The notes under the pieces were generated by a model. The model searched no databases and had not been told where the DNA came from. It saw nothing but the letters and a program-made list of their open reading frames with translations. Shown piece by piece: positions 1 to 64,000 of a stretch of DNA of 64,000 nt; positions within the stretch are counted from its first letter, which is position 1, and each line of letters opens with the position of its first letter. Where the stretch lies: the NCBI GenBank assembly GCA_027452205.1, contig DAIDGV010000024.1, positions 156,750-220,749 of the forward strand. Reading direction: 5' to 3'. The position numbers and the translations under genes are program-made. The stretch is from a candidate division FCPU426 bacterium. Its GTDB lineage: Bacteria; Oederibacteriota; Muellerivitia; Muellerivitales; Muellerivitaceae.

Positions 1-406
1 AAGCCGCCGGCGCGTTTACCTTTTCGTCCTTTTTCACCAGGTCCAAGAACCGGTGGACAAGGACGAGGACCAAAAAGCTGTTGAGCGTATGCACGATCAG
101 ATTGGTGAAATGATATCCCTGCGGGATGAGACCATAGACCTGATGGTCCAAGGCCAGCGAAAACCAGGTCAGGGGGATCCAGTTGCCGGTCAAAAAAGTG
201 GTGAAGGCCCAATGAAAGAAGTCCCCGTCCAGGGACCGCAGATGGGGATTGTCCACGATGACCACCGGGTCGTCCCAGGTCACGAAGCCGTTGCGCCAGA
301 GGGGCAGGTAGAAAAAGAATGTGCCCGCGGCCAGGAGTGCCGCGGACGGCCAAAAGGAAACCCCGGCTTGGGTCGTTTTGGATCGCGGGACGCGTTTGGG
401 TTTCAC
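1..406 (-). CDS. GT-C-like membrane protein, 5' part (cut by window start)
   Basis: The gene runs off the left edge; only the first ~135 codons are present. It begins at a GTG at 406 preceded by an AGGAA ribosome site. The translation has a basic N-terminus, one hydrophobic segment at residues ~17-35, then a loop with WDDP and the phrase WIPLTWFSLALDH followed by GYHFTNLIVHTLNS. This pattern is typical of the membrane-embedded half of TPR-containing O-glycosyltransferases (TMTC/DUF1736 and GT39-like proteins), where acidic residues of the first lumenal loop act in catalysis. Lipid-linked sugar transfer to protein or envelope glycan is an inference from family. Without the C-terminus, presence of TPRs cannot be judged. 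Confidence 0.7.
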   Translation of the reverse strand, partial: MKPKRVPRSKTTQAGVSFWPSAALLAAGTFFFYLPLWRNGFVTWDDPVVIVDNPHLRSLDGDFFHWAFTTFLTGNWIPLTWFSLALDHQVYGLIPQGYHFTNLIVHTLNSFLVLVLVHRFLDLVKKDEKVNAPAA

Positions 407-512
407 GAAGTTCCTTTTCCTGCCATCGATGGGCTAATTCTGGGGCCCGGCCGCAAGCCTGTCCATTTAAATTTAGAAAGGGAAAATCGGGGCCTTGGGA
501 TAAACTAGGGCC

Positions 513-2567
513 ATGAACGACATCGGCTCCTTCCTTCAAGACTTCGCCCTGGTCCTGTGCGTTGCCGCGGTCACGACCATCGTTTTTCACAAGCTCAAAC
601 AGCCAACGGTGCTCGGTTATTTGCTGGCGGGCCTCATCCTGGGGCCCCATGTGGAGATCCCCCTTTTCGCCCACGAGAATACCGTCAAGACCCTGGCGGA
701 GCTCGGTGTCATCCTGGTCATGTTCTCCATCGGGCTCAAGTTCAGTTTGCGCCGCCTCATCCGTGTCATCCCCACCGCGGGGCTCACCAGCCTTATTGAG
801 ATCAGCGTCATGATGTGGCTGGGCTATACCGCCGGGGAATTCATGGGTTGGACCCATCTGGAATCCATCTTCACCGGCGCTATCGTGGCCATGTCCAGCA
901 CCATGATCTCTTCCAAAGCCCTGATGGACCAAAACCAGGACGAGAAACTGACCCGGGGTGTTTTCGGCATCCTCGTCGTGCAGGACTTAGTCGCGGTGCT
1001 TTTGGTCGCCATCCTGACTCCCCTGGCTGCCGGGGCCCAGCTTTCACTTTCCTCCTTGCTCATGACCAGCGGTAGTCTATTGGGTTTCCTGGGCGCCCTT
1101 TTCTTGGTCGGTTATTTGGTCATTCCCTTCATCGTGCGCCATGTGATCCTTCTTCGGAACGACGAAACCTTGCTGGTAACGACCGTGGGGCTTTGTTTTG
1201 CCATGGCCCTTTTGGCCCAAAAGGGCGGTTATTCGGTGGCTTTGGGCGCTTTTTTAGCGGGAACCCTGATGGCCGAGGCGGGCTTCACCCATGAGATCGA
1301 GCGGCTCATCAATCCGTTAAAGGATATCTTCTCCGCGGTCTTCTTCGTGGCCGTGGGCATGTTGGTCAATCCCAACGCCCTGGTCCAGCACTGGCGGGCC
1401 ATCCTGCTTTTGACCCTGGTCGTCATTTTTGGGCAGGTCATCAGCGTGACCTTCGGCGCCTTCTTGAGCGGCCGGTCCCTCAACACCGCCCTTCGCACCG
1501 GCATGAGCCTGGCGCAGATCGGGGAATTTTCTTACATCATCGCCCAGGTGGGCACCGCCCATGGCAATGTGGGCGGCCACATCTATGACGTGGTCGTGGC
1601 GGTCTCCGTCGTGACCGCTTTCACCACCCCTTGGCTCATCCGCATCTCGGATCCCATGGCCGAATGGGTGGACAGCCGTTTGCCCAAACCCCTGCAGACC
1701 TTCACTTCCCTCTACGGCTCTTGGCTCGAAAGCCTTCGCCACGGCGGTAATGAGGAGACCATTTGGAACAAATCCCGCCGGTTGGTGCGCAAACTGGCCA
1801 CCGATGGTTTCATCCTGGCGGTCATCGTTATCTCTACCGCGGCCACCATCGACAAATGGGTTCCCGATCTTCAGAAGTTCCTGGACCTGTCGGTCCTGGG
1901 CTGGCACATCCTTCTGATCACCGCGGGCTTCACCCTGGCCCTGCCCTTTTTGATCGGCGTTTTCCGCTGCGCGCGCATGCTGGCAGGCCTCATCGCCAAC
2001 TCGGCCATTCCCACCGTGGCCGAAGGCGTCCTGGACCTGGGTCAGGCTCCCCGCAAGGCCCTCAGTATCACCCTGCAGATGGGTATTCTTTTCGCTTTCG
2101 GTTTTCCCCTGATGGCCCTCACCCAGCCCTTCCTGCCCTCGGGTTACAGTCCGGCGGTCTTCGCGGTGCTCTTATCCCTTTTCGGCGTGTTCTTCTGGAA
2201 GAACGCGGTAAACCTGCATGAGCATGTGCAGGCCGGCGCCCAGATGATGGCCCAGGCCCTGTCCCACCGGGAACCCGCCAAGCGGGAACAGGTAATGGAG
2301 CAAGTGAACACCATGGTGCCCGGCATCGGCGCGCCCCAGTCCCTTCCGATCCAGCGCGACAGCCCCGCGGTCGGGAAAAGTTTGGCGGACCTCAACCTGC
2401 GCAGCCGCACCGGCGCCAGCATCATCGCCTTGATGCGCGGCGAGGAACGCTACTTGATGCCCGCGGGCAAGGACACTATCGAGGCGGGTGATGTTCTGGT
2501 CTTGGTCGGCACCCAGCAGGCCATCCGTTCCGCCAAGGAACTTCTTCAAAAGAACCCGTCTATATAG
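513..2567 (+). CDS. CPA2-family cation/proton antiporter with C-terminal RCK_C domain
   Basis: A 684-residue protein. The first ~400 residues form the Kef/NhaA-fold exchanger: hydrophobic spans start at once, with the CPA2 phrases LKQPTVLGYLLAGLILGP and LVVQDLVAVLLVAIL. Residues ~425-560 add four or five further spans. Residues ~610-684 look like a TrkA-C/RCK_C domain ending in AGDVLVLVGTQQAI. There is no Rossmann RCK_N (NAD-binding) domain, unlike classical KefB/KefC. It likely exchanges K+ or Na+ for protons at the inner membrane. RCK_C domains of related transporters (KtrA, CpaA) bind c-di-AMP, and the next gene has a c-di-AMP riboswitch, so a potassium-homeostasis pairing is plausible. 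Exact ion specificity is unknown. Confidence 0.88.
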   Translation: MNDIGSFLQDFALVLCVAAVTTIVFHKLKQPTVLGYLLAGLILGPHVEIPLFAHENTVKTLAELGVILVMFSIGLKFSLRRLIRVIPTAGLTSLIEISVMMWLGYTAGEFMGWTHLESIFTGAIVAMSSTMISSKALMDQNQDEKLTRGVFGILVVQDLVAVLLVAILTPLAAGAQLSLSSLLMTSGSLLGFLGALFLVGYLVIPFIVRHVILLRNDETLLVTTVGLCFAMALLAQKGGYSVALGAFLAGTLMAEAGFTHEIERLINPLKDIFSAVFFVAVGMLVNPNALVQHWRAILLLTLVVIFGQVISVTFGAFLSGRSLNTALRTGMSLAQIGEFSYIIAQVGTAHGNVGGHIYDVVVAVSVVTAFTTPWLIRISDPMAEWVDSRLPKPLQTFTSLYGSWLESLRHGGNEETIWNKSRRLVRKLATDGFILAVIVISTAATIDKWVPDLQKFLDLSVLGWHILLITAGFTLALPFLIGVFRCARMLAGLIANSAIPTVAEGVLDLGQAPRKALSITLQMGILFAFGFPLMALTQPFLPSGYSPAVFAVLLSLFGVFFWKNAVNLHEHVQAGAQMMAQALSHREPAKREQVMEQVNTMVPGIGAPQSLPIQRDSPAVGKSLADLNLRSRTGASIIALMRGEERYLMPAGKDTIEAGDVLVLVGTQQAIRSAKELLQKNPSI

Positions 2568-2642
2568 AGAACAACCGTTCTCAAGGCCGCGTCCCGTTCA
2601 AACCCTTGTTTTTTCAAGAAAACAGCCCTTAGAATGCCCCTC

Positions 2643-2790
2643 CATCAGCCGAGTCGTTTCGCGAGAAACGAACGGGGGACCCAAGTTTGTGGGGCTAGTT
2701 CGGTCACTGACATTAGGATTTCGTCAGGATTGAAAGACGACCTTTCCGTCGAGCCCGTCAGCTAACCTCGTAGGCAATGAAAGCGGCCCG
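2643..2790 (+). promoter_or_regulatory. c-di-AMP riboswitch (ydaO/yuaA type)
   Basis: The 3' half (2755-2780) carries the hallmark CCCGTCAGCTAACCTCGTAG followed by GCAATGAAAG, almost the same as known ydaO aptamers, whose 3' end reads CCCGACAGCTAACTCC-GGAGGCAATAAAGG. The 5' half has the matching GCCGAGTC, a hairpin (CGTTTCGCGAGAAACG), then GGGGGACCC and GGGGCTAG blocks. The closing helix can form between CATCAGCC (2643-2650) and GGCAATG (2773-2779). It lies directly upstream of a KimA-type K+ importer, the classical target of this switch, which is turned off when c-di-AMP is high. Boundaries are approximate. Confidence 0.88.
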
Positions 2791-2793
2791 AAA

Positions 2794-2819
2794 GACGGCC
2801 CCCGCGGAGATACGCCGTC
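2794..2819 (+). promoter_or_regulatory. hairpin holding the kimA ribosome-binding site
   Basis: GACGGC (2794-2799) is exactly complementary to GCCGTC (2814-2819). The loop contains GCGGAG (2804-2809), the only Shine-Dalgarno for the ATG at 2820. Upstream GCGG (2783-2786) could alternatively pair with CCGC (2802-2805). This looks like the expression platform of the riboswitch, acting on translation rather than by termination: no T-run follows. The mechanism is inferred. Confidence 0.5.
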
Positions 2820-4796
2820 ATGTTCCAAAAGCTCGAAGAGCTCTTTCTCGGTAAAGCCAAGAATCCCCTCGACCAGAACGTTTTCCATAAACTTTCCCTG
2901 GTCGCTTTCTTAGCCTGGGTCGGCCTGGGCGCCGACGGACTTTCCTCCTCCGCTTACGGTCCGGAAGAAGCCTATAAGGCACTGGGCGGACAGTACCATC
3001 ACATCGCCCTTTACCTGGCCCTGGCCACCGCGGCCACCGTCTTCATCATCTCGGCCAGCTATAACCAGATCATCGAATATTTCCCTTCGGGCGGCGGCGG
3101 CTACGTGGTCGCCAGCAAGCTCCTGAACCCCTGGGCGGGTTTGGTTTCCGGTTCGGCCCTGCTGGTCGACTATATCCTCACCATCAACATTTCCATCGCC
3201 GCGGGCGTGGACGCCATCACCAGCTTTTCCCCGGCCCTTCCATCCCTTGGATACGCGGTCAAGATCATCCTGGTGCTGGTCCTCATCTGGCTCAACATGC
3301 GGGGCATCAAGGAATCCATCACCACCCTCCTGCCCATCTTTCTGGTCTTTGTGGCTACCCATATAGTGCTCATCATCGCCGGTCTGATGGCCCACGTTTC
3401 CCATCTGGTCCCGGTCGTGCACGAGACCGTGCAAGAGACCCATTCCATCATCAGCGGGCCCCTGGGGCTTTGGGGCTTCGTGGTCATCTTCTTCAGCGCT
3501 TATAGCATGGGCGGCGGTACCTATACGGGTATCGAGGCCGTTTCCAACGGGCTTTCCTACCTGCGCGAACCCCGGGTCAAGACCGGCCGCCACACCATGA
3601 TGTACATGGCCACCTCCCTGGCCTTGACCGCCGGCGGCATCCTTTTGCTTTACATGATGTGGGACATCCAAAAAGTGCCCGACAAGACCATGAACGATTC
3701 CCTGGCCGAGGCCGTCTTTGCCGGCTGGAACTGGATGGGCCTGCCCTGGGGACAATGGATGGTCATCGTCACCATCGCGTCCGAAGGCCTGCTGCTCTTC
3801 ATCGCCGCCCAGACCGGCTTCATCGACGGGCCCAATGTGTTGGCCAACATGGCCACCGATTCCTGGATGCCCCACCGTTTCGCCAACCTGTCCCACCGCT
3901 TGGTGCGCATGAACGGCGTATTGGTCATGGGCTTGTTGTCCCTCGTCATCCTGATGATCTTCCACGGAAACGTGGACCAGTTGGTCATCCTTTACGCTAT
4001 CAACGTGTTCGTCACCTTTAGCCTGTCCCAGCTTTCCATGTGTGTTCATTGGTGGCAGGCCCGCCGGGAGCAAAAGGACTGGTGGCAGCGGTTCTTCATC
4101 AACGGCTTGGGACTGATCCTGACCTTTAGCATCCTGGTGGCCACCATCGCCACCAAGTTCCTCGAGGGCGGCTTTTTCACCCTGGTCCTGACCAGCGCGG
4201 TGATTCTCCTGTGCTTTTTGGTGAAACGGCATTACGAGACGGTCCAACTGGCCCTGCGTCGGCTGGATGACACCCTCATCAACCTGCCCCTGCCCACCGG
4301 CGACGACATCCCCGAACACGGCGTTTGCGACAAAAAGCGCCCCGTGGCCGTCGTGATGGTGGAAAAGTTCAACGGCCTGGGCATCCACGCCATCTTTTCC
4401 ATCCAAAAGCTCTTCGGCAACCGCTTCAATGACTTCCTCTTCGTGTCCGTGGCCCGGATCGACTCGAGCAAGTTCAAGGGCGTCGAGGAACTGGAGAATC
4501 TCAAGAAGAACACCGAAAGCAACCTGCAGCAATATGTGGAACTGGCCCACCGCATGGGCTACCGCGCGGACTACCGGGAGATCGTAGACATCGACCTGAT
4601 CGACGGGATGGAGCGGATGTGCGATAGCATCGTGGAAGAGTTCCCCGACGCGACCTTCTTCTCGGGCAAGCTGATCTTCGCCAAGGAATCCCTCTGGACG
4701 CCCCTACTGCACAACCAAACCTCTTTGGAAATCCAACGCCGCCTGTTATTCAAAGGCATCAATATGATGGTCGTCCCTGTCCGGGTACTCGAATAA
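2820..4796 (+). CDS. kimA: KimA-type K+:H+ symporter (APC superfamily)
   Basis: A 658-residue APC-type transporter with about 12 membrane spans up to residue ~470 and a cytoplasmic C-terminal domain (~480-658). The signature GLGADGLSSSAYGPEEAY lies at residues 35-52, and GGGGYVVASKLL follows in the first third; both are characteristic of KimA (formerly YdaO). KimA is a high-affinity K+ importer, inhibited by c-di-AMP and controlled by the ydaO riboswitch. Here a textbook riboswitch sits immediately upstream, which strongly supports the call. The gene follows a CPA2 antiporter on the same strand with a 252-base gap filled by the riboswitch. Symbol by family resemblance. Confidence 0.9.
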   Translation: MFQKLEELFLGKAKNPLDQNVFHKLSLVAFLAWVGLGADGLSSSAYGPEEAYKALGGQYHHIALYLALATAATVFIISASYNQIIEYFPSGGGGYVVASKLLNPWAGLVSGSALLVDYILTINISIAAGVDAITSFSPALPSLGYAVKIILVLVLIWLNMRGIKESITTLLPIFLVFVATHIVLIIAGLMAHVSHLVPVVHETVQETHSIISGPLGLWGFVVIFFSAYSMGGGTYTGIEAVSNGLSYLREPRVKTGRHTMMYMATSLALTAGGILLLYMMWDIQKVPDKTMNDSLAEAVFAGWNWMGLPWGQWMVIVTIASEGLLLFIAAQTGFIDGPNVLANMATDSWMPHRFANLSHRLVRMNGVLVMGLLSLVILMIFHGNVDQLVILYAINVFVTFSLSQLSMCVHWWQARREQKDWWQRFFINGLGLILTFSILVATIATKFLEGGFFTLVLTSAVILLCFLVKRHYETVQLALRRLDDTLINLPLPTGDDIPEHGVCDKKRPVAVVMVEKFNGLGIHAIFSIQKLFGNRFNDFLFVSVARIDSSKFKGVEELENLKKNTESNLQQYVELAHRMGYRADYREIVDIDLIDGMERMCDSIVEEFPDATFFSGKLIFAKESLWTPLLHNQTSLEIQRRLLFKGINMMVVPVRVLE

Positions 4797-4808
4797 CTCC
4801 GAGTGTTT

Positions 4809-4859
4809 GTCATTCCGAGGAGCCAAGCCGATAGGCTCGTTCGCGACGAAGGAACCTCA
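4809..4859. repeat. intergenic palindromic repeat of the TCATTCCGAG type
   Basis: GTCATTCCGAGGAGCC, a short spacer, then GGCTCGTTCGCGACGAAGGAACCTC. The inner arms GAGCC/GGCTC (4820-4824 / 4834-4838) pair, and outer ATTCC can face GGAA. From memory, similar TCATTCCGAG...GAAGGAA elements are scattered through many environmental genomes. Only one copy is seen here, so repeat status rests on that resemblance. Confidence 0.4.
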
Positions 4860-4930
4860 GGTTTTACGCGGGCTTGCTTTTCGTTCTTTCACCCAACCAC
4901 AATAGCCTCACTTCTTTTCGAGAGGCTTTC

Positions 4931-5734
4931 ATGAAACACTTCGCTTTCATCCTGTTGTTCTTGTCCCTGCCGCTCTGGGCCCTGGGCCAGGAGAACCATT
5001 TAAAGGTCGAACTGCTTAGTGAGACCGCCACCCTGGTCCCGGGCAAGCCCGCCACCTTCGGCCTTCACTTCACGATGGATAATGGCTGGCATATCTATTG
5101 GCAAAATCCTGGCGACGCGGGGCTGGCCCCCAGCGTGAATTGGAAACTTCCCATCGGCTTCAAGGCCGGAAAGATCCTTTGGCCCTTGCCCAAGCGCATT
5201 TCCCTGCCCTCGGTCATGGATTTTGGTTACGAGAACGAAGTCACTCTCTTGGTGCCCATTCAAGTGCCCCGCACCGTCCATGCTGGGGAAACCTTCAATC
5301 TGACCGCGAACGTTCAATGGCTGGTCTGTAAAGAGACCTGCATCCCCGGTCAGGCGGCCCTGCCCGCGACATTGACCATTGGCGATGGTAAAGGTCCCGC
5401 TGATGCCTGGATCACCCAGGCCCGGTCCCAGTTGCCTGAGAAGCAACCCAAGACCTGGAAACCCTCGGGCACCTTGGACGGCAAGCAGTTCGTTTTGAGT
5501 TTCCCGACGGGAACTACCCCGACCAGCGTTGTCTTCTTTCCCCTGCAATCAGGCCAGGTGGACAACAACGCGGCCCAGATCTTTCAACCCAACGACAAGG
5601 GCTTTTCCCTGACCCTGAAGCGGTCTGACCTATTGACCCAGAACGTCCAAAAGCTGGAAGGTTTGCTGGTGGTGACGGATCACGACGTGAAAAAAGGATA
5701 TGAGGTGAAAGTGCCTCTGTCCTCAAATCGGTAG
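4931..5734 (+). CDS. secreted stand-alone DsbD N-terminal-like domain protein
   Basis: Starting at the ATG at 4931 (AGAGG upstream) the product is 267 residues with a signal peptide (MKHFAFILLFLSLPLWALGQ). The mature part matches the periplasmic N-terminal domain of DsbD/ScsB-type reductases: GWHIYWQNPGDAG near residue 52, ILWPLPKRI near 82, FGYENEVTLLVPI near 98, and a CKETC pair (C133, C137) in the expected WLVC position. The membrane and thioredoxin domains of full-length DsbD are absent. The next gene is a secreted redoxin 10 bases downstream, so the two probably form a periplasmic thiol-redox pair; the electron donor is not obvious. Confidence 0.75.
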   Translation: MKHFAFILLFLSLPLWALGQENHLKVELLSETATLVPGKPATFGLHFTMDNGWHIYWQNPGDAGLAPSVNWKLPIGFKAGKILWPLPKRISLPSVMDFGYENEVTLLVPIQVPRTVHAGETFNLTANVQWLVCKETCIPGQAALPATLTIGDGKGPADAWITQARSQLPEKQPKTWKPSGTLDGKQFVLSFPTGTTPTSVVFFPLQSGQVDNNAAQIFQPNDKGFSLTLKRSDLLTQNVQKLEGLLVVTDHDVKKGYEVKVPLSSNR

Positions 5735-5744
5735 GGAGGGTGGA

Positions 5745-6368
5745 ATGAAGTCTTTGAAACTGGGGTTGTTGGTGCTGGGACTTTTAGTGATGGGCTTGGG
5801 GGCCTCTTACGCCGCCAAGGTGGGCGAACCCGCGCCGGACTTTACGGCGACCGGGAGCAATGGCAAGACCTATAAATTATCCGACTTGAAGGGCAAGTGG
5901 GTGGTGCTGGAATGGCATAACCAGAACTGTCCCTTCATCAAGAGCCAATACAAAGGCAAGATGCAAAAACTGCAGGCCAAGTGGACCAAGAAAGGCGTGA
6001 AGTGGTTCAGCGTCATTTCTTCGGCCCCGGGCATGGAAGGCTCGGTAAACGCGGAGGAAGCTAACGCCGACGTGAAAGCGACCGGTTCGCATGTGACCGC
6101 CACCTTCATGGATTCGGACGGCACCATCGGCCACGCTTACGACGCCAAGACCACACCGCATATGTTCGTCATCGACCCCAAGGGCATCTTGGTCTATGAC
6201 GGCGCCATCGACAACGCGCCTTTGAAGGACGAGGCCGTGGACAAGAATGACGACGGCGAACCTTTCGTGAACTATGTCGATAAGGCTTTGAAAGAAGGCA
6301 TGGCGGGCAAGACCATTTCGACACCCACTACCGCGCCTTATGGCTGCCACGTGAAGTACGCTAAATAA
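5745..6368 (+). CDS. periplasmic redoxin (AhpC/TSA-thioredoxin fold)
   Basis: 207 residues with a signal peptide (cleavage likely near residue 23) and a redoxin domain beginning VGEPAPDFTATGSNG. Instead of the thioredoxin CxxC it has NCPF (C62), as in the single-Cys 'CPF' redoxin subgroup; one more Cys lies near the C-terminus. The conserved TPHMFVIDPKGILVYDG is the cis-Pro side of the fold. A good GGGAGG ribosome site follows the upstream stop by a few bases, so it is co-transcribed with the DsbD-N-like gene. It likely reduces peroxide or a protein thiol in the periplasm; substrate unknown. Confidence 0.82.
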   Translation: MKSLKLGLLVLGLLVMGLGASYAAKVGEPAPDFTATGSNGKTYKLSDLKGKWVVLEWHNQNCPFIKSQYKGKMQKLQAKWTKKGVKWFSVISSAPGMEGSVNAEEANADVKATGSHVTATFMDSDGTIGHAYDAKTTPHMFVIDPKGILVYDGAIDNAPLKDEAVDKNDDGEPFVNYVDKALKEGMAGKTISTPTTAPYGCHVKYAK

Positions 6369-6393
6369 ATACTGGCTTTTGTTGATAACCCAG

Positions 6394-6427
6394 GGCCTCC
6401 GGTTCTCCACCGGAGGCCTTTTATTTT
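6394..6427 (+). terminator. intrinsic terminator after the redoxin gene
   Basis: Perfect stem GGCCTCCGG / CCGGAGGCC (6394-6402 / 6410-6418) with a 7-base loop, followed by TTTTATTTT. Confidence 0.9.
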
Positions 6428-6496
6428 GCCCTCAGCTAAATGGGGTTTGATAAACTGACGGCCCTAAAACGCTTTTGAACCCACGGAGAAAACAAC

Positions 6497-7195
6497 ATGG
6501 CCAAGCAAAGAACCCTCTCGATCATCGTGCCGGTCTTTAACGAAGAAAAGACCGTCCTTCCCCTGTTGCAAAAGGTCCACAAGGTCAAATTGCTGGGCCT
6601 GAAAAAAGAGATCATCGTGGTCAATGACGGCTCGACGGACCAAACCGCCAAGGTCCTCAAGAAAGTAAAGCTCCCCAACTGTTCCATCTATCACCATGAG
6701 GTCAACAAGGGCAAAGGCGCGGCCATCCGCACCGCCATTCCCAAGACCAAAGGGGATTTCGTCATCATCCAAGACGCCGACCTGGAATATGACCCGGCGG
6801 ATTACGCCACCATCCTGGACCTATTGCTCAAAGGCCAAGCGGACGTGGTTTACGGTTCCCGCTTCTTGGGCGTTCACCGGTCTTTCCTGTTCTGGCATTA
6901 CGTGGGGAATAAGCTTTTGACCTTCATCACCAACATCTTGTATGACACCATTTTGACCGACATGGAGACCTGCTATAAGGCCTTCAAAGGCGACATCATC
7001 CGGTCCATCAAACTGCGTTCGAACCGGTTCGATTTTGAGCCCGAAGTGACTGCCAAGATCTTGAAACGCCACTGCAAGGTCTTCGAAGTGCCCATCAATT
7101 ACAATGGCCGTGATTTCGCCGAAGGCAAGAAGATCACCTGGCGCGACGGCCTGGTGGCCTTGGTCTGCCTGATCCGCTATCGGTTCATGGATTAA
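6497..7195 (+). CDS. GT2 glycosyltransferase (DPM1/dolichol-phosphate-sugar synthase-like)
   Basis: 232 residues with a GT-A fold. SIIVPVFNEEKTV is at the N-terminus, EIIVVNDGSTDQT follows, and QDADLEYDP carries the metal-binding DxD-type site. The VYGSRFLG and RFDFEPEVTAKIL phrases are typical of family 2 enzymes that load a sugar onto a polyprenyl phosphate. There is no C-terminal membrane domain, so it is probably peripheral at the cytoplasmic face. Its product could feed the GT-C-like membrane transferases seen elsewhere in the window; that link is inference. Its last four bases overlap the convergent aldo/keto reductase gene. Confidence 0.88.
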   Translation: MAKQRTLSIIVPVFNEEKTVLPLLQKVHKVKLLGLKKEIIVVNDGSTDQTAKVLKKVKLPNCSIYHHEVNKGKGAAIRTAIPKTKGDFVIIQDADLEYDPADYATILDLLLKGQADVVYGSRFLGVHRSFLFWHYVGNKLLTFITNILYDTILTDMETCYKAFKGDIIRSIKLRSNRFDFEPEVTAKILKRHCKVFEVPINYNGRDFAEGKKITWRDGLVALVCLIRYRFMD

Positions 7196-8142
7196 AAAGC
7201 GCTGGCTTGGTCCAGCTTTTGGACCGAAGCCGGGCTGAGTTGTAACCGCGCCCCCGAGACCAAGTCGGACAGTTGTTTCAAACTGGTCGCGCTGGCAATA
7301 GGCGCTGTAATGCTGGGCTTGGCATTGAGCCAAGCGATGGCCACCGCCGTCGGGCTGGTCCCCGTTTCTTTCGCCGTTTCATCCAAGGCCGCCAGAATGC
7401 GAAAACCCCGATCGTTGAGATACTTCTTCACGGCACCACCCCGAGGGCTTTTGGATAAGTCAGCTTCAGTGCGGTACTTGCCCGTCAGGAACCCCGACGC
7501 CAGGGACCAATAAGGAATGACCGCAATGTTCTTTTCGCGCATCAAGGGCTCCAGATTCTTCTCGTAATCCTCGCGCTCACAAAGGTTGTAGTGGGGTTGC
7601 AAGCATTCATAACGAGGAAAAGTCTTTTGCTCGCTGATCTTCTCGGCTTCCTTCAAACGGTCCGCCTTGTAGTTCGAAGCGCCGATGGCCCGCACCTTCC
7701 CTTGCTTCACCAATTGGGCATAGGCTTCGAGGGTTTCTTCTAAAGGGGTTTCCAGATCATCTTGATGGGATTGATAAAGATCGATGTGGTCGGTCTGCAA
7801 GCGCTTCAGGGAATCTTCGACTTCTTGAAGGATGTATTTTTTGGCCAATCCCTTTTTGCCATCGCCCATGTCCATGCCGACTTTGGTTGCCAGAACGACT
7901 TTATTGCGCTTACCGCTTTGCTTGAACCATTTGCCAAGTACCGTTTCGGATTCCCCGCCCTTATGCCCCGGCGCCCAGCGCGAATAAGTATCCGCGGTAT
8001 CGACTAGGTTGAACCCCGCGTCCACAAAAGCGTCGAGAATTTGAAAAGAGACGGCCTCGTCAGCGGTCCAACCGAACACATTACCACCTAAAGCCAATGG
8101 AGCGACTTGAACGCCTGTTTTGCCGATCGGATGTAAGTTCAT
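7192..8142 (-). CDS. aldo/keto reductase
   Basis: 316 residues, an NAD(P)H-dependent TIM barrel. The catalytic tetrad is readable: D48 and Y53 (in LVDTADTYSR), K87 (LATKVG) and H126 (LYQSHQDD). The C-terminal SPTAVAIAWLNAKP and IASATSLKQLSDL are the NADP-binding stretch of the YajO/Gsp69-like subgroup. Length is normal. It is convergent with the GT2 gene (4-base overlap). The substrate cannot be inferred. A clear change of base composition starts just upstream of it (8.2-9.56 kb). Confidence 0.93.
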   Translation of the reverse strand: MNLHPIGKTGVQVAPLALGGNVFGWTADEAVSFQILDAFVDAGFNLVDTADTYSRWAPGHKGGESETVLGKWFKQSGKRNKVVLATKVGMDMGDGKKGLAKKYILQEVEDSLKRLQTDHIDLYQSHQDDLETPLEETLEAYAQLVKQGKVRAIGASNYKADRLKEAEKISEQKTFPRYECLQPHYNLCEREDYEKNLEPLMREKNIAVIPYWSLASGFLTGKYRTEADLSKSPRGGAVKKYLNDRGFRILAALDETAKETGTSPTAVAIAWLNAKPSITAPIASATSLKQLSDLVSGARLQLSPASVQKLDQASAF

Positions 8143-8267
8143 GGTTCTCCCCCATAGTTAGATGAGGGATTGTTTCATTGATAGGAGACAGAGTGCAAGA
8201 GCTAGAACGAAAGAGGACTCATGACTTGGAAAACTTCAGAATTCAGCAGAAAAATTGCAAACAAACC

Positions 8268-9077
8268 TTATTTCAATTCAGTAAGTTTAATTTTATTTTT
8301 TCTTAAGTACTTTTCCAAAACCTGCCCCGTATTTGAAAACTGCGAATTATTTTTCCAGTAACTTTGATTTATATAATTCAGATAAACCATTTTTGCGGAT
8401 TTTAAGTATTCCATTTTTTTAGTTACATCAAACGCATCCAAGCAAGCGTTGATGTAATTATTTGCAAAAATAGGCCAACCAATCGGGAATAAATCACAGG
8501 AAACCTTAAACTGTTCAACAGCTGCGACCGAGTCCCCCCGGTTGTATTTAAAAAAACCGTCCGCGTTATAAATATCCGCTTTACATAAACGAACACTGCC
8601 ATCAATTAATCGTTGATACTTTGGGTCCGTCAGAAAACCATCTATTTCTTGCTTCGCTTCATCAAATGCACCTGTCAAATTTCCAAAATCAGCGTATGTA
8701 TATGCGAGCATGACCACTGCCGCCTTATACTCAACATCATTTTTTCCAATTACATTGTCTTTGTAATTTGTGAAATCATCTATCGCCATTAAAAAATAAT
8801 TCTTTTTCTTCTCAATATTACTTTCAGTTCTTCCAGCAAGCCTATTAACTTTGCCATCATAAAAATAAAATATCGGCCTATTAATTTGATAGTTATTACT
8901 CCTTAATTTGTCGAAAACCGAAACGATGTCTAATATTTCACTCTTTGATAGATCTTGAGAATTTAACTTTTTAACACATTTAACAAATTGTTCGGAACCA
9001 GTTTGAAAAACTTCCGATTTAACCGAAGAAACATTTATTAAAAAAACGAATATACAAATAAAATTAAAAAATTTCAT
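8268..9077 (-). CDS. AT-rich secreted protein of unknown function
   Basis: 269 residues, unrecognised. The N-terminus (MKFFNFICIFVFLINVSSVKS) is a signal peptide. The rest is soluble, rich in Lys/Asn/Tyr/Phe, with helical alternation and a SVAAVEQFKVSCDLFP stretch that could be a TPR-like repeat. Its start overlaps the stop of the upstream membrane gene by 4 bases (ATGA), so the two are translationally coupled. Base composition (about one third GC by eye) is far below the flanking genes, suggesting recent transfer. It is not a toxin or enzyme family I can name. Confidence 0.7.
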   Translation of the reverse strand: MKFFNFICIFVFLINVSSVKSEVFQTGSEQFVKCVKKLNSQDLSKSEILDIVSVFDKLRSNNYQINRPIFYFYDGKVNRLAGRTESNIEKKKNYFLMAIDDFTNYKDNVIGKNDVEYKAAVVMLAYTYADFGNLTGAFDEAKQEIDGFLTDPKYQRLIDGSVRLCKADIYNADGFFKYNRGDSVAAVEQFKVSCDLFPIGWPIFANNYINACLDAFDVTKKMEYLKSAKMVYLNYINQSYWKNNSQFSNTGQVLEKYLRKNKIKLTELK

Positions 9078-9559
9078 TTCTTCGCACCTTTTGGAATCAC
9101 AATATTCGCATTTGGATCATTTAATGATTTTTCACTACTGGTTGCCGGTTCAGGCTCGGGAAGAGATGGTTTAATTTGATCAGCAACTTTGTTCCACTTG
9201 GCGATTTGCTCACTTAAGAGGTTTGTAAAATACTCTGACCCAATATACAAATTGCAGGAGAAAACTAACGAAACAACAAATATTGCGATCAGCATTTTTC
9301 GATTAGCTTCTTTTTTTAAAAAAGAATCCAAACTAAAAGCAGAAAAAACTGCGAAAAAGGTTATTCCCAATTCCTTCAAATAATCGCTTGTATCACAGAC
9401 AAAGTTATCAATCACAAAATGATTTTTAATTAAAAATAGTAACAACCACACAAATATCAAAAAAATGAAAAACAAAACAAAAAGAAACCAATTTTTTAAA
9501 AACCAATTCCATCCAGGTTTTAAATACCTAAAAAATAAATACCGCCACATATTTTTCAT
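9074..9559 (-). CDS. AT-rich small membrane protein of unknown function
   Basis: 161 residues with three hydrophobic stretches (about 20-45, 65-80 and 90-110), a cluster of aromatic residues at the N-terminus and a soluble Pro/Glu-rich tail (SLPEPEPATSSEKS). No family recognised. It starts only 6 bases after the metH stop on the same strand and overlaps the next gene by ATGA, so it could be read through from metH. Codon use is strongly AT-rich, unlike metH itself. The pair looks like an inserted two-gene unit, with this protein the membrane partner of the secreted one. Confidence 0.68.
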   Translation of the reverse strand: MKNMWRYLFFRYLKPGWNWFLKNWFLFVLFFIFLIFVWLLLFLIKNHFVIDNFVCDTSDYLKELGITFFAVFSAFSLDSFLKKEANRKMLIAIFVVSLVFSCNLYIGSEYFTNLLSEQIAKWNKVADQIKPSLPEPEPATSSEKSLNDPNANIVIPKGAKK

Positions 9560-9565
9560 AGAAAA

Positions 9566-12500
9566 TTATCTCACCGCAAAATACTCAGCATCAGGATGAT
9601 GCAGGATGATCGCGCTGGTCGATTGTTCCGGCACCATCATGTGGGCTTCCGTTAGCGTGATACCAATAGCCTTAGTGGCGTCCAGCAAGCGGAAATACTT
9701 TTCCTGGTCGCTCTGCTCGGGGCAGGCCGGATAACCCGGCGAATAGCGCTTACCCTGGCCGATAGGCAGGCCCCATTCGGCGCGGATACGGCGGTGGATC
9801 CATTCCGCCATGGCTTCGGCGGTCTGCACCGCCAGACCATGCAGGTAATAGGATTCGGTATATTTGTCCTCTTTGTTCAGCTTCTCGATCAATTCCCCGG
9901 CCTTATTACCGATGGTGACTACCTGGAAGGCGACCACGTCTTTTTCGCCCGAGGAAACCGGGCGGAAATGGTCGGACAGGCACAAGTGGCGCCCCACCCG
10001 CTGACGGGGAAACTTGAAGCGTTCCAGTTCTTTCTTGGGGTCGTTGCCGTCATAAATGATCAGGTCATTGCCTTCCGAATTGGCCAGCCAGAAACCATAG
10101 ACTAATTTCGGCTCGAACCAGTTCTTCGCCAATATCTCGTCCTGCATCTTCAACCGCATGGGCTCGAACTGGGTCTTGATGAGGTGCTTATATTCCTCGG
10201 CGTCCTTGCCCTTCACGCCCCAGTTCAACTTATAAAGCTGGGTCAGGTCTAAATAGGGCCACACTTCGCGCAAGGGCACCTTGTTGATGATGGAAGTGCC
10301 GTTAAAGGGGTTCTTCGGGATGAAGGCCGCGGGCTTCACCGTGGGCGGATACTTATCCGGCGTGGCTTCTCCTTCTTCTTGGATGGCGTCAGCGAAGTTG
10401 GTCTCTTTCGCCTTGAGGGCCTCGTCTTTGACCTTATTACGGAATGTTTCCCGCTGGCTCAGGTCCGACAGGGCGTTGAGGATATCCAATCCCTCGAAAG
10501 CATCCTTCGCGTAATAAACGCCCGGCTCGTAGAGCTTTTCATCCACGAAGCTGATGCGGTAACCGTAGCGGCGGTTGATGGCCGCGCCGCCGACGATGAC
10601 AGGGTAATTGAGCCCCATCTTTTCCATTTCTTGCACACAGATGGGCATTTGCTTGGAGGTAACGACCAGCAAGGCCGAAAGGCCGATGGCATCCGCTTTC
10701 ACTTCTTGCGCCTTGGCGATGATGGTCGAGACCGGCACCTGTTTGCCCAGGTCATAAACGGTGTAACCGTTGTTGGACAGGATGGTACGCACCAGGTTCT
10801 TGCCGATGTCATGCACATCGCCATAAACGGTGGCGAGAACGACGGTGCCCTTGGTGGTGGAGGCATTCTTGTCGAGGAACTGTTCCACATAGGCCACCGC
10901 GCGCTTCATGACCTCCGCGGATTGAAGCACGAAAGGAAGGATGAGCTCGCCCGAGCCGAACTTGTCGCCGACTTCTTTCATGGCGGGCAGAAGAACGGTG
11001 TTCAAGGCTTCCACCGCGGTCTTTTCCTTGAGCACTTCGGCCAAGTTCTCTTCGATCTTGTCCGGCTTGCGGTTGACGATCTTCCAATGCACCTTTTGGG
11101 CCGGGGTCATGCCCTCGGTGGGATCAACCTTGGTTTGTTCCTCCACTGGGCCCTTGCCGGCGAAATGCTGGATGAAATGCGCCAAGGCTTGCGGGTCTTT
11201 GTTGAAGACCAGGTCGTCGGCCAGTTTGCGTTCGTCTTCGGGGATGCTGGAATAAGGCTTGATGTCCGCCGGGTTCAGGATGGCCATATCGAGGCCAGCG
11301 TGCACGCAGTGATACAAGAAGACGGAGTTGAGCACTTCACGGGCCTGCTTGGATAAGCCGAAAGAAACGTTCGACAGGCCCAGGATAGTGCGAACCCCCG
11401 GGATCTCTTTCTTGATCGCCCGGATGCCTTCCATGGTCTCGACGGCGGAATTAAGGAACTCCGCCTCGCCAGTGGCGAGCGTAAAGGTCAGCGCGTCAAA
11501 GACCAGGTCTTCAGCGGGAATGCCGTATTCTTTCGTGACGATCTCGGTGATCTTCTTGGCCACTTCCAGCTTACGGGCGGCGGTCTTCGCCATGCCCTTT
11601 TCGGCGGGTTTGGACTTGTCGTAATAAACGTCGTCGATGGTCAGCGCCACCAGGGTGGAACCATACTTCTTGGCCAGGGGGCAGATCTTGGTAATGCGCT
11701 CCCCTTTGCCTTCCAGGTTGATGGAATTGATCATGGCCCGGCCCGGATAGATCTTGAGGGCCGCTTCGATGACTTCGGATTCGGTCGAGTCCACCATCAG
11801 GGGCGTATCCACGCCCAGGGCCATCTTCTTGACCACTTTCATCATCTGGTCTTTTTCATCCACGCGCTCGGTCAAGGCCACGCAAAGGTCCAACACGTGG
11901 GCGCCGCCTTCGGCTTGGCCCCGGCCCACCGTGACCATGCCTTCATAGTCGTCGGCGAGGAGCAGTTGCTTGATCTTGCGCGAACCTTGGGAATTGACCC
12001 GTTCGCCCACGATAAGGGGCTTGGGGTCTTGGTCCATCGAAACGGCTTTGATCATGGAAGAGACGTTGCAAATATGAGTTACGTCACGTTTCTTGGGTTT
12101 TTGTTTGCCGATGGCCTCGACCACTTGGCGTAAATGCTCATGGGTGGTGCCGCAACAGCCGCCGACCACGTTGACGCCGAACTCTTCGACGAATTCTTTG
12201 AGGGCTTTGGCCAAAGCCGCCGGTTCCAACGGATAGACCGCTTGACCGCCGCGATTTTCGGGTAACCCCGCGTTGGGGATGGTGGAAATGGGTATCTCGG
12301 AATATTGGGACAGGTAACGCACCGGGTCCTTCATTTCTTTGGGGCCGGTGGAGCAGTTCATGCCGATAACGTCGATAGGCAAACGGGAGAAAGTAGAGAG
12401 AACGGAGCTGATGTCCGTGCCGAGCAGCATACGGCCTGTGGTATCGAGCGTGGTTTGGGCCATGAGACCGACCGGGGATTTCTTTTCCGTACGGGCCCGG

Positions 12501-13039
12501 TGGCAGCCGAACACCGCCGCGCGCATTTCCAAAATGTCCTGGCTGGTTTCGACAAGTAGGGCATCCACGCCAGCGTCGATCATGATGCAGGCCTGTTCGT
12601 AATAGATGGCTTCCAGTTCATCGGGGGTGATCTTTCCCAGGTCCGGGTCTTCGGAGGCGGGCAACATACCCGTCGGGCCCATGGAGCCGACCACGAAACG
12701 TGGATGGTCGGGAGTGGAATACTTGTCGGCCAATTCGCGGGCCAGTTTGACCGCGGCAGTGTTGATCTGAACGATCTGATCGCCCAGGCCGTATTCTTCC
12801 AGCTTCAAGCGATTGGAACCGAAGGTATCGGTCTCAAGGCAGTCGACACCGACCTTGAGGAAACCTTCATGGATCTCGCGCACCACTTCGGGTTTGGTAA
12901 TGACCAAATAATCGTTCAAACCTTCTTTGCCGCCAAAATCTTCTTTGGTCAGGTTATAGGTCTGAAGATTGGTGCCCATGGCACCGTCAAAAATGAGCAC
13001 TTTTTCTTTTAAAGCGTCTAAAAAGAGTGGTCGAGACAA
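9566..13039 (-). CDS. metH: cobalamin-dependent methionine synthase
   Basis: Converts homocysteine plus 5-methyl-tetrahydrofolate to methionine. Four domains are in canonical order. The homocysteine/zinc module (about 1-325) has IGMNCSTGP and the GGCCGTT cysteines. The pterin-binding module (about 340-610) has ERVNSQGSRK. The B12 module (about 645-880) has the cobalt-ligating DVHDIGKNL, then GLSALLVVT and VIVGGAA. The reactivation/AdoMet module is about 925-1157. I prefer the TTG at 13039: AGGGGG lies 9 bases upstream and the product then starts SRPLFLDALKEK like relatives. An ATG at 13093 would add 18 residues without a ribosome site. There is no room upstream for a B12 riboswitch (the divergent gene starts at 13181). 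Confidence 0.97.
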   Translation of the reverse strand: MSRPLFLDALKEKVLIFDGAMGTNLQTYNLTKEDFGGKEGLNDYLVITKPEVVREIHEGFLKVGVDCLETDTFGSNRLKLEEYGLGDQIVQINTAAVKLARELADKYSTPDHPRFVVGSMGPTGMLPASEDPDLGKITPDELEAIYYEQACIMIDAGVDALLVETSQDILEMRAAVFGCHRARTEKKSPVGLMAQTTLDTTGRMLLGTDISSVLSTFSRLPIDVIGMNCSTGPKEMKDPVRYLSQYSEIPISTIPNAGLPENRGGQAVYPLEPAALAKALKEFVEEFGVNVVGGCCGTTHEHLRQVVEAIGKQKPKKRDVTHICNVSSMIKAVSMDQDPKPLIVGERVNSQGSRKIKQLLLADDYEGMVTVGRGQAEGGAHVLDLCVALTERVDEKDQMMKVVKKMALGVDTPLMVDSTESEVIEAALKIYPGRAMINSINLEGKGERITKICPLAKKYGSTLVALTIDDVYYDKSKPAEKGMAKTAARKLEVAKKITEIVTKEYGIPAEDLVFDALTFTLATGEAEFLNSAVETMEGIRAIKKEIPGVRTILGLSNVSFGLSKQAREVLNSVFLYHCVHAGLDMAILNPADIKPYSSIPEDERKLADDLVFNKDPQALAHFIQHFAGKGPVEEQTKVDPTEGMTPAQKVHWKIVNRKPDKIEENLAEVLKEKTAVEALNTVLLPAMKEVGDKFGSGELILPFVLQSAEVMKRAVAYVEQFLDKNASTTKGTVVLATVYGDVHDIGKNLVRTILSNNGYTVYDLGKQVPVSTIIAKAQEVKADAIGLSALLVVTSKQMPICVQEMEKMGLNYPVIVGGAAINRRYGYRISFVDEKLYEPGVYYAKDAFEGLDILNALSDLSQRETFRNKVKDEALKAKETNFADAIQEEGEATPDKYPPTVKPAAFIPKNPFNGTSIINKVPLREVWPYLDLTQLYKLNWGVKGKDAEEYKHLIKTQFEPMRLKMQDEILAKNWFEPKLVYGFWLANSEGNDLIIYDGNDPKKELERFKFPRQRVGRHLCLSDHFRPVSSGEKDVVAFQVVTIGNKAGELIEKLNKEDKYTESYYLHGLAVQTAEAMAEWIHRRIRAEWGLPIGQGKRYSPGYPACPEQSDQEKYFRLLDATKAIGITLTEAHMMVPEQSTSAIILHHPDAEYFAVR

Positions 13040-13180
13040 GTGGTTTTCCCCCTGGTTGTAAAAGGCGGTCATTTTAACAGGCAGCCCTTTCATATATAAG
13101 GGTTAAGAACCTTAAAATGGTTGGCCTGCCCGGCGACCGGGCCAATAATAGGGCTCATTTCAAATAAAGAAAGGCTTCCC

Positions 13181-13513
13181 ATGTGGACCATCATCCTGCT
13201 GCTGATCTCCAATATCTTCATGACCTTCGCCTGGTATGGTCATTTGAAGTACAAGACCTCCCCGCTTTGGATCGTCATCCTGGCCAGTTGGGGTATCGCC
13301 TTCTTCGAGTACTGCTTCCAGGTGCCCGCGAACCGCATTGGCAGTTATGAGTTCTCCACCGCCCAGCTCAAGGTGATCCAGGAGATCATCACCCTGACGG
13401 TCTTCTGCGGCTTTTCGGTGCTTTATCTGAGGGAAGATCTGAAATGGAACTACCTGGTGGGATTCTTTTTCATCGTCGTCGCCGCCTTCTTCATCTTCAA
13501 GAAATGGGCGTGA
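13181..13513 (+). CDS. DUF486 family small membrane protein (DMT-like)
   Basis: 110 residues starting at the ATG at 13181 (AAAGG upstream), with four membrane spans. The phrase FFEYCFQVPANRIG and the C-terminal LVGFFFIVVAAFFIFKKW match DUF486, a small drug/metabolite-transporter-like family without assigned substrate. It overlaps or abuts the next membrane gene, suggesting one transcript, and is divergent from metH. Confidence 0.88.
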   Translation: MWTIILLLISNIFMTFAWYGHLKYKTSPLWIVILASWGIAFFEYCFQVPANRIGSYEFSTAQLKVIQEIITLTVFCGFSVLYLREDLKWNYLVGFFFIVVAAFFIFKKWA

Positions 13514-13515
13514 TC

Positions 13516-14115
13516 ATGGACCAACTTCTCTCAACATTTCATTTGCACATCGGTTTGTTCCTTTCTACGTTTGCGCTGATCTTTGTCGCCGAATTACCGG
13601 ACAAAACCGCGCTAGCCGCCATGATCCTGGCCAGCCGCCACCACGCTTTCGGGGTTTTCATCGGCTGTGCTGCCGCTTTTCTCATTCAAAATATCGTAGC
13701 CGTGCTTTTCGGAAGTATTTTTGGATTGCTTCCACCCCATATCGTTCATATGGCTTCAGGACTTTTATTCCTTTTATTCGCTGGTTTAATGTGGTTTCGG
13801 AAAGAAGAAGGAAAAGAAAAAATCGAGGACCATTCAAAAACCTTTTGGCAAACCGCCACAAAAGCCTTTTTGGTCATTTTCATCGCCGAATGGGGTGACC
13901 TGACCCAATTGGCCGCCGCCACCCTAGTGGCGAAAACACAGGAGCCTTGGACCATTTTTATTTCGGCGACCTCGGCACTATGGTGCACGTCGGCACTGGC
14001 GGTCATAGTGGGAAATCACGCGCAAAAGAAGATCAACGCGGCTTTATTACAAAAGATCGCGGCGATATTATTTGCGGCGGTAGGGATGCTGCTTTTAAGT
14101 GGTTTTTGGGATTAA
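13516..14115 (+). CDS. UPF0016/GDT1 (TMEM165-like) cation exchanger
   Basis: 199 residues with six spans in two homologous halves. The family hallmark E-x-x-D-K-T is seen as AELPDKTALAAM in the first half and AEWGDLTQLAAA in the second, where the usual K/R is Leu. Bacterial relatives export Mn2+, and eukaryotic GDT1/TMEM165 moves Ca2+/Mn2+ against protons; by analogy this is a manganese or calcium exporter. Start taken at the ATG at 13516, just after the DUF486 stop at 13513; ATG at 13504 in the same frame is an alternative. Confidence 0.88.
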   Translation: MDQLLSTFHLHIGLFLSTFALIFVAELPDKTALAAMILASRHHAFGVFIGCAAAFLIQNIVAVLFGSIFGLLPPHIVHMASGLLFLLFAGLMWFRKEEGKEKIEDHSKTFWQTATKAFLVIFIAEWGDLTQLAAATLVAKTQEPWTIFISATSALWCTSALAVIVGNHAQKKINAALLQKIAAILFAAVGMLLLSGFWD

Positions 14116-14142
14116 AAGCCCACTTTATCTGCCTCATTTAAC

Positions 14143-14172
14143 TTGCGATGAATTTAGGATTTTATGTAATAT
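14143..14172 (+). promoter_or_regulatory. candidate sigma70-type promoter for tRNA-Arg / tadA
   Basis: TTGCGA (14143-14148), 18-base spacer, TAATAT (14167-14172), about 36 bases before the tRNA. A CCCCTC/GAGGGG hairpin (14174-14179 / 14195-14200) lies in the leader. Matched by eye only. Confidence 0.4.
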
Positions 14173-14208
14173 ACCCCTCCTTTCTTGAGGCTTTGAGGGG
14201 GAATTTCC

Positions 14209-14285
14209 GCGCCTGTAGCTCAACTGGATAGAGTATCTGACTACGGATCAGAGGGTTGAAGGTTCAAATCCTTCCAGGCGCACCA
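14209..14285 (+). tRNA. tRNA-Arg (ACG), CCA encoded
   Basis: A full cloverleaf: acceptor GCGCCTG / CAGGCGC, D-arm GCTC, anticodon stem TCTGA/TCAGA with loop CTACGGA (anticodon ACG at 14243-14245), T-loop TTCAAAT, discriminator A, encoded CCA. A34 of this tRNA is the classical substrate of TadA, whose gene follows 106 bases downstream. Confidence 0.97.
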
Positions 14286-14391
14286 TTTTTTCTGTGACCT
14301 ATTCGGCCCTGTGCCGAATAATGAACAAAGAGAATGGTACTGTGCCGATATCGGTGAAAGTTTTTATGGAGATCGGTACGCACCACTTTCT

Positions 14392-14853
14392 ATGACCCAT
14401 TCCCACGACAAGTTCATGCGAGAAGCTTTGAAAGAAGCGGCGAAAGCTTCGCTCAAAGGTGAAGTCCCCGTCGGTGCAGTGGTCGTCAAAGACGGTAAGG
14501 TCATTGGCCGCGGTCATAACCTGACCGAAAGTAAGCAAAGCGCCCTGACCCACGCGGAACTGATGGCGATCGCTAAAGCCGCGAAAAAGCTGAAAAGTTG
14601 GCGGTTGAACGATTGTGATTTATACGTGACCTTGGAGCCCTGCACGATGTGCGGCGGCGCCATTGTGTTATCAAGGATCCGGAACCTGGTCTACGGGACC
14701 ACGGACCCCAAAGCAGGGGCGGTACACAGTACGGCCCGCGTGATGGAAAACCCGAAGCTGAACCACAGAGTGACTGTGACCAGCGGCATATTAAAAGAAG
14801 AATGTTCGAAAGTTTTGACCGACTTCTTCAAGGAAGTCCGGCGAAAGAAGTAG
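14392..14853 (+). CDS. tadA: tRNA-specific adenosine(34) deaminase
   Basis: 153 residues from the ATG at 14392. It is a cytidine-deaminase-fold enzyme converting A34 to inosine in tRNA-Arg(ACG). The zinc site is complete: H54 and proton-shuttling E56 (HAE), then C84 and C87 (PCTMC). The substrate-binding phrases VPVGAVVVKDG and YGTTDPKAGA are present. The ribosome site is weak and upstream in-frame extension is possible but not family-like. The gene is sandwiched between tRNA-Arg(ACG), its substrate, and tRNA-Ala(CGC), probably in one transcript that ends at the terminator at 14945. Confidence 0.95.
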   Translation: MTHSHDKFMREALKEAAKASLKGEVPVGAVVVKDGKVIGRGHNLTESKQSALTHAELMAIAKAAKKLKSWRLNDCDLYVTLEPCTMCGGAIVLSRIRNLVYGTTDPKAGAVHSTARVMENPKLNHRVTVTSGILKEECSKVLTDFFKEVRRKK

Positions 14854-14860
14854 GTTATGT

Positions 14861-14936
14861 GGGGACGTAGCTCAGTTGGGAGAGCGTCTCGTTCGCAACG
14901 AGAAGGTCGGCGGTTCGATCCCGCTCGTCTCCACCA
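14861..14936 (+). tRNA. tRNA-Ala (CGC), CCA encoded
   Basis: Acceptor GGGGACG / CGTCTCC, D-arm GCTC-AGTTGGGA-GAGC, anticodon stem TCTCG/CGAGA with loop TTCGCAA (anticodon CGC at 14894-14896), T-loop TTCGATC, discriminator A, encoded CCA. It starts 7 bases after the tadA stop. Confidence 0.96.
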
Positions 14937-14944
14937 TATTTAGC

Positions 14945-14973
14945 GGCTCGCGCCCAGCGAGCCTTTGTTTTTT
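14945..14973 (+). terminator. intrinsic terminator after tRNA-Ala
   Basis: GGCTCGC / GCGAGCC stem (14945-14951 / 14957-14963), loop GCCCA, then TTTGTTTTTT. Confidence 0.9.
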
Positions 14974-14976
14974 AGT

Positions 14977-14997
14977 GGAGAGATGGCCGGTCGGTCG
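14977..14997 (+). pseudogene. 5' fragment of a tRNA-Ser duplicate
   Basis: GGAGAGATGGCCG-GT-CGGTCG matches the first 21 bases of the intact tRNA-Ser at 15093 at 19 of 21 positions (AG replaced by GT), then the match stops. It covers the acceptor 5' strand and part of the D-arm only, so it cannot be functional. It could be a relic of duplication or of an element that used the tRNA as a target. Confidence 0.6.
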
Positions 14998-15012
14998 CCG
15001 CCCCAAAGGGCG

Positions 15013-15055
15013 GAACGAAAGACCCCATCAAGAACTGATAGGTTTTCTTTCGTTC
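15013..15055. repeat. 10-bp perfect inverted repeat between tRNA-Ser fragment and tRNA-Ser
   Basis: GAACGAAAGA (15013-15022) and TCTTTCGTTC (15046-15055) are perfectly complementary with a 23-base interior. Immediately before it, CCGCCC-CAAA-GGGCGG (14998-15013) forms a second hairpin. No T-run follows, so it is not a clear terminator. Confidence 0.55.
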
Positions 15056-15092
15056 AGGCGCACGCCGAACGGATCAAGATCAGCGGACAGCG

Positions 15093-15183
15093 GGAGAGAT
15101 GGCCGAGCGGTCGAAGGCGCACGCCTGGAAAGCGTGTAGGCTCCAAAAGGGTCTCAAGGGTTCGAATCCCTTTCTCTCCGCCA
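15093..15183 (+). tRNA. tRNA-Ser (GGA), long variable arm, CCA encoded
   Basis: Acceptor GGAGAGA / TCTCTCC, anticodon loop CTGGAAA (GGA), extended variable arm typical of class II tRNAs, T-loop TTCGAAT, discriminator G, encoded CCA. About 91 nt. A partial copy of its 5' end lies 116 bases upstream. Confidence 0.96.
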
Positions 15184-15340
15184 TTTTGTCGATATCAAAA
15201 CTTATATGAAAAAAATGACATGGCCAGTTTTCATATTTGATCCAGAACGGTAACTGGCCGCCATTTATTCGCTTTTTCCTGATTTCCCCTCTTTCACGAA
15301 CATGGAAAAGGCTTCTATTTTTCGATTAAGATGGTTCTCC

Positions 15341-15460
15341 GCTTTGGCGTGAGGGTCGGGTCCTATACGACGGATCGGCCCCAACTCCGCTAGGTCCGGA
15401 AGGAAGCAACGGTCAGGTTGTATTCGGGTGTTGTAGGTCGCCTGGCCCTCACGGCAAAGC
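15341..15460 (+). ncRNA. ffs: signal recognition particle RNA (4.5S-type)
   Basis: The apical domain has the invariant AGGTCCGGAAGGAAGCAA with the GGAA tetraloop and asymmetric internal loop bound by Ffh. The closing helix is nearly perfect: GCTTTGGCGTGAGGG (15341-15355) against CCCTCACGGCAAAGC (15446-15460). Small bacterial form without an Alu domain. It pairs with Ffh for co-translational targeting. It sits just ahead of dnaX, as in several bacteria. The outermost base pairs may belong to flanking transcript. Confidence 0.93.
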
Positions 15461-15464
15461 GAAA

Positions 15465-15486
15465 CGCCCCTTTATGTAAAGGGGCG
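15465..15486 (+). terminator. hairpin after SRP RNA
   Basis: CGCCCCTTT / AAAGGGGCG (15465-15473 / 15478-15486) with an ATGT loop. The following sequence is AATTCTAAATTTT rather than a clean T-run, so termination efficiency is uncertain. Confidence 0.6.
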
Positions 15487-15584
15487 AATTCTAAATTTTG
15501 AATTCTTAATGATGAATTATGGAAGTTCCCGCTTTTCGGGAACCACATGAATTTATAATTTAAAATTCATAATTCAAAATTGGA
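15487..15584. repeat. AT-rich palindromic element before dnaX
   Basis: AT-rich arms built from AATTTTGAATT / AATTCAAAATT units flank a small GC hairpin (GTTCCCG / CGGGAAC, 15525-15531 / 15537-15543). The right end reads AAAATTCATAATTCAAAATT and then GGAG, which is the dnaX ribosome site. A related element with the same right end lies before recR (19438-19527). Composition is strikingly unlike the flanking genes. Confidence 0.6.
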
Positions 15585-15590
15585 GTTTAA

Positions 15591-17351
15591 ATGTCCCCTC
15601 AAGTCACGGCTCTCAAATGGCGTCCCCAAGTCTTCGCCGATATGGTCGGCCAAGAACACATCAGCCGCTCCCTTCAGAATGCCATGAAAGCCAACCGGGT
15701 GGCCCATGCTTATATCTTCGCCGGGCCCCGGGGCGTCGGTAAGACCACCACTGCCCGCATCTTCGCCAAGGCCCTCAACTGCCGCAACTTGAAGGACGGC
15801 GAACCCTGCAATACCTGCGACCTGTGCCAGGACGTCAACAACGGGTCCTCCATGGACGTGATCGAGATCGACTCAGCTTCGTTCAACGGCGTGGATGATA
15901 TCCGTAGCCTTCAAGAGACCGTGGCCACCGCCCCTTCCAAGGGTAAATACAAGGTCTACATCTTCGACGAAGCGCACCGGATCACCAAACAAGCCTTCGA
16001 CGCCTTTTTGAAGACCCTGGAAGAACCGCCCGCCCACGTCATCTTCATCCTGGCTTCCACCGAGATCCACCAGTTCCCGGCCACCGTCCAATCCCGCTGC
16101 CAACGGTTCGAGTTCCGGGCCATGGGCATCGACACCCTGACCAAGCAACTACGCCGCATCACCGACGCCGAGGGCATCCAGATCGACGATAAGGGTCTTT
16201 ATCAGATCGCCCGGGCCGCCCGGGGTTCCATGCGCGACAGCCAAAGGACCTTGGACCAGGTCGTGGCCTTCGCCGGTAAAGAGGTCAAGGCTGAGGATAT
16301 CCGGGTCGCCTTGGGGACCATTGAAGAGGAAGTTTTCTTGAAGTTGATCGAAGCCGCCGTGAACCAGGACGCGCCTTCCGCCTTGACCGTGACCAAAGCC
16401 GTCATCGATGGCGGCAAGGACCTGGAACATTTCTACGCGGGCCTTTTGGAAACCTTCCGACACTTGGCGGTGGCCAAGGCCTATCCCGCCTCCGCCGCCC
16501 AGTTCATTTCCCTTTCGGGCGAGGATGTTGAGAAATTAGTAAAGTTCTCCGCCCAAATGGAAGAAGCCCAGATCCTTTCGTCCTTACGGTTGCTCATCGA
16601 GCAAGAATGGGCCCTGCGCCATTCCAACAATCCCCAGATAGTTCTGGAGACGGTGGTGTTGGAACTGGCCCATCTCAAACAACTGACTTCCGTCGGTGAT
16701 CTGCTCAAACAGGTCGGCAGCAGCTCTCCCGTTATGCCTCGTCCTGCTTCATCCCCTGCCTACGCTAAAGCTTCGGCAGACAAGCTGCCTGCCCCCCGGA
16801 GCTTTAGCGCAGAAGGGGCCCCATCTCCCGCTTATTCCGCCCCCTCCGCGCCGAAGCCCGTGGTGGTCATGGAAGGCGAACCGGTCCTGGCGGTCGATGA
16901 GATCGAGGAACCCGTCGAGACCGAAAGCAGCCCCGAATTGGCCAAACTGAAATCCCAATGGCAGGAATTGCTCGAGAAGGTCGGCGCTAAAAAAGCCGCC
17001 TTGAAAGGCGTCTTGGTCGATACCCGTCCCAAGACCATCGACGAAGGCACTCTGGTGCTGCTTTGCAAAGGGCCATTCCATTACGAGCAGATGACCAAGT
17101 CCGAGAACAAAGTATTGGTCGAGGGGATCCTGGAAGAGATGCTGGGCCGTAAGCTGAACTTGGTCGCGGTATTGCCCGAAGGGGCCAAGAACGCCTCCAC
17201 CGACAAAGCTCCCGTGCGGACTCCCAAGTCCATGTCCGCCCCCAAAGTGGATGTCAAAGAGATCGAGAAGGATGAGCCGGTCGTGGCCGCCGCCATGAAA
17301 CTTTTTGGCGCCAAAGTGGTCGAGGTCAAACGCAACAACCCCCCCAAATAG
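15591..17351 (+). CDS. dnaX: DNA polymerase III subunit gamma/tau
   Basis: 586 residues; the clamp-loader ATPase that opens the sliding clamp and organises the replisome. AAA+ motor: Walker A GPRGVGKTT at residues 45-53, a zinc module with C64, C73, C76 and C79, and Walker B DEAH at 126-129, followed by the LEEPP and STEIHQFPATVQSRCQRF sensor-1/SRC segment. Domain III follows (about 245-370), then a Pro/Ala linker holding an inserted palindromic repeat (about residues 388-408), then a tau-like C-terminal part (about 445-540). The ATG follows GGAG. It belongs to the conserved dnaX-ybaB-recR set, here split by a minus-strand membrane gene. Confidence 0.97.
   Translation: MSPQVTALKWRPQVFADMVGQEHISRSLQNAMKANRVAHAYIFAGPRGVGKTTTARIFAKALNCRNLKDGEPCNTCDLCQDVNNGSSMDVIEIDSASFNGVDDIRSLQETVATAPSKGKYKVYIFDEAHRITKQAFDAFLKTLEEPPAHVIFILASTEIHQFPATVQSRCQRFEFRAMGIDTLTKQLRRITDAEGIQIDDKGLYQIARAARGSMRDSQRTLDQVVAFAGKEVKAEDIRVALGTIEEEVFLKLIEAAVNQDAPSALTVTKAVIDGGKDLEHFYAGLLETFRHLAVAKAYPASAAQFISLSGEDVEKLVKFSAQMEEAQILSSLRLLIEQEWALRHSNNPQIVLETVVLELAHLKQLTSVGDLLKQVGSSSPVMPRPASSPAYAKASADKLPAPRSFSAEGAPSPAYSAPSAPKPVVVMEGEPVLAVDEIEEPVETESSPELAKLKSQWQELLEKVGAKKAALKGVLVDTRPKTIDEGTLVLLCKGPFHYEQMTKSENKVLVEGILEEMLGRKLNLVAVLPEGAKNASTDKAPVRTPKSMSAPKVDVKEIEKDEPVVAAAMKLFGAKVVEVKRNNPPK
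16760..16812. repeat. palindromic repeat inserted in frame in dnaX
   Basis: CTACGCTAAAGCTTCGG (16760-16776) and CCGGAGCTTTAGCGCAG (16796-16812) are inverted with 15 of 17 positions paired. The inner GGCAG / CTGCC (16775-16779 / 16785-16789) makes a nested hairpin. It encodes YAKASADKLPAP in the linker. 'AYAKASA' peptides from such DNA repeats turn up in many environmental bacterial proteins (recollection, not searched). Confidence 0.65.
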
Positions 17352-17353
17352 TC

Positions 17354-19045
17354 TTATCGGGAATGGATCGAGAATAGCTGGAAAGCGCCGCAACGGAAGA
17401 CCAGTTGGGGCCTGATCTCTTGATGGAAGTTCTCCCTTAAATACCGCGCGTAATGCGCTCCCTGTTCCGCCGAACACATCCAAAGCACCCTTGGATTGTT
17501 CACCGAGTCCCGCAAGGGTTCCTTCACGCCGAAGTTTTCCAACCCTTTCAAGCTGGCCGGACTGGTCTGGCAAAAGACCGCCAAAAAGGGATGGTAAGGC
17601 CGGAAACATTCCAGGTCGTCGAAAGCCCCCAAAGCCTCGAAGGGAAATTGGTAGATCTCGTAAAGTGTGCCGGGCTGGGGACGGGCTTCCTTCAAATAAT
17701 CATGAAGCACCGCTTGGCTCGCCAACCGCTGTTGATCTTGACGGTAATAGTCCCTCAACAAGGGCAGCGCCGAAAGGAACAGGCCCGCCAAGAGCAGAAA
17801 TTTAACGACCGAGAACAACCGGGTCTTTCCCTGGAACCCAAAAGACCGTGCCTCGATCAAGGCTCCGTTCACCAAGAAAAGCAGCAAGGGCAAGTTCACC
17901 CGGTCCGGGGCCCGCAAGAGATAGATCATTCCCACCAACAACACCAATAACCATAAAAACTGGAGCAGCCATCTTTTGCGGGCTTCCCCTTCGCACAGAA
18001 GCAAGAGCAGAAGGAATGCCACCAGGATCCGGGCGTCCCAATAGGAAGTCAGCAATTCTTCCAGACTATGGAAAGACGCGATCTTGCCTTCGGACCCCCA
18101 ACGGGGAAAGGCGGCCCCGATCTTTTGGAAGGTTGGCGCGTTGAATTTATCCGGATCGGTGTAGTACCAATTCTTGAAGAGCCACAGGTCGTTCTCGGTC
18201 CAATGGACCGAATCGAAGACCGGCTTGCTTTCAGGAGTGTAGGAAGGGACCCGGTAATCCTGGGCGGCGACCCGGGCCTGATCGAACCGGCGATATTCCT
18301 TCCATGCGGGATCGCTTTGGAACCAAAAGTAATTGAAAAGAACCAACCCGCAGAGGACCAACCCCGCCGCGCCCAACCAACGCTGATTCTCACGAAGGAA
18401 AGTACGCCAGGAAGGATCGAAGGCCCGGTAAAGGATCATCGGAAGCGCCATCAAAAAAGCCAGACCCAGCGAATCGACCCGGACCAAGGCGGAAAGCCAA
18501 AGGAGCAAGACTCCGGTCATTATCAAGCCCGATCGGTTTTTATCCGAAGGCCCGGCCCCTAGAAGGACAGTGAGCCCCACCTGGGCCGCCAACAAGGCCG
18601 TGATCGTGAATTGAAGAAAGACGAAGAAGATGAAATAAACACTGACCCATAAACCCGCGAAGAGCGCGGCCTTGAACCAGCCAGGCGACCGGCGCAAGGA
18701 AAACCAAAGTAGGACGAAGAAAGAAGCGGCTTGGGTCAGGCAGAGGAAAAGCGGATACCAGGGAACCGTCTGGTTCCAGGTGTAGAGCGCCTTCAGACCA
18801 TAACCTAAAAGAACGTTCGAATAGCCGATGAAAGGCGAGGCCTCGCCCGAGGCCGTGATACCCTTGAGGGTCAGGATCTTGAAAATGTCGTCGTTCACCA
18901 GGAAAAAGGGACGGATAAAAAACAATTGGATGGCGGCTAGGATTGCGGTTATTGTGAAGGCGACGAAGGCGGCCTCGGACCCAAAACCCCTCCGCGCTCC
19001 GGTATCGGACCGGTCCATGTGGGAGTGGTCTGGTATCAAGCTCAT
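17354..19045 (-). CDS. multi-spanning membrane protein, GT-C-like (unassigned)
   Basis: 563 residues with roughly 11-12 hydrophobic spans; not a family I can name with certainty. The first external loop after span 1 contains FLVNDDIFK, an acidic pair placed as in GT-C glycosyltransferases, and a long soluble loop (about 230-320) rich in Trp/Tyr/Asp follows mid-protein. The C-terminal ~90 residues are soluble. A lipid-linked-sugar glycosyltransferase is the best guess, but an unrelated transporter is possible. It ends 2 bases from the dnaX stop (convergent) and is divergent from ybaB, so it has been placed inside an otherwise conserved dnaX-ybaB-recR group. The start could also be the ATG at 19018. 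Confidence 0.7.
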   Translation of the reverse strand: MSLIPDHSHMDRSDTGARRGFGSEAAFVAFTITAILAAIQLFFIRPFFLVNDDIFKILTLKGITASGEASPFIGYSNVLLGYGLKALYTWNQTVPWYPLFLCLTQAASFFVLLWFSLRRSPGWFKAALFAGLWVSVYFIFFVFLQFTITALLAAQVGLTVLLGAGPSDKNRSGLIMTGVLLLWLSALVRVDSLGLAFLMALPMILYRAFDPSWRTFLRENQRWLGAAGLVLCGLVLFNYFWFQSDPAWKEYRRFDQARVAAQDYRVPSYTPESKPVFDSVHWTENDLWLFKNWYYTDPDKFNAPTFQKIGAAFPRWGSEGKIASFHSLEELLTSYWDARILVAFLLLLLLCEGEARKRWLLQFLWLLVLLVGMIYLLRAPDRVNLPLLLFLVNGALIEARSFGFQGKTRLFSVVKFLLLAGLFLSALPLLRDYYRQDQQRLASQAVLHDYLKEARPQPGTLYEIYQFPFEALGAFDDLECFRPYHPFLAVFCQTSPASLKGLENFGVKEPLRDSVNNPRVLWMCSAEQGAHYARYLRENFHQEIRPQLVFRCGAFQLFSIHSR

Positions 19046-19126
19046 GACGGTGATTTTAGCAAACCGCTATTTTCCACCCTATGTTTATTTGACGGTTCTG
19101 CCGACATTTTCTCAACGGAGTGCCCC

Positions 19127-19432
19127 ATGCCGGATATGTTCAACCTGCTTCGCCAAGCCCAGGCCATGAAACAAAAGATGAGCGAGTTCCAAAAGGAGCT
19201 GGAAAGCCAGTCTTTTACCGGTACCGCCGGTAAAGGCGCGGTGACCGTGAAGCTTAACGGTAAACACGACGTGCTCGAGGTCAAGATCGACCCCCAAGCC
19301 GCCCAGGACGTGGAAAAGCTCCAGGGTTATATCCAGGAAGCCATCAATGAGGCGGGCCACCAAGTGAACGCAAAGCTCAAAGCCGAGGTCGGCAAGATGA
19401 CCGGCGGCCTGGGCATTCCCGGTCTCTTTTAG
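19127..19432 (+). CDS. ybaB: YbaB/EbfC nucleoid-associated protein
   Basis: 101 residues from the ATG at 19127 (CGGAG six bases upstream). It shows the family pattern: MFNLLRQAQAMKQKMSEFQ helix, GKGAVTVKLNGKHDVLEVKID strand region, DVEKLQGYIQEAINEA, and a Gly-rich TGGLGIPGLF end. It binds DNA as a dimer. It sits between dnaX and recR as in most bacteria, supporting the call. Confidence 0.95.
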   Translation: MPDMFNLLRQAQAMKQKMSEFQKELESQSFTGTAGKGAVTVKLNGKHDVLEVKIDPQAAQDVEKLQGYIQEAINEAGHQVNAKLKAEVGKMTGGLGIPGLF

Positions 19433-19437
19433 AGACC

Positions 19438-19527
19438 GAATTTTGAATTGAGAATTCTTGATTTTGAATTGTGGTGATTTTGAATATAAATTCAAAATTT
19501 AACATTCAAAATTCATAATTCCAAAAT
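19438..19527. repeat. AT-rich palindromic element before recR
   Basis: Repeated ATTTTGAATT units on the left face AATTCAAAAT-type units on the right. The right end CAAAATTCATAATTCCAAAAT-GGAG closely matches the element before dnaX. It supplies the sequence up to the GGAG in front of the recR TTG start. Confidence 0.6.
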
Positions 19528-19537
19528 GGAGACCATT

Positions 19538-20140
19538 TTGGCTGAATATCCCCCTTCCCTCGAGCGGCTGCTGCACGAGCTGGAGAAGCTTCCCGGTATC
19601 GGGCCCCGCACCGCCCAGCGCCTGGCCTTTCATTTATTGAAACAACCCGCGGATATTTCCCGCGCCTTGGCCGCCGCCTTGGTCGATGCCCGCACGAAGC
19701 TCCATCCTTGCCGCGATTGTTTCAACCTGACCGAAGAGACCTTGTGCAACATTTGCGCTTCCTCGAACCGGGAAAGGTCCTCCCTTTTGGTCGTGGAGGA
19801 TCCCAGCGATGTGGTGGCCTTCGAGCGCACCCACGAATACCGGGGTCTTTACCACGTGCTGGGCGGTACCCTGTCGCCTTTGGAAGGCCGGGGCCCGCAG
19901 GACCTGACCTTGGACGCTTTGGTCGAACGGGTAAAGAAGGCCGGTTCTTTTAAAGAGATCATTGTGGCCACTGACCCCACCGTGGAAGGCGATTCCACCG
20001 CGCTTTATATCCAACAACTGCTCAAGGGCGTTACGGTCAAGGTAACCCGTCTGGCCCGGGGCTTGCCCAGCGGTGGGGATGTGGAATATGCTGACGAATC
20101 GACTCTCCTAAAAGCCCTGGAAGGGCGCAGAGAATTATAA
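19538..20140 (+). CDS. recR: recombination mediator protein RecR
   Basis: About 200 residues. Helix-hairpin-helix KLPGIGPRTAQRLAF, C4 zinc finger (CRDC...CNIC), Toprim domain starting SLLVVEDPSDV and ending GGDVEYADESTL. RecR with RecF/RecO loads RecA on gapped DNA. I place the start at TTG 19538: GGAG is six bases upstream and relatives begin AEYPPSLERL. An ATG at 19526 in the same frame would add four residues but falls in the AT-rich repeat without a ribosome site. It follows ybaB by about 105 bases. Confidence 0.96.
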   Translation: MAEYPPSLERLLHELEKLPGIGPRTAQRLAFHLLKQPADISRALAAALVDARTKLHPCRDCFNLTEETLCNICASSNRERSSLLVVEDPSDVVAFERTHEYRGLYHVLGGTLSPLEGRGPQDLTLDALVERVKKAGSFKEIIVATDPTVEGDSTALYIQQLLKGVTVKVTRLARGLPSGGDVEYADESTLLKALEGRREL

Positions 20141-20172
20141 AAGCCGATCAAACACAAAGGCCGCCGCGAACT

Positions 20173-21222
20173 ATGAAAAACTTTTTATTCCTCGCCTTTC
20201 TTATAATCACCTCCATGACCTGGGCCCAAGAAACCATCGTTCCCGCGGACAGCCCCCTGATCCAATATTCGGGCCGCGTCGATCTTACCGATCCCAAAGC
20301 GCCCAAGTTCGATTGGCCGGGCATTTCCATCACCGTGGGCTTCAAGGGTTCTTCCCTCGGCTTTCTGTTGGACGATCTGGGCAACAACTACGACGTCCAA
20401 GTGGATGGCAAACCGGTGACCGTCTGGGTGACCAGCCGGAACACCTCGATTTACACCCTGACCGTCCCCGCCGGGGAACATCTGTTGCGGGTGGTCAAGC
20501 GCACTGAGGCTCTTTTCGGCGGCTGCACCTTCAAGGGCATTTCCCTGCCTAAGGACACGACCCTTTTCAGGGCCCCGGACGCCCCCAACCGGCGCCTCGA
20601 GATCATCGGGGACTCCTATGTCTGCGGTTACGGCGTGGAATCCTCCTCCGTCCAATGTGACAGCTTGCGTCCCTATGAGAACGTGGACAAAGCCTTCGGG
20701 GCCTTGATCGCCCAGGACCTACAGGCCGAATATCACGTCGAAGCCTTTTCGGGAAAAGGCATCCTGCGCAACTGGGGTGAAAAGAGTCCGACGTCCCCGG
20801 ACCCCTTTCCGCCTTTGTTCGACCGGACCCTTTGCCGGGAATCGAAATCCCTTTGGGATTTCACGAAGTGGACGCCCCATGCGGTGCTCATCCATTTGGG
20901 TTTGAACGATTTCTCCACCGCGCCCGAGGCCAGCCAAAAGGAATTCACCCACGTTTATCTCGAATTGCTCAAACACATCCGAAGCAAATATCCAAAGGCC
21001 GTCCTGTTCTGCGTGGCTCCCTTGGATCAATACGGCCTCTCCGTCCTGCTGGATAAGATCGTCGAAAAAGCCCACGCGGGCGGCGACAACAACATCTTTT
21101 TGCTGACCTATCCCCCCGTCACACCCGACCTCTTCGGTTGCGACGGTCATCCCAACGCGGTGGCCCAACGCCATATCGCCGACGCCCTCATTCCGACCAT
21201 TAAAGAGACCCTCTACTGGTAG
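20173..21222 (+). CDS. secreted SGNH esterase with CE2-like architecture
   Basis: 349 residues with a signal peptide (about 1-18). Residues ~30-125 form a beta-sandwich jelly-roll-like domain and ~135-349 an SGNH hydrolase: block I IIGDSYVCGYG (nucleophile Ser in GDS), block III HLGLNDFS, and the C-terminal DGHPNAVAQRH carrying the Asp-His pair. This domain order is that of carbohydrate esterase family 2 acetylesterases, which remove acetyl groups from polysaccharides. Export to periplasm or outside is expected. The polysaccharide target is unknown. Confidence 0.87.
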   Translation: MKNFLFLAFLIITSMTWAQETIVPADSPLIQYSGRVDLTDPKAPKFDWPGISITVGFKGSSLGFLLDDLGNNYDVQVDGKPVTVWVTSRNTSIYTLTVPAGEHLLRVVKRTEALFGGCTFKGISLPKDTTLFRAPDAPNRRLEIIGDSYVCGYGVESSSVQCDSLRPYENVDKAFGALIAQDLQAEYHVEAFSGKGILRNWGEKSPTSPDPFPPLFDRTLCRESKSLWDFTKWTPHAVLIHLGLNDFSTAPEASQKEFTHVYLELLKHIRSKYPKAVLFCVAPLDQYGLSVLLDKIVEKAHAGGDNNIFLLTYPPVTPDLFGCDGHPNAVAQRHIADALIPTIKETLYW

Positions 21223-21252
21223 TTCTCTTTCCCTCGAAAAAGGTCTGTTAGA

Positions 21253-23454
21253 ATGCCGTCCATGACCCACCCCTTCGAACGTTCCCCCTTCTGGCCCGCT
21301 CTATTCTTTTTCATTTCCGGTTTTTGTGGGCTTGTTTACCAGATCATTTGGATGCGTTTGGCCTTCGCTTCTTTCGGGATAACGACCCACGTCCTATCCG
21401 TGGTTCTCTCCGTCTTCATGGCGGGCCTGGGCCTCGGGTCCTGGTGGGCAGGCCGGTGGGTCCCTCGCATAAAGTCGGCGGGCCATTCCCCTTTGTTCTT
21501 TTACGCGCTGGCCGAAGGGTTCATCGGCATCGGAGCTTTTACCGTTCCCGCCTTATATACCATCGCCTCGGACGCCCTGCTCCCGAGCGGCAATATCCAA
21601 TCCGGGACCTATCTGCTTTTTTCTGGGTTCGCCATCCTCCTTTCCCTGATGCCTTGGTGCTTTTGTATGGGCGCGACCTTTCCCCTCATGATGGCTTCAC
21701 TGGAAAAAAATTTGGATGGGGAAAGGAACTTCAGTTTCCTTTATACCGCCAATTCCTTAGGGGCCGTTGTCGGCTCCCTTTTGACCGTGATCGTCCTAGT
21801 AGAGCTATTGGGATTCCACCACACCCTGGTCCTGGCCGGCGCGCTGAACTTCTCCCTTTGCGCCGCATGCCTTTGGTTGTCTTCCTCGAAAGGAAAAAGA
21901 TCCGTAAGACCGGTCCTTTCCCAAGAGAAAAAATTTCCAAAAATATCCGTCGATCCTTTTTCCTTATCGCTACTTTTCATGACCGGTTTCGTTTCCATGT
22001 CCATGGAAGTGGCTTGGACCCGCAACTTCACTCCCGTTCTGGGCAACCAGGTCTATGCCTTCGCTTTCATCCTGGCCTCTTACCTTTTAGCCACCACCTT
22101 AGGCGCTTGGACTTACCGCAGAGCCCCCCGGGAAGGATTCGGTCTTTCAACTCTATTAGGCGCTCTCTTCGTGGCCGCGCTACTGACGATCGTCTTGAAC
22201 GATCCCCGGGTCCAACACCAACCTTGGATCGTCTTGCTGAGCATCACCCCCTTTTGCGGACTCTTGGGGTTCCTTACTCCGGCTCTGGTCGACCGTTACT
22301 CCCAAGGGGATCCTTCGTTCGCCGGACAGGCCTACGCGGTCAACATCCTCGGCTGCATCCTAGGCCCCTTGTTCTGTTCTTATTTGCTCCTTCCTTTTTG
22401 GGGGACCCGACTCTCCTTGTTTTTATTGTCCCTGCCCTTCGCTTACTTCGCGACCAAGACCATGAAAGGCCCTTTTAAAAAGAATGTTCTTCTCGGGGGA
22501 TGGTTAGGATTGGGCGCTCTTTTGACCCTGATCGTGTTGATGTGGACGGTGGATTTCGAGGAATCTTTCGCCAGGTTCATTAAACCTTCCGCCATACAGC
22601 GGGATGCTACCGCGACCGTAGTTGCCTGCGGCACGGGATACAAAAAGGTCCTTTTGGTGAACGGCATCGGTATGACCGGCTTGCTGCCCGAAACGAAAAT
22701 GATGGCCCATTTGCCCCTGGCTTATTTGGGCCATCCACCCACATCGGCCTTGGACATCTGTTTCGGCATGGGGACCACCTTCCGGGCGCTGTCCAGTTGG
22801 GAGATCCGGACGACCGTCGTGGACTTGGTCCCCGGCGTCATCCGCTCGTTCGGTTATTTTTGGAGTGACGCGGACCAAGTGACGGCTAACCCGATGGACC
22901 GGATGGTCGTCGATGACGGTCGCCGCTATTTGATGCGGATCCACGAACTTTACGATGTGATCACCGTCGATCCGCCGCCGCCGATCGAGGCGGCCGGTTC
23001 CAGCCTGCTCTACTCAACGGAGTTCTACGATCTGGTCAGGAAACACTTGAAGGAAGGGGGAATACTGCAACAATGGATCCCCGACTCCGACCTTTTGACC
23101 ACCCGTTCCGCGGTAAGATCCTTGACGCTCTCTTTTCCCTACGTCCGGGCTTTCCGTTCAACCTTGAAGATGGGAGTTCATTTCCTCGCCTCCACAAGCC
23201 CATTGCCCCAGCTGACGGGCGACCAATTGGCCGCGAAAACACCGCCCCGGGCCCGCAAGGACCTTGCCGAGTTCTTCATCGATAAGGACCCGAGACCCAT
23301 TTATAACGACTTGGTTAAAAAGGAGATCCCTCTTTCCTCTTTTTCCAATGGTATTCCCGTGCCCCTCTTGACCGATGATCGGCCTTTCAACGAATATTAC
23401 CTTTGTCGAAAATTTGCGCCCACCTTACAATCGTTTTGGAACCCGTCGAAATAA
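21253..23454 (+). CDS. fused membrane / spermidine synthase-like protein
   Basis: 733 residues. The N-terminal ~430 residues contain about 12-14 hydrophobic spans starting GFCGLVYQIIWMRLAF. The C-terminal ~290 are an aminopropyltransferase-like Rossmann domain: ALDICFGMGTTFRAL nucleotide loop, VVDLVP acidic residue, MVVDDGRRYL and YDVITVDPPPPIE. Such fusions are common in environmental genomes, and whether they make polyamines is unproven. The usual catalytic Asp of spermidine synthases is replaced by the DPPPP context, so classical activity is doubtful. It precedes a HAD hydrolase by 12 bases. Confidence 0.85.
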   Translation: MPSMTHPFERSPFWPALFFFISGFCGLVYQIIWMRLAFASFGITTHVLSVVLSVFMAGLGLGSWWAGRWVPRIKSAGHSPLFFYALAEGFIGIGAFTVPALYTIASDALLPSGNIQSGTYLLFSGFAILLSLMPWCFCMGATFPLMMASLEKNLDGERNFSFLYTANSLGAVVGSLLTVIVLVELLGFHHTLVLAGALNFSLCAACLWLSSSKGKRSVRPVLSQEKKFPKISVDPFSLSLLFMTGFVSMSMEVAWTRNFTPVLGNQVYAFAFILASYLLATTLGAWTYRRAPREGFGLSTLLGALFVAALLTIVLNDPRVQHQPWIVLLSITPFCGLLGFLTPALVDRYSQGDPSFAGQAYAVNILGCILGPLFCSYLLLPFWGTRLSLFLLSLPFAYFATKTMKGPFKKNVLLGGWLGLGALLTLIVLMWTVDFEESFARFIKPSAIQRDATATVVACGTGYKKVLLVNGIGMTGLLPETKMMAHLPLAYLGHPPTSALDICFGMGTTFRALSSWEIRTTVVDLVPGVIRSFGYFWSDADQVTANPMDRMVVDDGRRYLMRIHELYDVITVDPPPPIEAAGSSLLYSTEFYDLVRKHLKEGGILQQWIPDSDLLTTRSAVRSLTLSFPYVRAFRSTLKMGVHFLASTSPLPQLTGDQLAAKTPPRARKDLAEFFIDKDPRPIYNDLVKKEIPLSSFSNGIPVPLLTDDRPFNEYYLCRKFAPTLQSFWNPSK

Positions 23455-23466
23455 GAAAGGACCTTT

Positions 23467-24087
23467 ATGTCAAACCATCCTGTTCACACCCTTCTGCTCG
23501 ATATCGGCGGTGTCCTTTTGACCAATGGTTGGGACCGCAAGGCCCGGCAGGACGCGGCTAAGTCCTTCGGGTTGGATTATCTGGATATGGAAGAACGGCA
23601 TCACCTGACCTACGACACCTATGAGGCGGGCAAGATCAATCTGGATTCTTATTTGGACCGGGTAGTCTTTTTCGAGAAGCGGGGTTTCACCAAGGAACAG
23701 TTCCGCATGTTCATGATCTCCCAATCCCATCCCCACGAGCCGACGATCGAGCACTTCAAGGCCTTGAAACAAAAACACAACCTGAAGATCGGCGCGATCA
23801 GCAATGAGGGCCGGGAACTTTCCGAATACCGTATCCGCAAGTTCGAGCTGAACGGTTGGATCGATTTTTTCGTCGTCTCTTCCTTCGTGCACATGCGCAA
23901 ACCCGATGAGGACATTTACCGTTTGGCCTTGGGCATCGCCCAGACGCCGGCGGACAATTGCGCTTACGTGGACGACCGTCATCTCTTCGTTGAAGTGGCC
24001 CAAAAGCTGGGGATCCGTTCCATCCACCACCAGGCCCTTTCCAATACCATCGTCGGATTAGAAGCCCTGGGCCTCGCGACCGAGTAA
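23467..24087 (+). CDS. HAD-superfamily hydrolase
   Basis: 206 residues with a HAD Rossmann fold and helical cap. Motif I is LLLDIGGVLL: the nucleophile Asp is present, but the second Asp of DxD is Gly. Motif II is in IGAISNEG, motif III is the K of MRKPDEDIY, and motif IV is YVDDR. The pattern is close to YihX/GPP-like 'HAD-IA' proteins. The missing general-acid Asp leaves substrate and even phosphatase activity uncertain. Good AAAGGA ribosome site; likely co-transcribed with the upstream fused membrane protein and ended by the terminator at 24133. Confidence 0.88.
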   Translation: MSNHPVHTLLLDIGGVLLTNGWDRKARQDAAKSFGLDYLDMEERHHLTYDTYEAGKINLDSYLDRVVFFEKRGFTKEQFRMFMISQSHPHEPTIEHFKALKQKHNLKIGAISNEGRELSEYRIRKFELNGWIDFFVVSSFVHMRKPDEDIYRLALGIAQTPADNCAYVDDRHLFVEVAQKLGIRSIHHQALSNTIVGLEALGLATE

Positions 24088-24098
24088 CCCACAAAAAC

Positions 24099-24126
24099 TT
24101 GACTTTTCGAGGGGGTGATTTAGACT
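24099..24126 (+). promoter_or_regulatory. candidate promoter upstream of tRNA-Asn
   Basis: TTGACT (24099-24104), 16-base spacer, TAGACT (24121-24126). It lies just before the terminator-like hairpin at 24133, so that hairpin would be in the leader of the tRNA transcript if this promoter is real. Confidence 0.4.
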
Positions 24127-24132
24127 ATCCCT

Positions 24133-24161
24133 CCCTCGGGCCCCATTTCCCGGGGGTTTTT
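24133..24161 (+). terminator. intrinsic terminator-like hairpin between HAD gene and tRNA-Asn
   Basis: CCCTCGGG / CCCGGGGG (24133-24140 / 24149-24156, one G-T pair), eight-base loop, followed by TTTTT. Confidence 0.7.
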
Positions 24162-24191
24162 AATTTAAAACGCTCGTGTTTCCGAGCAAAT

Positions 24192-24266
24192 TCCCCGGTA
24201 GCTCAATGGTGGAGCATGCGACTGTTAATCGCAGGGTTGTTGGTTCGAGTCCAACCCGGGGAGCCA
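24192..24266 (+). tRNA. tRNA-Asn (GTT), CCA encoded
   Basis: Acceptor TCCCCGG / CCGGGGA, D-arm GCTC/GAGC, anticodon stem TGCGA/TCGCA with loop CTGTTAA (GTT), T-arm GTTGG-TTCGAGT-CCAAC, discriminator G, encoded CCA. It is followed by a strong terminator and two tandem structured repeats. Confidence 0.96.
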
Positions 24267-24276
24267 TCAAAATAAA

Positions 24277-24310
24277 GGCCGTCCGCCCAAAGCGGACGGC
24301 CTTTTGTTTT
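24277..24310 (+). terminator. intrinsic terminator after tRNA-Asn
   Basis: Perfect 10-bp stem GGCCGTCCGC / GCGGACGGCC (24277-24286 / 24292-24301), five-base loop, then TTTTGTTTT. Confidence 0.93.
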
Positions 24311-24470
24311 ACGGTTTCGGAGTTGGATGAGAACCAAATGGGAAAGTCTGAAAACGGGAGTTTTCAGGCCGTTCAATGGGGTACATAGGGGGGCTTTCCC
24401 CTATGAGAGCGAAGCGACGGTTCGATGTTCAGCCGGGGAGCCTAAACGAAGCGATACCCGGGTGTGCCAT
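24302..24470 (+). ncRNA. structured repeat RNA, copy 1 (candidate new RNA class)
   Basis: A ~170-base unit starting TTTTGTTTTACG and repeated at 24476. Conserved blocks are GAACCAA-TGGGAA, ATGGGGTACA, GAGCGAAGCGACG, TTCGATGTTCA, CCGGGGAGCCTAAACGAA and CCCGGGT. Hairpin A is CTGAAAA / TTTTCAG (24348-24354 / 24361-24367) with loop CGGGAG. Hairpin B is CATAGGGG / CCCCTATG (24384-24391 / 24398-24405). A third pairing is CCGGG / CCCGG (24433-24437 / 24457-24461). Both hairpins are kept in copy 2 with changed sequences. The unit overlaps the tRNA-Asn terminator tail. No coding potential is apparent. Function unknown; the + orientation is assumed from the tRNA. Confidence 0.55.
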
Positions 24471-24475
24471 GTTTT

Positions 24476-24648
24476 TTTGTTTTACGCCTTACTGGCTTGG
24501 GCGAAGAACCAAGTGGGAAGGGTCCACGGGAAATGTGAGTTTCCCGTGATGTTTTGATGGGGTACACAGGGGTCTTTTCCCCTGTGGGAGCGAAGCGACG
24601 ATTCGATGTTCAACCGGGGAGCCTAAACGAAACGACCCCGGGTATGCC
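24476..24648 (+). ncRNA. structured repeat RNA, copy 2 (candidate new RNA class)
   Basis: Second ~170-base unit with the same order of blocks as copy 1. Hairpin A is CACGGGAAA / TTTCCCGTG (24525-24533 / 24540-24548) with loop TGTGAG: different bases from copy 1, yet again fully paired. Hairpin B is CACAGGGG / CCCCTGTG (24565-24572 / 24579-24586), a compensatory T-A to C-G exchange relative to copy 1. The third pairing, CCGGGG / CCCCGG (24614-24619 / 24636-24641), is one pair longer. A terminator-like hairpin follows at 24664. Confidence 0.55.
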
Positions 24649-24663
24649 TCGAACAAAAAGGGG

Positions 24664-24688
24664 CCCACACCTTGTGGGACGGCCTTTA
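24664..24688 (+). terminator. hairpin after the tandem structured repeats
   Basis: CCCACA / TGTGGG (24664-24669 / 24673-24678), then ACGGCC and TTTATATT. A weak T-run, but placed right where a transcript of the tandem repeats would end. Confidence 0.5.
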
Positions 24689-24783
24689 TATTCTCAAAAG
24701 CTCAATGGACTTAAAGCTATTTCACTGAAAAAGCACTATGTTAGATAGGAACAAGGTTCAAAATCCGTTGTGGAAAGCGGTTC

Positions 24784-25047
24784 ATGGAGATTACAGCTAA
24801 AGACGTCAAGAAATTCGTGGAGTTGCCGGCCAAGCCTGAATGGGGCTTAGGCATCATTGGAAAGGTCGACCTGCGTTTCGCTTACATCTATTTTGATAAA
24901 TCGGACGACAACCTGAACAAAAAATACTATCTCAAGGACAACCCCCTTCGGTTGGCCGCCGAACAGAGCAACCCGGCCTTGGCCAAAAGGGCCCGTCTCA
25001 AGAATCAAAAGATCAAACCGGTCGAGGTCGTCCATTATCCGATCTGA
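24784..25047 (+). CDS. DUF3553-like small protein
   Basis: 87 residues. The N-terminal half, VELPAKPEWGLGIIGKV followed by RFAYIYFDKSD, resembles the short beta-barrel DUF3553 pattern (xHPxxxEWGxGxV...V.F), a small family sometimes seen near repair helicases; function not established. A GGAAAG ribosome site precedes the ATG. It is a single-gene unit ending at the terminator at 25082. Confidence 0.65.
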   Translation: MEITAKDVKKFVELPAKPEWGLGIIGKVDLRFAYIYFDKSDDNLNKKYYLKDNPLRLAAEQSNPALAKRARLKNQKIKPVEVVHYPI

Positions 25048-25081
25048 TCTTTGACGAACGAATTGGTCTTTAGATTAAAAT

Positions 25082-25116
25082 AAAGGCTGTCCTTTTCGGG
25101 GCAGCCTTTTTATTTT
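25082..25116 (+). terminator. intrinsic terminator after the DUF3553-like gene
   Basis: AAAGGCTGTCC pairs with GGGCAGCCTTT (one G-T pair; 25082-25092 / 25099-25109), followed by TTATTTT. Confidence 0.9.
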
Positions 25117-25129
25117 GAATGGAGCGCGC

Positions 25130-27217
25130 TTGATCCAATTTCTCCCTCCTCATCAACGGATCCTTTCCCTCGCGTTCCTTTTGTTGGTCGCCAACACGCT
25201 CTTGGCCTATTCGAGCCTTTCCCTGGAGATCAAAGCTTTTATCTGTGTCTTCGGGATACTCTTTCCTCTCTTGCTCCTATTCCAACATTTCCCGAATAAG
25301 GGATCGGATCAACGCGAACTTTCTTTTTCGGTCAGCCCTTGGATGATCTTCACCGTAATCGGCCTGGGTATCGCTTTGCGGTTCGTTCATCTAACGGACT
25401 TCCGGCCTTGGCCCACTGGGGATGAAAGCCAGAACGCTTTTCTTGCCATCGACTTAATGAACCATCCTCATTGGCAATTTTTCTATACCGCGGGCGAGCA
25501 ACCGCCCCTTTTGATATGGGGACTGGTCCCGTTTTTCCGATCGGGGGCCGATCCCTTTTTCGCCCTTTGGTTCCTTCCCGCCCTTCTCTCCTCCCTGGCC
25601 CTCCTGGTTGGCTGGGCGGTCACCCGGACCCTTTTCCCTAGGTCTTTCGCTTTTCTTTTGACCTCCTTTTGGGCCCTGAGTTTTTGGCCCCTTCACTTCG
25701 GCCGCTTTTGCCAGCAAGGCACCCTGATCCCTTTTTGGGAACTGACCGCTCTGGGACTTCTGGTTTGGGCTTTCCGCGCTTCGGACGGGAACAAGCAACA
25801 TCAACGTCTTTTTCTTTTGGGACTTTGGACGGGATCGGGAACCCTGACCTACACCTCTTGGCTGGTCGTGGGAGCGGGTTTGACTACTGTTGTTTTTGTC
25901 CTCTTCTTCCAAAAGAACATTCGCGCCTTTGGGACCTTTCTTTTAGGATCCGTCCTCGGCGCTATCCCTTTTCTTTTCTCCGCTTCCTCGCCGGCTTACC
26001 TCAATCACTTGGCGGAAGTTTCCCAGGCGGGTCACCTCTACGATGCACGCCATCAAGCGCTGACCGCCGCTTCTTATCTCACTTCGCTTTTCTGGGGAAA
26101 CCTTCAAGTGGGAACTTCTTATGGCCCCCGCTGGGGCGGGATGTTGAACCCGGTCCTCGCGACCGGATTTTTCCTGGGGCTCGGCTTATTGTGGGCCCAG
26201 CGCCGGGAAACTTTCGCGCGATGGACCGCTTTCGGCCTTTTGCTGGGGTTGTTACCCGGATTATTGAGCGCCGATTACGTGGAGCATTACCGGGTGATCC
26301 AGGTAATGCCTTTCGTTCTTTTCATCGCCGCCCTGGGCGCGCGGGAATTTGTCCTGAGTTTTGGTACGGCCAAAGCGCAGGCCATGGCGGCAGTGTCCAT
26401 CTGTTTGGTCTCTTTCGCTTTGGATATGAACCATTTATGGAAACCCATCCACGATGCCGGTTTCGCCGACCTGGGTCTTTCCGAGGAAGTGCGCCAGGAC
26501 AACGCGAAAGCCTATCGTCTTTTGGATTCGGCCAAGGACCATCTGGGGCCCGGCCTTATTTTTACGGACTTCTTACTGACCTCGCACAACAATAGCCTGA
26601 GCGCGATGACCTATGGTTTCAATGCCGCCTTGAACCCGAAACTGGACCCCGAAAAGGCCCGATGGGCAGGAGTGATCGCGAATGTTCATTATCAGTCTTT
26701 CCTGGCCAGGCGGTTCCCCGGTTCCCAGTGGCGCTGGATCAGCAAGGGAAGCCCCGAGACCGACGGTGGTTTGACCGTGGGTTTGATCCCATTGAACGAC
26801 CAAGACCGTCCCGTTTTTCAAAATTGGACGAAAGCCCACGCTGTTTTCCATCGCTTGAACGTGGAATGGATCGAGACATTGAATCAAAAGGACCTTTACC
26901 AGCAAGCGGAAACCAACCTGACCAACTATGACGCCCAGATGGCCGCGGACCCTTTCTTGGAATCCTGCTTTGACGAATGGAAGTCTCAATACCATTACGG
27001 GGATTCTTTTGGGAAGAACATCGAAGCGCTGAGGCAAGCGGTGCGAAAAGGTTATCCCGCCGCTCATTTATATTTCAAATTGGGTTATTTCTTGTTGGGG
27101 GATCACCGCATAACCGAGGCCCGGGTGGCCTTTGAACAAGCCTTGAGACAAAAGCCGAATTACACCGACGCGGCGGGTTATCTTCAATTCATCGACCAAA
27201 AATTCCCTCAAAAATAA
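25130..27217 (+). CDS. GT39/ArnT-like membrane glycosyltransferase with C-terminal TPR
   Basis: About 695 residues from the TTG at 25130, which has GGAG five bases upstream; a TTG at 25115 in the same frame lies in the terminator tail. There are roughly 12 membrane spans to residue ~425. The first extracytoplasmic loop contains PTGDESQNAFLAIDL, with Asp-Glu in the catalytic position of GT39/PMT enzymes, followed by GEQPPLLIW. A soluble domain of ~270 residues ends with a TPR motif (LYFKLGYFLLGDHRITEA...). The likely role is transfer of a sugar from a polyprenyl-phosphate donor to an envelope acceptor. It is convergent with the next gene, 6 bases apart. Confidence 0.83.
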   Translation: MIQFLPPHQRILSLAFLLLVANTLLAYSSLSLEIKAFICVFGILFPLLLLFQHFPNKGSDQRELSFSVSPWMIFTVIGLGIALRFVHLTDFRPWPTGDESQNAFLAIDLMNHPHWQFFYTAGEQPPLLIWGLVPFFRSGADPFFALWFLPALLSSLALLVGWAVTRTLFPRSFAFLLTSFWALSFWPLHFGRFCQQGTLIPFWELTALGLLVWAFRASDGNKQHQRLFLLGLWTGSGTLTYTSWLVVGAGLTTVVFVLFFQKNIRAFGTFLLGSVLGAIPFLFSASSPAYLNHLAEVSQAGHLYDARHQALTAASYLTSLFWGNLQVGTSYGPRWGGMLNPVLATGFFLGLGLLWAQRRETFARWTAFGLLLGLLPGLLSADYVEHYRVIQVMPFVLFIAALGAREFVLSFGTAKAQAMAAVSICLVSFALDMNHLWKPIHDAGFADLGLSEEVRQDNAKAYRLLDSAKDHLGPGLIFTDFLLTSHNNSLSAMTYGFNAALNPKLDPEKARWAGVIANVHYQSFLARRFPGSQWRWISKGSPETDGGLTVGLIPLNDQDRPVFQNWTKAHAVFHRLNVEWIETLNQKDLYQQAETNLTNYDAQMAADPFLESCFDEWKSQYHYGDSFGKNIEALRQAVRKGYPAAHLYFKLGYFLLGDHRITEARVAFEQALRQKPNYTDAAGYLQFIDQKFPQK

Positions 27218-27223
27218 TGGCTG

Positions 27224-28483
27224 TTATGGGGTTTGGAACTCGTACGGCACCCCATAATCCCCCCCTGGATCGCCGTGATGAATGTGGATATAAAGAAGGA
27301 AGACCACCGAAAGTGCCAACTGGGCCACCCAGATCGCCGTTAAATATTTCGTACCGTTCTTTTTATCGGCCAGACCGATCCTCGAAAGCCAGACCCATTC
27401 CAGGGGGAAGGTCACGATCAGATAGTGGCGGCAGACCAGAACGCAAGCCAGGGTCATTAAAAGCCCGGTGGAAACAAAAGCCGAATTAAGACTGAGACCC
27501 GTTTCCGAACGATCCCGCAACCAGTCCCAGGAAAGTCCTTTTCGTACCGCTGAGACGACCAGCGCGATGCCGGCCCCGACAATGACGACATGAGCCAAGG
27601 CGGCCAAATAGGTGGGAACCCCGCCGACCAGGGGATAGCGGATATAGTCCAGGAACTGCTGGGTCTTGATGCTGTAAGTCAGGCCCATCCCCAGGGAATC
27701 ACTGATGAAAAAGATCCAATACTTGGGGTAAAGGATCTGTTCAGGATGGGTCACGCTGGTGCCTTGACCGTGCTGGGCAATGACACATTGAAGCCAAGGA
27801 ATGAGCGCGATAGCGCCCAGGACCGAACCCGCGAACCAAGCGCCCCACTTCGCTTTGCGATCATAAAGCACCGTCCAAAGAAAAACGCCTCCCGCGAAAA
27901 AGAACCCGGACATGTGGATCTGCCCTAAGGAAGCCCCCAACAATCCCCAAAAGAAAGCTCCCCATCGGGTCTTTCGGTAGTGCCAGGCCATCCAAAAGAG
28001 CACACAAAAGAAAGGCAAGGTCGATTGGGCCCAGATCTTCCGTTGAAAGATCATGGCAAAAGGGTTCACCGCGGCCAAAGCGGTCGCCCAAAGCCAGGGC
28101 GTTCGTTCGGCCAGGGGCAGGATGCGCAGGCTGAAAAAAGCCAGAAGGAAAAGCCCACAAAGGTTCAATACTTGCACCGCCCGGGCCAGGTCCGGCGGGG
28201 TGGTCGCGTGAAAAAGGTGGGCCAGGACCACAAAGACCCAAACGCTGAGGCCCGGGTTGGGCACGCCCGGCCCCGAGGTCATGCCGACCCAAGGCCAGGG
28301 TTGGGACACGCCGATCTTCTGGCTGGCGTCGAACATCCAGTGTTCGTCGTATTTGTATTCAATATCCGTGGGGAAAGAAAGTCGCAGGAGGATGCCCGCC
28401 AAAAGGGCGATCCCGATGAGGAGTTTCCAGCTTTTTGAGCCCGGCTTTTCAAGCGCGTCAATCATAGGCTCACTATAAACCAA
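27224..28483 (-). CDS. GT39-like membrane glycosyltransferase
   Basis: 419 residues with 10-11 spans. The first loop has EYKYDEHWMFDASQKIG, with the Asp-Glu of GT-C enzymes, then PGLSVWVFVVLAHLF and a second loop with FQRKIWAQSTLPFF; these match the PMT_2/GT39 pattern. No C-terminal soluble domain, unlike its convergent neighbour. The ATG at 28465 is an alternative start. Donor and acceptor are unknown. Confidence 0.82.
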   Translation of the reverse strand: MVYSEPMIDALEKPGSKSWKLLIGIALLAGILLRLSFPTDIEYKYDEHWMFDASQKIGVSQPWPWVGMTSGPGVPNPGLSVWVFVVLAHLFHATTPPDLARAVQVLNLCGLFLLAFFSLRILPLAERTPWLWATALAAVNPFAMIFQRKIWAQSTLPFFCVLFWMAWHYRKTRWGAFFWGLLGASLGQIHMSGFFFAGGVFLWTVLYDRKAKWGAWFAGSVLGAIALIPWLQCVIAQHGQGTSVTHPEQILYPKYWIFFISDSLGMGLTYSIKTQQFLDYIRYPLVGGVPTYLAALAHVVIVGAGIALVVSAVRKGLSWDWLRDRSETGLSLNSAFVSTGLLMTLACVLVCRHYLIVTFPLEWVWLSRIGLADKKNGTKYLTAIWVAQLALSVVFLLYIHIHHGDPGGDYGVPYEFQTP

Positions 28484-28500
28484 GACCGGAGAGCGGATAT

Positions 28501-28533
28501 AAAAAAAGGCCGGTCGCCTTCGCGCCGGCCTTT
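28501..28533 (-). terminator. intrinsic terminator (minus strand) after the SRPBCC gene
   Basis: GGCCGG / CCGGCC core with AAAGGCCGG facing CCGGCCTTT. On the minus strand the stem is followed by seven T (28507-28501). Confidence 0.85.
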
Positions 28534-28543
28534 GGTTCTGCCT

Positions 28544-29080
28544 TTATTTTTTCGGTATTTCGACCTTGGCCTTCAGGTTGTTCAAACCATGCTCGAACTG
28601 GCCGCCGATCATCTTGTCCATATTCACGCAGAGATGGAAAAGCTTTCCGACAAAGTTGTTCTGTCCCGTCATGTCCCAGGTGACCAGGGTCCCTTGGGCT
28701 TGGGGCTGAAGGGTGAAGGTGACTTGAGCGGTATTCTTCATGGGACGAACAAAATCGAGACGCATGACCACGGACCGGTTGGCTTTGCTATCGATGATGG
28801 TATCCATTCCTTCGCCGATCTGGTTGTTCCCGTTCCAAGAAGAGGACATGCCCACTCCCGCGGCCGGCCCCGCGTAGGTCACTTTCACATTGGGATCGCA
28901 TTCCATGAAAGGATTCCACTTGTCGAAAGCCTTCAGGTCATTGATCAGGGGGAATATCTTATCCGCCGGGGCGTTGACTACCGCCGAACGGCTCAACTTG
29001 AATTCATTGGGTTGCATCGCCGCCAAGACCAAGATAACGACCACAATGGCCGCCAGAACGATCAGGATTTTCTTCAACAT
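28544..29080 (-). CDS. membrane-anchored SRPBCC-family protein
   Basis: 178 residues. One N-terminal span (about 5-21), then a START/SRPBCC fold: VNAPADKIFPLINDLKAFDKWNPF is the typical first strand and helix, GSSW-like turn at GMSSSWNGN, and a C-terminal helix MDKMIGGQFEHGLNNLK. Such domains bind hydrophobic ligands. It is the last gene of the ArsR-SRPBCC unit, with a GGAG ribosome site and a terminator after it; the gap to DoxX is ~68 bases. Confidence 0.85.
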   Translation of the reverse strand: MLKKILIVLAAIVVVILVLAAMQPNEFKLSRSAVVNAPADKIFPLINDLKAFDKWNPFMECDPNVKVTYAGPAAGVGMSSSWNGNNQIGEGMDTIIDSKANRSVVMRLDFVRPMKNTAQVTFTLQPQAQGTLVTWDMTGQNNFVGKLFHLCVNMDKMIGGQFEHGLNNLKAKVEIPKK

Positions 29081-29148
29081 GAACGTCTCCTTTTTTAGTT
29101 TTGAACAGAGTGGTTCATCGAGCCAAGATCACTTTAAACTCGGTTCTT

Positions 29149-29523
29149 TTATTGGCGCAAGGGGATCAACTGTTTTAACCGGGGTTCCCGTAAATAAAGA
29201 CCTCCCCAAATGAACAACCCGATCAGGACATGGACATAGACCGGCTCTTGCAGCCTTAAATGGGTGGCGATAGCGCCGCCCAAATAACCGGTCAGCACGA
29301 TACCACCCAGGATACAGACCTGCGGGATGAGGTACAGGATCACGCTGCCTAATTCCAAACAAGCCACCGGGATCAACATGGCTGGCGGCCAGCTGAAATG
29401 CGCCCAGCCCTGGTCCATTTCAGGCCCGCCTTTGAATTTCATCGCCGCGCTCATCAGGAACGGCAGCGCCGCCAATAAGGACAGGACCCTACCCACCCAA
29501 ACCTTCTTTTCGACCTTAGCCAT
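29149..29523 (-). CDS. DoxX-like small membrane protein
   Basis: 124 residues, four spans: GRVLSLLAALPFLMSAAMKF, PVACLELGSVILYLIPQV, GGIVLTGYLGGAIATHLR and VYVHVLIGLFIWGGLYLR. The GGAIATHLR motif is typical of the DoxX_2 family. It has a strong AAGGAGG ribosome site and overlaps the 3' end of the broken PhnB-like gene by 8 bases. Function in this family is unsettled. Confidence 0.88.
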   Translation of the reverse strand: MAKVEKKVWVGRVLSLLAALPFLMSAAMKFKGGPEMDQGWAHFSWPPAMLIPVACLELGSVILYLIPQVCILGGIVLTGYLGGAIATHLRLQEPVYVHVLIGLFIWGGLYLREPRLKQLIPLRQ

Positions 29524-29993
29524 GATGGCCTCCTTGATAGGCTTCTTTCAGCTTTTTGACATCCAACTTATCCATCTCCAACATCGCTTTCATCACCCAC
29601 TGGGATTTTGTTGGATCCTTGTCCCCCAGATACTTGGCCAATACATCGGGCACCACTTGCCAGGACAGGCCAAACTGGTCGACCAGCCAACCGCAGCGAT
29701 CCTTGCGGCCACCAAGGGAAAGTTTTTCCCAAAAATAGTCCACTTACTTCTGGGTCTTGGAGTCTATGAAGAAGGACACCGCCGGATTGAGCTTATAAAC
29801 CGGACCCCTATTGAGGGCGTAGAAGGTCTGCCCCCTTAATTGGAAGACCACCGACATGGCTTGACCCTTGGAGCCGGGGCCCGCGTCGCCATAACGGGTC
29901 ACCTTGCCCATTTTTGAAAACAGAAACATAGAACTTGGCCGCCGCCTCCGCTTGATGGTCGAACCAGAGGAACGGCGTGATCTTTTGGGTCAT
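29516..29993 (-). pseudogene. broken PhnB-like VOC protein gene
   Basis: Three pieces of one VOC (glyoxalase-fold, PhnB/DUF3335-like) protein lie in order. An intact start MTQKITPFLWFDHQAEAAA (ATG 29993) reads to about 29920. After a frame change at CAAAAATGGG (an ~8-base loss is the simplest explanation), SKMGKVTRYGD...FFIDSKTQK continues. That segment ends in TAA at 29744-29746 where relatives have Glu. The same frame then continues as VDYFWEKLSLGG...YQGGHHG to 29516. Both lesions would need to be sequencing errors for the gene to work. It overlaps its upstream neighbour by ATGA, so its place in the operon is kept. Confidence 0.8.
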
Positions 29994-30655
29994 GATTTGC
30001 CTCCCTGGGTCTTCTTCAGGATAACGTGCGTGACCTTCTCGGATGGGATCTGTTCCGTGCATTGGTAGCCCAGCTTTTTCAGGTCCAGATCTTTCATCAA
30101 GTTCTCCCCGCTCCCCAAGAGGACCGGAGAAATCACCAAGTGGAGTTCATCGACAAGACCGGCTTTCAGGTATTGCCGAATGGTGGACACACCTCCGCCC
30201 AATCTCACATCCTTTCCTTTTGCGGCTTCCTTCGCTTGCCGCAGGGCGGATTCAATACCATCCGTGACAAAGTAAAAGGTCGTTCCACCCTCCATGACGA
30301 GCGGCGGACGGGCATGGTGGGTCAGAACGAAGACTGGAACATGATAAGGCGGATTATTTCCCCACCAGCCTTTCCAATCCTCGTTCGGCCAAGGGCCGCG
30401 GATGGGCCCGAACATATTGCGGCCTAAGATCCAGGCACCCAGGTTCTCGAATCCTCGGACCGCCATTTGGTCATCGATACCTGTCGTTCCACCTTTTGGA
30501 TTCTTCATCACTTGAGTTTGGAAAGTATTTGTCGGAAAGAACCATTGATGAAGGTCCATACCGCCTACGCCGAGAGGATTTTCCAGATTTTGCCCGGGGC
30601 CGGCGCCGAAACCGTCCAGTGAGATCGAAAAACTAGCCACACGAAGTTTGCTCAT
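29990..30655 (-). CDS. dihydrofolate reductase-like protein (RibD C-terminal family)
   Basis: 221 residues, starting VASFSISLDGFGAGPGQ as typical for the DHFR-like RibD_C family. It continues with WILGRNMFGPIRGPW, VFVLTHHARPP, VRLGGGVSTIRQYLKAGLVDELHLVISPVLLG. It should bind NADPH; the substrate is unknown, since genuine folate or riboflavin roles are not implied in this subgroup. Overlaps the broken VOC gene by 4 bases and follows an SRPBCC gene, a grouping often seen in soil bacteria. Confidence 0.9.
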   Translation of the reverse strand: MSKLRVASFSISLDGFGAGPGQNLENPLGVGGMDLHQWFFPTNTFQTQVMKNPKGGTTGIDDQMAVRGFENLGAWILGRNMFGPIRGPWPNEDWKGWWGNNPPYHVPVFVLTHHARPPLVMEGGTTFYFVTDGIESALRQAKEAAKGKDVRLGGGVSTIRQYLKAGLVDELHLVISPVLLGSGENLMKDLDLKKLGYQCTEQIPSEKVTHVILKKTQGGKS

Positions 30656-30683
30656 AAATATCCTTGTCCTTTCCGCATCCCTA

Positions 30684-31169
30684 TTATTGCTTTTGCAAGT
30701 ATTCGTCCAGGTTCGACAGGGTCATCTCAAAGCCCTTGGGCGCGCCTTCCATGAAAGGTTCGCCGCCCGGGTTCACCTGAAGCACTTTCATGTCGAGGAT
30801 CATCTCGGTCTCATCGCCCTTGTCGATCAGCTGGAAGCTTTTACGGATAGTGAAGAAAGGCTTACCGTTAGGACCCGGCACCGACCCTTCGGTGGCCAGT
30901 TTCGCGGGAGGCTCCACCTGAACATAAATTTCCTCACAGTCGTGGGTCATGCCTTCGGGGGACCGGAACACATAGTTCCATTTGCCTCCGACCCGAAGGT
31001 CGACCTCGCACTTAGGCATGGTGAAGGGCTTCGGCGCCCAAAAATGGACCAAATGCTTGGGTTGAGTGAGGACCTCGAAAACCTTCGCGCGCGGGGCTTT
31101 CAACCGGCGCACGAAATGCAGGTCCTTGGAATGCGGCTTCGTCTCGAAATTTCCCAGTTCAACGGCCAT
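30684..31169 (-). CDS. AHSA1/SRPBCC domain protein
   Basis: 161 residues from the ATG at 31169, which has a textbook AGGAGGTG upstream. The SRPBCC fold reads FVRRLKAPRAKVFEVLTQPKHLVHFWAPK, then GGKWNYVFRSPEGM and a C-terminal helix GFEMTLSNLDEYLQ. A cytosolic ligand-binding or Hsp90-activator-like fold; no enzymatic role assigned. Its start lies inside the end of the upstream two-domain paralogue (11-base overlap), so it is translationally coupled. Confidence 0.9.
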   Translation of the reverse strand: MAVELGNFETKPHSKDLHFVRRLKAPRAKVFEVLTQPKHLVHFWAPKPFTMPKCEVDLRVGGKWNYVFRSPEGMTHDCEEIYVQVEPPAKLATEGSVPGPNGKPFFTIRKSFQLIDKGDETEMILDMKVLQVNPGGEPFMEGAPKGFEMTLSNLDEYLQKQ

Positions 31170-32136
31170 GACCCACCTCCTGAAGTAAATTCGGTAAATA
31201 GTCTTCCAGTTTGTCGAAGGAACCACCCCAGCCCTGGGCCATCCCATCCTTGGCCTTGTGGAAGGTATCCCGTTCCTCGACGGTCGCTTGCCCTTCGATC
31301 TCCCAGATCACCGTCACCCGGGTCTGGTCCGGACCTTCCTCGGCCAAGAGCACCGTCGTGCGCATGGTCTCGGGCCAGGTCGGCGCCATCGGGTGACGGA
31401 CGACCTTCTCATTGGCATCGCAGAACTGCTGTAGATAGACGATGCGGTGGGGATTTTCGATCTTCAGGTATTGGGCCCGGCCGTACATGGTGTTCCCGCC
31501 CATGGTCATGGAATAAAAGGCGCTGCCCCCTTCTTTCACGTCCGCGCGGATGTACTTCATGGTCGCGCCGGTCGGCGGCGTCCACTGGGCCGAATGCTTC
31601 GGGTCGGCCCAAACATCGAACACCAGGCCGATGGGAGCTTTGAAACTTCGATTGATGACGAAAATATCCTTTTTTGACTTCGCCATTTCCAGATATTCCG
31701 CCAGACGGTCCCAAGTGGAATTGCCCTTGGCCTTTTTGATGAATTGACGGGTATTCTCGGCCGCTTCAGCGTCAGGAAGGGCCATGGTCATGTCCAGCTC
31801 GGTCTTGCCATTGAGGTCCTTGAAGAATACCGTTACCCGGAACAGAGGCTTTTGTTCATCATTGCCGCCATGGTCATAGACCAGCTTGGAACCTTCAATA
31901 ACCTCTAGATACTTGGTCTTGTTCACATAATCCACTCCGTCCGGACCGTGCATGGTGTAGTGCCACATGCCACCGGTACGGATATCCTTGCTGTGGGTCG
32001 TGATGGTGAACCCCCGGGGACCCCACCATTGGGCCACTTGTTTCTCCTCGACCCAGGCGTCCCAGACCATCTTCACCGGGGCGTCGTACACCCGGGTGAT
32101 GTAGATCTCGTTCGGCTTATTTTTTGTGGCGGGCAT
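31159..32136 (-). CDS. tandem AHSA1/SRPBCC two-domain protein
   Basis: 325 residues made of two SRPBCC domains in a row. Domain 1 is ITRVYDAPVKMVWDAWVEEKQVAQWWGP (about 12-150). Domain 2 is INRSFKAPIGLVFDVWADPKHSAQWTPP (about 162-315). Each has the first strand-helix and the closing helix (STWDRLAEYL, GSFDKLEDYL). The duplication is internal, with the halves clearly diverged. Overlaps the upstream arsR-type gene by 20 bases, indicating tight coupling in one operon under that regulator. Confidence 0.9.
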   Translation of the reverse strand: MPATKNKPNEIYITRVYDAPVKMVWDAWVEEKQVAQWWGPRGFTITTHSKDIRTGGMWHYTMHGPDGVDYVNKTKYLEVIEGSKLVYDHGGNDEQKPLFRVTVFFKDLNGKTELDMTMALPDAEAAENTRQFIKKAKGNSTWDRLAEYLEMAKSKKDIFVINRSFKAPIGLVFDVWADPKHSAQWTPPTGATMKYIRADVKEGGSAFYSMTMGGNTMYGRAQYLKIENPHRIVYLQQFCDANEKVVRHPMAPTWPETMRTTVLLAEEGPDQTRVTVIWEIEGQATVEERDTFHKAKDGMAQGWGGSFDKLEDYLPNLLQEVGHGR

Positions 32137-32470
32137 CTTTCTTCTCCTTTTTTTGCAGCTCTGATAAGTAATCGTCCAGCCGGTCGAACCGCTCTTCCCA
32201 AAGCTGGCGGTGATGCTCCATCCAATCCACCGCTTCGTGGATGGGTTTGGTTTCCATCCGACAAGGGCGCCATTGGGCCTGTTTGCCCCGCGTGATGAGC
32301 CCGCCCTTTTCCAGTACCTTCAGGTGCTTGGAAATGGCCGGAAGGCTCATTTTGAAAGGCTTCGCCAATTCATTGACCGTGGCTTCCCCCTCGCTCAAGC
32401 GGGCCAACATGGCCCTCCGGGTGGGGTCCGCCAGGGCGGCGAAAGTTAGGCTGAGAGTATCGGTCGGCAT
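32117..32470 (-). CDS. ArsR-family repressor of the SRPBCC operon
   Basis: 117 residues, winged helix: FAALADPTRRAMLARLSEGEATVNEL, recognition helix MSLPAISKHLKVLEKGGLI, then the wing. This is the SdpR/'AHSA1-associated' ArsR subgroup, without the Cys/His metal sites of classical ArsR; the ligand is unknown. The C-terminal tail WEERFDRLDDYLSELQKK resembles the end of SRPBCC proteins. A 9-bp palindrome lies directly before the ATG, fitting self-repression. Confidence 0.93.
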   Translation of the reverse strand: MPTDTLSLTFAALADPTRRAMLARLSEGEATVNELAKPFKMSLPAISKHLKVLEKGGLITRGKQAQWRPCRMETKPIHEAVDWMEHHRQLWEERFDRLDDYLSELQKKEKKDARHKK

Positions 32471-32472
32471 TT

Positions 32473-32496
32473 GTATTTAACCTCTTAGTTAAATAC
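32473..32496 (-). promoter_or_regulatory. operator of the SRPBCC-operon ArsR repressor
   Basis: GTATTTAAC-CTCTTA-GTTAAATAC, a perfect 9-bp inverted repeat with 6-base spacing, ending 2 bases before the start codon at 32470. Confidence 0.75.
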
Positions 32497-32603
32497 TAGA
32501 CCGAAGGAGGCTCGCCGTCAATAGCCCGGGAAAAGAAAAAATGAAAACTTTCAAGGTTGAGACAAAGACTGCGGGGAAAAGATTAACGGCTTATTTTAGG
32601 CAA

Positions 32604-32637
32604 TAAAAAAGCCCGCCCTCCGGCCGGAGGACGGGCT
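32604..32637 (-). terminator. intrinsic terminator (minus strand) after the rhodanese gene
   Basis: AGCCCG-C-CCTCCGG / CCGGAGG-A-CGGGCT, one mismatch in 14 pairs, followed on the minus strand by TTTTTT. It marks the end of the thiol/sulfur unit. Confidence 0.88.
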
Positions 32638-32655
32638 CAAAGACAAACTGATGGA

Positions 32656-33276
32656 TCAGGAAACACAACCCTTAGCTTGGGAGACCACCGAGCGCAAGGG
32701 AACGAACACCGGGCGACCGGTGGACATATCGCGTTCGATATCATAACGGGGTACGTTCGTGTCCACCTCTTGGGACCAAGCATCGATCCCGCCCGTCATG
32801 GACTTCACGTTCTTGAAACCATGGCCGGCAAAATAGGAAGCGGCATCCATGCTGCGGCGGCCAGTGTGGCAATAGAACACCATGGCGGTCTCGCGGGGCC
32901 AGGTCATGATCTCGCGGGCCAGGTCCTCGGTCACCAAAGAAGCGCCTTCGATATGGGCCAGGTCCCATTCGGGCTTCAAGCGCACATCCAACAACTTGAC
33001 GACTTCTTTGCCCTTCAGGGCTTCGGCCACTTCTTTGGGGCTGATCTGAATCTTCTTGTCCAACTCGTCCGCTTCTTGGATGAAGGTGAGCACTTCGTTG
33101 ATATCCGTAATGTCGTGCTTGGCGACAACTTCGCCCAGAATATCGGTCATTTCATAACCGCAGCTATGGCAACCGCCGATGTGATAGCGTTGGAACAAAG
33201 CCCGTTGGGCACTGGGGTAATTTTCCAGCACTTCTTGCATGGTGCTGTCTTTGCTGATCTTGAGTCCTGTCGACAT
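32656..33276 (-). CDS. DUF1858 + rhodanese protein
   Basis: 206 residues. Residues ~4-70 are a DUF1858-type helical domain with CHSC (C36, C39). Residues ~78-185 are a rhodanese fold with active-site loop FYCHTGRRS (C136). Rhodaneses carry persulfide sulfur on that Cys, so this is a sulfane-sulfur carrier or transferase in the cytoplasm. A further Cys is near the C-terminus (KGCVS). It has its own 20-base palindrome upstream (33296) and a terminator after it. It may therefore be transcribed separately as well as from the long operon upstream. Confidence 0.9.
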   Translation of the reverse strand: MSTGLKISKDSTMQEVLENYPSAQRALFQRYHIGGCHSCGYEMTDILGEVVAKHDITDINEVLTFIQEADELDKKIQISPKEVAEALKGKEVVKLLDVRLKPEWDLAHIEGASLVTEDLAREIMTWPRETAMVFYCHTGRRSMDAASYFAGHGFKNVKSMTGGIDAWSQEVDTNVPRYDIERDMSTGRPVFVPLRSVVSQAKGCVS

Positions 33277-33295
33277 GAACGACCTCGCTTTTGAA

Positions 33296-33315
33296 AATAT
33301 GATCTATGTCATATT
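33296..33315 (-). promoter_or_regulatory. candidate operator before the rhodanese gene
   Basis: AATATGA-TCTATG-TCATATT, a perfect 7-bp inverted repeat with a 6-base spacer, 20 bases before the start codon. Its geometry (7-6-7) is the same as the ATATTAG-N6-CTAATAT palindrome before the cluster's ArsR gene, though the half-site differs. Confidence 0.5.
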
Positions 33316-33348
33316 AATCTAGGCGCTTCGTCCTTCCGGTGCAAGGGT

Positions 33349-33732
33349 TCAAAGTCCCTTAAAATGGACGCCTTTAAAAGCGTTGACCACTGTCCAGATC
33401 CCCAAAATGACCAGGAAAAAGCCAAAAGCCGCTTTAAGCCACATTTCCCCCAGTTTATGGGCCCCAATGGCTCCCAACCAGGCTCCCACGATCAAAGCCG
33501 CCGCCATGAAAACCGCCGCTTTGATATCCACATTCCCATTCTTGTAATACTCCAAGCCCGCCCAGAGACCGACCGGCGGCAGGAGTACCGCCAGGCTGGT
33601 CCCCACCGCCTTTTCCTGGCTGAACCCCGCCAAAAAGGTCAGGGCCGGAACAATGATCACTCCCCCGCCTAAACCAAAGATGCCAGCGGACAAACCAGCC
33701 GCCAATCCGATACCTATGTATAGAAGGATCAT
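33349..33732 (-). CDS. half-size TauE/SafE sulfite exporter-family protein
   Basis: 127 residues with four spans. GIGLAAGLSAGIFGLGGGVIIVPAL is the typical TauE/SafE motif (G-rich loop at about residues 20-27) and AVGTSLAVLLPPVGLWAG follows. Full proteins of the family have two such halves; this is one half and probably works as a dimer. The family moves sulfur-containing anions such as sulfite or thiosulfate, fitting the rhodanese and DUF2892 neighbours. Located 18 bases after the upstream DUF2892 gene. Confidence 0.88.
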   Translation of the reverse strand: MILLYIGIGLAAGLSAGIFGLGGGVIIVPALTFLAGFSQEKAVGTSLAVLLPPVGLWAGLEYYKNGNVDIKAAVFMAAALIVGAWLGAIGAHKLGEMWLKAAFGFFLVILGIWTVVNAFKGVHFKGL

Positions 33733-33750
33733 CGTCCTGCCTTTCCCCTG

Positions 33751-33948
33751 CTATTTTTGTTTCCCTAGGTTACAGGTATTGATACCGAACAAAGCGTAAG
33801 GCGGGCACCAACCCAGGAACCCCGTGGCCACCGGGATCAAGCCCAACAAGAACCAATAGTTGCTCGGCCCCCAAAAAGCCATGCTAGCCAAGAACAACCC
33901 TACCACCACTCGAACTGCCCTCTCTACCGGATGGATATTCTTTTTCAT
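33751..33948 (-). CDS. DUF2892 (YgaP-like) small membrane protein, copy 2
   Basis: 65 residues from the ATG at 33948 with GGAG upstream. It begins IHPVERAVRVVVGLF, has two short spans and ends LGWCPPYALFGINTC, the DUF2892 pattern found as the membrane part of the rhodanese YgaP. Its two Cys sit in the C-terminal GWCP and NTC motifs. It overlaps the stop of the other DUF2892 gene by ATGA. The role in persulfide handling is inferred from the family and context. Confidence 0.85.
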   Translation of the reverse strand: MKKNIHPVERAVRVVVGLFLASMAFWGPSNYWFLLGLIPVATGFLGWCPPYALFGINTCNLGKQK

Positions 33949-34136
33949 TTCGCGCTCCTTTTTATTTTCTTCAACATCAGCTCTAAGGGACAAAATCCGG
34001 TGAAAGCGGATTGTAAAAGATTGAGCCCCACAAAAGCGGTCAACCATAACCAATACAACGAATAAAAATGCGCCAAACCCAAGCTCATCAACACGACCCC
34101 TCCGGCAAAAGCCCGGATCTGGTTCTCGATCGTCAT
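33945..34136 (-). CDS. DUF2892 (YgaP-like) small membrane protein, copy 1
   Basis: 63 residues from the ATG at 34136, overlapping the RND stop by 4 bases. IENQIRAFAGGVVLMSLGLA, then FVGLNLLQSAFTGFCPLELML matches the C-terminal membrane domain of YgaP closely, with a single Cys in GFCP. YgaP-type proteins join a rhodanese to this segment; here rhodanese and membrane segment are separate genes of one operon. Confidence 0.88.
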   Translation of the reverse strand: MTIENQIRAFAGGVVLMSLGLAHFYSLYWLWLTAFVGLNLLQSAFTGFCPLELMLKKIKRSAK

Positions 34137-37100
34137 TTCACGGCTCCTTCCGCGTGGATGAACTTCACCCTCGCCGCCCCCACGAACCAATAGTAAAGCA
34201 CCGGCACCGCCAATGGACTGATCAATGTCGCCAAAGCTTCGCCGAAGATCAAACTCACCGCTAACCCCTCAAAAATCGGGTCCAGCAACATCACTGAACT
34301 ACCCACCACCACCGCTTCAGCGGTCAGAAGCATGGGCCGGAACCGCATCAGCCCCGCGTTGATGACCGCTTGTTTCAATACGATCCCCTGGGCGATCTCT
34401 CTTTCGATGAAATCGACCAAGATGATCGAGTTTCGCACGATGATCCCCGCACCGGCTATGAAGCCGATCATAGAAGTGGCGGTGAAATAGGACCCCGTCA
34501 GCCAATGCCCCGGCAAAATGCCGATAAGACTGAGGGGTATCGGCGCCATGATGACCAAGGGCACCGCGTAACTGCGGAACCAGCCCAGAACAAGCACGTA
34601 AATCAGGAGGACCACCACCGCGTAAGCCCCGCCTAGATCGCGGAAAACCTCGTAAGTAATGAACCATTCCCCGTCCCATTTCACGACCGGGGTTTGGGTG
34701 TCCCAGGGCACCTCCGCGGTCTGCTGGGGATAGGTGATCTGCGGCGAAAGTTTCAGGATCCCATAGACCGGCGCCTCATCCTTACCTGAAAGCTCGCTCA
34801 TGACATAGGAGACCGGCTTCAAGTTCTTGCGGTAAAGCGTTTCATTTTCCTCCAGTATGGGTTTTTGAATGGCGTTCTCCACCCCCACCGCGCCCGATTC
34901 GAAGGACCCCAGTACTTGGCCCGCGAAAGGCCGGGGACCGGACCGCGCGTTCTGGGAGACCGATAGGTCCACGCTTACCTGTTCCGGACTGGAAGCATCG
35001 TTCAGGGCCACCAAAGGTGTTTCTGAAAAGATCAATCGTCCCAAGGCCATGACTTGGTTCGCGCTCAACCCCAATTGGCCGCCCCGGATCTGGTCGTAGT
35101 TGTAGACGCGGCGGGGACGGCCCAACCGCCAGCTGTAATCCAGGTCCACTACGCTCGGTTCAGCCTGGAATTTCTCATAAACCTCTTGGGCCACCCGGCG
35201 GCGCGTCTTTTCATCAGGCCCATAAACTTCCGCCAACATGGTGGAAAGGACCGGAGGTCCCGGCGGTATCTCGATGACCTTGGTCACCGCCTGGTGGGTC
35301 TGGCCGAACTTTTGGATCACTGGCCGCAGGGACTCGATGATCTGGTGGCTCGAAAGACGGCGTTCGTTCTTGCCGGTCAGGACCACCTGCAGGTCGTTCT
35401 GGTGATCGGAACGCCGTAGGAAGGTGTGCTTGACCAACCCTGAGAAGGAAAAGGGCGCCGCTTCTCCAGCGAACACTTGGACCCTTTCCACTTCCTTGTT
35501 CTGGACCAACTGTTGGGCCAGGTTGGTGGACCAAGTGAGGCTCTGCTGTAACGGTGTCGTGGCCGGGTAGTCCAACAGCACTTGGAACTCGTTCTTGTTG
35601 TCGAAGGGCAGCATCTTGACCCGCACCGCCTTGAAGGCGAAAAGACTGACCGATAGCAGTAGCAGAAGAACCAGGACACCTCCCAAAGTCCAAGCGGCCT
35701 TTCGATCGTTCAAGAATCGTTCCATGGCTTGGTGGTAAAAATGACCGATCTTTCCGGTGGCGGGCTGCTGGCTTTTCTTTCCCTTTTTCTCGTGGTCCGG
35801 CAGCAATCGCAAAGCGGCCCAGGGGGTCACGATGAAAGCCACCAAAAGGGAAAAGATCATGGCCAGACTGGCGCCGACGGGGATGGGCTTCATATAAGGC
35901 CCCATCATGCCCCGCACATAAGCCATGGGAAGGATGGCTGCGATGACCGTGAAAGTCGCCAAAATGGTGGGGTTCCCCACTTCCGCCACCGCCGCCAAGA
36001 TCGTCCGGAGCGTCGACCCCTGATGATGGGATTTCAGGTAACGTTCGATGTTCTCGACCACCACGATGGCGTCGTCCACCAGGATACCGATGGAAAAGAT
36101 CAGGGCGAACAGGGTCACCCGGTTCAGGGTGTAACCCATGAAGTAGTAAATGGCCAGGGTCAGGGCCAAAGTGACCGGGATAGCGGTGGCCACTACCAGC
36201 GCCGCTCGGAAACCCATGACCAGGGCGATCAGCACACAGACCGAGAAGGTCGCCAAGAGCAGATGCTCGATGAGCTCTTTCGATTTTTCCGCGGCGGTCG
36301 CTCCATAGTTACGCATCTCGACCATCTTCACGTCGGGCGGCAATTGGGCCGTGAATACCTTGACCCGCTGTAGCAATTTGTCCGCCAGGTCCACCACGTT
36401 GGTCCCTTTGCGTTTGGCGAAAACGATGGATACCGCCGTTTCTGGTTCACCGCTCTTATCGACCAACACCGAGGCCCTTGTCATTTCCTCCGGCCCATCC
36501 ACCACTTGGGCGATATCCCGCACCCGTACCAAGGACCCGCCCCGTTGGGCCACCGCGATACTTTCGATCTCTTTGCCCGAGGGCAAGCGGCCCCCGATCT
36601 CCACGTCGAAAACTTCCTTGTCCCCCCAAGTCTTGCCTGCTGGCGCAAAAGCGTCGTTGGCTTTTAGGGCCCGTGCCACATCCAACAAGGAAACACCCCG
36701 GGCTGACAACCGGGCTGGGTCAACGATGATACGAATGGCCCTTTTTTGGCCTCCCAATAATTCCACCCGGCTCAAGTCCGGTGTGCTCGATAGTTCCCGC
36801 GCTAGGGGCGCGATCATGGACCGAAGCGCATACCCGTCCCGCTGGGCTGAAGTAAAAGTCAGGGTGAGAAAAGGGACATCGTCGATCGAATAGGCTTTCA
36901 CCAGCGGCTGGGAGACGTTCTCCGGCAATTCCGAACGGATGCTTAAAAGCTTGTGATGCACTTTTACCAGGCTCGGTTCCATGGGTTCGCCCACTTTGAA
37001 CCGAGCGGTGATAAGGGCCCCGTTCGGTTGGCTGGCCGAATAGACATATTCCACGCCGTCCAGGCCCCAGACCGCCCGTTCGATGGGCTCGGTTACCCGA

Positions 37101-37306
37101 CTCTCCACTTCAGCGGCCTCGAAACCCGGCGCGGCCACTTGAATATCGATCATCGGCAGGGAGATCTGCGGTTCTTCCTCTTTTGGCGTCAGCCAAACGG
37201 CCAGCACGCCCAACAAAATGCTCATGGCCGCGATGACGGGCGTGAGCTTGGAATTAATGAAAGCGGCGGCCAGTTTCCCGGCGAAACCGGCGTTAGGGAT
37301 TTTCAT
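34133..37306 (-). CDS. RND-family efflux pump inner-membrane subunit
   Basis: 1057 residues, with the normal 12-span AcrB-type layout: one span, a large periplasmic loop (about 45-335), six spans, a second loop and five spans. Features include PMIDIQVAAPGFEAAEVESRV at the porter domain, FSIGILVDDAIVVVENIERYL (span 4 with the Asp pair of the proton relay) and GFIAGAGIIVRNSIILVDFIE in span 10. It lies between TolC and DUF2892 genes. The sequence is nearer the multidrug/HAE1-like and sulfur-cluster-associated RNDs than CusA (no Met-rich relay seen). No adaptor (HlyD/MFP) gene is adjacent. Overlaps tolC-like stop by 14 bases. Confidence 0.94.
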   Translation of the reverse strand: MKIPNAGFAGKLAAAFINSKLTPVIAAMSILLGVLAVWLTPKEEEPQISLPMIDIQVAAPGFEAAEVESRVTEPIERAVWGLDGVEYVYSASQPNGALITARFKVGEPMEPSLVKVHHKLLSIRSELPENVSQPLVKAYSIDDVPFLTLTFTSAQRDGYALRSMIAPLARELSSTPDLSRVELLGGQKRAIRIIVDPARLSARGVSLLDVARALKANDAFAPAGKTWGDKEVFDVEIGGRLPSGKEIESIAVAQRGGSLVRVRDIAQVVDGPEEMTRASVLVDKSGEPETAVSIVFAKRKGTNVVDLADKLLQRVKVFTAQLPPDVKMVEMRNYGATAAEKSKELIEHLLLATFSVCVLIALVMGFRAALVVATAIPVTLALTLAIYYFMGYTLNRVTLFALIFSIGILVDDAIVVVENIERYLKSHHQGSTLRTILAAVAEVGNPTILATFTVIAAILPMAYVRGMMGPYMKPIPVGASLAMIFSLLVAFIVTPWAALRLLPDHEKKGKKSQQPATGKIGHFYHQAMERFLNDRKAAWTLGGVLVLLLLLSVSLFAFKAVRVKMLPFDNKNEFQVLLDYPATTPLQQSLTWSTNLAQQLVQNKEVERVQVFAGEAAPFSFSGLVKHTFLRRSDHQNDLQVVLTGKNERRLSSHQIIESLRPVIQKFGQTHQAVTKVIEIPPGPPVLSTMLAEVYGPDEKTRRRVAQEVYEKFQAEPSVVDLDYSWRLGRPRRVYNYDQIRGGQLGLSANQVMALGRLIFSETPLVALNDASSPEQVSVDLSVSQNARSGPRPFAGQVLGSFESGAVGVENAIQKPILEENETLYRKNLKPVSYVMSELSGKDEAPVYGILKLSPQITYPQQTAEVPWDTQTPVVKWDGEWFITYEVFRDLGGAYAVVVLLIYVLVLGWFRSYAVPLVIMAPIPLSLIGILPGHWLTGSYFTATSMIGFIAGAGIIVRNSIILVDFIEREIAQGIVLKQAVINAGLMRFRPMLLTAEAVVVGSSVMLLDPIFEGLAVSLIFGEALATLISPLAVPVLYYWFVGAARVKFIHAEGAVK

Positions 37307-38639
37307 GGAAAGCTCCTGGGGTCGAGCCGGAGTTCAAGGCATAGGTCGCGGCGGCGTTCACCAGGCCCATCTCGGCGTCGAGGATATTGGTCAAAAGGTC
37401 AGCACGACGGGACAACACTTCCACCAGCTGCAGGGCGTTGATGGACCCGTTCTTGAAAAGGTCGATCGCGGTCCGTGTCTGCTCTTCCAGCATTTGGGCG
37501 CTGTCATCCATCAGTTTTAGGTTCTCTTGGAGCGCCAAGCGCTGCTGTTGGGCCTCCCTCCGGCTGACACCGGCCTGTTGGATCAAAGCTTGCGCTTGGG
37601 AGCGGGCCGCTTGGGCCTCCTGGTCCGCTTGGGCCTCGGCGTCGATATTGGACGCCGAAAAAAGGTTCCACTGCAGGTAAGCGCCGGAGGTATAGCTGGT
37701 GGCGGTAGCCCGGTCGCCGTTGGTCAGGTCCCCTTCGGCGAAAAGCCCGATCCGGGGCAGCCATTGGGCGGTCTGGACCCCTTTCATTTTTTCCAACCGG
37801 GCCGCGTTGGCCTGGGCGGCTTGGGCAGTCGGCGGCAAGGCCGATGTCTCTTCCGAACTTAGGGGTAGTTGTTCGTCCAAAAAACCGGAGACTGGCTCCG
37901 GGGACAGGACCCAGTCCAAAGGAATTTCTGGGGCATTGGAGTGGACCCAATCCCGCAAGGCGTTTTGTTGGACATGGTTTTGGTTCAGCAGGCCTTGCAG
38001 GCGGTTGGCGAGGTTCTTTAAACCGAGCAACCCCGAATAGCCCACCGGGTTGGACCGTGAACCAATACGATATTGCTCAATGGTGGTTTGGACCTTTTGG
38101 GAAAGTTGATCAAGGTCCTCTTGTTCTTTTTGTAGGGCCAACAATTCGGCATAACGGCTGGCCAAGGCTACATATTGTCCCTTTTGTTCCGCTTGAAGCT
38201 GCCATTCCTGGGCCTTCCGGCCTTCCTGGGCCGCGGCGGCCAAACTGACCTGGGCGCCTCCTTCAAATAGGGAAAAGTCGATACCCAAGGTTCCCGTCTC
38301 ATAGACCCGGCTTTCCGGTTCATTCAAGGTCGAAGGACTGAAATCCGTCGTGGTGATCTGCCGTTGGTCCAAGAGGGACATAAAGGACCGGGCCGGATCA
38401 TTGGTGGAATAGCCCTGGGCCGTGGCATAAAGCCGGGGGACCCAATGGAGGGCGGCCCGCGATTCCCCCAACTTGGCGGCTTGCAGTTCGTGCTGCGCCG
38501 CCGCCAATTCGGGTGAATGGGCCTGGATCAAGGCCCAAAGCTTTTGAAAGGAATAATCCATTGTTTCACTATGAAGGATTCCCGACATATTCCAGAGAAG
38601 CCAGACCGCGGCAACGGCCCATTTATTTTTGAAGTTCAT
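37293..38639 (-). CDS. TolC-family outer-membrane efflux protein
   Basis: 448 residues with a signal peptide (about 1-25). Long Gln/Ala/Leu-rich helices dominate, in two similar halves as in TolC: LIQAHSPELAAAQHELQAAKLGESRAALHWVPRL in the first half, and AANAARLEKMKGV-QWLPRIGLFAEG in the second, with a TGTLGIDFSLFEGG beta stretch. It should form the trimeric outer-membrane exit duct for the RND pump that follows. AAGGAA ribosome site; 16 bases after DUF302. Confidence 0.92.
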   Translation of the reverse strand: MNFKNKWAVAAVWLLWNMSGILHSETMDYSFQKLWALIQAHSPELAAAQHELQAAKLGESRAALHWVPRLYATAQGYSTNDPARSFMSLLDQRQITTTDFSPSTLNEPESRVYETGTLGIDFSLFEGGAQVSLAAAAQEGRKAQEWQLQAEQKGQYVALASRYAELLALQKEQEDLDQLSQKVQTTIEQYRIGSRSNPVGYSGLLGLKNLANRLQGLLNQNHVQQNALRDWVHSNAPEIPLDWVLSPEPVSGFLDEQLPLSSEETSALPPTAQAAQANAARLEKMKGVQTAQWLPRIGLFAEGDLTNGDRATATSYTSGAYLQWNLFSASNIDAEAQADQEAQAARSQAQALIQQAGVSRREAQQQRLALQENLKLMDDSAQMLEEQTRTAIDLFKNGSINALQLVEVLSRRADLLTNILDAEMGLVNAAATYALNSGSTPGAFHENP

Positions 38640-38655
38640 GAAATTTCCTTAAAAC

Positions 38656-39060
38656 TTAAATACGGCAACAGGACGGCACTGAGGCGGCGCTATCGACCAG
38701 GGACCGCAATCGTGTAGCGATCGCTTCGCTTAACACCCGCAATTTTTCGTTCTCACCCAGACCATCGGGATAAAGGGTGGAAACGAAAACTTCGCTTTCT
38801 TTTTGTTGCACCACGATCTTGCAAGGCATTATCAAAGCCGCCCGATCGTCCAACGCGAGCGCTTCGGAGGCGGCTTTGGGATCGCACAACTCCACGATGG
38901 CGGTCGGTTCCACCTTGAAACCTTTGTCACCCCGGACCTTCCCCACGTCGTGGACATGAAGGACGCCGAAATCAAAAAGACACGCTTTTTCCTGTACCCT
39001 CGTCACAGTCTCGGCAAAAGAGCGGCTGGTCGTCGTTCGATAAAAATGGGTCTGGTCCAT
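38656..39060 (-). CDS. DUF302 family protein
   Basis: 134 residues, DUF302 fold: TTTSRSFAETVTRVQEKACLFDFGVLHVHDVG, then VELCDPKAASEAL, the MPCKIVV strand and a C-terminal SCCRI. Cys residues at 27, near 59, 80 and two at the C-terminus are unusually many for its size, hinting at thiol or metal binding. GGGAGGT ribosome site; 2 bases after the thioredoxin stop. DUF302 has no firm function; many members sit near sulfur-oxidation and thiol genes. Confidence 0.88.
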   Translation of the reverse strand: MDQTHFYRTTTSRSFAETVTRVQEKACLFDFGVLHVHDVGKVRGDKGFKVEPTAIVELCDPKAASEALALDDRAALIMPCKIVVQQKESEVFVSTLYPDGLGENEKLRVLSEAIATRLRSLVDSAASVPSCCRI

Positions 39061-39062
39061 AT

Positions 39063-39389
39063 TTACCTCCCTGCTTCTAAAAGGACTTTTTTCATCTGGG
39101 CGACAGGGGTCACTCCCAGGAATCCTTTGTAGGGTTGTCCATCTTTGAACACGAGAAGGGTCGGGATGCTGCGGATGTTGTAATGCGCGGCGATATCGCC
39201 GTTCTCATTGCTGTTCAGCTTGCCCACCACCGCCGCATCCCCGATCTCCTCGGCCAATTGCTCGACCAAGGGGCCCTGCATCCGGCAAGGGCCGCACCAA
39301 GGCGCCCAGAAGTCCACCAGGACCGGCTTGGTGGAGTGTAGGACCTCTTTTTCCCAATTTTTCGACGTGAATTCTTTCGCTTGTTTCAT
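39063..39389 (-). CDS. trxA: thioredoxin
   Basis: 108 residues, a complete thioredoxin: LVDFWAPWCGPCRMQGP active site, NSNENGDIAAHYNIRSIPTLLVF with the cis-Pro, and GFLGVTP. It lacks a signal peptide, so it is cytosolic. A strong AAGGAGG ribosome site. It is the second gene of the operon downstream of the ArsR operator copy and could keep the rhodanese and regulator thiols reduced. Confidence 0.95.
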   Translation of the reverse strand: MKQAKEFTSKNWEKEVLHSTKPVLVDFWAPWCGPCRMQGPLVEQLAEEIGDAAVVGKLNSNENGDIAAHYNIRSIPTLLVFKDGQPYKGFLGVTPVAQMKKVLLEAGR

Positions 39390-39401
39390 GACTTTCCTCC
39401 T

Positions 39402-39557
39402 TCAGGAATGACTCAGTAAAAAACCGACAAAGGCCCCATAAAGAGTGCTGATAATGGGATTGGAAGTGATGGGACAAGCGCCTGTGGAGCAACCCACGAA
39501 CTTGTACCAACCGAACCCCAACAACGCTCCGATCAAAGTGCCTATGACTATTCGCAT
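39402..39557 (-). CDS. DUF6132-like small membrane protein
   Basis: 51 residues, with AAGGAG before the ATG at 39557. One or two spans (IVIGTLIGALLGFGWYKFVG and the C-terminal YGAFVGFLL) and the central GCSTGACPITSNP, a Cys pair motif I recognise from DUF6132. It is the first gene after the second ATTAG-N6-CTAAT palindrome and precedes trx by 12 bases. Membrane Cys pair plus neighbours suggest a thiol or sulfur role, but this is inference. Confidence 0.8.
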   Translation of the reverse strand: MRIVIGTLIGALLGFGWYKFVGCSTGACPITSNPIISTLYGAFVGFLLSHS

Positions 39558-39573
39558 CTTGTTCTCCTTAAAC

Positions 39574-39589
39574 ATTAGTAATTTCTAAT
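39574..39589 (-). promoter_or_regulatory. ArsR operator, copy 2, upstream of the thiol operon
   Basis: ATTAG-TAATTT-CTAAT, a perfect 5-bp inverted repeat with a 6-base spacer, followed by AT as in copy 1 (39893). It lies 17 bases before the DUF6132 start, between the arsR gene and the operon it probably controls. Confidence 0.65.
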
Positions 39590-39607
39590 ATATAAGATCA
39601 AAAAAAA

Positions 39608-39892
39608 TCACTCTTTGCAGAAGATCTCTTTCATCAGCTCCATCAATTTCAGGATTTTGGGATTGGCGATTTGATAATAGATCATCGTTCCTTCCCTCCG
39701 GGTCGTGACCAACTCTTTATCCCGCATCTGGGCCAAATGCTGGGACAAATTCGACTGGCTTGTTCCCAAAACCTTGGTCAGGTCCTGAACATTCATTTCC
39801 CCCTCCGCCAACAAGGCCAACACCGACAACCGAAAAGGATGGGCGATAGCTTTGACACAGTGGGATGTCTTTTGGATCTGCGCGGTTTTCAT
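39608..39892 (-). CDS. ArsR-family regulator of the thiol/sulfur operon
   Basis: 94 residues, winged helix: AIAHPFRLSVLALLAEGEMNVQDL, recognition helix TSQSNLSQHLAQMRDKELV, wing TTRREGTMIYYQI. This matches the redox-sensing BigR/SqrR/YgaV-like branch in the SQSNLSQHL and TRREG motifs. That branch senses persulfides with two Cys. Here the only Cys are C12 (first helix) and C92 (last helix); the usual helix-2 Cys is replaced by Ala. A C12-C92 sensor is possible but unproven. The ATG abuts the palindrome at 39893 and no ribosome site is visible, as in leaderless or operator-embedded starts. Confidence 0.9.
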   Translation of the reverse strand: MKTAQIQKTSHCVKAIAHPFRLSVLALLAEGEMNVQDLTKVLGTSQSNLSQHLAQMRDKELVTTRREGTMIYYQIANPKILKLMELMKEIFCKE

Positions 39893-39912
39893 ATATTAGA
39901 TAATACTAATAT
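39893..39912 (-). promoter_or_regulatory. ArsR operator, copy 1, before the regulator's own gene
   Basis: ATATTAG-ATAATA-CTAATAT, a perfect 7-bp inverted repeat with 6-base spacer directly abutting the start codon. The same core recurs at 39574, giving two sites for the one regulator. Confidence 0.72.
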
Positions 39913-39935
39913 TTAACCGGATGTCAAGTGGCCGG

Positions 39936-41060
39936 TCAAGACAGGCTGACTCCCAATAGATGGCCTAAACCATAGGTGACCAAGGCCGCTAAAAGCCCTA
40001 AAACCAATTGTCGGGTGCCCGCGAACCAGACCGGTTTACCGGTGAACAAAGTGCCCACAGCCCCAAAACCGAACAGGGCCAAAGCGCTCAAAACCGCGCT
40101 CATTCCAACGGCCATGTTGCCGTTCAAGAAAAAGAACGGGATCACCGGGATGATCGCCCCAAGCGCGAAGAGCGCAAAAGAAGAACCCGCGGCCACCAGG
40201 GCCGAGCCGCCCTTTTCATCGGGATCGATCCCCAATTCTTCGCGGGTCAAGGCATCCATGGCGGTGGCCTTGTTCTTCACCATGTGTTCCGCCAAATTCT
40301 TGGCCGCTTCGGGTTTCATTCCCTTCGATTCGTAGATAAGCTGCAGCTCTTCCTTTTCCCCCATCGGGTTCAGGTCGAACTCCTCTTCCTCGATGCGGAT
40401 CTCCCTCTCGTTCAATTCTTTGGAGCTGGTCACGGATATCCACTCGCCCAAGGCCATGGAACAGGCGCCCGCCAAAAGCCCCGCTGAACCGGTCAGGAGC
40501 AGTACATGATTGCTCATCGAGGCGCCCGCCACACCCATCACCAGGCTCAGGTTGGAACAAAGTCCGTCATTGGCCCCCAGCACCGCAGCGCGCAAGGTGT
40601 TGCCACCGATGCTTTTATGGCGGCCTTCCACCTCGGCCAAATAACTGCCCGAAGCCCCCTGTTTGTCCACCACCAGGATCTCTTCCAGCAGTCGGTCGTG
40701 CAAATGCTCGTCCGCCACCATGGAAGTGCCCTTGGTCTCTTCTTGGGGCGCGTACATGTTCTTGTCGACCTTCTCGAACCCCGCCACCGTGCTTAGCACG
40801 GCGTTAGGCCCCAGCCATTTGGCCAGAGCAATCAAGACCCGAGTGCGCCAACCCGGGACCGGTTTTGGAATGACCACCCCGTTCTTTTTTAAATGGTCTT
40901 CCCAAAAGGCCTTATGTTTCTCTTCCATCTTGGCCAGGTTCGCATAGACCTCGGAAAGTTTGGGGTTCTTTTCCACCTCGGCCAGGGTGTGATAAATAGC
41001 GGCGCCATCCACTTCGCCTTGCCAGTTCTCGAGATATCTTTTGATGTCTTTCGGGGCCAT
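39936..41060 (-). CDS. MbfA-like ferritin-VIT1 fusion (membrane iron exporter)
   Basis: 374 residues. N-terminal ~150 residues are a rubrerythrin/ferritin-like four-helix domain with the di-iron ligands in EVDGAAIYHTLAEVE and MEEKHKAFWEDHL and a second E/H set in VADEHLHDRLLEEI. Residues ~165-374 are a VIT1/CCC1 transporter: NTLRAAVLGANDGLCSNLSLVMGVAG, then GEWISVTSSKEL and the membrane spans to the C-terminus. This order is that of MbfA, which oxidises Fe2+ and exports iron under iron or acid stress. GGAG ribosome site. Divergent from the diguanylate cyclase genes. Confidence 0.92.
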   Translation of the reverse strand: MAPKDIKRYLENWQGEVDGAAIYHTLAEVEKNPKLSEVYANLAKMEEKHKAFWEDHLKKNGVVIPKPVPGWRTRVLIALAKWLGPNAVLSTVAGFEKVDKNMYAPQEETKGTSMVADEHLHDRLLEEILVVDKQGASGSYLAEVEGRHKSIGGNTLRAAVLGANDGLCSNLSLVMGVAGASMSNHVLLLTGSAGLLAGACSMALGEWISVTSSKELNEREIRIEEEEFDLNPMGEKEELQLIYESKGMKPEAAKNLAEHMVKNKATAMDALTREELGIDPDEKGGSALVAAGSSFALFALGAIIPVIPFFFLNGNMAVGMSAVLSALALFGFGAVGTLFTGKPVWFAGTRQLVLGLLAALVTYGLGHLLGVSLS

Positions 41061-41227
41061 AGAACTTCTCCAGTTCTTTACTCATAAATATAAGAACTAC
41101 TGTCACTGCCCAGGGTTTTCAAAGCAACTATTCGCGTCATACCAACGAGTATGGCAAAGCCGGTAAAACCTTTTACTGATTCTCCTTTCAGTGCAAACGC
41201 TTTTCCCTGGGTTAAATTAAATTCTAT

Positions 41228-41255
41228 TTGGCTTTGGTTTTTTTGGTGCCATAAT
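41228..41255 (+). promoter_or_regulatory. candidate promoter of the first diguanylate cyclase gene
   Basis: TTGGCT (41228-41233), 16-base spacer, CATAAT (41250-41255). The second cyclase has a similar TTTTTTGGCATGATAATG stretch before it (42463-42480). Only visual matching; no other element seen in the 250-base gap. Confidence 0.35.
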
Positions 41256-41310
41256 GCGAAACATATCGTTACACAAAATCAGCTAAAAATTTACATATTC
41301 GGGGCTTTCC

Positions 41311-42423
41311 TTGGGTCCATCCGATAAAAAAAAGATCCAACACCTCCTCAAAGTCCAACGCTTCCAAAAACATCAGATCCTCATGTACCAAAAGGTCATG
41401 GAAGGGATCCGTCAAGATCTCGAGTTCAAGAATTTATTGAAGTTGATCATTCGTTCGGTCTGCCAGGGCCTGGGTTTCAAACGCGCGGGCATTTTCTTGG
41501 TCGAACCCGACGGCAAAAGTGTGCGCTTGGCGCTCGGCATCGATAAAAGAGGCCGGTACGAGAAGGACCGGGACCGGATCCCCATCATCAACCGCCGGGG
41601 ATGCGGCAATTTTTCCGACATCATTTACGGTTATAAGAAATATTTCTTCTCGAATGATATTCCCCATCGCATCCCCAAAAAGAATAACTTTCGGGTACCT
41701 GTAGTGAACAATGCCTTGGTCCCTCTGCAATTCGGCCGTGAAAAGGCCATTGGGGCCCTGGCGGTGGACAACTTAGGCGAGAACCGCCCCATTACCATGT
41801 CCGATGTGCAGGCCTTGATGACCTTCGCCACCGAGGCGGGCTTGGCCATTGAATCCTTCCGGTCCCACGAAAGGATGATCAGTCTTTCCTTCACCGATCC
41901 TATGACGGGCCTTTATAACCGCCGTTTCTTCGACAAGGCCCTGGCCCAAGAGATAGGCCGTTGCCAACGTTATGGGCGTTTCTTCAGCTTGCTGTTGGTG
42001 GATATCGATCACTTTAAAAAGGTGAATGACACCTATGGGCATGACGCGGGGGATGAGATCCTCAAACAGATTTCCAAGATCCTTCAGATCAACCTGCGTA
42101 GCATGGACGTAGTGTGCCGGATCGGCGGCGAGGAATTCGCCATCATCCTTCCGGAAACCCCCCATCAGAACTTGGTCGTGGTCGTGAACCGGCTCTTAAA
42201 AGAGGTCCGTCAAGCCGAACCCCTGGTCCCCACCATGGCCTATGAAAAAGAAAGGGTGACCATCAGCATCGGGGTGGCCAGCTACAATGGCGGCGCTGTT
42301 TCCCCCGCCGAACTTTATAAACTGGCGGACAAAAGCCTTTATCAAGCGAAGAAGACCGGCAGGAACCGCTCCGGGCCCTACTACGCCAGCTCCAAAACAT
42401 TGCAGCAAGCTTTCTTGAAATAA
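41311..42423 (+). CDS. GAF-GGDEF diguanylate cyclase, copy 1
   Basis: 370 residues, no membrane span. A short coiled N-terminus (~1-45), a GAF-like sensor (~50-185) with RAGIFLVEPDG and GALAVDNLGENRPIT, and a GGDEF domain (~205-360): LSFTDPMTGLYNRRFF, DIDHFKKVNDTYGH and active site GGEEF. RSMD, five residues before GGEEF, fits an inhibitory RxxD I-site. It should make c-di-GMP in the cytoplasm under an unknown GAF ligand. Starts at TTG 41311; ribosome site weak. The downstream paralogue is about 70% identical by eye. Confidence 0.92.
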   Translation: MGPSDKKKIQHLLKVQRFQKHQILMYQKVMEGIRQDLEFKNLLKLIIRSVCQGLGFKRAGIFLVEPDGKSVRLALGIDKRGRYEKDRDRIPIINRRGCGNFSDIIYGYKKYFFSNDIPHRIPKKNNFRVPVVNNALVPLQFGREKAIGALAVDNLGENRPITMSDVQALMTFATEAGLAIESFRSHERMISLSFTDPMTGLYNRRFFDKALAQEIGRCQRYGRFFSLLLVDIDHFKKVNDTYGHDAGDEILKQISKILQINLRSMDVVCRIGGEEFAIILPETPHQNLVVVVNRLLKEVRQAEPLVPTMAYEKERVTISIGVASYNGGAVSPAELYKLADKSLYQAKKTGRNRSGPYYASSKTLQQAFLK

Positions 42424-42526
42424 AGGTTTTGCTCCATAGTCTTCAAAACACCCTGGTCTCTGTCTTTTTTGGCATGATAATGAGCTTTATTTAATCGTCT
42501 TCTATTCAAACAATAAGGATGATCTC

Positions 42527-43645
42527 TTGGTAACACTCTCGAACCATAAACTTGAACAGATCGTTAAGAAACAGCGGATCCAAAAACAACAGATCCTCAT
42601 GTATCAAAAAGTAATGGATGGGATCCGGCAGGATCTCAAGTTCAAAAGCCTCTTAAAGCTCATCATTCGATCGGTTTGCCGGGGACTAGGGTTCAAACGC
42701 GCCGGCATTTTTCTTATCGACTCCGATAACAGGAACGTCCGCCTTGTCATGGGGATCGACAAGAACGGTAAATTTGAGCAAAACAAGGAACGTATCCCGA
42801 TCAACCTTAAACCGGGAAAGAACTATTTCGCGGATGTCATCAACGGCCATAAAAAATTCTTTTTTTCGAACGACATCCCCCATCGCATCCCTAAAAAAGA
42901 TAAATTCCGTGTCCCGGTCTACAACAACGCTTTGGTCCCCCTGAGATTCGGCAAAGCAAAGGCCATCGGGGCCCTGGCCGTGGACAACTTGGACGAGAAT
43001 AGGCCAATCACGAAGTCGGATGTGCTCGCTTTGCTCAGTTACGCCACCCAAGTGGGGTTAGCGATCGATTGTTTTAGGTCTCACGAGAAAATGATCGGGC
43101 TTTCATTCACCGATATCATGACAGGCCTTTATAACCGGCGTTTCTTCGAAAAAGCGCTGTCCCAAGAAATAAACCGATGCCAGCGCTATAGCCGGACTTT
43201 CAGTTTGCTTATCGTGGACATCGATCATTTCAAGCGGGTGAACGATACTTATGGCCATGACGCGGGCGACGAGATCATCCGTCAGATCGCGGATATTTTG
43301 CAGCACAATTTAAGGGGACTCGACGTGGTATGCCGGGTCGGAGGCGAGGAATTCGCCGTCATCCTTCCGGAAACACCTTCCCAAAATCTAACGATCGTCG
43401 TCGATCGGCTTCTGAAAGAAGTCCGGCAAGCCAGCCCTCATGTGGAAGCCATGGTCAAAAAGAAAGAGCGTGTGACTATCAGCATCGGCGTGGCCAGTTA
43501 CCGGGGAGGCGACCTTTCGAGCGCCGCTTTATTCAAGATGGCGGATAAAAGCCTTTACCACGCTAAGCGAACCGGTCGGGACCGGTCCGGGCCCCATTAC
43601 GACAGCGCCAAGAACTTGCGCCTGGCCCTTTTGAACAATAAATAA
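42527..43645 (+). CDS. GAF-GGDEF diguanylate cyclase, copy 2
   Basis: 372 residues with the same architecture as the upstream copy: coiled N-terminus, GAF (RAGIFLIDSDN ... GALAVDNLDENRPIT), GGDEF with active-site GGEEF and RGLD I-site. AAGGATGATC precedes the TTG start. The most variable stretch between copies lies at residues ~75-105 in the GAF domain, where ligand contacts are expected. Tandem duplication followed by ligand-site divergence is the simple reading. Confidence 0.92.
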   Translation: MVTLSNHKLEQIVKKQRIQKQQILMYQKVMDGIRQDLKFKSLLKLIIRSVCRGLGFKRAGIFLIDSDNRNVRLVMGIDKNGKFEQNKERIPINLKPGKNYFADVINGHKKFFFSNDIPHRIPKKDKFRVPVYNNALVPLRFGKAKAIGALAVDNLDENRPITKSDVLALLSYATQVGLAIDCFRSHEKMIGLSFTDIMTGLYNRRFFEKALSQEINRCQRYSRTFSLLIVDIDHFKRVNDTYGHDAGDEIIRQIADILQHNLRGLDVVCRVGGEEFAVILPETPSQNLTIVVDRLLKEVRQASPHVEAMVKKKERVTISIGVASYRGGDLSSAALFKMADKSLYHAKRTGRDRSGPHYDSAKNLRLALLNNK

Positions 43646-43727
43646 GCCTTTTCAACAAGCTCTCTTTGTAACTCTCCTTTGGGCTAAAACGTCTAAATAG
43701 CGATAAGCTTTTTAGATGGAGGATAAG

Positions 43728-44777
43728 ATGCGTTACATGGCTTTGCTCCTGATGATCCTGGGATCAATGTTACCCTTCGCCTGCAACACTCCGACTCCGA
43801 CCAGTTCTACTAATAATTCGGGCCACCATTTCGCCACTCCGACCTTTACCCCGACCAATTTGAACGGATGGACCTCCACACCCACGCCGACCTTCCAGCC
43901 TATGCCCGCTTATGTGGGTACTTTTTCGGCCAACGCGCCCAATGGCATCGCTTACGCGAACAGCGCGATCTACGTGGCACAGGGGGACGGCGCGGCGGTT
44001 TCCCAAGTCGAGGTCTTCAACTCCACCACCAACAGCCTGACCTGGACCTGGACCAACTCCGGCGGGATCAATTTCAAATGGCCCAACGGGGTGGCGGTCA
44101 ATTCGGCGGCCACCACCGCTTATGTGTTGGATGCCGGGGATAGTTCGAACAATTACAACGGCGTGGTTTACGCTCTGGCGCCCGCGGCCACACCCACGCC
44201 CCTCACCTCTTGGACGACTTATGGTAGTACGTCCCTGAACGAACCCGGGGGCATCGCGCTGGATACCGCCGGCAATGTTTATGTGGCGGATACCGGGAAT
44301 GGTCTATTGGAAGAGTTTGGTTCCGCCGGCACTACCATCGCCTCTTGGTCCAACGGCAGCGCCTATCCCATTGCCGTCACGGTGGACTCAAGCAACAACG
44401 TTTATCTGGCCGACGGCAACAACGACCAGGTGATTGTCCTTTCACCCAACGGAAGTTCTTTCACCGTGGCGTCCCAGTGGAACCTTCCCCCGGTCTATTA
44501 TTCTCAGGACGGCGGCGGGCTGGACTATTACGGGATCGCGGTGGATGCTTCGAAGAATGTATATGTGGCGGATTATTACAACAGCCAGGTGGAAGTTTAT
44601 ACTCATACCGGCACCCAGTTGGGCGTCTTTAGCGGCAACCAAAGCGGGGCCACGCCCCTGGCCGGGCCGGACGGTCTGTTACTTTACAACAGCGACATTT
44701 ATGTCGCCGATTACGACAGCAATACCGGCGCTAACACCGCCGGCATCATTGAGATCTTCGGACCCAATAACTACTAA
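43728..44777 (+). CDS. NHL-repeat beta-propeller lipoprotein
   Basis: 349 residues from ATG 43728 (GGAGG five bases upstream). A lipoprotein signal (MALLLMILGSMLPFAC) is followed by a Thr/Pro-rich linker (PTPTSSTNNS, TFTPTNLNG, STPTPTFQP). Residues ~60-349 repeat a ~45-residue NHL-like motif: PNGIAYANSAIYVAQ, PGGIALDTAGNVYVADTGN, YPIAVTVDSSNNVYLADGN, YYGIAVDASKNVYVADYYN, DGLLLYNSDIYVADYD. It forms a six-bladed propeller outside the inner membrane, likely for binding; ligand unknown. Convergent with the peroxidase gene. Confidence 0.86.
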   Translation: MRYMALLLMILGSMLPFACNTPTPTSSTNNSGHHFATPTFTPTNLNGWTSTPTPTFQPMPAYVGTFSANAPNGIAYANSAIYVAQGDGAAVSQVEVFNSTTNSLTWTWTNSGGINFKWPNGVAVNSAATTAYVLDAGDSSNNYNGVVYALAPAATPTPLTSWTTYGSTSLNEPGGIALDTAGNVYVADTGNGLLEEFGSAGTTIASWSNGSAYPIAVTVDSSNNVYLADGNNDQVIVLSPNGSSFTVASQWNLPPVYYSQDGGGLDYYGIAVDASKNVYVADYYNSQVEVYTHTGTQLGVFSGNQSGATPLAGPDGLLLYNSDIYVADYDSNTGANTAGIIEIFGPNNY

Positions 44778-44778
44778 A

Positions 44779-45327
44779 TTATTTCTGGGCCAGGGCCTTT
44801 TCAATGTCGCTCGTCAGGTCTTCCGGCTGGGTTTTCGGCTTGTAGCGCTGGATCGGGTGGCCGTGACGGTCCACCAGGAACTTGGCGAAGTTCCATTCGA
44901 TATCCCCCGGATAAACGGTCTCTAAGTAAGCGTAGAGCGGGTCCTTGTGGTCCCCGTTCACTTCGATCTTATGCATCAGGGGAAAAGTCACGCCATAGTT
45001 GAGGGTGCAGAAACTTTGGATGGTCTTGGCGTCGCCCGGTTCCTGGCTAAAGAATTGATTGCAAGGAAAACCCAGGATGACCAATCCCTGGTCCTTATAT
45101 TTCTTATAGAGTTCTTCCAGCCCTTTGTATTGAGGCGTGTTGCCGCATTTGCTGGCCACATTGACGATGAGCAGCACCTTGCCTTTGTAATGGGATAGCT
45201 TGATGGGTTTCCCGTCCAGGGTTTCGGTCTTAAAACGATAGACCGTCTGCTCGGAGGATCCCGCCATGGCTGATCCAGCCGCGAATAACATTAAAACAAG
45301 GGTAAGACCCAACATTAGTTTCTTCAT
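44779..45327 (-). CDS. periplasmic glutathione peroxidase-family protein
   Basis: 182 residues from the ATG at 45327 (GGGAGG upstream). A signal peptide (~1-22) precedes a thiol peroxidase of the GPx fold. The catalytic set is C61 (VASKCGNT), Q91 (GFPCNQFF) and W145/N146 (EWNFAKFLVDR); C89 is the likely resolving Cys. It is the Cys form, not selenocysteine, so it probably uses thioredoxin-type donors and removes peroxides in the periplasm. Confidence 0.93.
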   Translation of the reverse strand: MKKLMLGLTLVLMLFAAGSAMAGSSEQTVYRFKTETLDGKPIKLSHYKGKVLLIVNVASKCGNTPQYKGLEELYKKYKDQGLVILGFPCNQFFSQEPGDAKTIQSFCTLNYGVTFPLMHKIEVNGDHKDPLYAYLETVYPGDIEWNFAKFLVDRHGHPIQRYKPKTQPEDLTSDIEKALAQK

Positions 45328-45478
45328 ATTAAAAGCCTCCCGGTAGTTCGTTGGTCTTATCCCACCATAGCCGACTGGCAAAAATCCAGTCCCCACTCCG
45401 CGAACGATTTGTCCGCTTTTGGTTCCCAACCTACTTGCGGAAATCCATAATGACACCACCTTAAACGTTCAGGAAAAC

Positions 45479-46531
45479 ATGACTTCTTCTTTTTGGATCA
45501 TCTTCGCCCTTGGCCTGGTCGTAGTGCTGGTCTTCCTGCTTCCTTTCTTCTCAAAAAGGATCGAGGAAGAACTGGAACTGTTCGTTTTGATCATGGGTTC
45601 CACCGCCGTAACCCTTTCCGAATTATGGTCAAGAACCTTCGTGATCCAACATCTTCAAGAGGCCCTGCCTATCGCGCTGACCGTCCTAGGGGCTGGGTTT
45701 CTTTTTTATTTCCTTCAAGCCCGCATGGAACGGTGGATCGAGGTCGTTCTCACGGTCATTGGCCCGCGGGCTTCCTTGTTCTTATTGGTCACCGGCCTGG
45801 GGTTGCTTTCCTCTCTTTTGACCGCGGTCATAACCCCTCTGCTGCTGGCCGAAGCCCTTTCGGTTCTTCGCCTACCCCGGGAATTGAAAGTGAAGGTCGC
45901 GGTGCTTTCTTGTTTTGCGATCGGCCTCGGGTCCATCCTGACCCCCTTAGGCGGGCCCTTGACCGCTATTGTGGCGAACCGGCTTCAGGGAGAACCTTAC
46001 CACGCGGATTTTTTCTTTATTCTGCGGCTCATGGGACCCTGGGTGCTCCCGGCCCTCTATGGATTGGGGCTTTACGTCGCGGTCCTTCCCCTGCCGCCAG
46101 GACCTTTGACCTTCAAGCCCGAACGGTACCGGCCTGAAACCTTGCGGGTGGTCTTTTCCCGCGCGGGCAAGGTTTATGTCTTTGTCGTCGGCCTTCTTTT
46201 TTTGGCCTCGGGTCTGGCCCCGATGGTGGACCGCTTAGTCGCCAGCTCTTCCACCCCCGCGCTCTATTGGATGAACATGAGCTCCGCGGTCTTGGATAAC
46301 GCCAGCATCGCTGCGGCGGAAATAGGCCCCGGCATGTCCCTCAAGACCATTCAATACCTGCTCATGGGCCTGCTGTTATCCGGCGTCATGCTGATCCCCG
46401 GCAACCTGCCCAACATGGTGGCCGCCGGCAAACTGGGCATCAAGAGCGGCGAATGGGCCAGGATCGGCGTGCCCTTGGGACTTTTTTTCATGGTCCTTTA
46501 TTTTTTCGCATTGGGTTTCTTTTTTAAGTGA
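45479..46531 (+). CDS. DUF1646 putative cation transporter
   Basis: 350 residues, about 10 spans, starting at the ATG at 45479 (AGGA upstream). RIEEELELFVLIMGSTAVTLS is the family start; LGSILTPLGGPLTAIVANRL and SSAVLDNASIAAAEIGP near the end are conserved ion-transporter-like motifs, and GNLPNMVAAGKLGIK closes it. The family is annotated as putative Na+/H+ antiporter-like; direct data are lacking. Divergent from the peroxidase gene. Confidence 0.87.
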   Translation: MTSSFWIIFALGLVVVLVFLLPFFSKRIEEELELFVLIMGSTAVTLSELWSRTFVIQHLQEALPIALTVLGAGFLFYFLQARMERWIEVVLTVIGPRASLFLLVTGLGLLSSLLTAVITPLLLAEALSVLRLPRELKVKVAVLSCFAIGLGSILTPLGGPLTAIVANRLQGEPYHADFFFILRLMGPWVLPALYGLGLYVAVLPLPPGPLTFKPERYRPETLRVVFSRAGKVYVFVVGLLFLASGLAPMVDRLVASSSTPALYWMNMSSAVLDNASIAAAEIGPGMSLKTIQYLLMGLLLSGVMLIPGNLPNMVAAGKLGIKSGEWARIGVPLGLFFMVLYFFALGFFFK

Positions 46532-46573
46532 CCTTGGCTTGACCTGACCGGTCGGCCTGATAGACTCTGCCCC

Positions 46574-47761
46574 ATGACGACTTCCCCCACCAAAGACATG
46601 CCCGCCAGCCTGGTTTGGCTCATGGCCATCAGCGTGGGCGTGACCGTCGCGAACATTTATTACGTTCAACCCCTGCTGGTCGTTATCGCCCAAGATTTTC
46701 AACTGACCTCCACTCAAGCGGGGCTTATCGCCACCGCCACCCAGATCGGCACTTCCTTCGGCATGCTCTTGTTCGTTCCCCTGGGTGATGTGATGGAACG
46801 CCGGTCCCTCATCGCCCGGCTGATCCTGGCTTGCATGGTGGTCTTGGTCTTGACCGCCCTGGCCCCTTCGGCGTTTTTGATGGGGCTTGCCTGTTTGGGC
46901 GTGGGCCTTTTTACCGCGGTCGTGCATGTTTTGGTCCCCTATGCCGCCCATCTGGCCCCCCCGGAAAAGCGCGGGCATATCGTGGGTACCGTTTTTAGCG
47001 GTGTTCTTTTGGGAATCCTTTTGGCCCGCACCTTCAGCGGCCTCTTGGGCGCGCACTGGGGTTGGAGGTCCGTCTATTGGATCGCCGCGGGAATGATGCT
47101 GGTCCTCTCCCTGCTCATCCGCTGGCGTTTACCCGTCAGCGAACCCGAGATAAAAATGGGTTATGGGGATTTGTTAAGGTCCCTTCTGCACTTCGTCCGT
47201 AAACATCATGAACTGCGGGAATCCGCCTTCGTAGGCGCCATGATCTTCGCCAGCTTCAGCGCCTTTTGGACCACTTTGACCTTCCACTTGGCGGCTTTAC
47301 CCGCTCACTATGGCAGCGATGTTGCGGGTCTCTTTGGTTTGATCGGCGCCACCGGCGCCCTCGGCGCGCCGCTTGTGGGCCGCTTGGCGGATAAACATGG
47401 ACCCCGAACCACCCTGCTCTTGGCCCTCTACATAGAAGCCGTTTCTTTTCCTTTGATGGGCCTCTTTGGGAATAATCTCTGGGGTTTGGCCCTGGGAGCC
47501 ATTGTGATGGACCTGGGCGTTCAAGCGGGTCATGTGTCGAACCAGACCCGCATCTATGCCTTGGACCCAAAGGCCCGCAGCCGTTTGAACACCGTTTATA
47601 TGGTCTGTTATTTTGCCGGAGGCGCGCTGGGGTCCTATGGCGGGTCTTTAGGTTGGGCCTGGGGCGGCTGGTGGGGTGTTTGCGGCTTCGCGCTTTTACC
47701 TATGGCCGCGGCCCTTTGGGTCTGCGCCCTGGCCAAACCCATGAAACACCTAAAGCTTTAA
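46574..47761 (+). CDS. MFS transporter
   Basis: 395 residues, 12 spans. Motif A-like LGDVMERRSLIARL between spans 2 and 3 (residues ~68-81), and LVGRLADKHGPRTTLLL in the second half. SVGVTVANIYYVQPLLVVIAQDF is typical of the YgaY/drug-efflux (DHA1) branch. Substrate unknown. Follows DUF1646 by 42 bases on the same strand. Confidence 0.9.
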   Translation: MTTSPTKDMPASLVWLMAISVGVTVANIYYVQPLLVVIAQDFQLTSTQAGLIATATQIGTSFGMLLFVPLGDVMERRSLIARLILACMVVLVLTALAPSAFLMGLACLGVGLFTAVVHVLVPYAAHLAPPEKRGHIVGTVFSGVLLGILLARTFSGLLGAHWGWRSVYWIAAGMMLVLSLLIRWRLPVSEPEIKMGYGDLLRSLLHFVRKHHELRESAFVGAMIFASFSAFWTTLTFHLAALPAHYGSDVAGLFGLIGATGALGAPLVGRLADKHGPRTTLLLALYIEAVSFPLMGLFGNNLWGLALGAIVMDLGVQAGHVSNQTRIYALDPKARSRLNTVYMVCYFAGGALGSYGGSLGWAWGGWWGVCGFALLPMAAALWVCALAKPMKHLKL

Positions 47762-47839
47762 ACCTCCGACAAAAGATTGTCTTTCCTAAAAACCAAACTA
47801 AACTCCTTGTAAGTTTCATCTTGTCCAGGAGTGTAAGCG

Positions 47840-49669
47840 GTGAAAGTTCGAATTCCCGGCGCCCCCCCTGATCCCATTTGGCTAGAAAATATCCGCGCCC
47901 ATTATTGGATCCATGACATTCTTCAAATATTTGTCGGTCTGGGCTGTTGGATCATTCAAAGGGATCAACAAAAGAAGTTAGATTGGATGGAGCTCACCCC
48001 CCAAGACCCCATGACTTTGAAACCCCACCATTTCGAGATCGCCTACGGCAAAGAATCGTTGCGCGATGCTTTTCACGTTAAGAATTTCGACCGGGCCGCC
48101 AAAGAACGCCACCCCATCGTGGACCAATGCTGGGGCGCTTCCAGCCTTTTCATCTACATCGGGGAGGCTCGGGACCGACAGGTTTTTCTTTATTCCGATT
48201 ATTTTTTAACCCGTCCCATCGACTGGGCCACTTTGACGTCCCAATGGAAAGCTTTGACCGGCAAGAACACTTCTGAGACAGATCCCGATTTCACCGATTA
48301 TGTGCGTATGAATTTAAAATATCCCGTGTTACAAGGTCCTCTCTTGCAGGGTGTAATCGATTTTTTTGAGTGTTATGTAAAACTCCTGCTTGGCCAGGAC
48401 GATTCCGCCCTGCTCTATGAGCGGGTGAACCAACTAAGGATCAATGTTTTTTCACGGTATTCGCATAACAAAGCATGGATCGATCAAGCATTGGGGCGCG
48501 AGAAATTGATCCCCCCGCCATGGGCCTGGGAACATGGATATCACCTGGAACCTTGGATGGTGGAGGAATTGGGCGTCACCGAGATCCCTAATTATGTTTT
48601 TGCGGTCATGCCCTCGTTTCCATTGAACGAGTCCCGTTTTTCCGCGCAAAGCGCCGTGCAAAACCATCTGATCCAAAAACAATGTTTAGCTTTCGCCAAA
48701 ACCTTGTCCCAAACCATGGCCGAGAACCTGGAGGATTACGGGACCGCTTTCCTGACCCACGCCTCCGGAAAAGATCGGGGGCGTTCGCAAGTCATGGAAA
48801 AAGCTCAGGCTGTTCGCCGATTCATCAGTGAAAAATTTGGTCTGGAATCCATGATCGGCGTTGGTCGGCAGGCCGAGCCTGGCCAAACCCTTCATAGTTC
48901 TTATCAAGAAGCGATCATGGCGCTGAATCTTTGTGTTCAAACAGATAAGAACATCTATTTTTACGCCGACAATATCCACGGTAAATCCAAACCGTCTTAC
49001 CAAAAGATCCAACAGGCTGAATCCGAACTCTTCGATGCCGTGGCAGATCATTTGACCGCGCGCATCAAACTGATGGAGGACCATTATGTCCGGGCGATCT
49101 TGGAATTTGCAGCCAATCACACGGGGGTGGTCCGGGGCCAGTTCCTATCCTGCCTTTCCCATCTTTCCGATCACATAGGCCAAAAGAAGATCCTTAATTC
49201 ATCCCAATTGAGCCTGTTTTGGAAAAAACTGGAACGACGCTTGTCCACTGCCACCACCATTTCCGAACTGATCTATACCTTCAAGGACGCTATCCATAAC
49301 TTATCGATCTTGACCGGCAACCCCACTGATGGCACGAAGACTATCCGCTTACAGGAACTATTGGTCTTCGTGGAAAAGAACTACAACCGTTCATTACCGC
49401 TTCAAGGGGTAGCCCGCCAAACGGGATTCTCTATTCCTGTTTTTTGCAGGCTCTTTAAAAAGACAACCGGGCTCAGTTTCGTCACTTACTTGAATAAACT
49501 GCGCGTTGAAAAATCCAAGACAATCCTCAAGACTAGTACTTTACCCATTTATCAAATAGGGGAGAACTGTGGCTTCCCCAACACTTATCTTTTCAATCGA
49601 AATTTCCGCCGCTGGGTCAAAATGACCCCCACTGATTACCGAAAAAAATTCGCCTCTATTTCTGCCTGA
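47840..49669 (+). CDS. large AraC-family regulator
   Basis: 609 residues. The last ~100 (about 500-605) are a double helix-turn-helix of AraC type: LQGVARQTGFSIPVFCRLFKKTTGLSFVTYL and IYQIGENCGFPNTYLFNRNFRRWVKMTPTDYRKKF. The middle (~275-400) resembles the degenerate GGDEF-like region of YesN-type regulators (SMIGVGRQAEPGQTLHSSYQEAI). The N-terminal ~230 residues contain LFIYIGEARDRQVFLYSDYF and look like a PocR-type sensory domain, unassigned. No membrane span. It starts at GTG 47840 with AGGAG upstream. It may control the secreted genes that follow; this is inference. Confidence 0.87.
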   Translation: MKVRIPGAPPDPIWLENIRAHYWIHDILQIFVGLGCWIIQRDQQKKLDWMELTPQDPMTLKPHHFEIAYGKESLRDAFHVKNFDRAAKERHPIVDQCWGASSLFIYIGEARDRQVFLYSDYFLTRPIDWATLTSQWKALTGKNTSETDPDFTDYVRMNLKYPVLQGPLLQGVIDFFECYVKLLLGQDDSALLYERVNQLRINVFSRYSHNKAWIDQALGREKLIPPPWAWEHGYHLEPWMVEELGVTEIPNYVFAVMPSFPLNESRFSAQSAVQNHLIQKQCLAFAKTLSQTMAENLEDYGTAFLTHASGKDRGRSQVMEKAQAVRRFISEKFGLESMIGVGRQAEPGQTLHSSYQEAIMALNLCVQTDKNIYFYADNIHGKSKPSYQKIQQAESELFDAVADHLTARIKLMEDHYVRAILEFAANHTGVVRGQFLSCLSHLSDHIGQKKILNSSQLSLFWKKLERRLSTATTISELIYTFKDAIHNLSILTGNPTDGTKTIRLQELLVFVEKNYNRSLPLQGVARQTGFSIPVFCRLFKKTTGLSFVTYLNKLRVEKSKTILKTSTLPIYQIGENCGFPNTYLFNRNFRRWVKMTPTDYRKKFASISA

Positions 49670-49915
49670 TCGCTTTTTAAAAGCCTTTTCCTTCAACAAA
49701 AATCTAATTTTGGCTCATTCTTTTGCGTTTATAAAAGAATTGGATAACTGATAATTTACGAGCACTTCTTAGTTTTCCCTTTTGTTATATTTTCACCCGC
49801 TACCTTTGCATATGAATTTCGGGAATTTATTGGAATAGCGACTTAAATCAATTTTAGCTTGAATGAAAGCGCTTTTATCAAAGACTTATTGGCTCTTAAA
49901 CGTGAGGCTCTCTAA

Positions 49916-50287
49916 ATGAATAAAAAATACATCTTCCTAATCCTTCTAATTTCCATCTTTCTCATCTTAACGCCAGCCCTTTGGCCTAAAGCGTCTCGGT
50001 TTTCTTTTCATGTCTCCGCCTCAAAACGATTCGCGACCCAAGACTGGTTTGAAAAGCAAAACAAAGACGCTGAACACGAACGACCGACGGATGGCGAAGA
50101 AAGCCATAACGGGGACGATTCCCTTATCTATAAAAAAAGAATGCGGGATTTCCGCGCCTATCCCCTAACTACCATTCCGCAAAACGCAAAGCTCAACGCA
50201 TTCCAACAGTTCCAAAGTCTTTATCCGGAGAACCAGTCCTTGAACTGGAAATCCGTGTCTACCGGAAAGAATCCATATGCCCGGTAA
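49916..50287 (+). CDS. small secreted protein of unknown function
   Basis: 123 residues. MNKKYIFLILLISIFLILTP is a signal peptide or anchor; the rest is charged and soluble (KQNKDAEHERPTDGEESHNG). No family recognised. GAGG precedes the ATG. Its last 11 bases overlap the start of the large secreted propeller gene, so the two are coupled and may be functionally paired, for example as a helper for export. The 246 bases upstream (49670-49915) are AT-rich and hold no clear gene. Confidence 0.72.
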   Translation: MNKKYIFLILLISIFLILTPALWPKASRFSFHVSASKRFATQDWFEKQNKDAEHERPTDGEESHNGDDSLIYKKRMRDFRAYPLTTIPQNAKLNAFQQFQSLYPENQSLNWKSVSTGKNPYAR

Positions 50288-53200
50288 GCGAATACTCCTT
50301 TTATCCTTTCTCCTCATTTTTTCCTGGGTAATAACCGCTTGGGATTCGCCGCTCTTGGCTCAAAGCTGGATCCCCGCGGGTCCGATCTATTTGACCGGTG
50401 GTTACAATCCTTCGGTGCAAAGGAACAATGGTCGTATTTGGGCCATGGCGGTAGACCCCAGTAACACCCAGCACATCTTGATCGATTCGGACTCTGGCGG
50501 TATCTGGCAAACCACCAATGGCGGTAGCACTTGGACACCCCAAACGGACAATTACCCCTCATTCAACGTTTCAGCGAACAATAACTCGGGCGGGCTCGCA
50601 TTTTGCGCGGGCACACCCAGCGTCGTTTATGCCAATACCCAACCCGCGGAAGATGGCTGGGGAGGCGTCATCAAGTCCACCGATGGCGGTTCCACTTGGA
50701 CCGAAGTGGCGACCTACAACACCATCCTAGGATCCAATTATTACCTTGATGTCCGGGACCTGATCGTCGACCCAAGCAACCCCAATAATGTAGAAATCGA
50801 TTGCGGTTTTTATTGTTACTGCCCGAGTTGGGGAAAATATGGTGGCGTTTATAAGTCCACCGATGGCGGCACGACTTGGAGCCACTCCTTCACGGGAGCT
50901 TACGGATTGTCCGGTCCTTCCCTACTTGCCTCTTCATCCAGCTTTAGCGATCAATATTTTGGGAATAGCTCCACCGCCTCCGCCAATGCGACAGGTCTTT
51001 ATCGCACAACCAATGGCGGGACCAGTTGGGCCGCTATATCCGGCCCTTGGAACTCTTTGGCCAGTTTGACCAATGTTTGGTGTGCCATCTCTCCTTCGAA
51101 CCCCAGTGTTCTATATGTCATTACCAATGGCAACGGCAGCTGTTATGGCGCCAATGGTTTTTACATGACCAGTAATGCTTGGGCCGCCGCACCCACTTGG
51201 ACCACCCTGACCACCCCCATGAGCAGCCCTGATGGCTTTACGGTGAACCCGACCAATTCCAATTTGGTCTATATCGACTTTTATAACTACTACGGAAGTA
51301 CCTGCGGTCCCAATTGGTCCAACTATGAATATTTCGATCTTTCCAATGGCGCTACATCCGCCTGGATCGTAACGGGAAGCGGCTCCACCGCCCCTTTCCA
51401 CGCGGATGGTCGCGACCTCTGCTGGCAGGGCTCGAACCTGTTAGCTAGCTGTGATGGCGGTATTTTTAAAAGCACTGACGGCGGAAACACCTTTAACGAC
51501 AGCATCAACGAGGGCGGCCTGCAGACCATGCTGATCTATGAACAATCCGGTGCCATCATGCCGGGTCATCCCACCAGCATCATGGGCGGAGGATGCCAGG
51601 ATAACGGCACCCAATTGGCCACCGGTGGCGGTGTTTTTAATGAAAAACTGATCGGCGGCGACGGATGGAGCGGTCAACAGTCCATTTTTGGGGATACCCT
51701 GGGTTACTTTGCCTGGGTTCACGGGACCGTTTCTCGTTCCTTCAATGGATGGGGCACCACTGCCCAGGTAGGTTCCTTAAGCGGCATTAAAAGCATTGCC
51801 CGTTCGCTGAATAATCAAAACTATGTCATCGCCGGGGCTGGTGGGGTGCTTCATGAAGCCACGGACTTTTGGAGCAATCCCACCGCTTCCAGCGTCGCTT
51901 GGAATTCGATCAGTCCAACGGTTCTTACTTCCGGCGGTGCCTCGGCAACCATCAGTTATGTTCAATTTGCCCCTTCGGACACCACCAACAAGACCATCGC
52001 TTTGATGACAGCGGATAACCAAATTTGGACGACCAGTAACGGCGGCACTTCCTGGAACGGGCCTGTCACTAGCGGTCTTCCTAACCGCAACTTGACCCAG
52101 ATCACCTTTGACCCGACCAATTCCAATATCCTTTATGTGGTTTTATCCGGCTATAGTTCCAACACACCCAGTACGCCCGGTCACATTTTCAGGACAACGA
52201 ATGCTTTAGCTGCCAACCCGACTTGGACCAAGACCGATGACGGGGTGGACATTCCCCATAACTGTATCGTGGTGGACCCGAACAGCCCCACGGACATTTA
52301 TGTAGGCACCGATATCGGAATGCTCTATAGCATGAATAGCGGGACCAATTGGACCGCCATGAACCCGGCGACCACCGGGATGCCGAACGCGAACATCGGA
52401 ACCCTTATCTTCGACAAACCCACCGGCATACTGACCGCTTGGACCTTTGGCCGGGGAATTTTCCAATTGGATACTTCCCATTCCGCCACTGCCACGTCGA
52501 CCCAGACCCACACCATGACTTCCACCATGACAAGGACCGCTACTGCGACTTCAACCAACACCCCCGGGTCCACCAGCACCTTTACGAACACCGTCACCTC
52601 GACAAGCACTCAAACGGTCACCGTCACCCATACCGTCACTTCCACGGTCACGAACAGTTCAACCCAAACTGTTACTCAAACCCCGGCCAACAGTTCAACA
52701 TCGACGGCAACTTCAACCTCTTCTTCTACGTCCAGCCCAGCTAACACCTCCACGAACACCCAAACCGCCACCGACACACTCACGCTCCCCAACACGGCGA
52801 CTTCAACAACCACCTCTAGCTCTACGCCAACGGCCACTCCAACCGTAACCCAGACCCCTACCGCCAGTGCGACCCACACTACCACTCAAGCTAATACGGC
52901 CACGGCTACCGCGATACATTCAATGACCAGTACCAACACATCCACTCCGACTTCCCCCAATACCGCTTCCGCCACGGCAACCCTCTCTATGACCGCTTCT
53001 TCCACCGCCACCAACCTCAATACGACCACGGGTACGGCCACCCGGACTTCAACCGCCACGACCACCTGCACCTCAACTTCCACATCGACGAAGACCGTCA
53101 CCACGACCGCCACGTCGACCCAAACCCATACCGTGACCCAAACCAACACACCCAACCTAACCTTGACACCTTTGGCCAATTGTCCAGGCATTCCCGATTG

Positions 53201-53642
53201 GAACAGCAACACATTCGCTTACACCAAAGGACAAGTGGTCGGTTTCAATGGGCACTATTACACCTGCGCTCAAAACCATACTTCGAACCCGGCCCTCTAT
53301 CCTTCTTCCCAGCCTTCACTATGGTTGGACATGGGTCCTTGCGGGACCACCCCCACTCCGGTAACCGGCATCGGGACCCCCGTGATCTATCCCAACCCCA
53401 ATCCCGGGACGCCTATCCATATCGCTATACCTATCACCGCCCCGACGAATGTCACCGTGAAGATCTACACCTTATCCTTCCGGCGCATCCAACAAACGAC
53501 TTATACCGATTTGATTCCTGGAACGGACGTGGTTCTACCCTTAGCCGATAGCTGGGGTCACCGCCTCGCCAACGGGCTCTACTACATCGAGGTTGTCGCG
53601 AATGGAAAATCGTCGATCGGCAAGCTTTTGGTTATTCAGTAA
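50277..53642 (+). CDS. giant secreted propeller protein with Thr/Ser linker, CBM-like and sorting-like domains
   Basis: 1121 residues. Signal peptide (~1-30). Residues ~30-745: BNR/Asp-box propeller repeats of the sortilin/GH74 type (STDGGSTWTE, TTNGGTSWAAI, SMNSGTNWTAM), giving two propellers' worth. Residues ~748-985: a Thr/Ser tract (STSTFTNTVTSTSTQ-like) with few other residues. Residues ~990-1040: a chitin-binding-like CBM5/12 module (WNSNTFAYTKGQVVGFNGHYY, SLWLDMGPC). Residues ~1045-1121: an Ig-like C-terminal domain (VIYPNPNPGTPI ... LANGLYYIEVVANGKSSIGK) as in proteins sorted by type IX secretion. It probably binds or cuts polysaccharide at the surface. The catalytic acids of GH74 could not be assigned with confidence. 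Confidence 0.85.
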   Translation: MPGKRILLLSFLLIFSWVITAWDSPLLAQSWIPAGPIYLTGGYNPSVQRNNGRIWAMAVDPSNTQHILIDSDSGGIWQTTNGGSTWTPQTDNYPSFNVSANNNSGGLAFCAGTPSVVYANTQPAEDGWGGVIKSTDGGSTWTEVATYNTILGSNYYLDVRDLIVDPSNPNNVEIDCGFYCYCPSWGKYGGVYKSTDGGTTWSHSFTGAYGLSGPSLLASSSSFSDQYFGNSSTASANATGLYRTTNGGTSWAAISGPWNSLASLTNVWCAISPSNPSVLYVITNGNGSCYGANGFYMTSNAWAAAPTWTTLTTPMSSPDGFTVNPTNSNLVYIDFYNYYGSTCGPNWSNYEYFDLSNGATSAWIVTGSGSTAPFHADGRDLCWQGSNLLASCDGGIFKSTDGGNTFNDSINEGGLQTMLIYEQSGAIMPGHPTSIMGGGCQDNGTQLATGGGVFNEKLIGGDGWSGQQSIFGDTLGYFAWVHGTVSRSFNGWGTTAQVGSLSGIKSIARSLNNQNYVIAGAGGVLHEATDFWSNPTASSVAWNSISPTVLTSGGASATISYVQFAPSDTTNKTIALMTADNQIWTTSNGGTSWNGPVTSGLPNRNLTQITFDPTNSNILYVVLSGYSSNTPSTPGHIFRTTNALAANPTWTKTDDGVDIPHNCIVVDPNSPTDIYVGTDIGMLYSMNSGTNWTAMNPATTGMPNANIGTLIFDKPTGILTAWTFGRGIFQLDTSHSATATSTQTHTMTSTMTRTATATSTNTPGSTSTFTNTVTSTSTQTVTVTHTVTSTVTNSSTQTVTQTPANSSTSTATSTSSSTSSPANTSTNTQTATDTLTLPNTATSTTTSSSTPTATPTVTQTPTASATHTTTQANTATATAIHSMTSTNTSTPTSPNTASATATLSMTASSTATNLNTTTGTATRTSTATTTCTSTSTSTKTVTTTATSTQTHTVTQTNTPNLTLTPLANCPGIPDWNSNTFAYTKGQVVGFNGHYYTCAQNHTSNPALYPSSQPSLWLDMGPCGTTPTPVTGIGTPVIYPNPNPGTPIHIAIPITAPTNVTVKIYTLSFRRIQQTTYTDLIPGTDVVLPLADSWGHRLANGLYYIEVVANGKSSIGKLLVIQ

Positions 53643-53662
53643 TTTTGAATAAAGGAGTTTTT

Positions 53663-53860
53663 ATGGAAAATGGCAATCCACTTAATCAACGCCAGCATCA
53701 TCGGGCTAAATTGAACGGTTCCGTCACGCTTCATCCCGTTCTTCCCTCTAAATTAAGCAACACGCTGGAAGTTCACCCGGTGAGTTCCGCCTTCAAAGGG
53801 ATCGATGTCAGCGAAGGGGGCCTTTGTTTGGAATTGGGTGATACGAATAACCCCAGCTGA
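53663..53860 (+). CDS. PilZ-like domain stub
   Basis: 65 residues from ATG 53663 (GGAG upstream), with RQHHRAKLNGSVTL and GIDVSEGGLCLEL, the RxxxR and D/NxSxxG motifs of c-di-GMP-binding PilZ domains. The protein stops at TGA 53858-53860, about half-way through a usual PilZ domain. The frame stays open for 41 further codons to TAG 53984-53986, ending just before the TonB receptor gene. Either a short PilZ variant, a nonsense mutation, or chance. It would give a c-di-GMP output beside the tandem cyclases some 10 kb upstream. Confidence 0.65.
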   Translation: MENGNPLNQRQHHRAKLNGSVTLHPVLPSKLSNTLEVHPVSSAFKGIDVSEGGLCLELGDTNNPS

Positions 53861-54006
53861 GCCTTTGAGCTTAACGCCCAATCACGTCAATCGATTTACA
53901 AAAGCAGCTTTCGGATGGACATTTCTATTTCTGAATCACGCGGTCAAGGTTATAAACTAACCCCGCTCGTTCAAGCTATGCAATAGAACTAAAAGGGATC
54001 AGGCCC

Positions 54007-56088
54007 ATGAAGGTCATATTTTCAGTGGCGCTCATGCTGATTGGGGGAATTTTCTCCCTCGTAAGCGCCCAAACCCCGACCCCTGTCCTGACCGCGCCGA
54101 CGATCGTTCCGGTCCCGACAACTCCTTCACCCCGGCCCGTGATCCAGATCACCGCTCCCAAACCCACCTCCACGGTTGAGACCGAGGCTTCCATGGCGAC
54201 CCTTCCCGAAGTGGAAGTCTATGGTCAGCTGGCTAGTTTGTCCGACAAGACTCTCAGTGACGCTGAATTGGAGAACGTGAAGAACACCGCCGACCTGAGC
54301 GCCGCCTTGGATCATTTATCCGGTCTGGAAACCCAAGGCGAGGGTTTAGGCAAGACCTGGAGCGCGCTGGCCGTTCGCGGCCAATCCTTCCGGGATACGC
54401 TCGTCCTGGTCAACGGGGTGCGGGTGCCTGAAAGTTTCAATCTGGGGGATATTCCCACGGACAGCATCGAGAAGGTCGAGGTCTTAGAAGGACCCCAAGC
54501 CTTGGTCTATGGCTCCGACGCCATTGGCGGCGTGGTGAATATCGTGACCAAGACCGACGAACCCATGCCTACCAGCCTTTCGACCAGCCAGGGCGACTTT
54601 AACACTTACCAATTCCGGGCCTCCACCGGCACCTTCGACGTGGGTTCGGTGCATAACGTCCTGAGCGGAAGCTGGTACACCACCGACGGTTACTTGGCCA
54701 CGGCCACCACCGCGAACACCAGCGGCACCACCGTTACTTTGGGCTTCACCGACGAAGTGCATTGGGACATCGACCACACCGCGTCCTGGAAAATGGATGG
54801 CGATCAATATTCCCTCTCCAGCGGCTTTTTCCGCCACATCGGCAGCGCCCCGGATTCGGATAACGTCATCGCCGCGGGCACCGACCAATATGACCTGGAT
54901 GGCCGCCAGGACGCTTGGGGCGCCCAAAGTGTGTTCAACATCACCCACCCCCTGGGTTCGGGTTGGACCTTAAGCCCGACCCTTTACGGCAATTATTCCA
55001 ACGTGATCCGTTCCAACCCCATCGGGGCCGACCCTACCTCCGGCGTTTACTATCCTTATTTGAACCAATATTTGAATTACGGCGCCCAGGCCTATGTTTC
55101 GGGCAATATGGAAGGCTTCTTTAAAGAAGTGAACATTGGCGTAGAAGCCCGGGACGAAAGCCTTTGGAGCGGCCTTTATGGCGATGTTTCCCGCAAGGTT
55201 GGTTCTTTTTTGGCCGATGCGACTTTGAGCTTGGCGGATAACTTGCGCTTGGATCTGGCCAACCATGTGGACTATTACACCGACTTTAATTGGTCCGATA
55301 ACCCTACTGGGGCTTTGGTACTGGATGTAGATAAGGATTGGCAATGGCATTTGAGCGCTGGAAAGGGCCACAAGGTACCGACCTTTGACGAACTCTACTT
55401 ACCCAACACCAATTTCGCCAACCTACCCGCGGATCTCTTGGCTCAATTCCAGAACTCGCCTTTCGCCTCTGCCTGGAATGGGGTCAAGGGCAACCCAAAC
55501 CTGGTGCCCGAGGACGCTATCAACAGCGAACTGGGCACGGATATTCACTTGGGTGACCTGCTGATCCAATTGAACGGCTTCGCCAATTACTATAACAACC
55601 TCATCAATCCCCAAGTGGACACCTCGGACAACTTCTGGACCTACGTGAATATCGACCATGCCTTGTTCATTGGTACTGAGAACAGTTTGCGGATTAAATT
55701 GACCGATTGGTTGACGCCCAATAGCACCGTGACCTGGCTGTCCGCCACGGACCAGAATGGCAACGACATCCAGGGCCGCCTGCACTTCAAGTGGACCCTA
55801 GGGGCCGAGATCAAGCCGGAAAAACAATGGAGCCTCGAGTTGACTGGCCGCTACGTAGAACGTTACCCGGTCACCGCCCAATATCTAACGGACTTCAAAC
55901 AGACCAATGGCATCGCGGTCCCGCCGGGCAATTATTGGGACACCAGTATCGACGCCAAGTTCATGGTTTCCCCGCACTTGAAGGGCTTCTTGTCCGTGGA
56001 GAATGTGCTGAACCAGACCATGGCTTCCCTGCAAGGCATCAGCCTCCCGGGCCGCTATGAAGAAGCAGGCCTTCAGGCTGACTTTTAA
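54007..56088 (+). CDS. TonB-dependent outer-membrane receptor
   Basis: 693 residues. Signal peptide, then a Pro/Thr-rich stretch (about 20-65), a plug domain (about 70-190) with LVLVNGVRVPES and EKVEVLEGPQALVYGSDAIGGVVNIVTK, and a 22-strand barrel ending in YEEAGLQADF with terminal Phe. The plug is of the BtuB/vitamin-B12-receptor type, but specificity cannot be told; metH elsewhere shows the cell uses cobalamin. A TonB box is not obvious. No cobalamin riboswitch is visible upstream. Confidence 0.92.
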   Translation: MKVIFSVALMLIGGIFSLVSAQTPTPVLTAPTIVPVPTTPSPRPVIQITAPKPTSTVETEASMATLPEVEVYGQLASLSDKTLSDAELENVKNTADLSAALDHLSGLETQGEGLGKTWSALAVRGQSFRDTLVLVNGVRVPESFNLGDIPTDSIEKVEVLEGPQALVYGSDAIGGVVNIVTKTDEPMPTSLSTSQGDFNTYQFRASTGTFDVGSVHNVLSGSWYTTDGYLATATTANTSGTTVTLGFTDEVHWDIDHTASWKMDGDQYSLSSGFFRHIGSAPDSDNVIAAGTDQYDLDGRQDAWGAQSVFNITHPLGSGWTLSPTLYGNYSNVIRSNPIGADPTSGVYYPYLNQYLNYGAQAYVSGNMEGFFKEVNIGVEARDESLWSGLYGDVSRKVGSFLADATLSLADNLRLDLANHVDYYTDFNWSDNPTGALVLDVDKDWQWHLSAGKGHKVPTFDELYLPNTNFANLPADLLAQFQNSPFASAWNGVKGNPNLVPEDAINSELGTDIHLGDLLIQLNGFANYYNNLINPQVDTSDNFWTYVNIDHALFIGTENSLRIKLTDWLTPNSTVTWLSATDQNGNDIQGRLHFKWTLGAEIKPEKQWSLELTGRYVERYPVTAQYLTDFKQTNGIAVPPGNYWDTSIDAKFMVSPHLKGFLSVENVLNQTMASLQGISLPGRYEEAGLQADF

Positions 56089-56529
56089 CCATCCGACCGG
56101 GATCTGATCTTTCGTTTTATAGAAAACTTCTCAAACACCTAAAGTTTTGGGACTTATATATTTAAATCCCTAACAGCTTTCTTTTTTGCCCCTTCGATCT
56201 CAAGCCCTCATCCATCAACGGGACCTGGAAACTGAGATGAGGAACATTGTTTCGCTCCACGTATCCCCCGTGGGAAAAGGCCTTACAGGGGATAGGTGGA
56301 GCGGGACTATTGTTTGACCGGACCTTATCCCAAATCGGTGACGGATGGTGGTCTGAGTGGAGAAGGTCGAAAAAGAAAAAAGCACCAAAAGGAACATTAC
56401 GAGGGAATTAAGTATGTAATTCCCAAAGTTTTAACAAGAAAACAACAAAACCCTACAGCTATCCGGCCCAAGCACCGGTACGATAAAAAAACACCGACGT
56501 CCAAACCGTCATCCCCACTAGGAGCTTTT
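56089..56529 (+). other. 441-base gap with a long hairpin
   Basis: No gene. It holds CGCTCCACGTATCCCC (56253-56268) facing GGGGATAGGTGGAGCG (56288-56303), 15 of 16 pairs, and a smaller GGGAATT/AATTCCC hairpin (56403-56409 / 56418-56424). Neither is followed by a good T-run. It may be a regulatory leader for the hydrolase gene or a mobile-repeat relic. Confidence 0.5.
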
Positions 56530-57222
56530 ATGTCCTCAGAAAAAGTCGTTCTTACCCTGCCCGATGGTTCTTCCATGCAAACCTATGTCATGCACCCCAA
56601 GGGCAAACCCAAAGCGGGCCTGATCTTATTCTTGGAAGTTTATGGGATCACCGCCCATATCCGCCGCTGCGCCAGCCGCTTTGCCGAGGAAGGTTATTTG
56701 GTCATTGTTCCCGAATTGTTCCACCGCACCGCACATGCCGGGGCCGAGTTCAGCTATACCGAATTTGAAGCGGCGAAACCCCATTACCTGGCCCTGACCC
56801 TGCCCGGATTGGAAGCGGACGCAAAGGCCTGTTACGACTGGCTGAAAGAGAACAAGGTCCCTAAGATCGGGTCCGTGGGTTATTGCCTGGGGGGCCGGGT
56901 CTCCTTTTTGGCCAACGCCACCCTTCCTTTGGATGCAGCGATCAGTTATTACGGCCGTATCGCCCCGGATCTTTTGGAAAGGGCTAAGGACCAGCATGGG
57001 CCACTTTTGATGTTCTGGGGCGGGGCGGACAAGGGGATCACCCATGAACTAGCCACCGCCGCCGTGGACGCCGTGCGCGCGGCGGGCAAGGCCTATACCT
57101 CGGTCGTTTTTTCCCAAGCGGAGCACGCCTTTAACTGTGACGACCGGCCCAGTTTCAACGCCGAGGCTTCCGAGCAAGCCTGGGGCATGAGCATCGCTTT
57201 CTTCAAGAAACACCTGGGTTAA
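56530..57222 (+). CDS. dienelactone hydrolase-family protein
   Basis: 230 residues from ATG 56530 (AGGAG upstream). An alpha/beta-hydrolase of the DLH type: LILFLEVYGITAHIRRCASRFAEEGY, the catalytic Cys in GSVGYCLGGR, Asp in WGGADKGI and His in QAEHAFNC. The family hydrolyses lactones or esters. A DODA-type ring-cleaving dioxygenase gene follows 70 bases downstream on the same strand, so a joint role in aromatic breakdown is possible but not shown. Confidence 0.92.
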   Translation: MSSEKVVLTLPDGSSMQTYVMHPKGKPKAGLILFLEVYGITAHIRRCASRFAEEGYLVIVPELFHRTAHAGAEFSYTEFEAAKPHYLALTLPGLEADAKACYDWLKENKVPKIGSVGYCLGGRVSFLANATLPLDAAISYYGRIAPDLLERAKDQHGPLLMFWGGADKGITHELATAAVDAVRAAGKAYTSVVFSQAEHAFNCDDRPSFNAEASEQAWGMSIAFFKKHLG

Positions 57223-57292
57223 CCGGCCGTTATTTACCCAATCTTTTCGAAGACTAGCTTGGCTTTTATCGAAAAGCCCCTATCTTAAGGGC

Positions 57293-58087
57293 ATGAACAC
57301 TCCCCCTTTGATGCCCATCGGCTTTATCGGTCACGGCTCCCCCATGACGGCCTTGGAAAAGGACGGCGCCCCCGCCCTTTGGACCCAATGGGCCAAAGCT
57401 ATGCCCAAACCCCGGGCAGTGGTGATGGTCTCCGCCCACTGGATCATGAAACCGGTCCATATCGGGCCCAACCAAACGACCCCGCTGATCTATGATTTTT
57501 ATGGTTTTCCCGACGAGCTTTACGACGCCCGCTATGAGGCCCCTGGTTCGGCCGAACTTTCCAAAGAGGTCTTTGAGGCCTTGTCCGCGGCGGACCTGAA
57601 ACCCATTGAGAGCCATCAAAGGGGATTGGACCATGGCGCTTGGGCGCCCTTGATCCACCTTTATCCCCAGGCGGATGTTCCGGTCATCCAGGTTTCCATC
57701 GGCACCCGGGTACCCGCCGCGGAACATATCGCTTTAGGCCGGGCCCTGGCCCCCCTACGGGAAAAGGGCATCCTCATCATGGGCAGCGGCAATATTACCC
57801 ATAACCTGCGCGCGGCCAACTTTGGTCACCGGGAAGCCCCCCCCGTGAAATGGGCGAAGGACTTTGACGATTGGGTCGCGGACAAATTGGTGAACTTCGA
57901 CTTGGAAGCCCTGGCCCACTACACCCAAGCCCCCGGGGCCCGGTTCGCGGTGCCCACCGACGACCATTACAGCCCCCTGTTGATCGTGGCGGCGGCCGCT
58001 TCGGTCCACGGAACGCCCCAAGTCAAATTTCCCATCGAGGGCTTCGAGTATGAAAGCCTGTCCATGCGCTGCGTGGAGTTCAACTAA
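57293..58087 (+). CDS. DODA-type (LigB-superfamily) extradiol dioxygenase
   Basis: 264 residues, class III extradiol ring-cleavage fold: PIGFIGHGSPMTALE, VVMVSAHW and GLDHGAWAPL supply the metal-binding His/Glu set, and GSGNITHNLRAA and PTDDHYSPLLIVAAAAS close the site. It is closest in pattern to YgiD/4,5-DOPA dioxygenase. Zinc or iron at the site; natural substrate unknown. Preceded by an AAGGGC ribosome site. Confidence 0.92.
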   Translation: MNTPPLMPIGFIGHGSPMTALEKDGAPALWTQWAKAMPKPRAVVMVSAHWIMKPVHIGPNQTTPLIYDFYGFPDELYDARYEAPGSAELSKEVFEALSAADLKPIESHQRGLDHGAWAPLIHLYPQADVPVIQVSIGTRVPAAEHIALGRALAPLREKGILIMGSGNITHNLRAANFGHREAPPVKWAKDFDDWVADKLVNFDLEALAHYTQAPGARFAVPTDDHYSPLLIVAAAASVHGTPQVKFPIEGFEYESLSMRCVEFN

Positions 58088-58181
58088 ACTCCAGGGATTT
58101 TTTATTATTTGCCTTTCCCGCCTTTTTCGTTATCTTAGCCGCCAACAAAACCCGGCCTTATCCGGGAAAAGGACCTTTTAA

Positions 58182-59018
58182 ATGCACTTGATCCAGATCG
58201 TCATCCTGGCCTTGGTTCAGGGTTTTGCCGAGCTTTTACCCGTTTCCAGTTCCGCCCACGTCATCGTGGCCGAAAAGCTGATGGGGCTGGACCCAACTAC
58301 CCCTGAAATGACCCTTTTACTAGTCATGCTCCACACCGGAACTATGTTCGCCGTCATAGTCTATTTTTGGAAAGACTGGGCTTCCAATTACTTTCAGACC
58401 AGCTTTAAGGGTTGGGCTTTCACCAAGCAGGTCTTTTTGGCGACCCTGGTGACTGGTTTAGTGGGTTTAGGCCTGAAGGTGGTCATTGAGAAGGTCTTCA
58501 TGCGGGGGATGGAACACGCCGAGGTGGAAATGCTCTTCGGCAATATGAAACTGATCGCCATCGCCCTGGCTTGCGCGGGCCTTTTGATCCTTTTGGCCGC
58601 CAGCCGAGAGCGTTATTCCAGCAATGAACAGGGCTTGGGACCCAAGGAATCCATCTGGATCGGCCTCATTCAGGGACTTTGCCTACCCTTTCGGGGTTTT
58701 TCCCGGTCCGGAGCGACCATTTCGACCGGCATTCTCTTAAAGATATCCAAAGCCAAAGCCGAGGAGTTCAGCTTTGCCCTGGCGGTCGTCCTAACCCCTC
58801 CGGTCTTGCTTCAAGAGATCCACCGCTTACTCAAGGCCCATACCGCTACCGAGAGCTTAACTTCTTTATTAGGCTCTGGCCTTCTGGGCATGGGCCTTAG
58901 CTTTTTAGCAGGACTTTTGGCCCTGGGTTGGCTTTCGAGCTGGCTTTCCAAGGGCCGCTGGAAGTTCTTTGGGATCTATTGCTTGGCTTTTGCGCTGATT
59001 ATTTGGCTTTTGCAGTAA
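58182..59018 (+). CDS. uppP: undecaprenyl-diphosphate phosphatase
   Basis: 278 residues, eight spans. The catalytic motif (E/Q)xxxE is seen as LVQGFAELLPVSSSAHVIV near the N-terminus, and the second PGxSRSG-type motif as LPFRGFSRSGATISTG near residue 170. It recycles the lipid carrier for peptidoglycan and other envelope glycans. Strong AAGGA ribosome site. Carrier recycling fits the several lipid-linked-sugar transferases in the window. Confidence 0.95.
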   Translation: MHLIQIVILALVQGFAELLPVSSSAHVIVAEKLMGLDPTTPEMTLLLVMLHTGTMFAVIVYFWKDWASNYFQTSFKGWAFTKQVFLATLVTGLVGLGLKVVIEKVFMRGMEHAEVEMLFGNMKLIAIALACAGLLILLAASRERYSSNEQGLGPKESIWIGLIQGLCLPFRGFSRSGATISTGILLKISKAKAEEFSFALAVVLTPPVLLQEIHRLLKAHTATESLTSLLGSGLLGMGLSFLAGLLALGWLSSWLSKGRWKFFGIYCLAFALIIWLLQ

Positions 59019-59377
59019 ATCCTTTTTTAAGCAAAGTCCTTCTCTTAGGGTCTTTTTAACCTGAAAATTCATTAAAAACCTGACTTTTTGGGTAAAAACC
59101 ACCCCTTTTCCTAGTATTTTTTAGGCTTTAGGGATGGACATTTATCTGACTAACATTATTATGTAATCCATTCGTAATGCAGATGTAACATCTGTGCCTG
59201 TCTGAAGCCGTGTTGAGTAGCACCCGATTTTAGCGATTGGGGGTCTCATCGGTTCCTCTCTCCCCATCCGCCTGTTTTCTGACTTTGCTGCACCGCGTCC
59301 CCTGTTGACGCCGGTTAGCAAAAATTTACTCGGTGGGTCCCTGATCCCCCGGGTGAAAATTTTAAGGGGGTTTTTTG
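59019..59377 (+). other. 359-base gap before the porin gene
   Basis: No gene. Contains three 11-base-spaced GTAAY repeats (59163-59189), and a long untranslated leader with AAGGGGG just before the porin ATG. No recognised riboswitch or terminator. Confidence 0.5.
59163..59189 (+). promoter_or_regulatory. three GTAAY direct repeats with 11-base period
   Basis: GTAAT (59163), GTAAT (59174) and GTAAC (59185) begin exactly 11 bases apart. Direct repeats with this period are how PhoB/OmpR-type regulators contact one face of DNA. They lie about 190 bases before the porin start. No good -10 box is evident at the expected distance, so the idea is tentative. Confidence 0.35.
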
Positions 59378-60466
59378 ATGAAAAAGCACTTAGTTCGTAT
59401 GGCTTTGGCCGGCGCCTTGGCTTTCGGTGTTGCTTCTATCGCGAAAGCTGATGATGCCGCTGCTGCTCCTGCTGCTCCGACGTTCAGTGTTGTAGCTCAA
59501 GAATTAGCGACTCAGTCTTTTGGGACCTATTCAGGAACCGGCACTAAGTCGACGGCGAACGCCACTTCTGGCGATCAGTTGGGTTTGAGCTTGCAACACG
59601 TGATCTTGGGAACTTCTTTTAACATTGATTCCTTGGATACCTTGACTGTTAAGTCAGATGTGAATGCGCTCGGCAGCGCTGCCGGGACCAATTCACTCTA
59701 TCTGTTGGAAGCCAATGACACTCACAGCTTGGCTGATATCAATGCTGGTTTGGCGGTCAAGGCTGGTCAAATTCGGATCGCTTTCGGCGCTGATGGATAT
59801 AAGTCGCCGGATCAATTAATCCGTACTAACTATGCTGGAATCGATGCTCTCATCCCGGGCGGCAAAGTGGCCGACGGTGGTGCGAACTACGATTTGGGCG
59901 TGGAATTAGATCAAACCTATAGCGACTTGACCCTTCAAGTGGCTGCGGTCCAAAACCCGTCTGCCTATGCTGATTTGAACGGTAATGGCACCAAGTTCGA
60001 TTACGTTGCTCGTGGTCAATGGAAGAGCAGCAACGTTGCATTGGGCTTGTCGGATTATTACCAAGCTATTGCTACCGGCGGGACTGCTACTGCCGGCAAC
60101 TACAACAACTTGAACACCTTGGGCGCCAATGCCTCCGTGAACGTTGATGTGTTCGCTTTGGATTTGGAAGCCATTTTCGGCAACAACAACAAGAATGGTT
60201 ATTTGGGTACCTTGTCGGCCAAGCTCAACGGGTTCACCCCGGCTGTTTGGTACGAGTTTCAAAACTCGAACGTTGCTAACCTTCCTTCAACCTTCAACAA
60301 CACCCAGAACCCGGATTTGGGCGCTGGCGTGAACTTTGCTTTGGGCTCGAAGACCACCTTGAAGATCAACGTGGACTTCACTGGATACAGCGCCGGAACG
60401 ACTTCGCCTGCTGGCGATTTGTTGGCTCTGAACTCCGAAACCGTCCAATTACAAGAAGTGTTCTAA
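59378..60466 (+). CDS. outer-membrane porin-like beta-barrel protein
   Basis: 362 residues from ATG 59378 (AAGGGGG upstream). Signal peptide (cleaved after AKA, residue ~24), an Ala/Pro-rich start, then alternating strands rich in Asn/Ser/Tyr/Leu and a C-terminal QLQEVF ending in Phe, the usual outer-membrane insertion signal. Codon choice is skewed to a few codons (GCT, GGT, TTG, AAC), unlike the neighbours, which suggests very high expression. It lies alone, with its own leader and a strong terminator. A general or phosphate-responsive porin is a guess. Confidence 0.83.
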   Translation: MKKHLVRMALAGALAFGVASIAKADDAAAAPAAPTFSVVAQELATQSFGTYSGTGTKSTANATSGDQLGLSLQHVILGTSFNIDSLDTLTVKSDVNALGSAAGTNSLYLLEANDTHSLADINAGLAVKAGQIRIAFGADGYKSPDQLIRTNYAGIDALIPGGKVADGGANYDLGVELDQTYSDLTLQVAAVQNPSAYADLNGNGTKFDYVARGQWKSSNVALGLSDYYQAIATGGTATAGNYNNLNTLGANASVNVDVFALDLEAIFGNNNKNGYLGTLSAKLNGFTPAVWYEFQNSNVANLPSTFNNTQNPDLGAGVNFALGSKTTLKINVDFTGYSAGTTSPAGDLLALNSETVQLQEVF

Positions 60467-60504
60467 GAAGTTTTTCTTAACTCTCGGGTAACCGAGAAAG
60501 TTTT

Positions 60505-60545
60505 AAAGCCCGACCCCCCTTTTGAGGAGTCGGGCTTTTTTTATG
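60505..60545 (+). terminator. intrinsic terminator after the porin gene
   Basis: AAAGCCCGAC / GTCGGGCTTT (60505-60514 / 60529-60538) followed by a T-run. A smaller TCTCGG-GTAA-CCGAGA hairpin (60482-60497) precedes it. Confidence 0.9.
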
Positions 60546-60677
60546 CCCTTTTTATTACCAACCCATTTTTAAAAAATGACTTATATCGATTTTAAAAGTT
60601 GAATCTAACCAAAATTCAATAGTAATATTCCGCCGTCTTGAATTTCTTTTATTGAGAAAATCACATCCGGAGATTTT

Positions 60678-61832
60678 ATGTTTAAGAATTATTCCTCTTT
60701 AACGGTGCTTATTATTTTCACGGTCATCTTGTCTGTCGTTGTTGGCTGCAAAGGAACCTCTGAACCGCTAGGCCACCAAGGTGCTTTTGACGTGCCGACC
60801 GCGACCGCCACAGTCACCTCAACACCTGGACCAGTTACTATCAGCTGTGCCGTCAATTATCCAAATACATCGACAAGCGGAATCGGTTGGGTTTTGCTCG
60901 ATCCAAATGGAAATACAGTCGGTGCCTCAACCACAAACAGTGCATCCTTAATTTTTAACCCAAATTTTTACGGAACTTACACCATGGCAGTTACAACTCA
61001 AGGCATTTATGGTTATAGCACCACTCCAGTAACCATAAATGGATCCGGGAGTTACTCAGGGACCTTCACTGCCTCCAGCTTTTCAATTTCAACGAATCCT
61101 ACTTCTTACTCTTACCAATCAAATCTTGCTTACCAGACCCCTATTACTGTTACCTACAATCAATCCGGAAATCTTTCAATTCCAGTGTCAGTTTATATGA
61201 CATCTCTGCCTTCGGCGTTTAGCTTAAGTAATAGCTATTTCATTTTTAATAAAAATGGGGACTCGGCTTCATTAACCATAACAAAAAACTCTTGTTATAC
61301 ATCAAATACAAATATGCAATTTATTGCTAATCGCCTCGATAACGTTCGAATAAACTCGACCAATCTTTTGTCTATAAATCGCGGCTATTCAATTCCGGTT
61401 TCACTAATTATTCAGAGTGGCTATGTAACGCCCGCCACAGAAACGGGCACTTACAGTGCTCCTTCAAGTTTTGGTTTTAATCTTGAACTTTTAGACGGTT
61501 CTTTAGGATGTGACTCCTATCCTGTTAGCATTTTTACTTATCCGGCTGGCAATACTGGTTCGACTAACTACACAACAAGCACTAATGCCATTCCTCAATC
61601 TGCTTTTTTATTAACAACAAATACATATCAAAATATACATTTTTACATTACAACTCCCGACGGGATCATTCATGATTCAGGTTTATTACAAGAAGTAACA
61701 ACCGATACTTATAACTCGACTACTCTAACTTATACATTTTTCGTCGATCTTGGGACAATTAGTAATAACTACTCAATTATCAATCAAAACACCGTGACAA
61801 ATGACAATGTTTTAATTTCCACTTCTTACTAA
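60678..61832 (+). CDS. AT-rich lipoprotein of unknown function
   Basis: 384 residues. Lipoprotein signal (LIIFTVILSVVVGC), short TATATVTSTPGP linker, then a long Ser/Thr/Asn/Tyr-rich, Lys-poor beta-type sequence with repeats such as NPTSYSYQSNLAYQTPITVTY and SIPVSLIIQSGYV that look like Ig-like strands. No family recognised. GC is near 40%, below the chromosome average though not as low as the 8-9.5 kb module. GGAG ribosome site. Possibly a surface adhesin. Confidence 0.72.
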   Translation: MFKNYSSLTVLIIFTVILSVVVGCKGTSEPLGHQGAFDVPTATATVTSTPGPVTISCAVNYPNTSTSGIGWVLLDPNGNTVGASTTNSASLIFNPNFYGTYTMAVTTQGIYGYSTTPVTINGSGSYSGTFTASSFSISTNPTSYSYQSNLAYQTPITVTYNQSGNLSIPVSVYMTSLPSAFSLSNSYFIFNKNGDSASLTITKNSCYTSNTNMQFIANRLDNVRINSTNLLSINRGYSIPVSLIIQSGYVTPATETGTYSAPSSFGFNLELLDGSLGCDSYPVSIFTYPAGNTGSTNYTTSTNAIPQSAFLLTTNTYQNIHFYITTPDGIIHDSGLLQEVTTDTYNSTTLTYTFFVDLGTISNNYSIINQNTVTNDNVLISTSY

Positions 61833-61856
61833 AGTTACTTCGCACCTCCAACCTCG

Positions 61857-61880
61857 GTCTCCTTTGGAGACTGGAGTTTT
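61857..61880 (+). terminator. weak terminator-like hairpin after the AT-rich lipoprotein gene
   Basis: GTCTCC / GGAGAC (61857-61862 / 61866-61871) with a TTT loop, then TGGAGTTTT. Short T-run only. Confidence 0.5.
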
Positions 61881-61982
61881 ACGCCCTCAAAAGTCCTTTC
61901 CCCAAAGTAACTCCCAACTAATTCTTCTCCCCTTTCCAACACCTCCATTCCTTTCTACTATGAACCCTGAAAGGAACCGAAC

Positions 61983-62831
61983 ATGAACCACTTACGCGAC
62001 ATTACCCAGCTAGTGCAAGGCATGGACACCTCCGACGGCGCGGGGGTGAAGCTGAAACGCATCATCGCCGGACCCGAATTGAATCAACTGGACCCCTTTT
62101 TGCTGCTGGACGAGTTCAAGAACGACGACTCCAAGGATTACGCCGCGGGTTTTCCCGAACATCCCCACCGGGGCTTTGAGACCATTACCTATATGATGTC
62201 GGGCGCTTTTACCCACCGGGATTCCAAGGGCAACGTGGGCCATTTGACCTCTGGTTCGGTGCAATGGATAACCGCCGGCAAAGGTGTCATCCATAGTGAA
62301 ATGCCCGAACAGACCGACGGTTTGGCCTGGGGTTACCAGCTTTGGCTGAACCTGCCGGGCAAGCTGAAGATGACCGAACCTAAATACCAGGACATCGGCG
62401 CCCATTTGTTGCCGGTAGTCGAAAAAGAAGGGGCACGGGTAAAGGTCTTGGCGGGCGACTATCAAGGCACCAAAAGCCCTGCCCAGAGCTTCATCCCCTT
62501 CGACTACTTCGACGTTTACCTGACCCCCGGGGCCAGCTTTACCCAACCCACCCCCGCCGACCGTAACGCCTTCCTTTACGTGATCGAAGGCAAGGCCAAA
62601 ACGGGCACCGCTGAAGAACCAACTTATGTGAAACCCAATTACTTGGGCGTCTATGGGGCGGGCGACTCGGTCCGCATCCAAGCGGAGGGGGACAAACCGG
62701 CCCACTTGCTCTTCGCCTCGGGACAAAAGATCAATGAACCGGTGGTACGGGGCGGGCCTTTCGTCATGAACACCATGGGTGAGTTGAAACAGGCCTTTTA
62801 CGATTACCAAACGGGTAATTTCGGCAAATGA
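61983..62831 (+). CDS. pirin-family protein
   Basis: 282 residues, a bicupin: FPEHPHRGFETITYMMSGAFTHRDSKG supplies the metal ligands (two His of HPH, a further His, and Glu in HSEMPE). The second cupin starts near residue 160 (FDVYLTPGASF). Full length for pirin; some members act as quercetinases or bind regulators. GGAA ribosome site; followed by a strong terminator at 62902. Confidence 0.94.
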   Translation: MNHLRDITQLVQGMDTSDGAGVKLKRIIAGPELNQLDPFLLLDEFKNDDSKDYAAGFPEHPHRGFETITYMMSGAFTHRDSKGNVGHLTSGSVQWITAGKGVIHSEMPEQTDGLAWGYQLWLNLPGKLKMTEPKYQDIGAHLLPVVEKEGARVKVLAGDYQGTKSPAQSFIPFDYFDVYLTPGASFTQPTPADRNAFLYVIEGKAKTGTAEEPTYVKPNYLGVYGAGDSVRIQAEGDKPAHLLFASGQKINEPVVRGGPFVMNTMGELKQAFYDYQTGNFGK

Positions 62832-62901
62832 CAGAGCTTGAGAATGTTTCTCAGCCCTTCTAACGCTTGAGTTACGCCAAAACAGTGCCTTAAGATGTCC
62901 G

Positions 62902-62930
62902 GGCCTTGGGAAACCAAGGCCTTTTTATTT
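62902..62930 (+). terminator. intrinsic terminator after the pirin gene
   Basis: GGCCTTGG-GAAA-CCAAGGCC (62902-62921), perfect 8-bp stem with a GNRA loop, followed by TTTTTATTT. Confidence 0.92.
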
Positions 62931-62965
62931 AAGACTCTAAAGCAAGATCAAGGACAAACCTTTTT

Positions 62966-63056
62966 AACCGCCGATAAAGACGGACGGACTCGCCCGCGCC
63001 GATAACATTTTCATCAATAAGGACCTATCGGCGTCCATCCGGTGTGATCGGCGGTT
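62966..63056. repeat. palindromic repeat upstream of the VIT1 gene
   Basis: Outer arms AACCGCCGAT / ATCGGCGGTT (62966-62975 / 63047-63056) and inner arms CGCCGATA / TATCGGCG (62997-63004 / 63026-63033), giving a nested 91-base palindrome. From memory, related 'ATCGGCGTCCATC...GATCGGCGG' elements are common in environmental genomes. One copy in the window. Confidence 0.5.
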
Positions 63057-63098
63057 TCATTTAGGTTTTCATTGTTCAACTCAAACCCCGAGGCATTC

Positions 63099-63806
63099 AT
63101 GCCGATCCATATCCCCCATCATCATGATGAAAAGCATTCTTTTTCCATGGCCGCCATCCGTGATTTTGTGGTGGGCATGTCCGACGGGCTGACCGTTCCC
63201 TTCGCCCTGGCGGCGGGTCTGAGCGGCGCCGTGCATAACAACGTCATCATCATCACCGCTGGTATCGCCGAGATCATCGCCGGAACCATTTCCATGGGGC
63301 TGGGCGGTTATTTGGCGGGCAAGACCGAAGCCGAGCATTACGAAGGGGAGAAAAAGCGCGAAGAGCACGAGGTCAAGGTCATCCCCCAGGAAGAGCTGGA
63401 TGAGATCAAGAATATCCTCGAGACCTACGGCATCTCCGAAAAAACCCAGCAAGCGGTCGCCGACGACCTGGCGAAGGACCACAAAAAGTGGGTCGATTTC
63501 ATGATGCGCTTTGAATTGGGCCTGGAAGAACCCCATCCTCACCAAGCCTTTCTCAGCGCTTTCCGCATCGGCCTTTCCTACGCTGTCGGCGGTATGGTTC
63601 CCCTTTCCGCTTATTTCTTCGCCAGTGACCCGATCCATGGCCTGATGGCATCCTCGGCCATCACTATCCTTTGCTTGATGGTCTTTGGTTACTTCAAGGC
63701 CAAGATGACCCATCAGAATCCCATCAAGGGAGCCCTATCGGTCACGTTCACAGGCCTCGCCGCAGCGGGCGCGGCTTTCGCTATCGCCCGGTGGATCAAC
63801 GGGTGA
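63099..63806 (+). CDS. VIT1/CCC1-family transporter
   Basis: 235 residues from ATG 63099 (GAGG six bases upstream). The N-terminus HIPHHHDEKH is His-rich; spans follow at DFVVGMSDGLTVPFALAAGL, then IIITAGIAEIIAGTISMGLGGYLA and a C-terminal pair. The cytoplasmic metal-binding helix region EVKVIPQEELDEIKNILETYG is as in plant VIT1. It carries Fe2+/Mn2+ out of the cytosol. A second VIT-type protein (MbfA-like) lies at 39.9-41.1 kb. The MFS gene start overlaps its stop. Confidence 0.92.
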   Translation: MPIHIPHHHDEKHSFSMAAIRDFVVGMSDGLTVPFALAAGLSGAVHNNVIIITAGIAEIIAGTISMGLGGYLAGKTEAEHYEGEKKREEHEVKVIPQEELDEIKNILETYGISEKTQQAVADDLAKDHKKWVDFMMRFELGLEEPHPHQAFLSAFRIGLSYAVGGMVPLSAYFFASDPIHGLMASSAITILCLMVFGYFKAKMTHQNPIKGALSVTFTGLAAAGAAFAIARWING

Positions 63807-64000
63807 AATTCTTCTCTTCAATACCCCGGACCGTTTTCTTTTTAGGGGCCGCCAGTCTTTTCACCGACATCGCAAGTGAAGGCACCTATTCGATTCTGCC
63901 TTTGTTCCTGACCCAAGTCTTGGGCGCTAGCGCGCTTTCCCTGGGGATCATCGAAGGGGTGGCGGAATCCACCGCGTCGCTCTTGAAGGTCTTTTCCGGT
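63803..64000 (+). CDS. MFS transporter, N-terminal part (cut by window end)
   Basis: 66 codons seen, from GTG 63803, which overlaps the preceding TGA. IPRTVFFLGAASLFTDIASEG and IIEGVAESTASLLKVFSG are the span 1 and span 2-3 pattern of a drug/sugar MFS subgroup; the gene runs off the window. Likely co-transcribed with the VIT1 gene. Confidence 0.78.
   Translation, partial: MKFFSSIPRTVFFLGAASLFTDIASEGTYSILPLFLTQVLGASALSLGIIEGVAESTASLLKVFSG

Follow-up and report, generated by a model that had tools for sequence, protein, structure and literature searches.

Comparison with described systems

The T-loop is one of the crossover sites of tyrosine integrases that target tRNA genes. A regenerated target gene together with a displaced fragment of it is the signature of tRNA integration by these enzymes, and genomic islands targeted to tRNA and tmRNA genes have an intact regenerated 3' end and, on the far side, a displaced 3' fragment in the same orientation (PMC4383910). 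In a window of 64,000 nucleotides of DNA from a candidate division FCPU426 bacterium, we analysed two short tandem units behind a tRNA-Asn gene, which belong to an element family with this same layout; like the islands, the element uses the T-loop region, forms tandem arrays and has both tRNA and tmRNA genes among its targets. It differs from them in size (100-250 bp compared to >2 kb), in carrying neither an integrase nor any other gene, in containing an inverted copy of the target, and in being found also at terminators and at the ends of lpdA and nuoD. Since there is no integrase gene inside the element, it would have to be non-autonomous.

Three further systems come close. The attC sites of integrons, whose folding features have been described (PMC8946536), are imperfect palindromes of which a single strand folds into a stem, an unpaired spacer, a second stem and a variable hairpin head, and our element may fold in a similar way. 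In its case, however, the carrier genomes have no integron integrase, the head contains conserved motifs and the arms track the host gene. The boxes of attC have the consensus GTTRRRY / RYYYAAC; the element lacks them, and its arms read GGTTCRA or follow the local target sequence. REPINs and REP sequences (PMC3116915) are short, non-coding, dispersed hairpins with compensatory stems, mobility in trans and tandem clusters, whereas the element has, in addition, target-derived ends and duplicated gene ends, and two of its carrier genomes are without a Y1 transposase gene. SINE-like, target-primed retroelements share with it a precise one-sided junction and a target duplication of variable length, but several carriers are without reverse transcriptase, the element has neither poly(A) nor RNA polymerase III features, and it is bacterial. 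No matching element was found in the open-access literature searched, and we know of no described element with target-complementary arms that change at each site. The family was previously unlisted.

The tandem units behind tRNA-Asn

All features of the locus are given on the forward strand of the window. The host gene adjoining the elements is tRNA-Asn(GTT) (24192..24266; ARAGORN; Rfam RF00005), and its T-arm plus 3' acceptor strand (24242..24265) form the duplicated target segment, here called T (direct repeat family D2; 41-locus comparison). The intrinsic terminator of the gene (24274..24304) lies between T and the first element. The sequence-only reading had described two direct copies downstream, and these are indeed present, with 86% identity over 86 nt, a spacing of 181 bases, the blocks GGGGTACA, GAGCGAAGCGACG and GGGGAGCCTAAACGAA common to both, and cores that begin near 24326 and 24507.

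Copy 1 starts with an imperfect reverse complement of the tRNA-Asn T-arm, called iT (CGGAGTTGGATGAGAACC; 24318..24335; compare the 1326 copy of L014). This is followed by hairpin 1 (CTGAAAAC-GGGA-GTTTTCAG; 24348..24367), the GGGGTA motif with hairpin 2 (CATAGGGG..CCCCTATG; 24378..24405) and the mini-hairpin GAGCGAAGCGAC (24407..24418), which is the right end of the conserved core. Directly behind it lies T' (24419..24442), in which the 3' end of tRNA-Asn is duplicated in a displaced and decayed form; one base is inserted, as is usual in T' (GGTTCGA-T-GTTC). A nested second element follows as a remnant (TAAACGAAGCGA) with its own copy of the tRNA-Asn end (TACCCGGGTGTGCCATG; together 24443..24471; intact versions in L028 and L029). 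The duplicated block ends with TTTTGTTTTACG (24475..24486; direct repeat D4), which repeats the tail (24302-24313) of the terminator of tRNA-Asn. Copy 2 repeats this arrangement: iT (GGCTTGGGCGAAGAACC; 24494..24510; read from the sequence), hairpin 1 (CACGGGAAA-TGTGAG-TTTCCCGTG; 24525..24548), the GGGGTA motif with hairpin 2 (CACAGGGG..CCCCTGTG; 24559..24586), the mini-hairpin GGGAGCGAAGCGACG as right end of the core (24586..24600), and T' with the same nested-element remnant (24601..24648). Farthest out, the duplicated target block closes with a decayed copy of the tRNA-Asn terminator (24660..24692), detected as inverted repeat I2 between 24269-24284 and 24677-24692 (94%).

The paired changes reported from the first inspection were reproduced. 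Hairpin 1 differs fully between the copies and is paired in both (CTGAAAA-CGGGAG-TTTTCAG, 24348-24367, and CACGGGAAA-TGTGAG-TTTCCCGTG, 24525-24548), and in hairpin 2 both bases of a pair change, from T-A to C-G. As had been suspected, the segment 24242-24265 of tRNA-Asn (T-arm and acceptor) is repeated at 24419 (75%) and 24600 (71%); the two decayed repeats span 24419-24442 and 24601-24623. The description as two repeat units has to be refined, as the units are not clean: each T' carries a remnant of the second element (TAAACGAAGCGA and TAAACGAAACGA, respectively). The folding energy of a single copy is only mildly below that of shuffled sequences (z about -1.8 to -2.2). No Rfam family fits the units at gathering or relaxed thresholds; just the tRNA and chance matches were returned. 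Elsewhere in the window, a c-di-AMP riboswitch (RF00379) at 2637-2790 scored 63.5 bits, far over the gathering score, and a bacterial small SRP RNA (RF00169) lies at 15354-15450, near three tRNA genes (14209-15183).

A dispersed family with target-derived ends

Related genomes contain this structure at about 70 further places, so the observation in the window is beyond chance; the two units are old members of a dispersed, gene-less family of DNA elements in the FCPU426 phylum. The elements, of about 100-170 bases and within 100-250 bp, contain no ORF. A covariance model built from same-genome copies found 6 copies in the genome of the window and 3-11 in each of seven relatives of the same family, and a wider model found 6-24 copies per genome in 8 genomes of the same taxonomic family. 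The sequence-only reading had named such a small family with covariation, frequently beside tRNA genes, as the finding that would support it, and in this respect it is borne out. Other families of the phylum have longer relatives, which contain an additional hairpin and the motif GGGGTRACAGCG...GAGCGCC; a single genome accounts for 11 of these. The named records containing the core are mostly metagenome-assembled genomes of candidate division FCPU426; one is labelled Proteobacteria. The covariance models detected no element in 14 genomes outside the phylum, and neither the phage and plasmid collections nor, for the core pattern, the viral contigs gave a match; the loose long-form motif in 59 viral contigs was dismissed as chance, because the covariance model scored none of them. 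When split or autonomous copies were sought by pattern, no further places came up, and the neighbouring genes of the copies recur at orthologous loci only, without common cargo.

Every well-preserved copy has the order T, iT, hairpin 1, GGGGTA, in some copies an extra hairpin, hairpin 2, mini-hairpin and T', where T stands for the host gene's 3' end and T' for a second, displaced copy of it. The iT segment, 7-20 nt in length, is reverse-complementary to the beginning of T and usually matches the tRNA as an exact complement for 11-17 nt. T' begins with a few matching bases, continues with a mismatched or inserted block of 1-5 nt and is then identical, for 20 to more than 110 nt, through the acceptor into the trailer. 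In most copies at tRNA genes, iT and T' can pair around the block of 1-5 nt, which is not the case at lpdA of G006 or at L050. The core motifs GGGGTRACAGCG, GAGCGCC and GCGAAGCGACGG are more conserved than the hairpin heads of attC. Most targets are tRNA genes, which together cover at least 14 amino acids; the others are tmRNA, the ends of lpdA and nuoD, and intrinsic terminators (that of rplL in G000). A tRNA gene with the same orientation immediately precedes 19 of the 20 long forms and 22 of the 49 family copies. Tandem units are found at L050, L049, L060, L028 and L029 as well as in the window (W1/W2). Nested copies are common there and elsewhere, and the second element of the window is better preserved in L028 and L029.

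The dependence on the target was assessed against mismatched flanks. A flanking direct duplication with a score of at least 24 was present in 54% of the copies compared to 3.7% of mismatched flanks (p = 6e-13), and the complementarity of iT and T' was also above this control (p = 7e-7). The own tRNA was preferred over every tRNA of another isoacceptor by T' in 33 and by iT in 27 of 41 copies (Wilcoxon p = 4.5e-12). Since T' and iT track the local target and not a family consensus, the resemblance to tRNA-Asn in the window is a target duplication. The earlier suggestion that part of each unit derives from the adjacent tRNA therefore stands, while its other half, mimicry of the tRNA, is rejected: T' tracks whichever gene is local, protein genes and terminators included. 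A target duplication that changes with each insertion site indicates a mobile or integrative DNA element, and we regard this class assignment as very probable.

Two other repeats were encountered in the course of these searches. The R3 matches in G009 (L238, L249-L251) were set apart as a different repeat, having neither a tRNA nor T/T'. This repeat, CCTCAGCTTAGAACAGAGGCGGGGGTTTGGGGGCGAAGCACCCC...GGAACAGCGGAC..GTCCGC..GGTTTCCCTGAAAGC (L249:1501-1633, L251:1501-1635 and L238:1501-1633 on the forward strand, L250:1501-1634 on the reverse strand), is conserved and strongly structured, gave no Rfam match even at an E-value of 0.5, directly precedes a start codon in L250 and is possibly an unlisted riboswitch-like RNA. 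The other dispersed repeat, CCCTCACCCTAACCCTCTCCC...GGGAGAGGG, is present in the same genomes as the element (L067, L070, L071, L062, L066) and sometimes adjoins its group 2 copies.

Filled and empty sites

The 3' end of lpdA is filled in G000, G003 and G006 and empty in G001, G002, G004 and G005. The tmRNA copy is present in G000 only, with none at the tmRNA ends of the five relatives examined or of the outgroup G008. In the lpdA locus of the window's own genome (L116:2800-2980), the two 42-nt 3' ends differ at 10 of 14 third codon positions, at few others, and in their stop codons. As the differences between T and T' of lpdA in G000 are mostly at synonymous third positions (HPHPTLNEIFSFH and HPYPTLNEIFGLH), both ends were once coding; judged from this pattern, the present gene end appears to have replaced an older functional end that is now displaced. 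At the lpdA ends of L048 and L058, which come from two genera and look like independent copies, T has AAT and T' has AAC in both cases.

The cores group by target gene across genera, which implies that many copies are old and vertically inherited, in lineages tied to one target. Displaced 3' fragments of tRNA-Asp, from the anticodon loop on and each followed by a copy of the element, were seen in L033, L039 and L055. These fragments are the ends of genomic islands; the one in L055 comes straight after an integrase gene.

Covariation and base pairing

Over 24 loci, we counted 73 both-sided compensatory cells, compared to 27.8 in shuffles (0/500 reached this number), and slid controls were far lower. 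G-U pairs are tolerated under selection on RNA and are not favoured by single-stranded DNA sites or by the correction of palindromes. In the stems of the element, 6 of about 773 pairs (0.8%) are G-U, as opposed to 56 of 1269 (4.4%) in the tRNA stems of the same loci (Fisher p = 7.5e-7). Such nearly pure Watson-Crick stems are expected of DNA palindromes. Compensatory changes are also common in the hairpins of REPINs, which are mobile DNA (PMC3116915). No promoter-like site was detected inside the units, the sole one lying upstream of tRNA-Asn, and an intrinsic terminator parts the tRNA gene from the units. Given the scarcity of G-U pairs, the terminator, the missing internal promoter-like site and the covariation of REPINs, the claim that the paired changes are a mark of selection on RNA is not supported. 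Overall, the initial observation is confirmed and its interpretation partly supported, but RNA is not the reading that fits best.

Probable origin and mobility of the element

The signature of tRNA integration, together with the predicted attC-like fold of iT and T', favours a non-autonomous element that is recombined by an enzyme in trans, perhaps while folded as a single strand. Directly visible in the sequence are the target-dependent layout, the existence of both occupied and vacant sites, copies in tandem or nested in one another, and palindromes that are almost perfect. We consider it probable that the family is a miniature, gene-less, non-autonomous integrative DNA element and that the window holds two old tandem insertions of it behind tRNA-Asn. 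Insertion would leave the host gene with an intact 3' end (T), behind which lie the core and then the gene end once more (T'). The element may move or home as a folded single strand, in which iT would pair with the left part of T' through a mismatched block of 2-5 nt, resulting in an attC-like stem, unpaired spacer and stem under the hairpin head. A recombinase acting in trans might then join the element to the tRNA gene in its T-loop region, in the manner of integrases with tRNA targets; we propose this step only tentatively. Points against the integrative reading are the lack of a recombinase gene common to all carriers, the old, target-locked lineages, the stronger conservation of the core motifs compared to attC heads, and the fact that neither a move to a new target nor, within one species, a circle or an excised site was observed. 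It is possible, if somewhat doubtful, that the family represents a new class of gene-less mobile DNA without a fixed end, whose iT arm is at every site the exact antisense of the occupied gene. Such an element would copy, or be guided by, its target, insert at the T-loops of tRNAs and at other gene ends, and have the gene end rebuilt, with an as yet unrecognised enzyme of the FCPU426 phylum as its driver.

Reverse transcription offers another route to the same layout, in that a short structured RNA would be copied in a SINE-like manner at a nick in the tRNA T-loop, giving a precise right and a variable left junction and making T/T' a target-site duplication of 20-130 nt. The right junction is indeed fixed after the mini-hairpin, while the left one varies, contains filler and is often right behind the T-tract of a terminator. 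The duplicated blocks vary greatly in length and include identical non-coding trailers and terminators (L137, L244, L055), which keeps target-primed insertion alive as a rival. We nevertheless rate it as unlikely, given that RVT_1 is absent from G002, G004 and G006 despite fresh-looking copies there, that G-U pairs are nearly absent, and that the mismatched block in T' and the target-locked lineages would be left unexplained. That the units are a functional structured or cis-regulatory RNA behind tRNA genes, with iT perhaps acting as a guide or antisense to the tRNA, is quite improbable in our judgement. Such a role would fit the strong covariation, the conserved single-stranded motifs, the exact complementarity of iT to the tRNA, the retention of orthologous copies across genera and the perfect hairpins of the window amid decayed flanks. 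It does not agree with the terminator upstream, the lack of a promoter-like site inside, the G-U content (0.8% compared to 4.4% in tRNAs) or the variable presence of the lpdA copy, and a T' that duplicates ends of protein genes and terminators makes no sense for an RNA product.

Two further explanations appear much weaker. Without any dedicated mobility, replication slippage or template switching could duplicate hairpin-prone gene ends, with palindrome correction perfecting the stems. In favour of this, T and T' of one locus keep their likeness (L037, L055), there are tandem expansions, and foldback synthesis produces inverted copies of the iT kind. This process cannot disperse one core to many unrelated targets (tRNAs, tmRNA, lpdA, nuoD and terminators), and is thus very unlikely to account for the family. 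Least probable of all is that a Y1 (RAYT) transposase moves the family in the manner of REPINs or REP sequences. The palindromes are short and extragenic with compensatory stems, they form tandem clusters, a GGGGTAC foot precedes the hairpin, and Y1_Tnp genes are common in the phylum, all of which would suit this reading. No Y1_Tnp match exists, however, in G001 and G006, which have 22 and 12 copies, and Y1 transposition is not known to leave target duplications of 20-130 nt or target-complementary ends.

Taken as an integrative element, the family is a variant of miniature integrative elements and may be a new kind. It extends over a phylum and is far under the 2 kb limit of island finders. 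Covarying hairpins beside tRNA genes can thus be integrative DNA instead of regulatory RNA, which is a trap for RNA discovery pipelines. If iT truly acts in targeting, the element would be a compact, self-matching insertion system.

Search for a partner enzyme

No recombinase gene was common to all element-bearing genomes. An integron integrase was rejected as partner, as TIGR02249 stayed under the cut-off in 59 of 59 genomes. The same applied to reverse transcriptase as an obligate partner (RVT_1 absent in 5 of 8 family genomes: G000, G002, G004, G006 and G007), to Y1 transposase (no Y1_Tnp in G001 and G006 despite their copies) and to a family of tRNA-adjacent integrases, which is missing from G005, G007 and G013. 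The latter are tyrosine integrases of about 370 aa; their genes (L055:209-1327, L032:93-1205, L293, L294 and L288-L292) share the strand of a tRNA gene and stop 100-300 nt short of it, except that the one in L055 precedes the displaced tRNA-Asp 3' fragment rather than a tRNA gene. At four loci, a copy of the element comes after the gene of such a tRNA-adjacent integrase.
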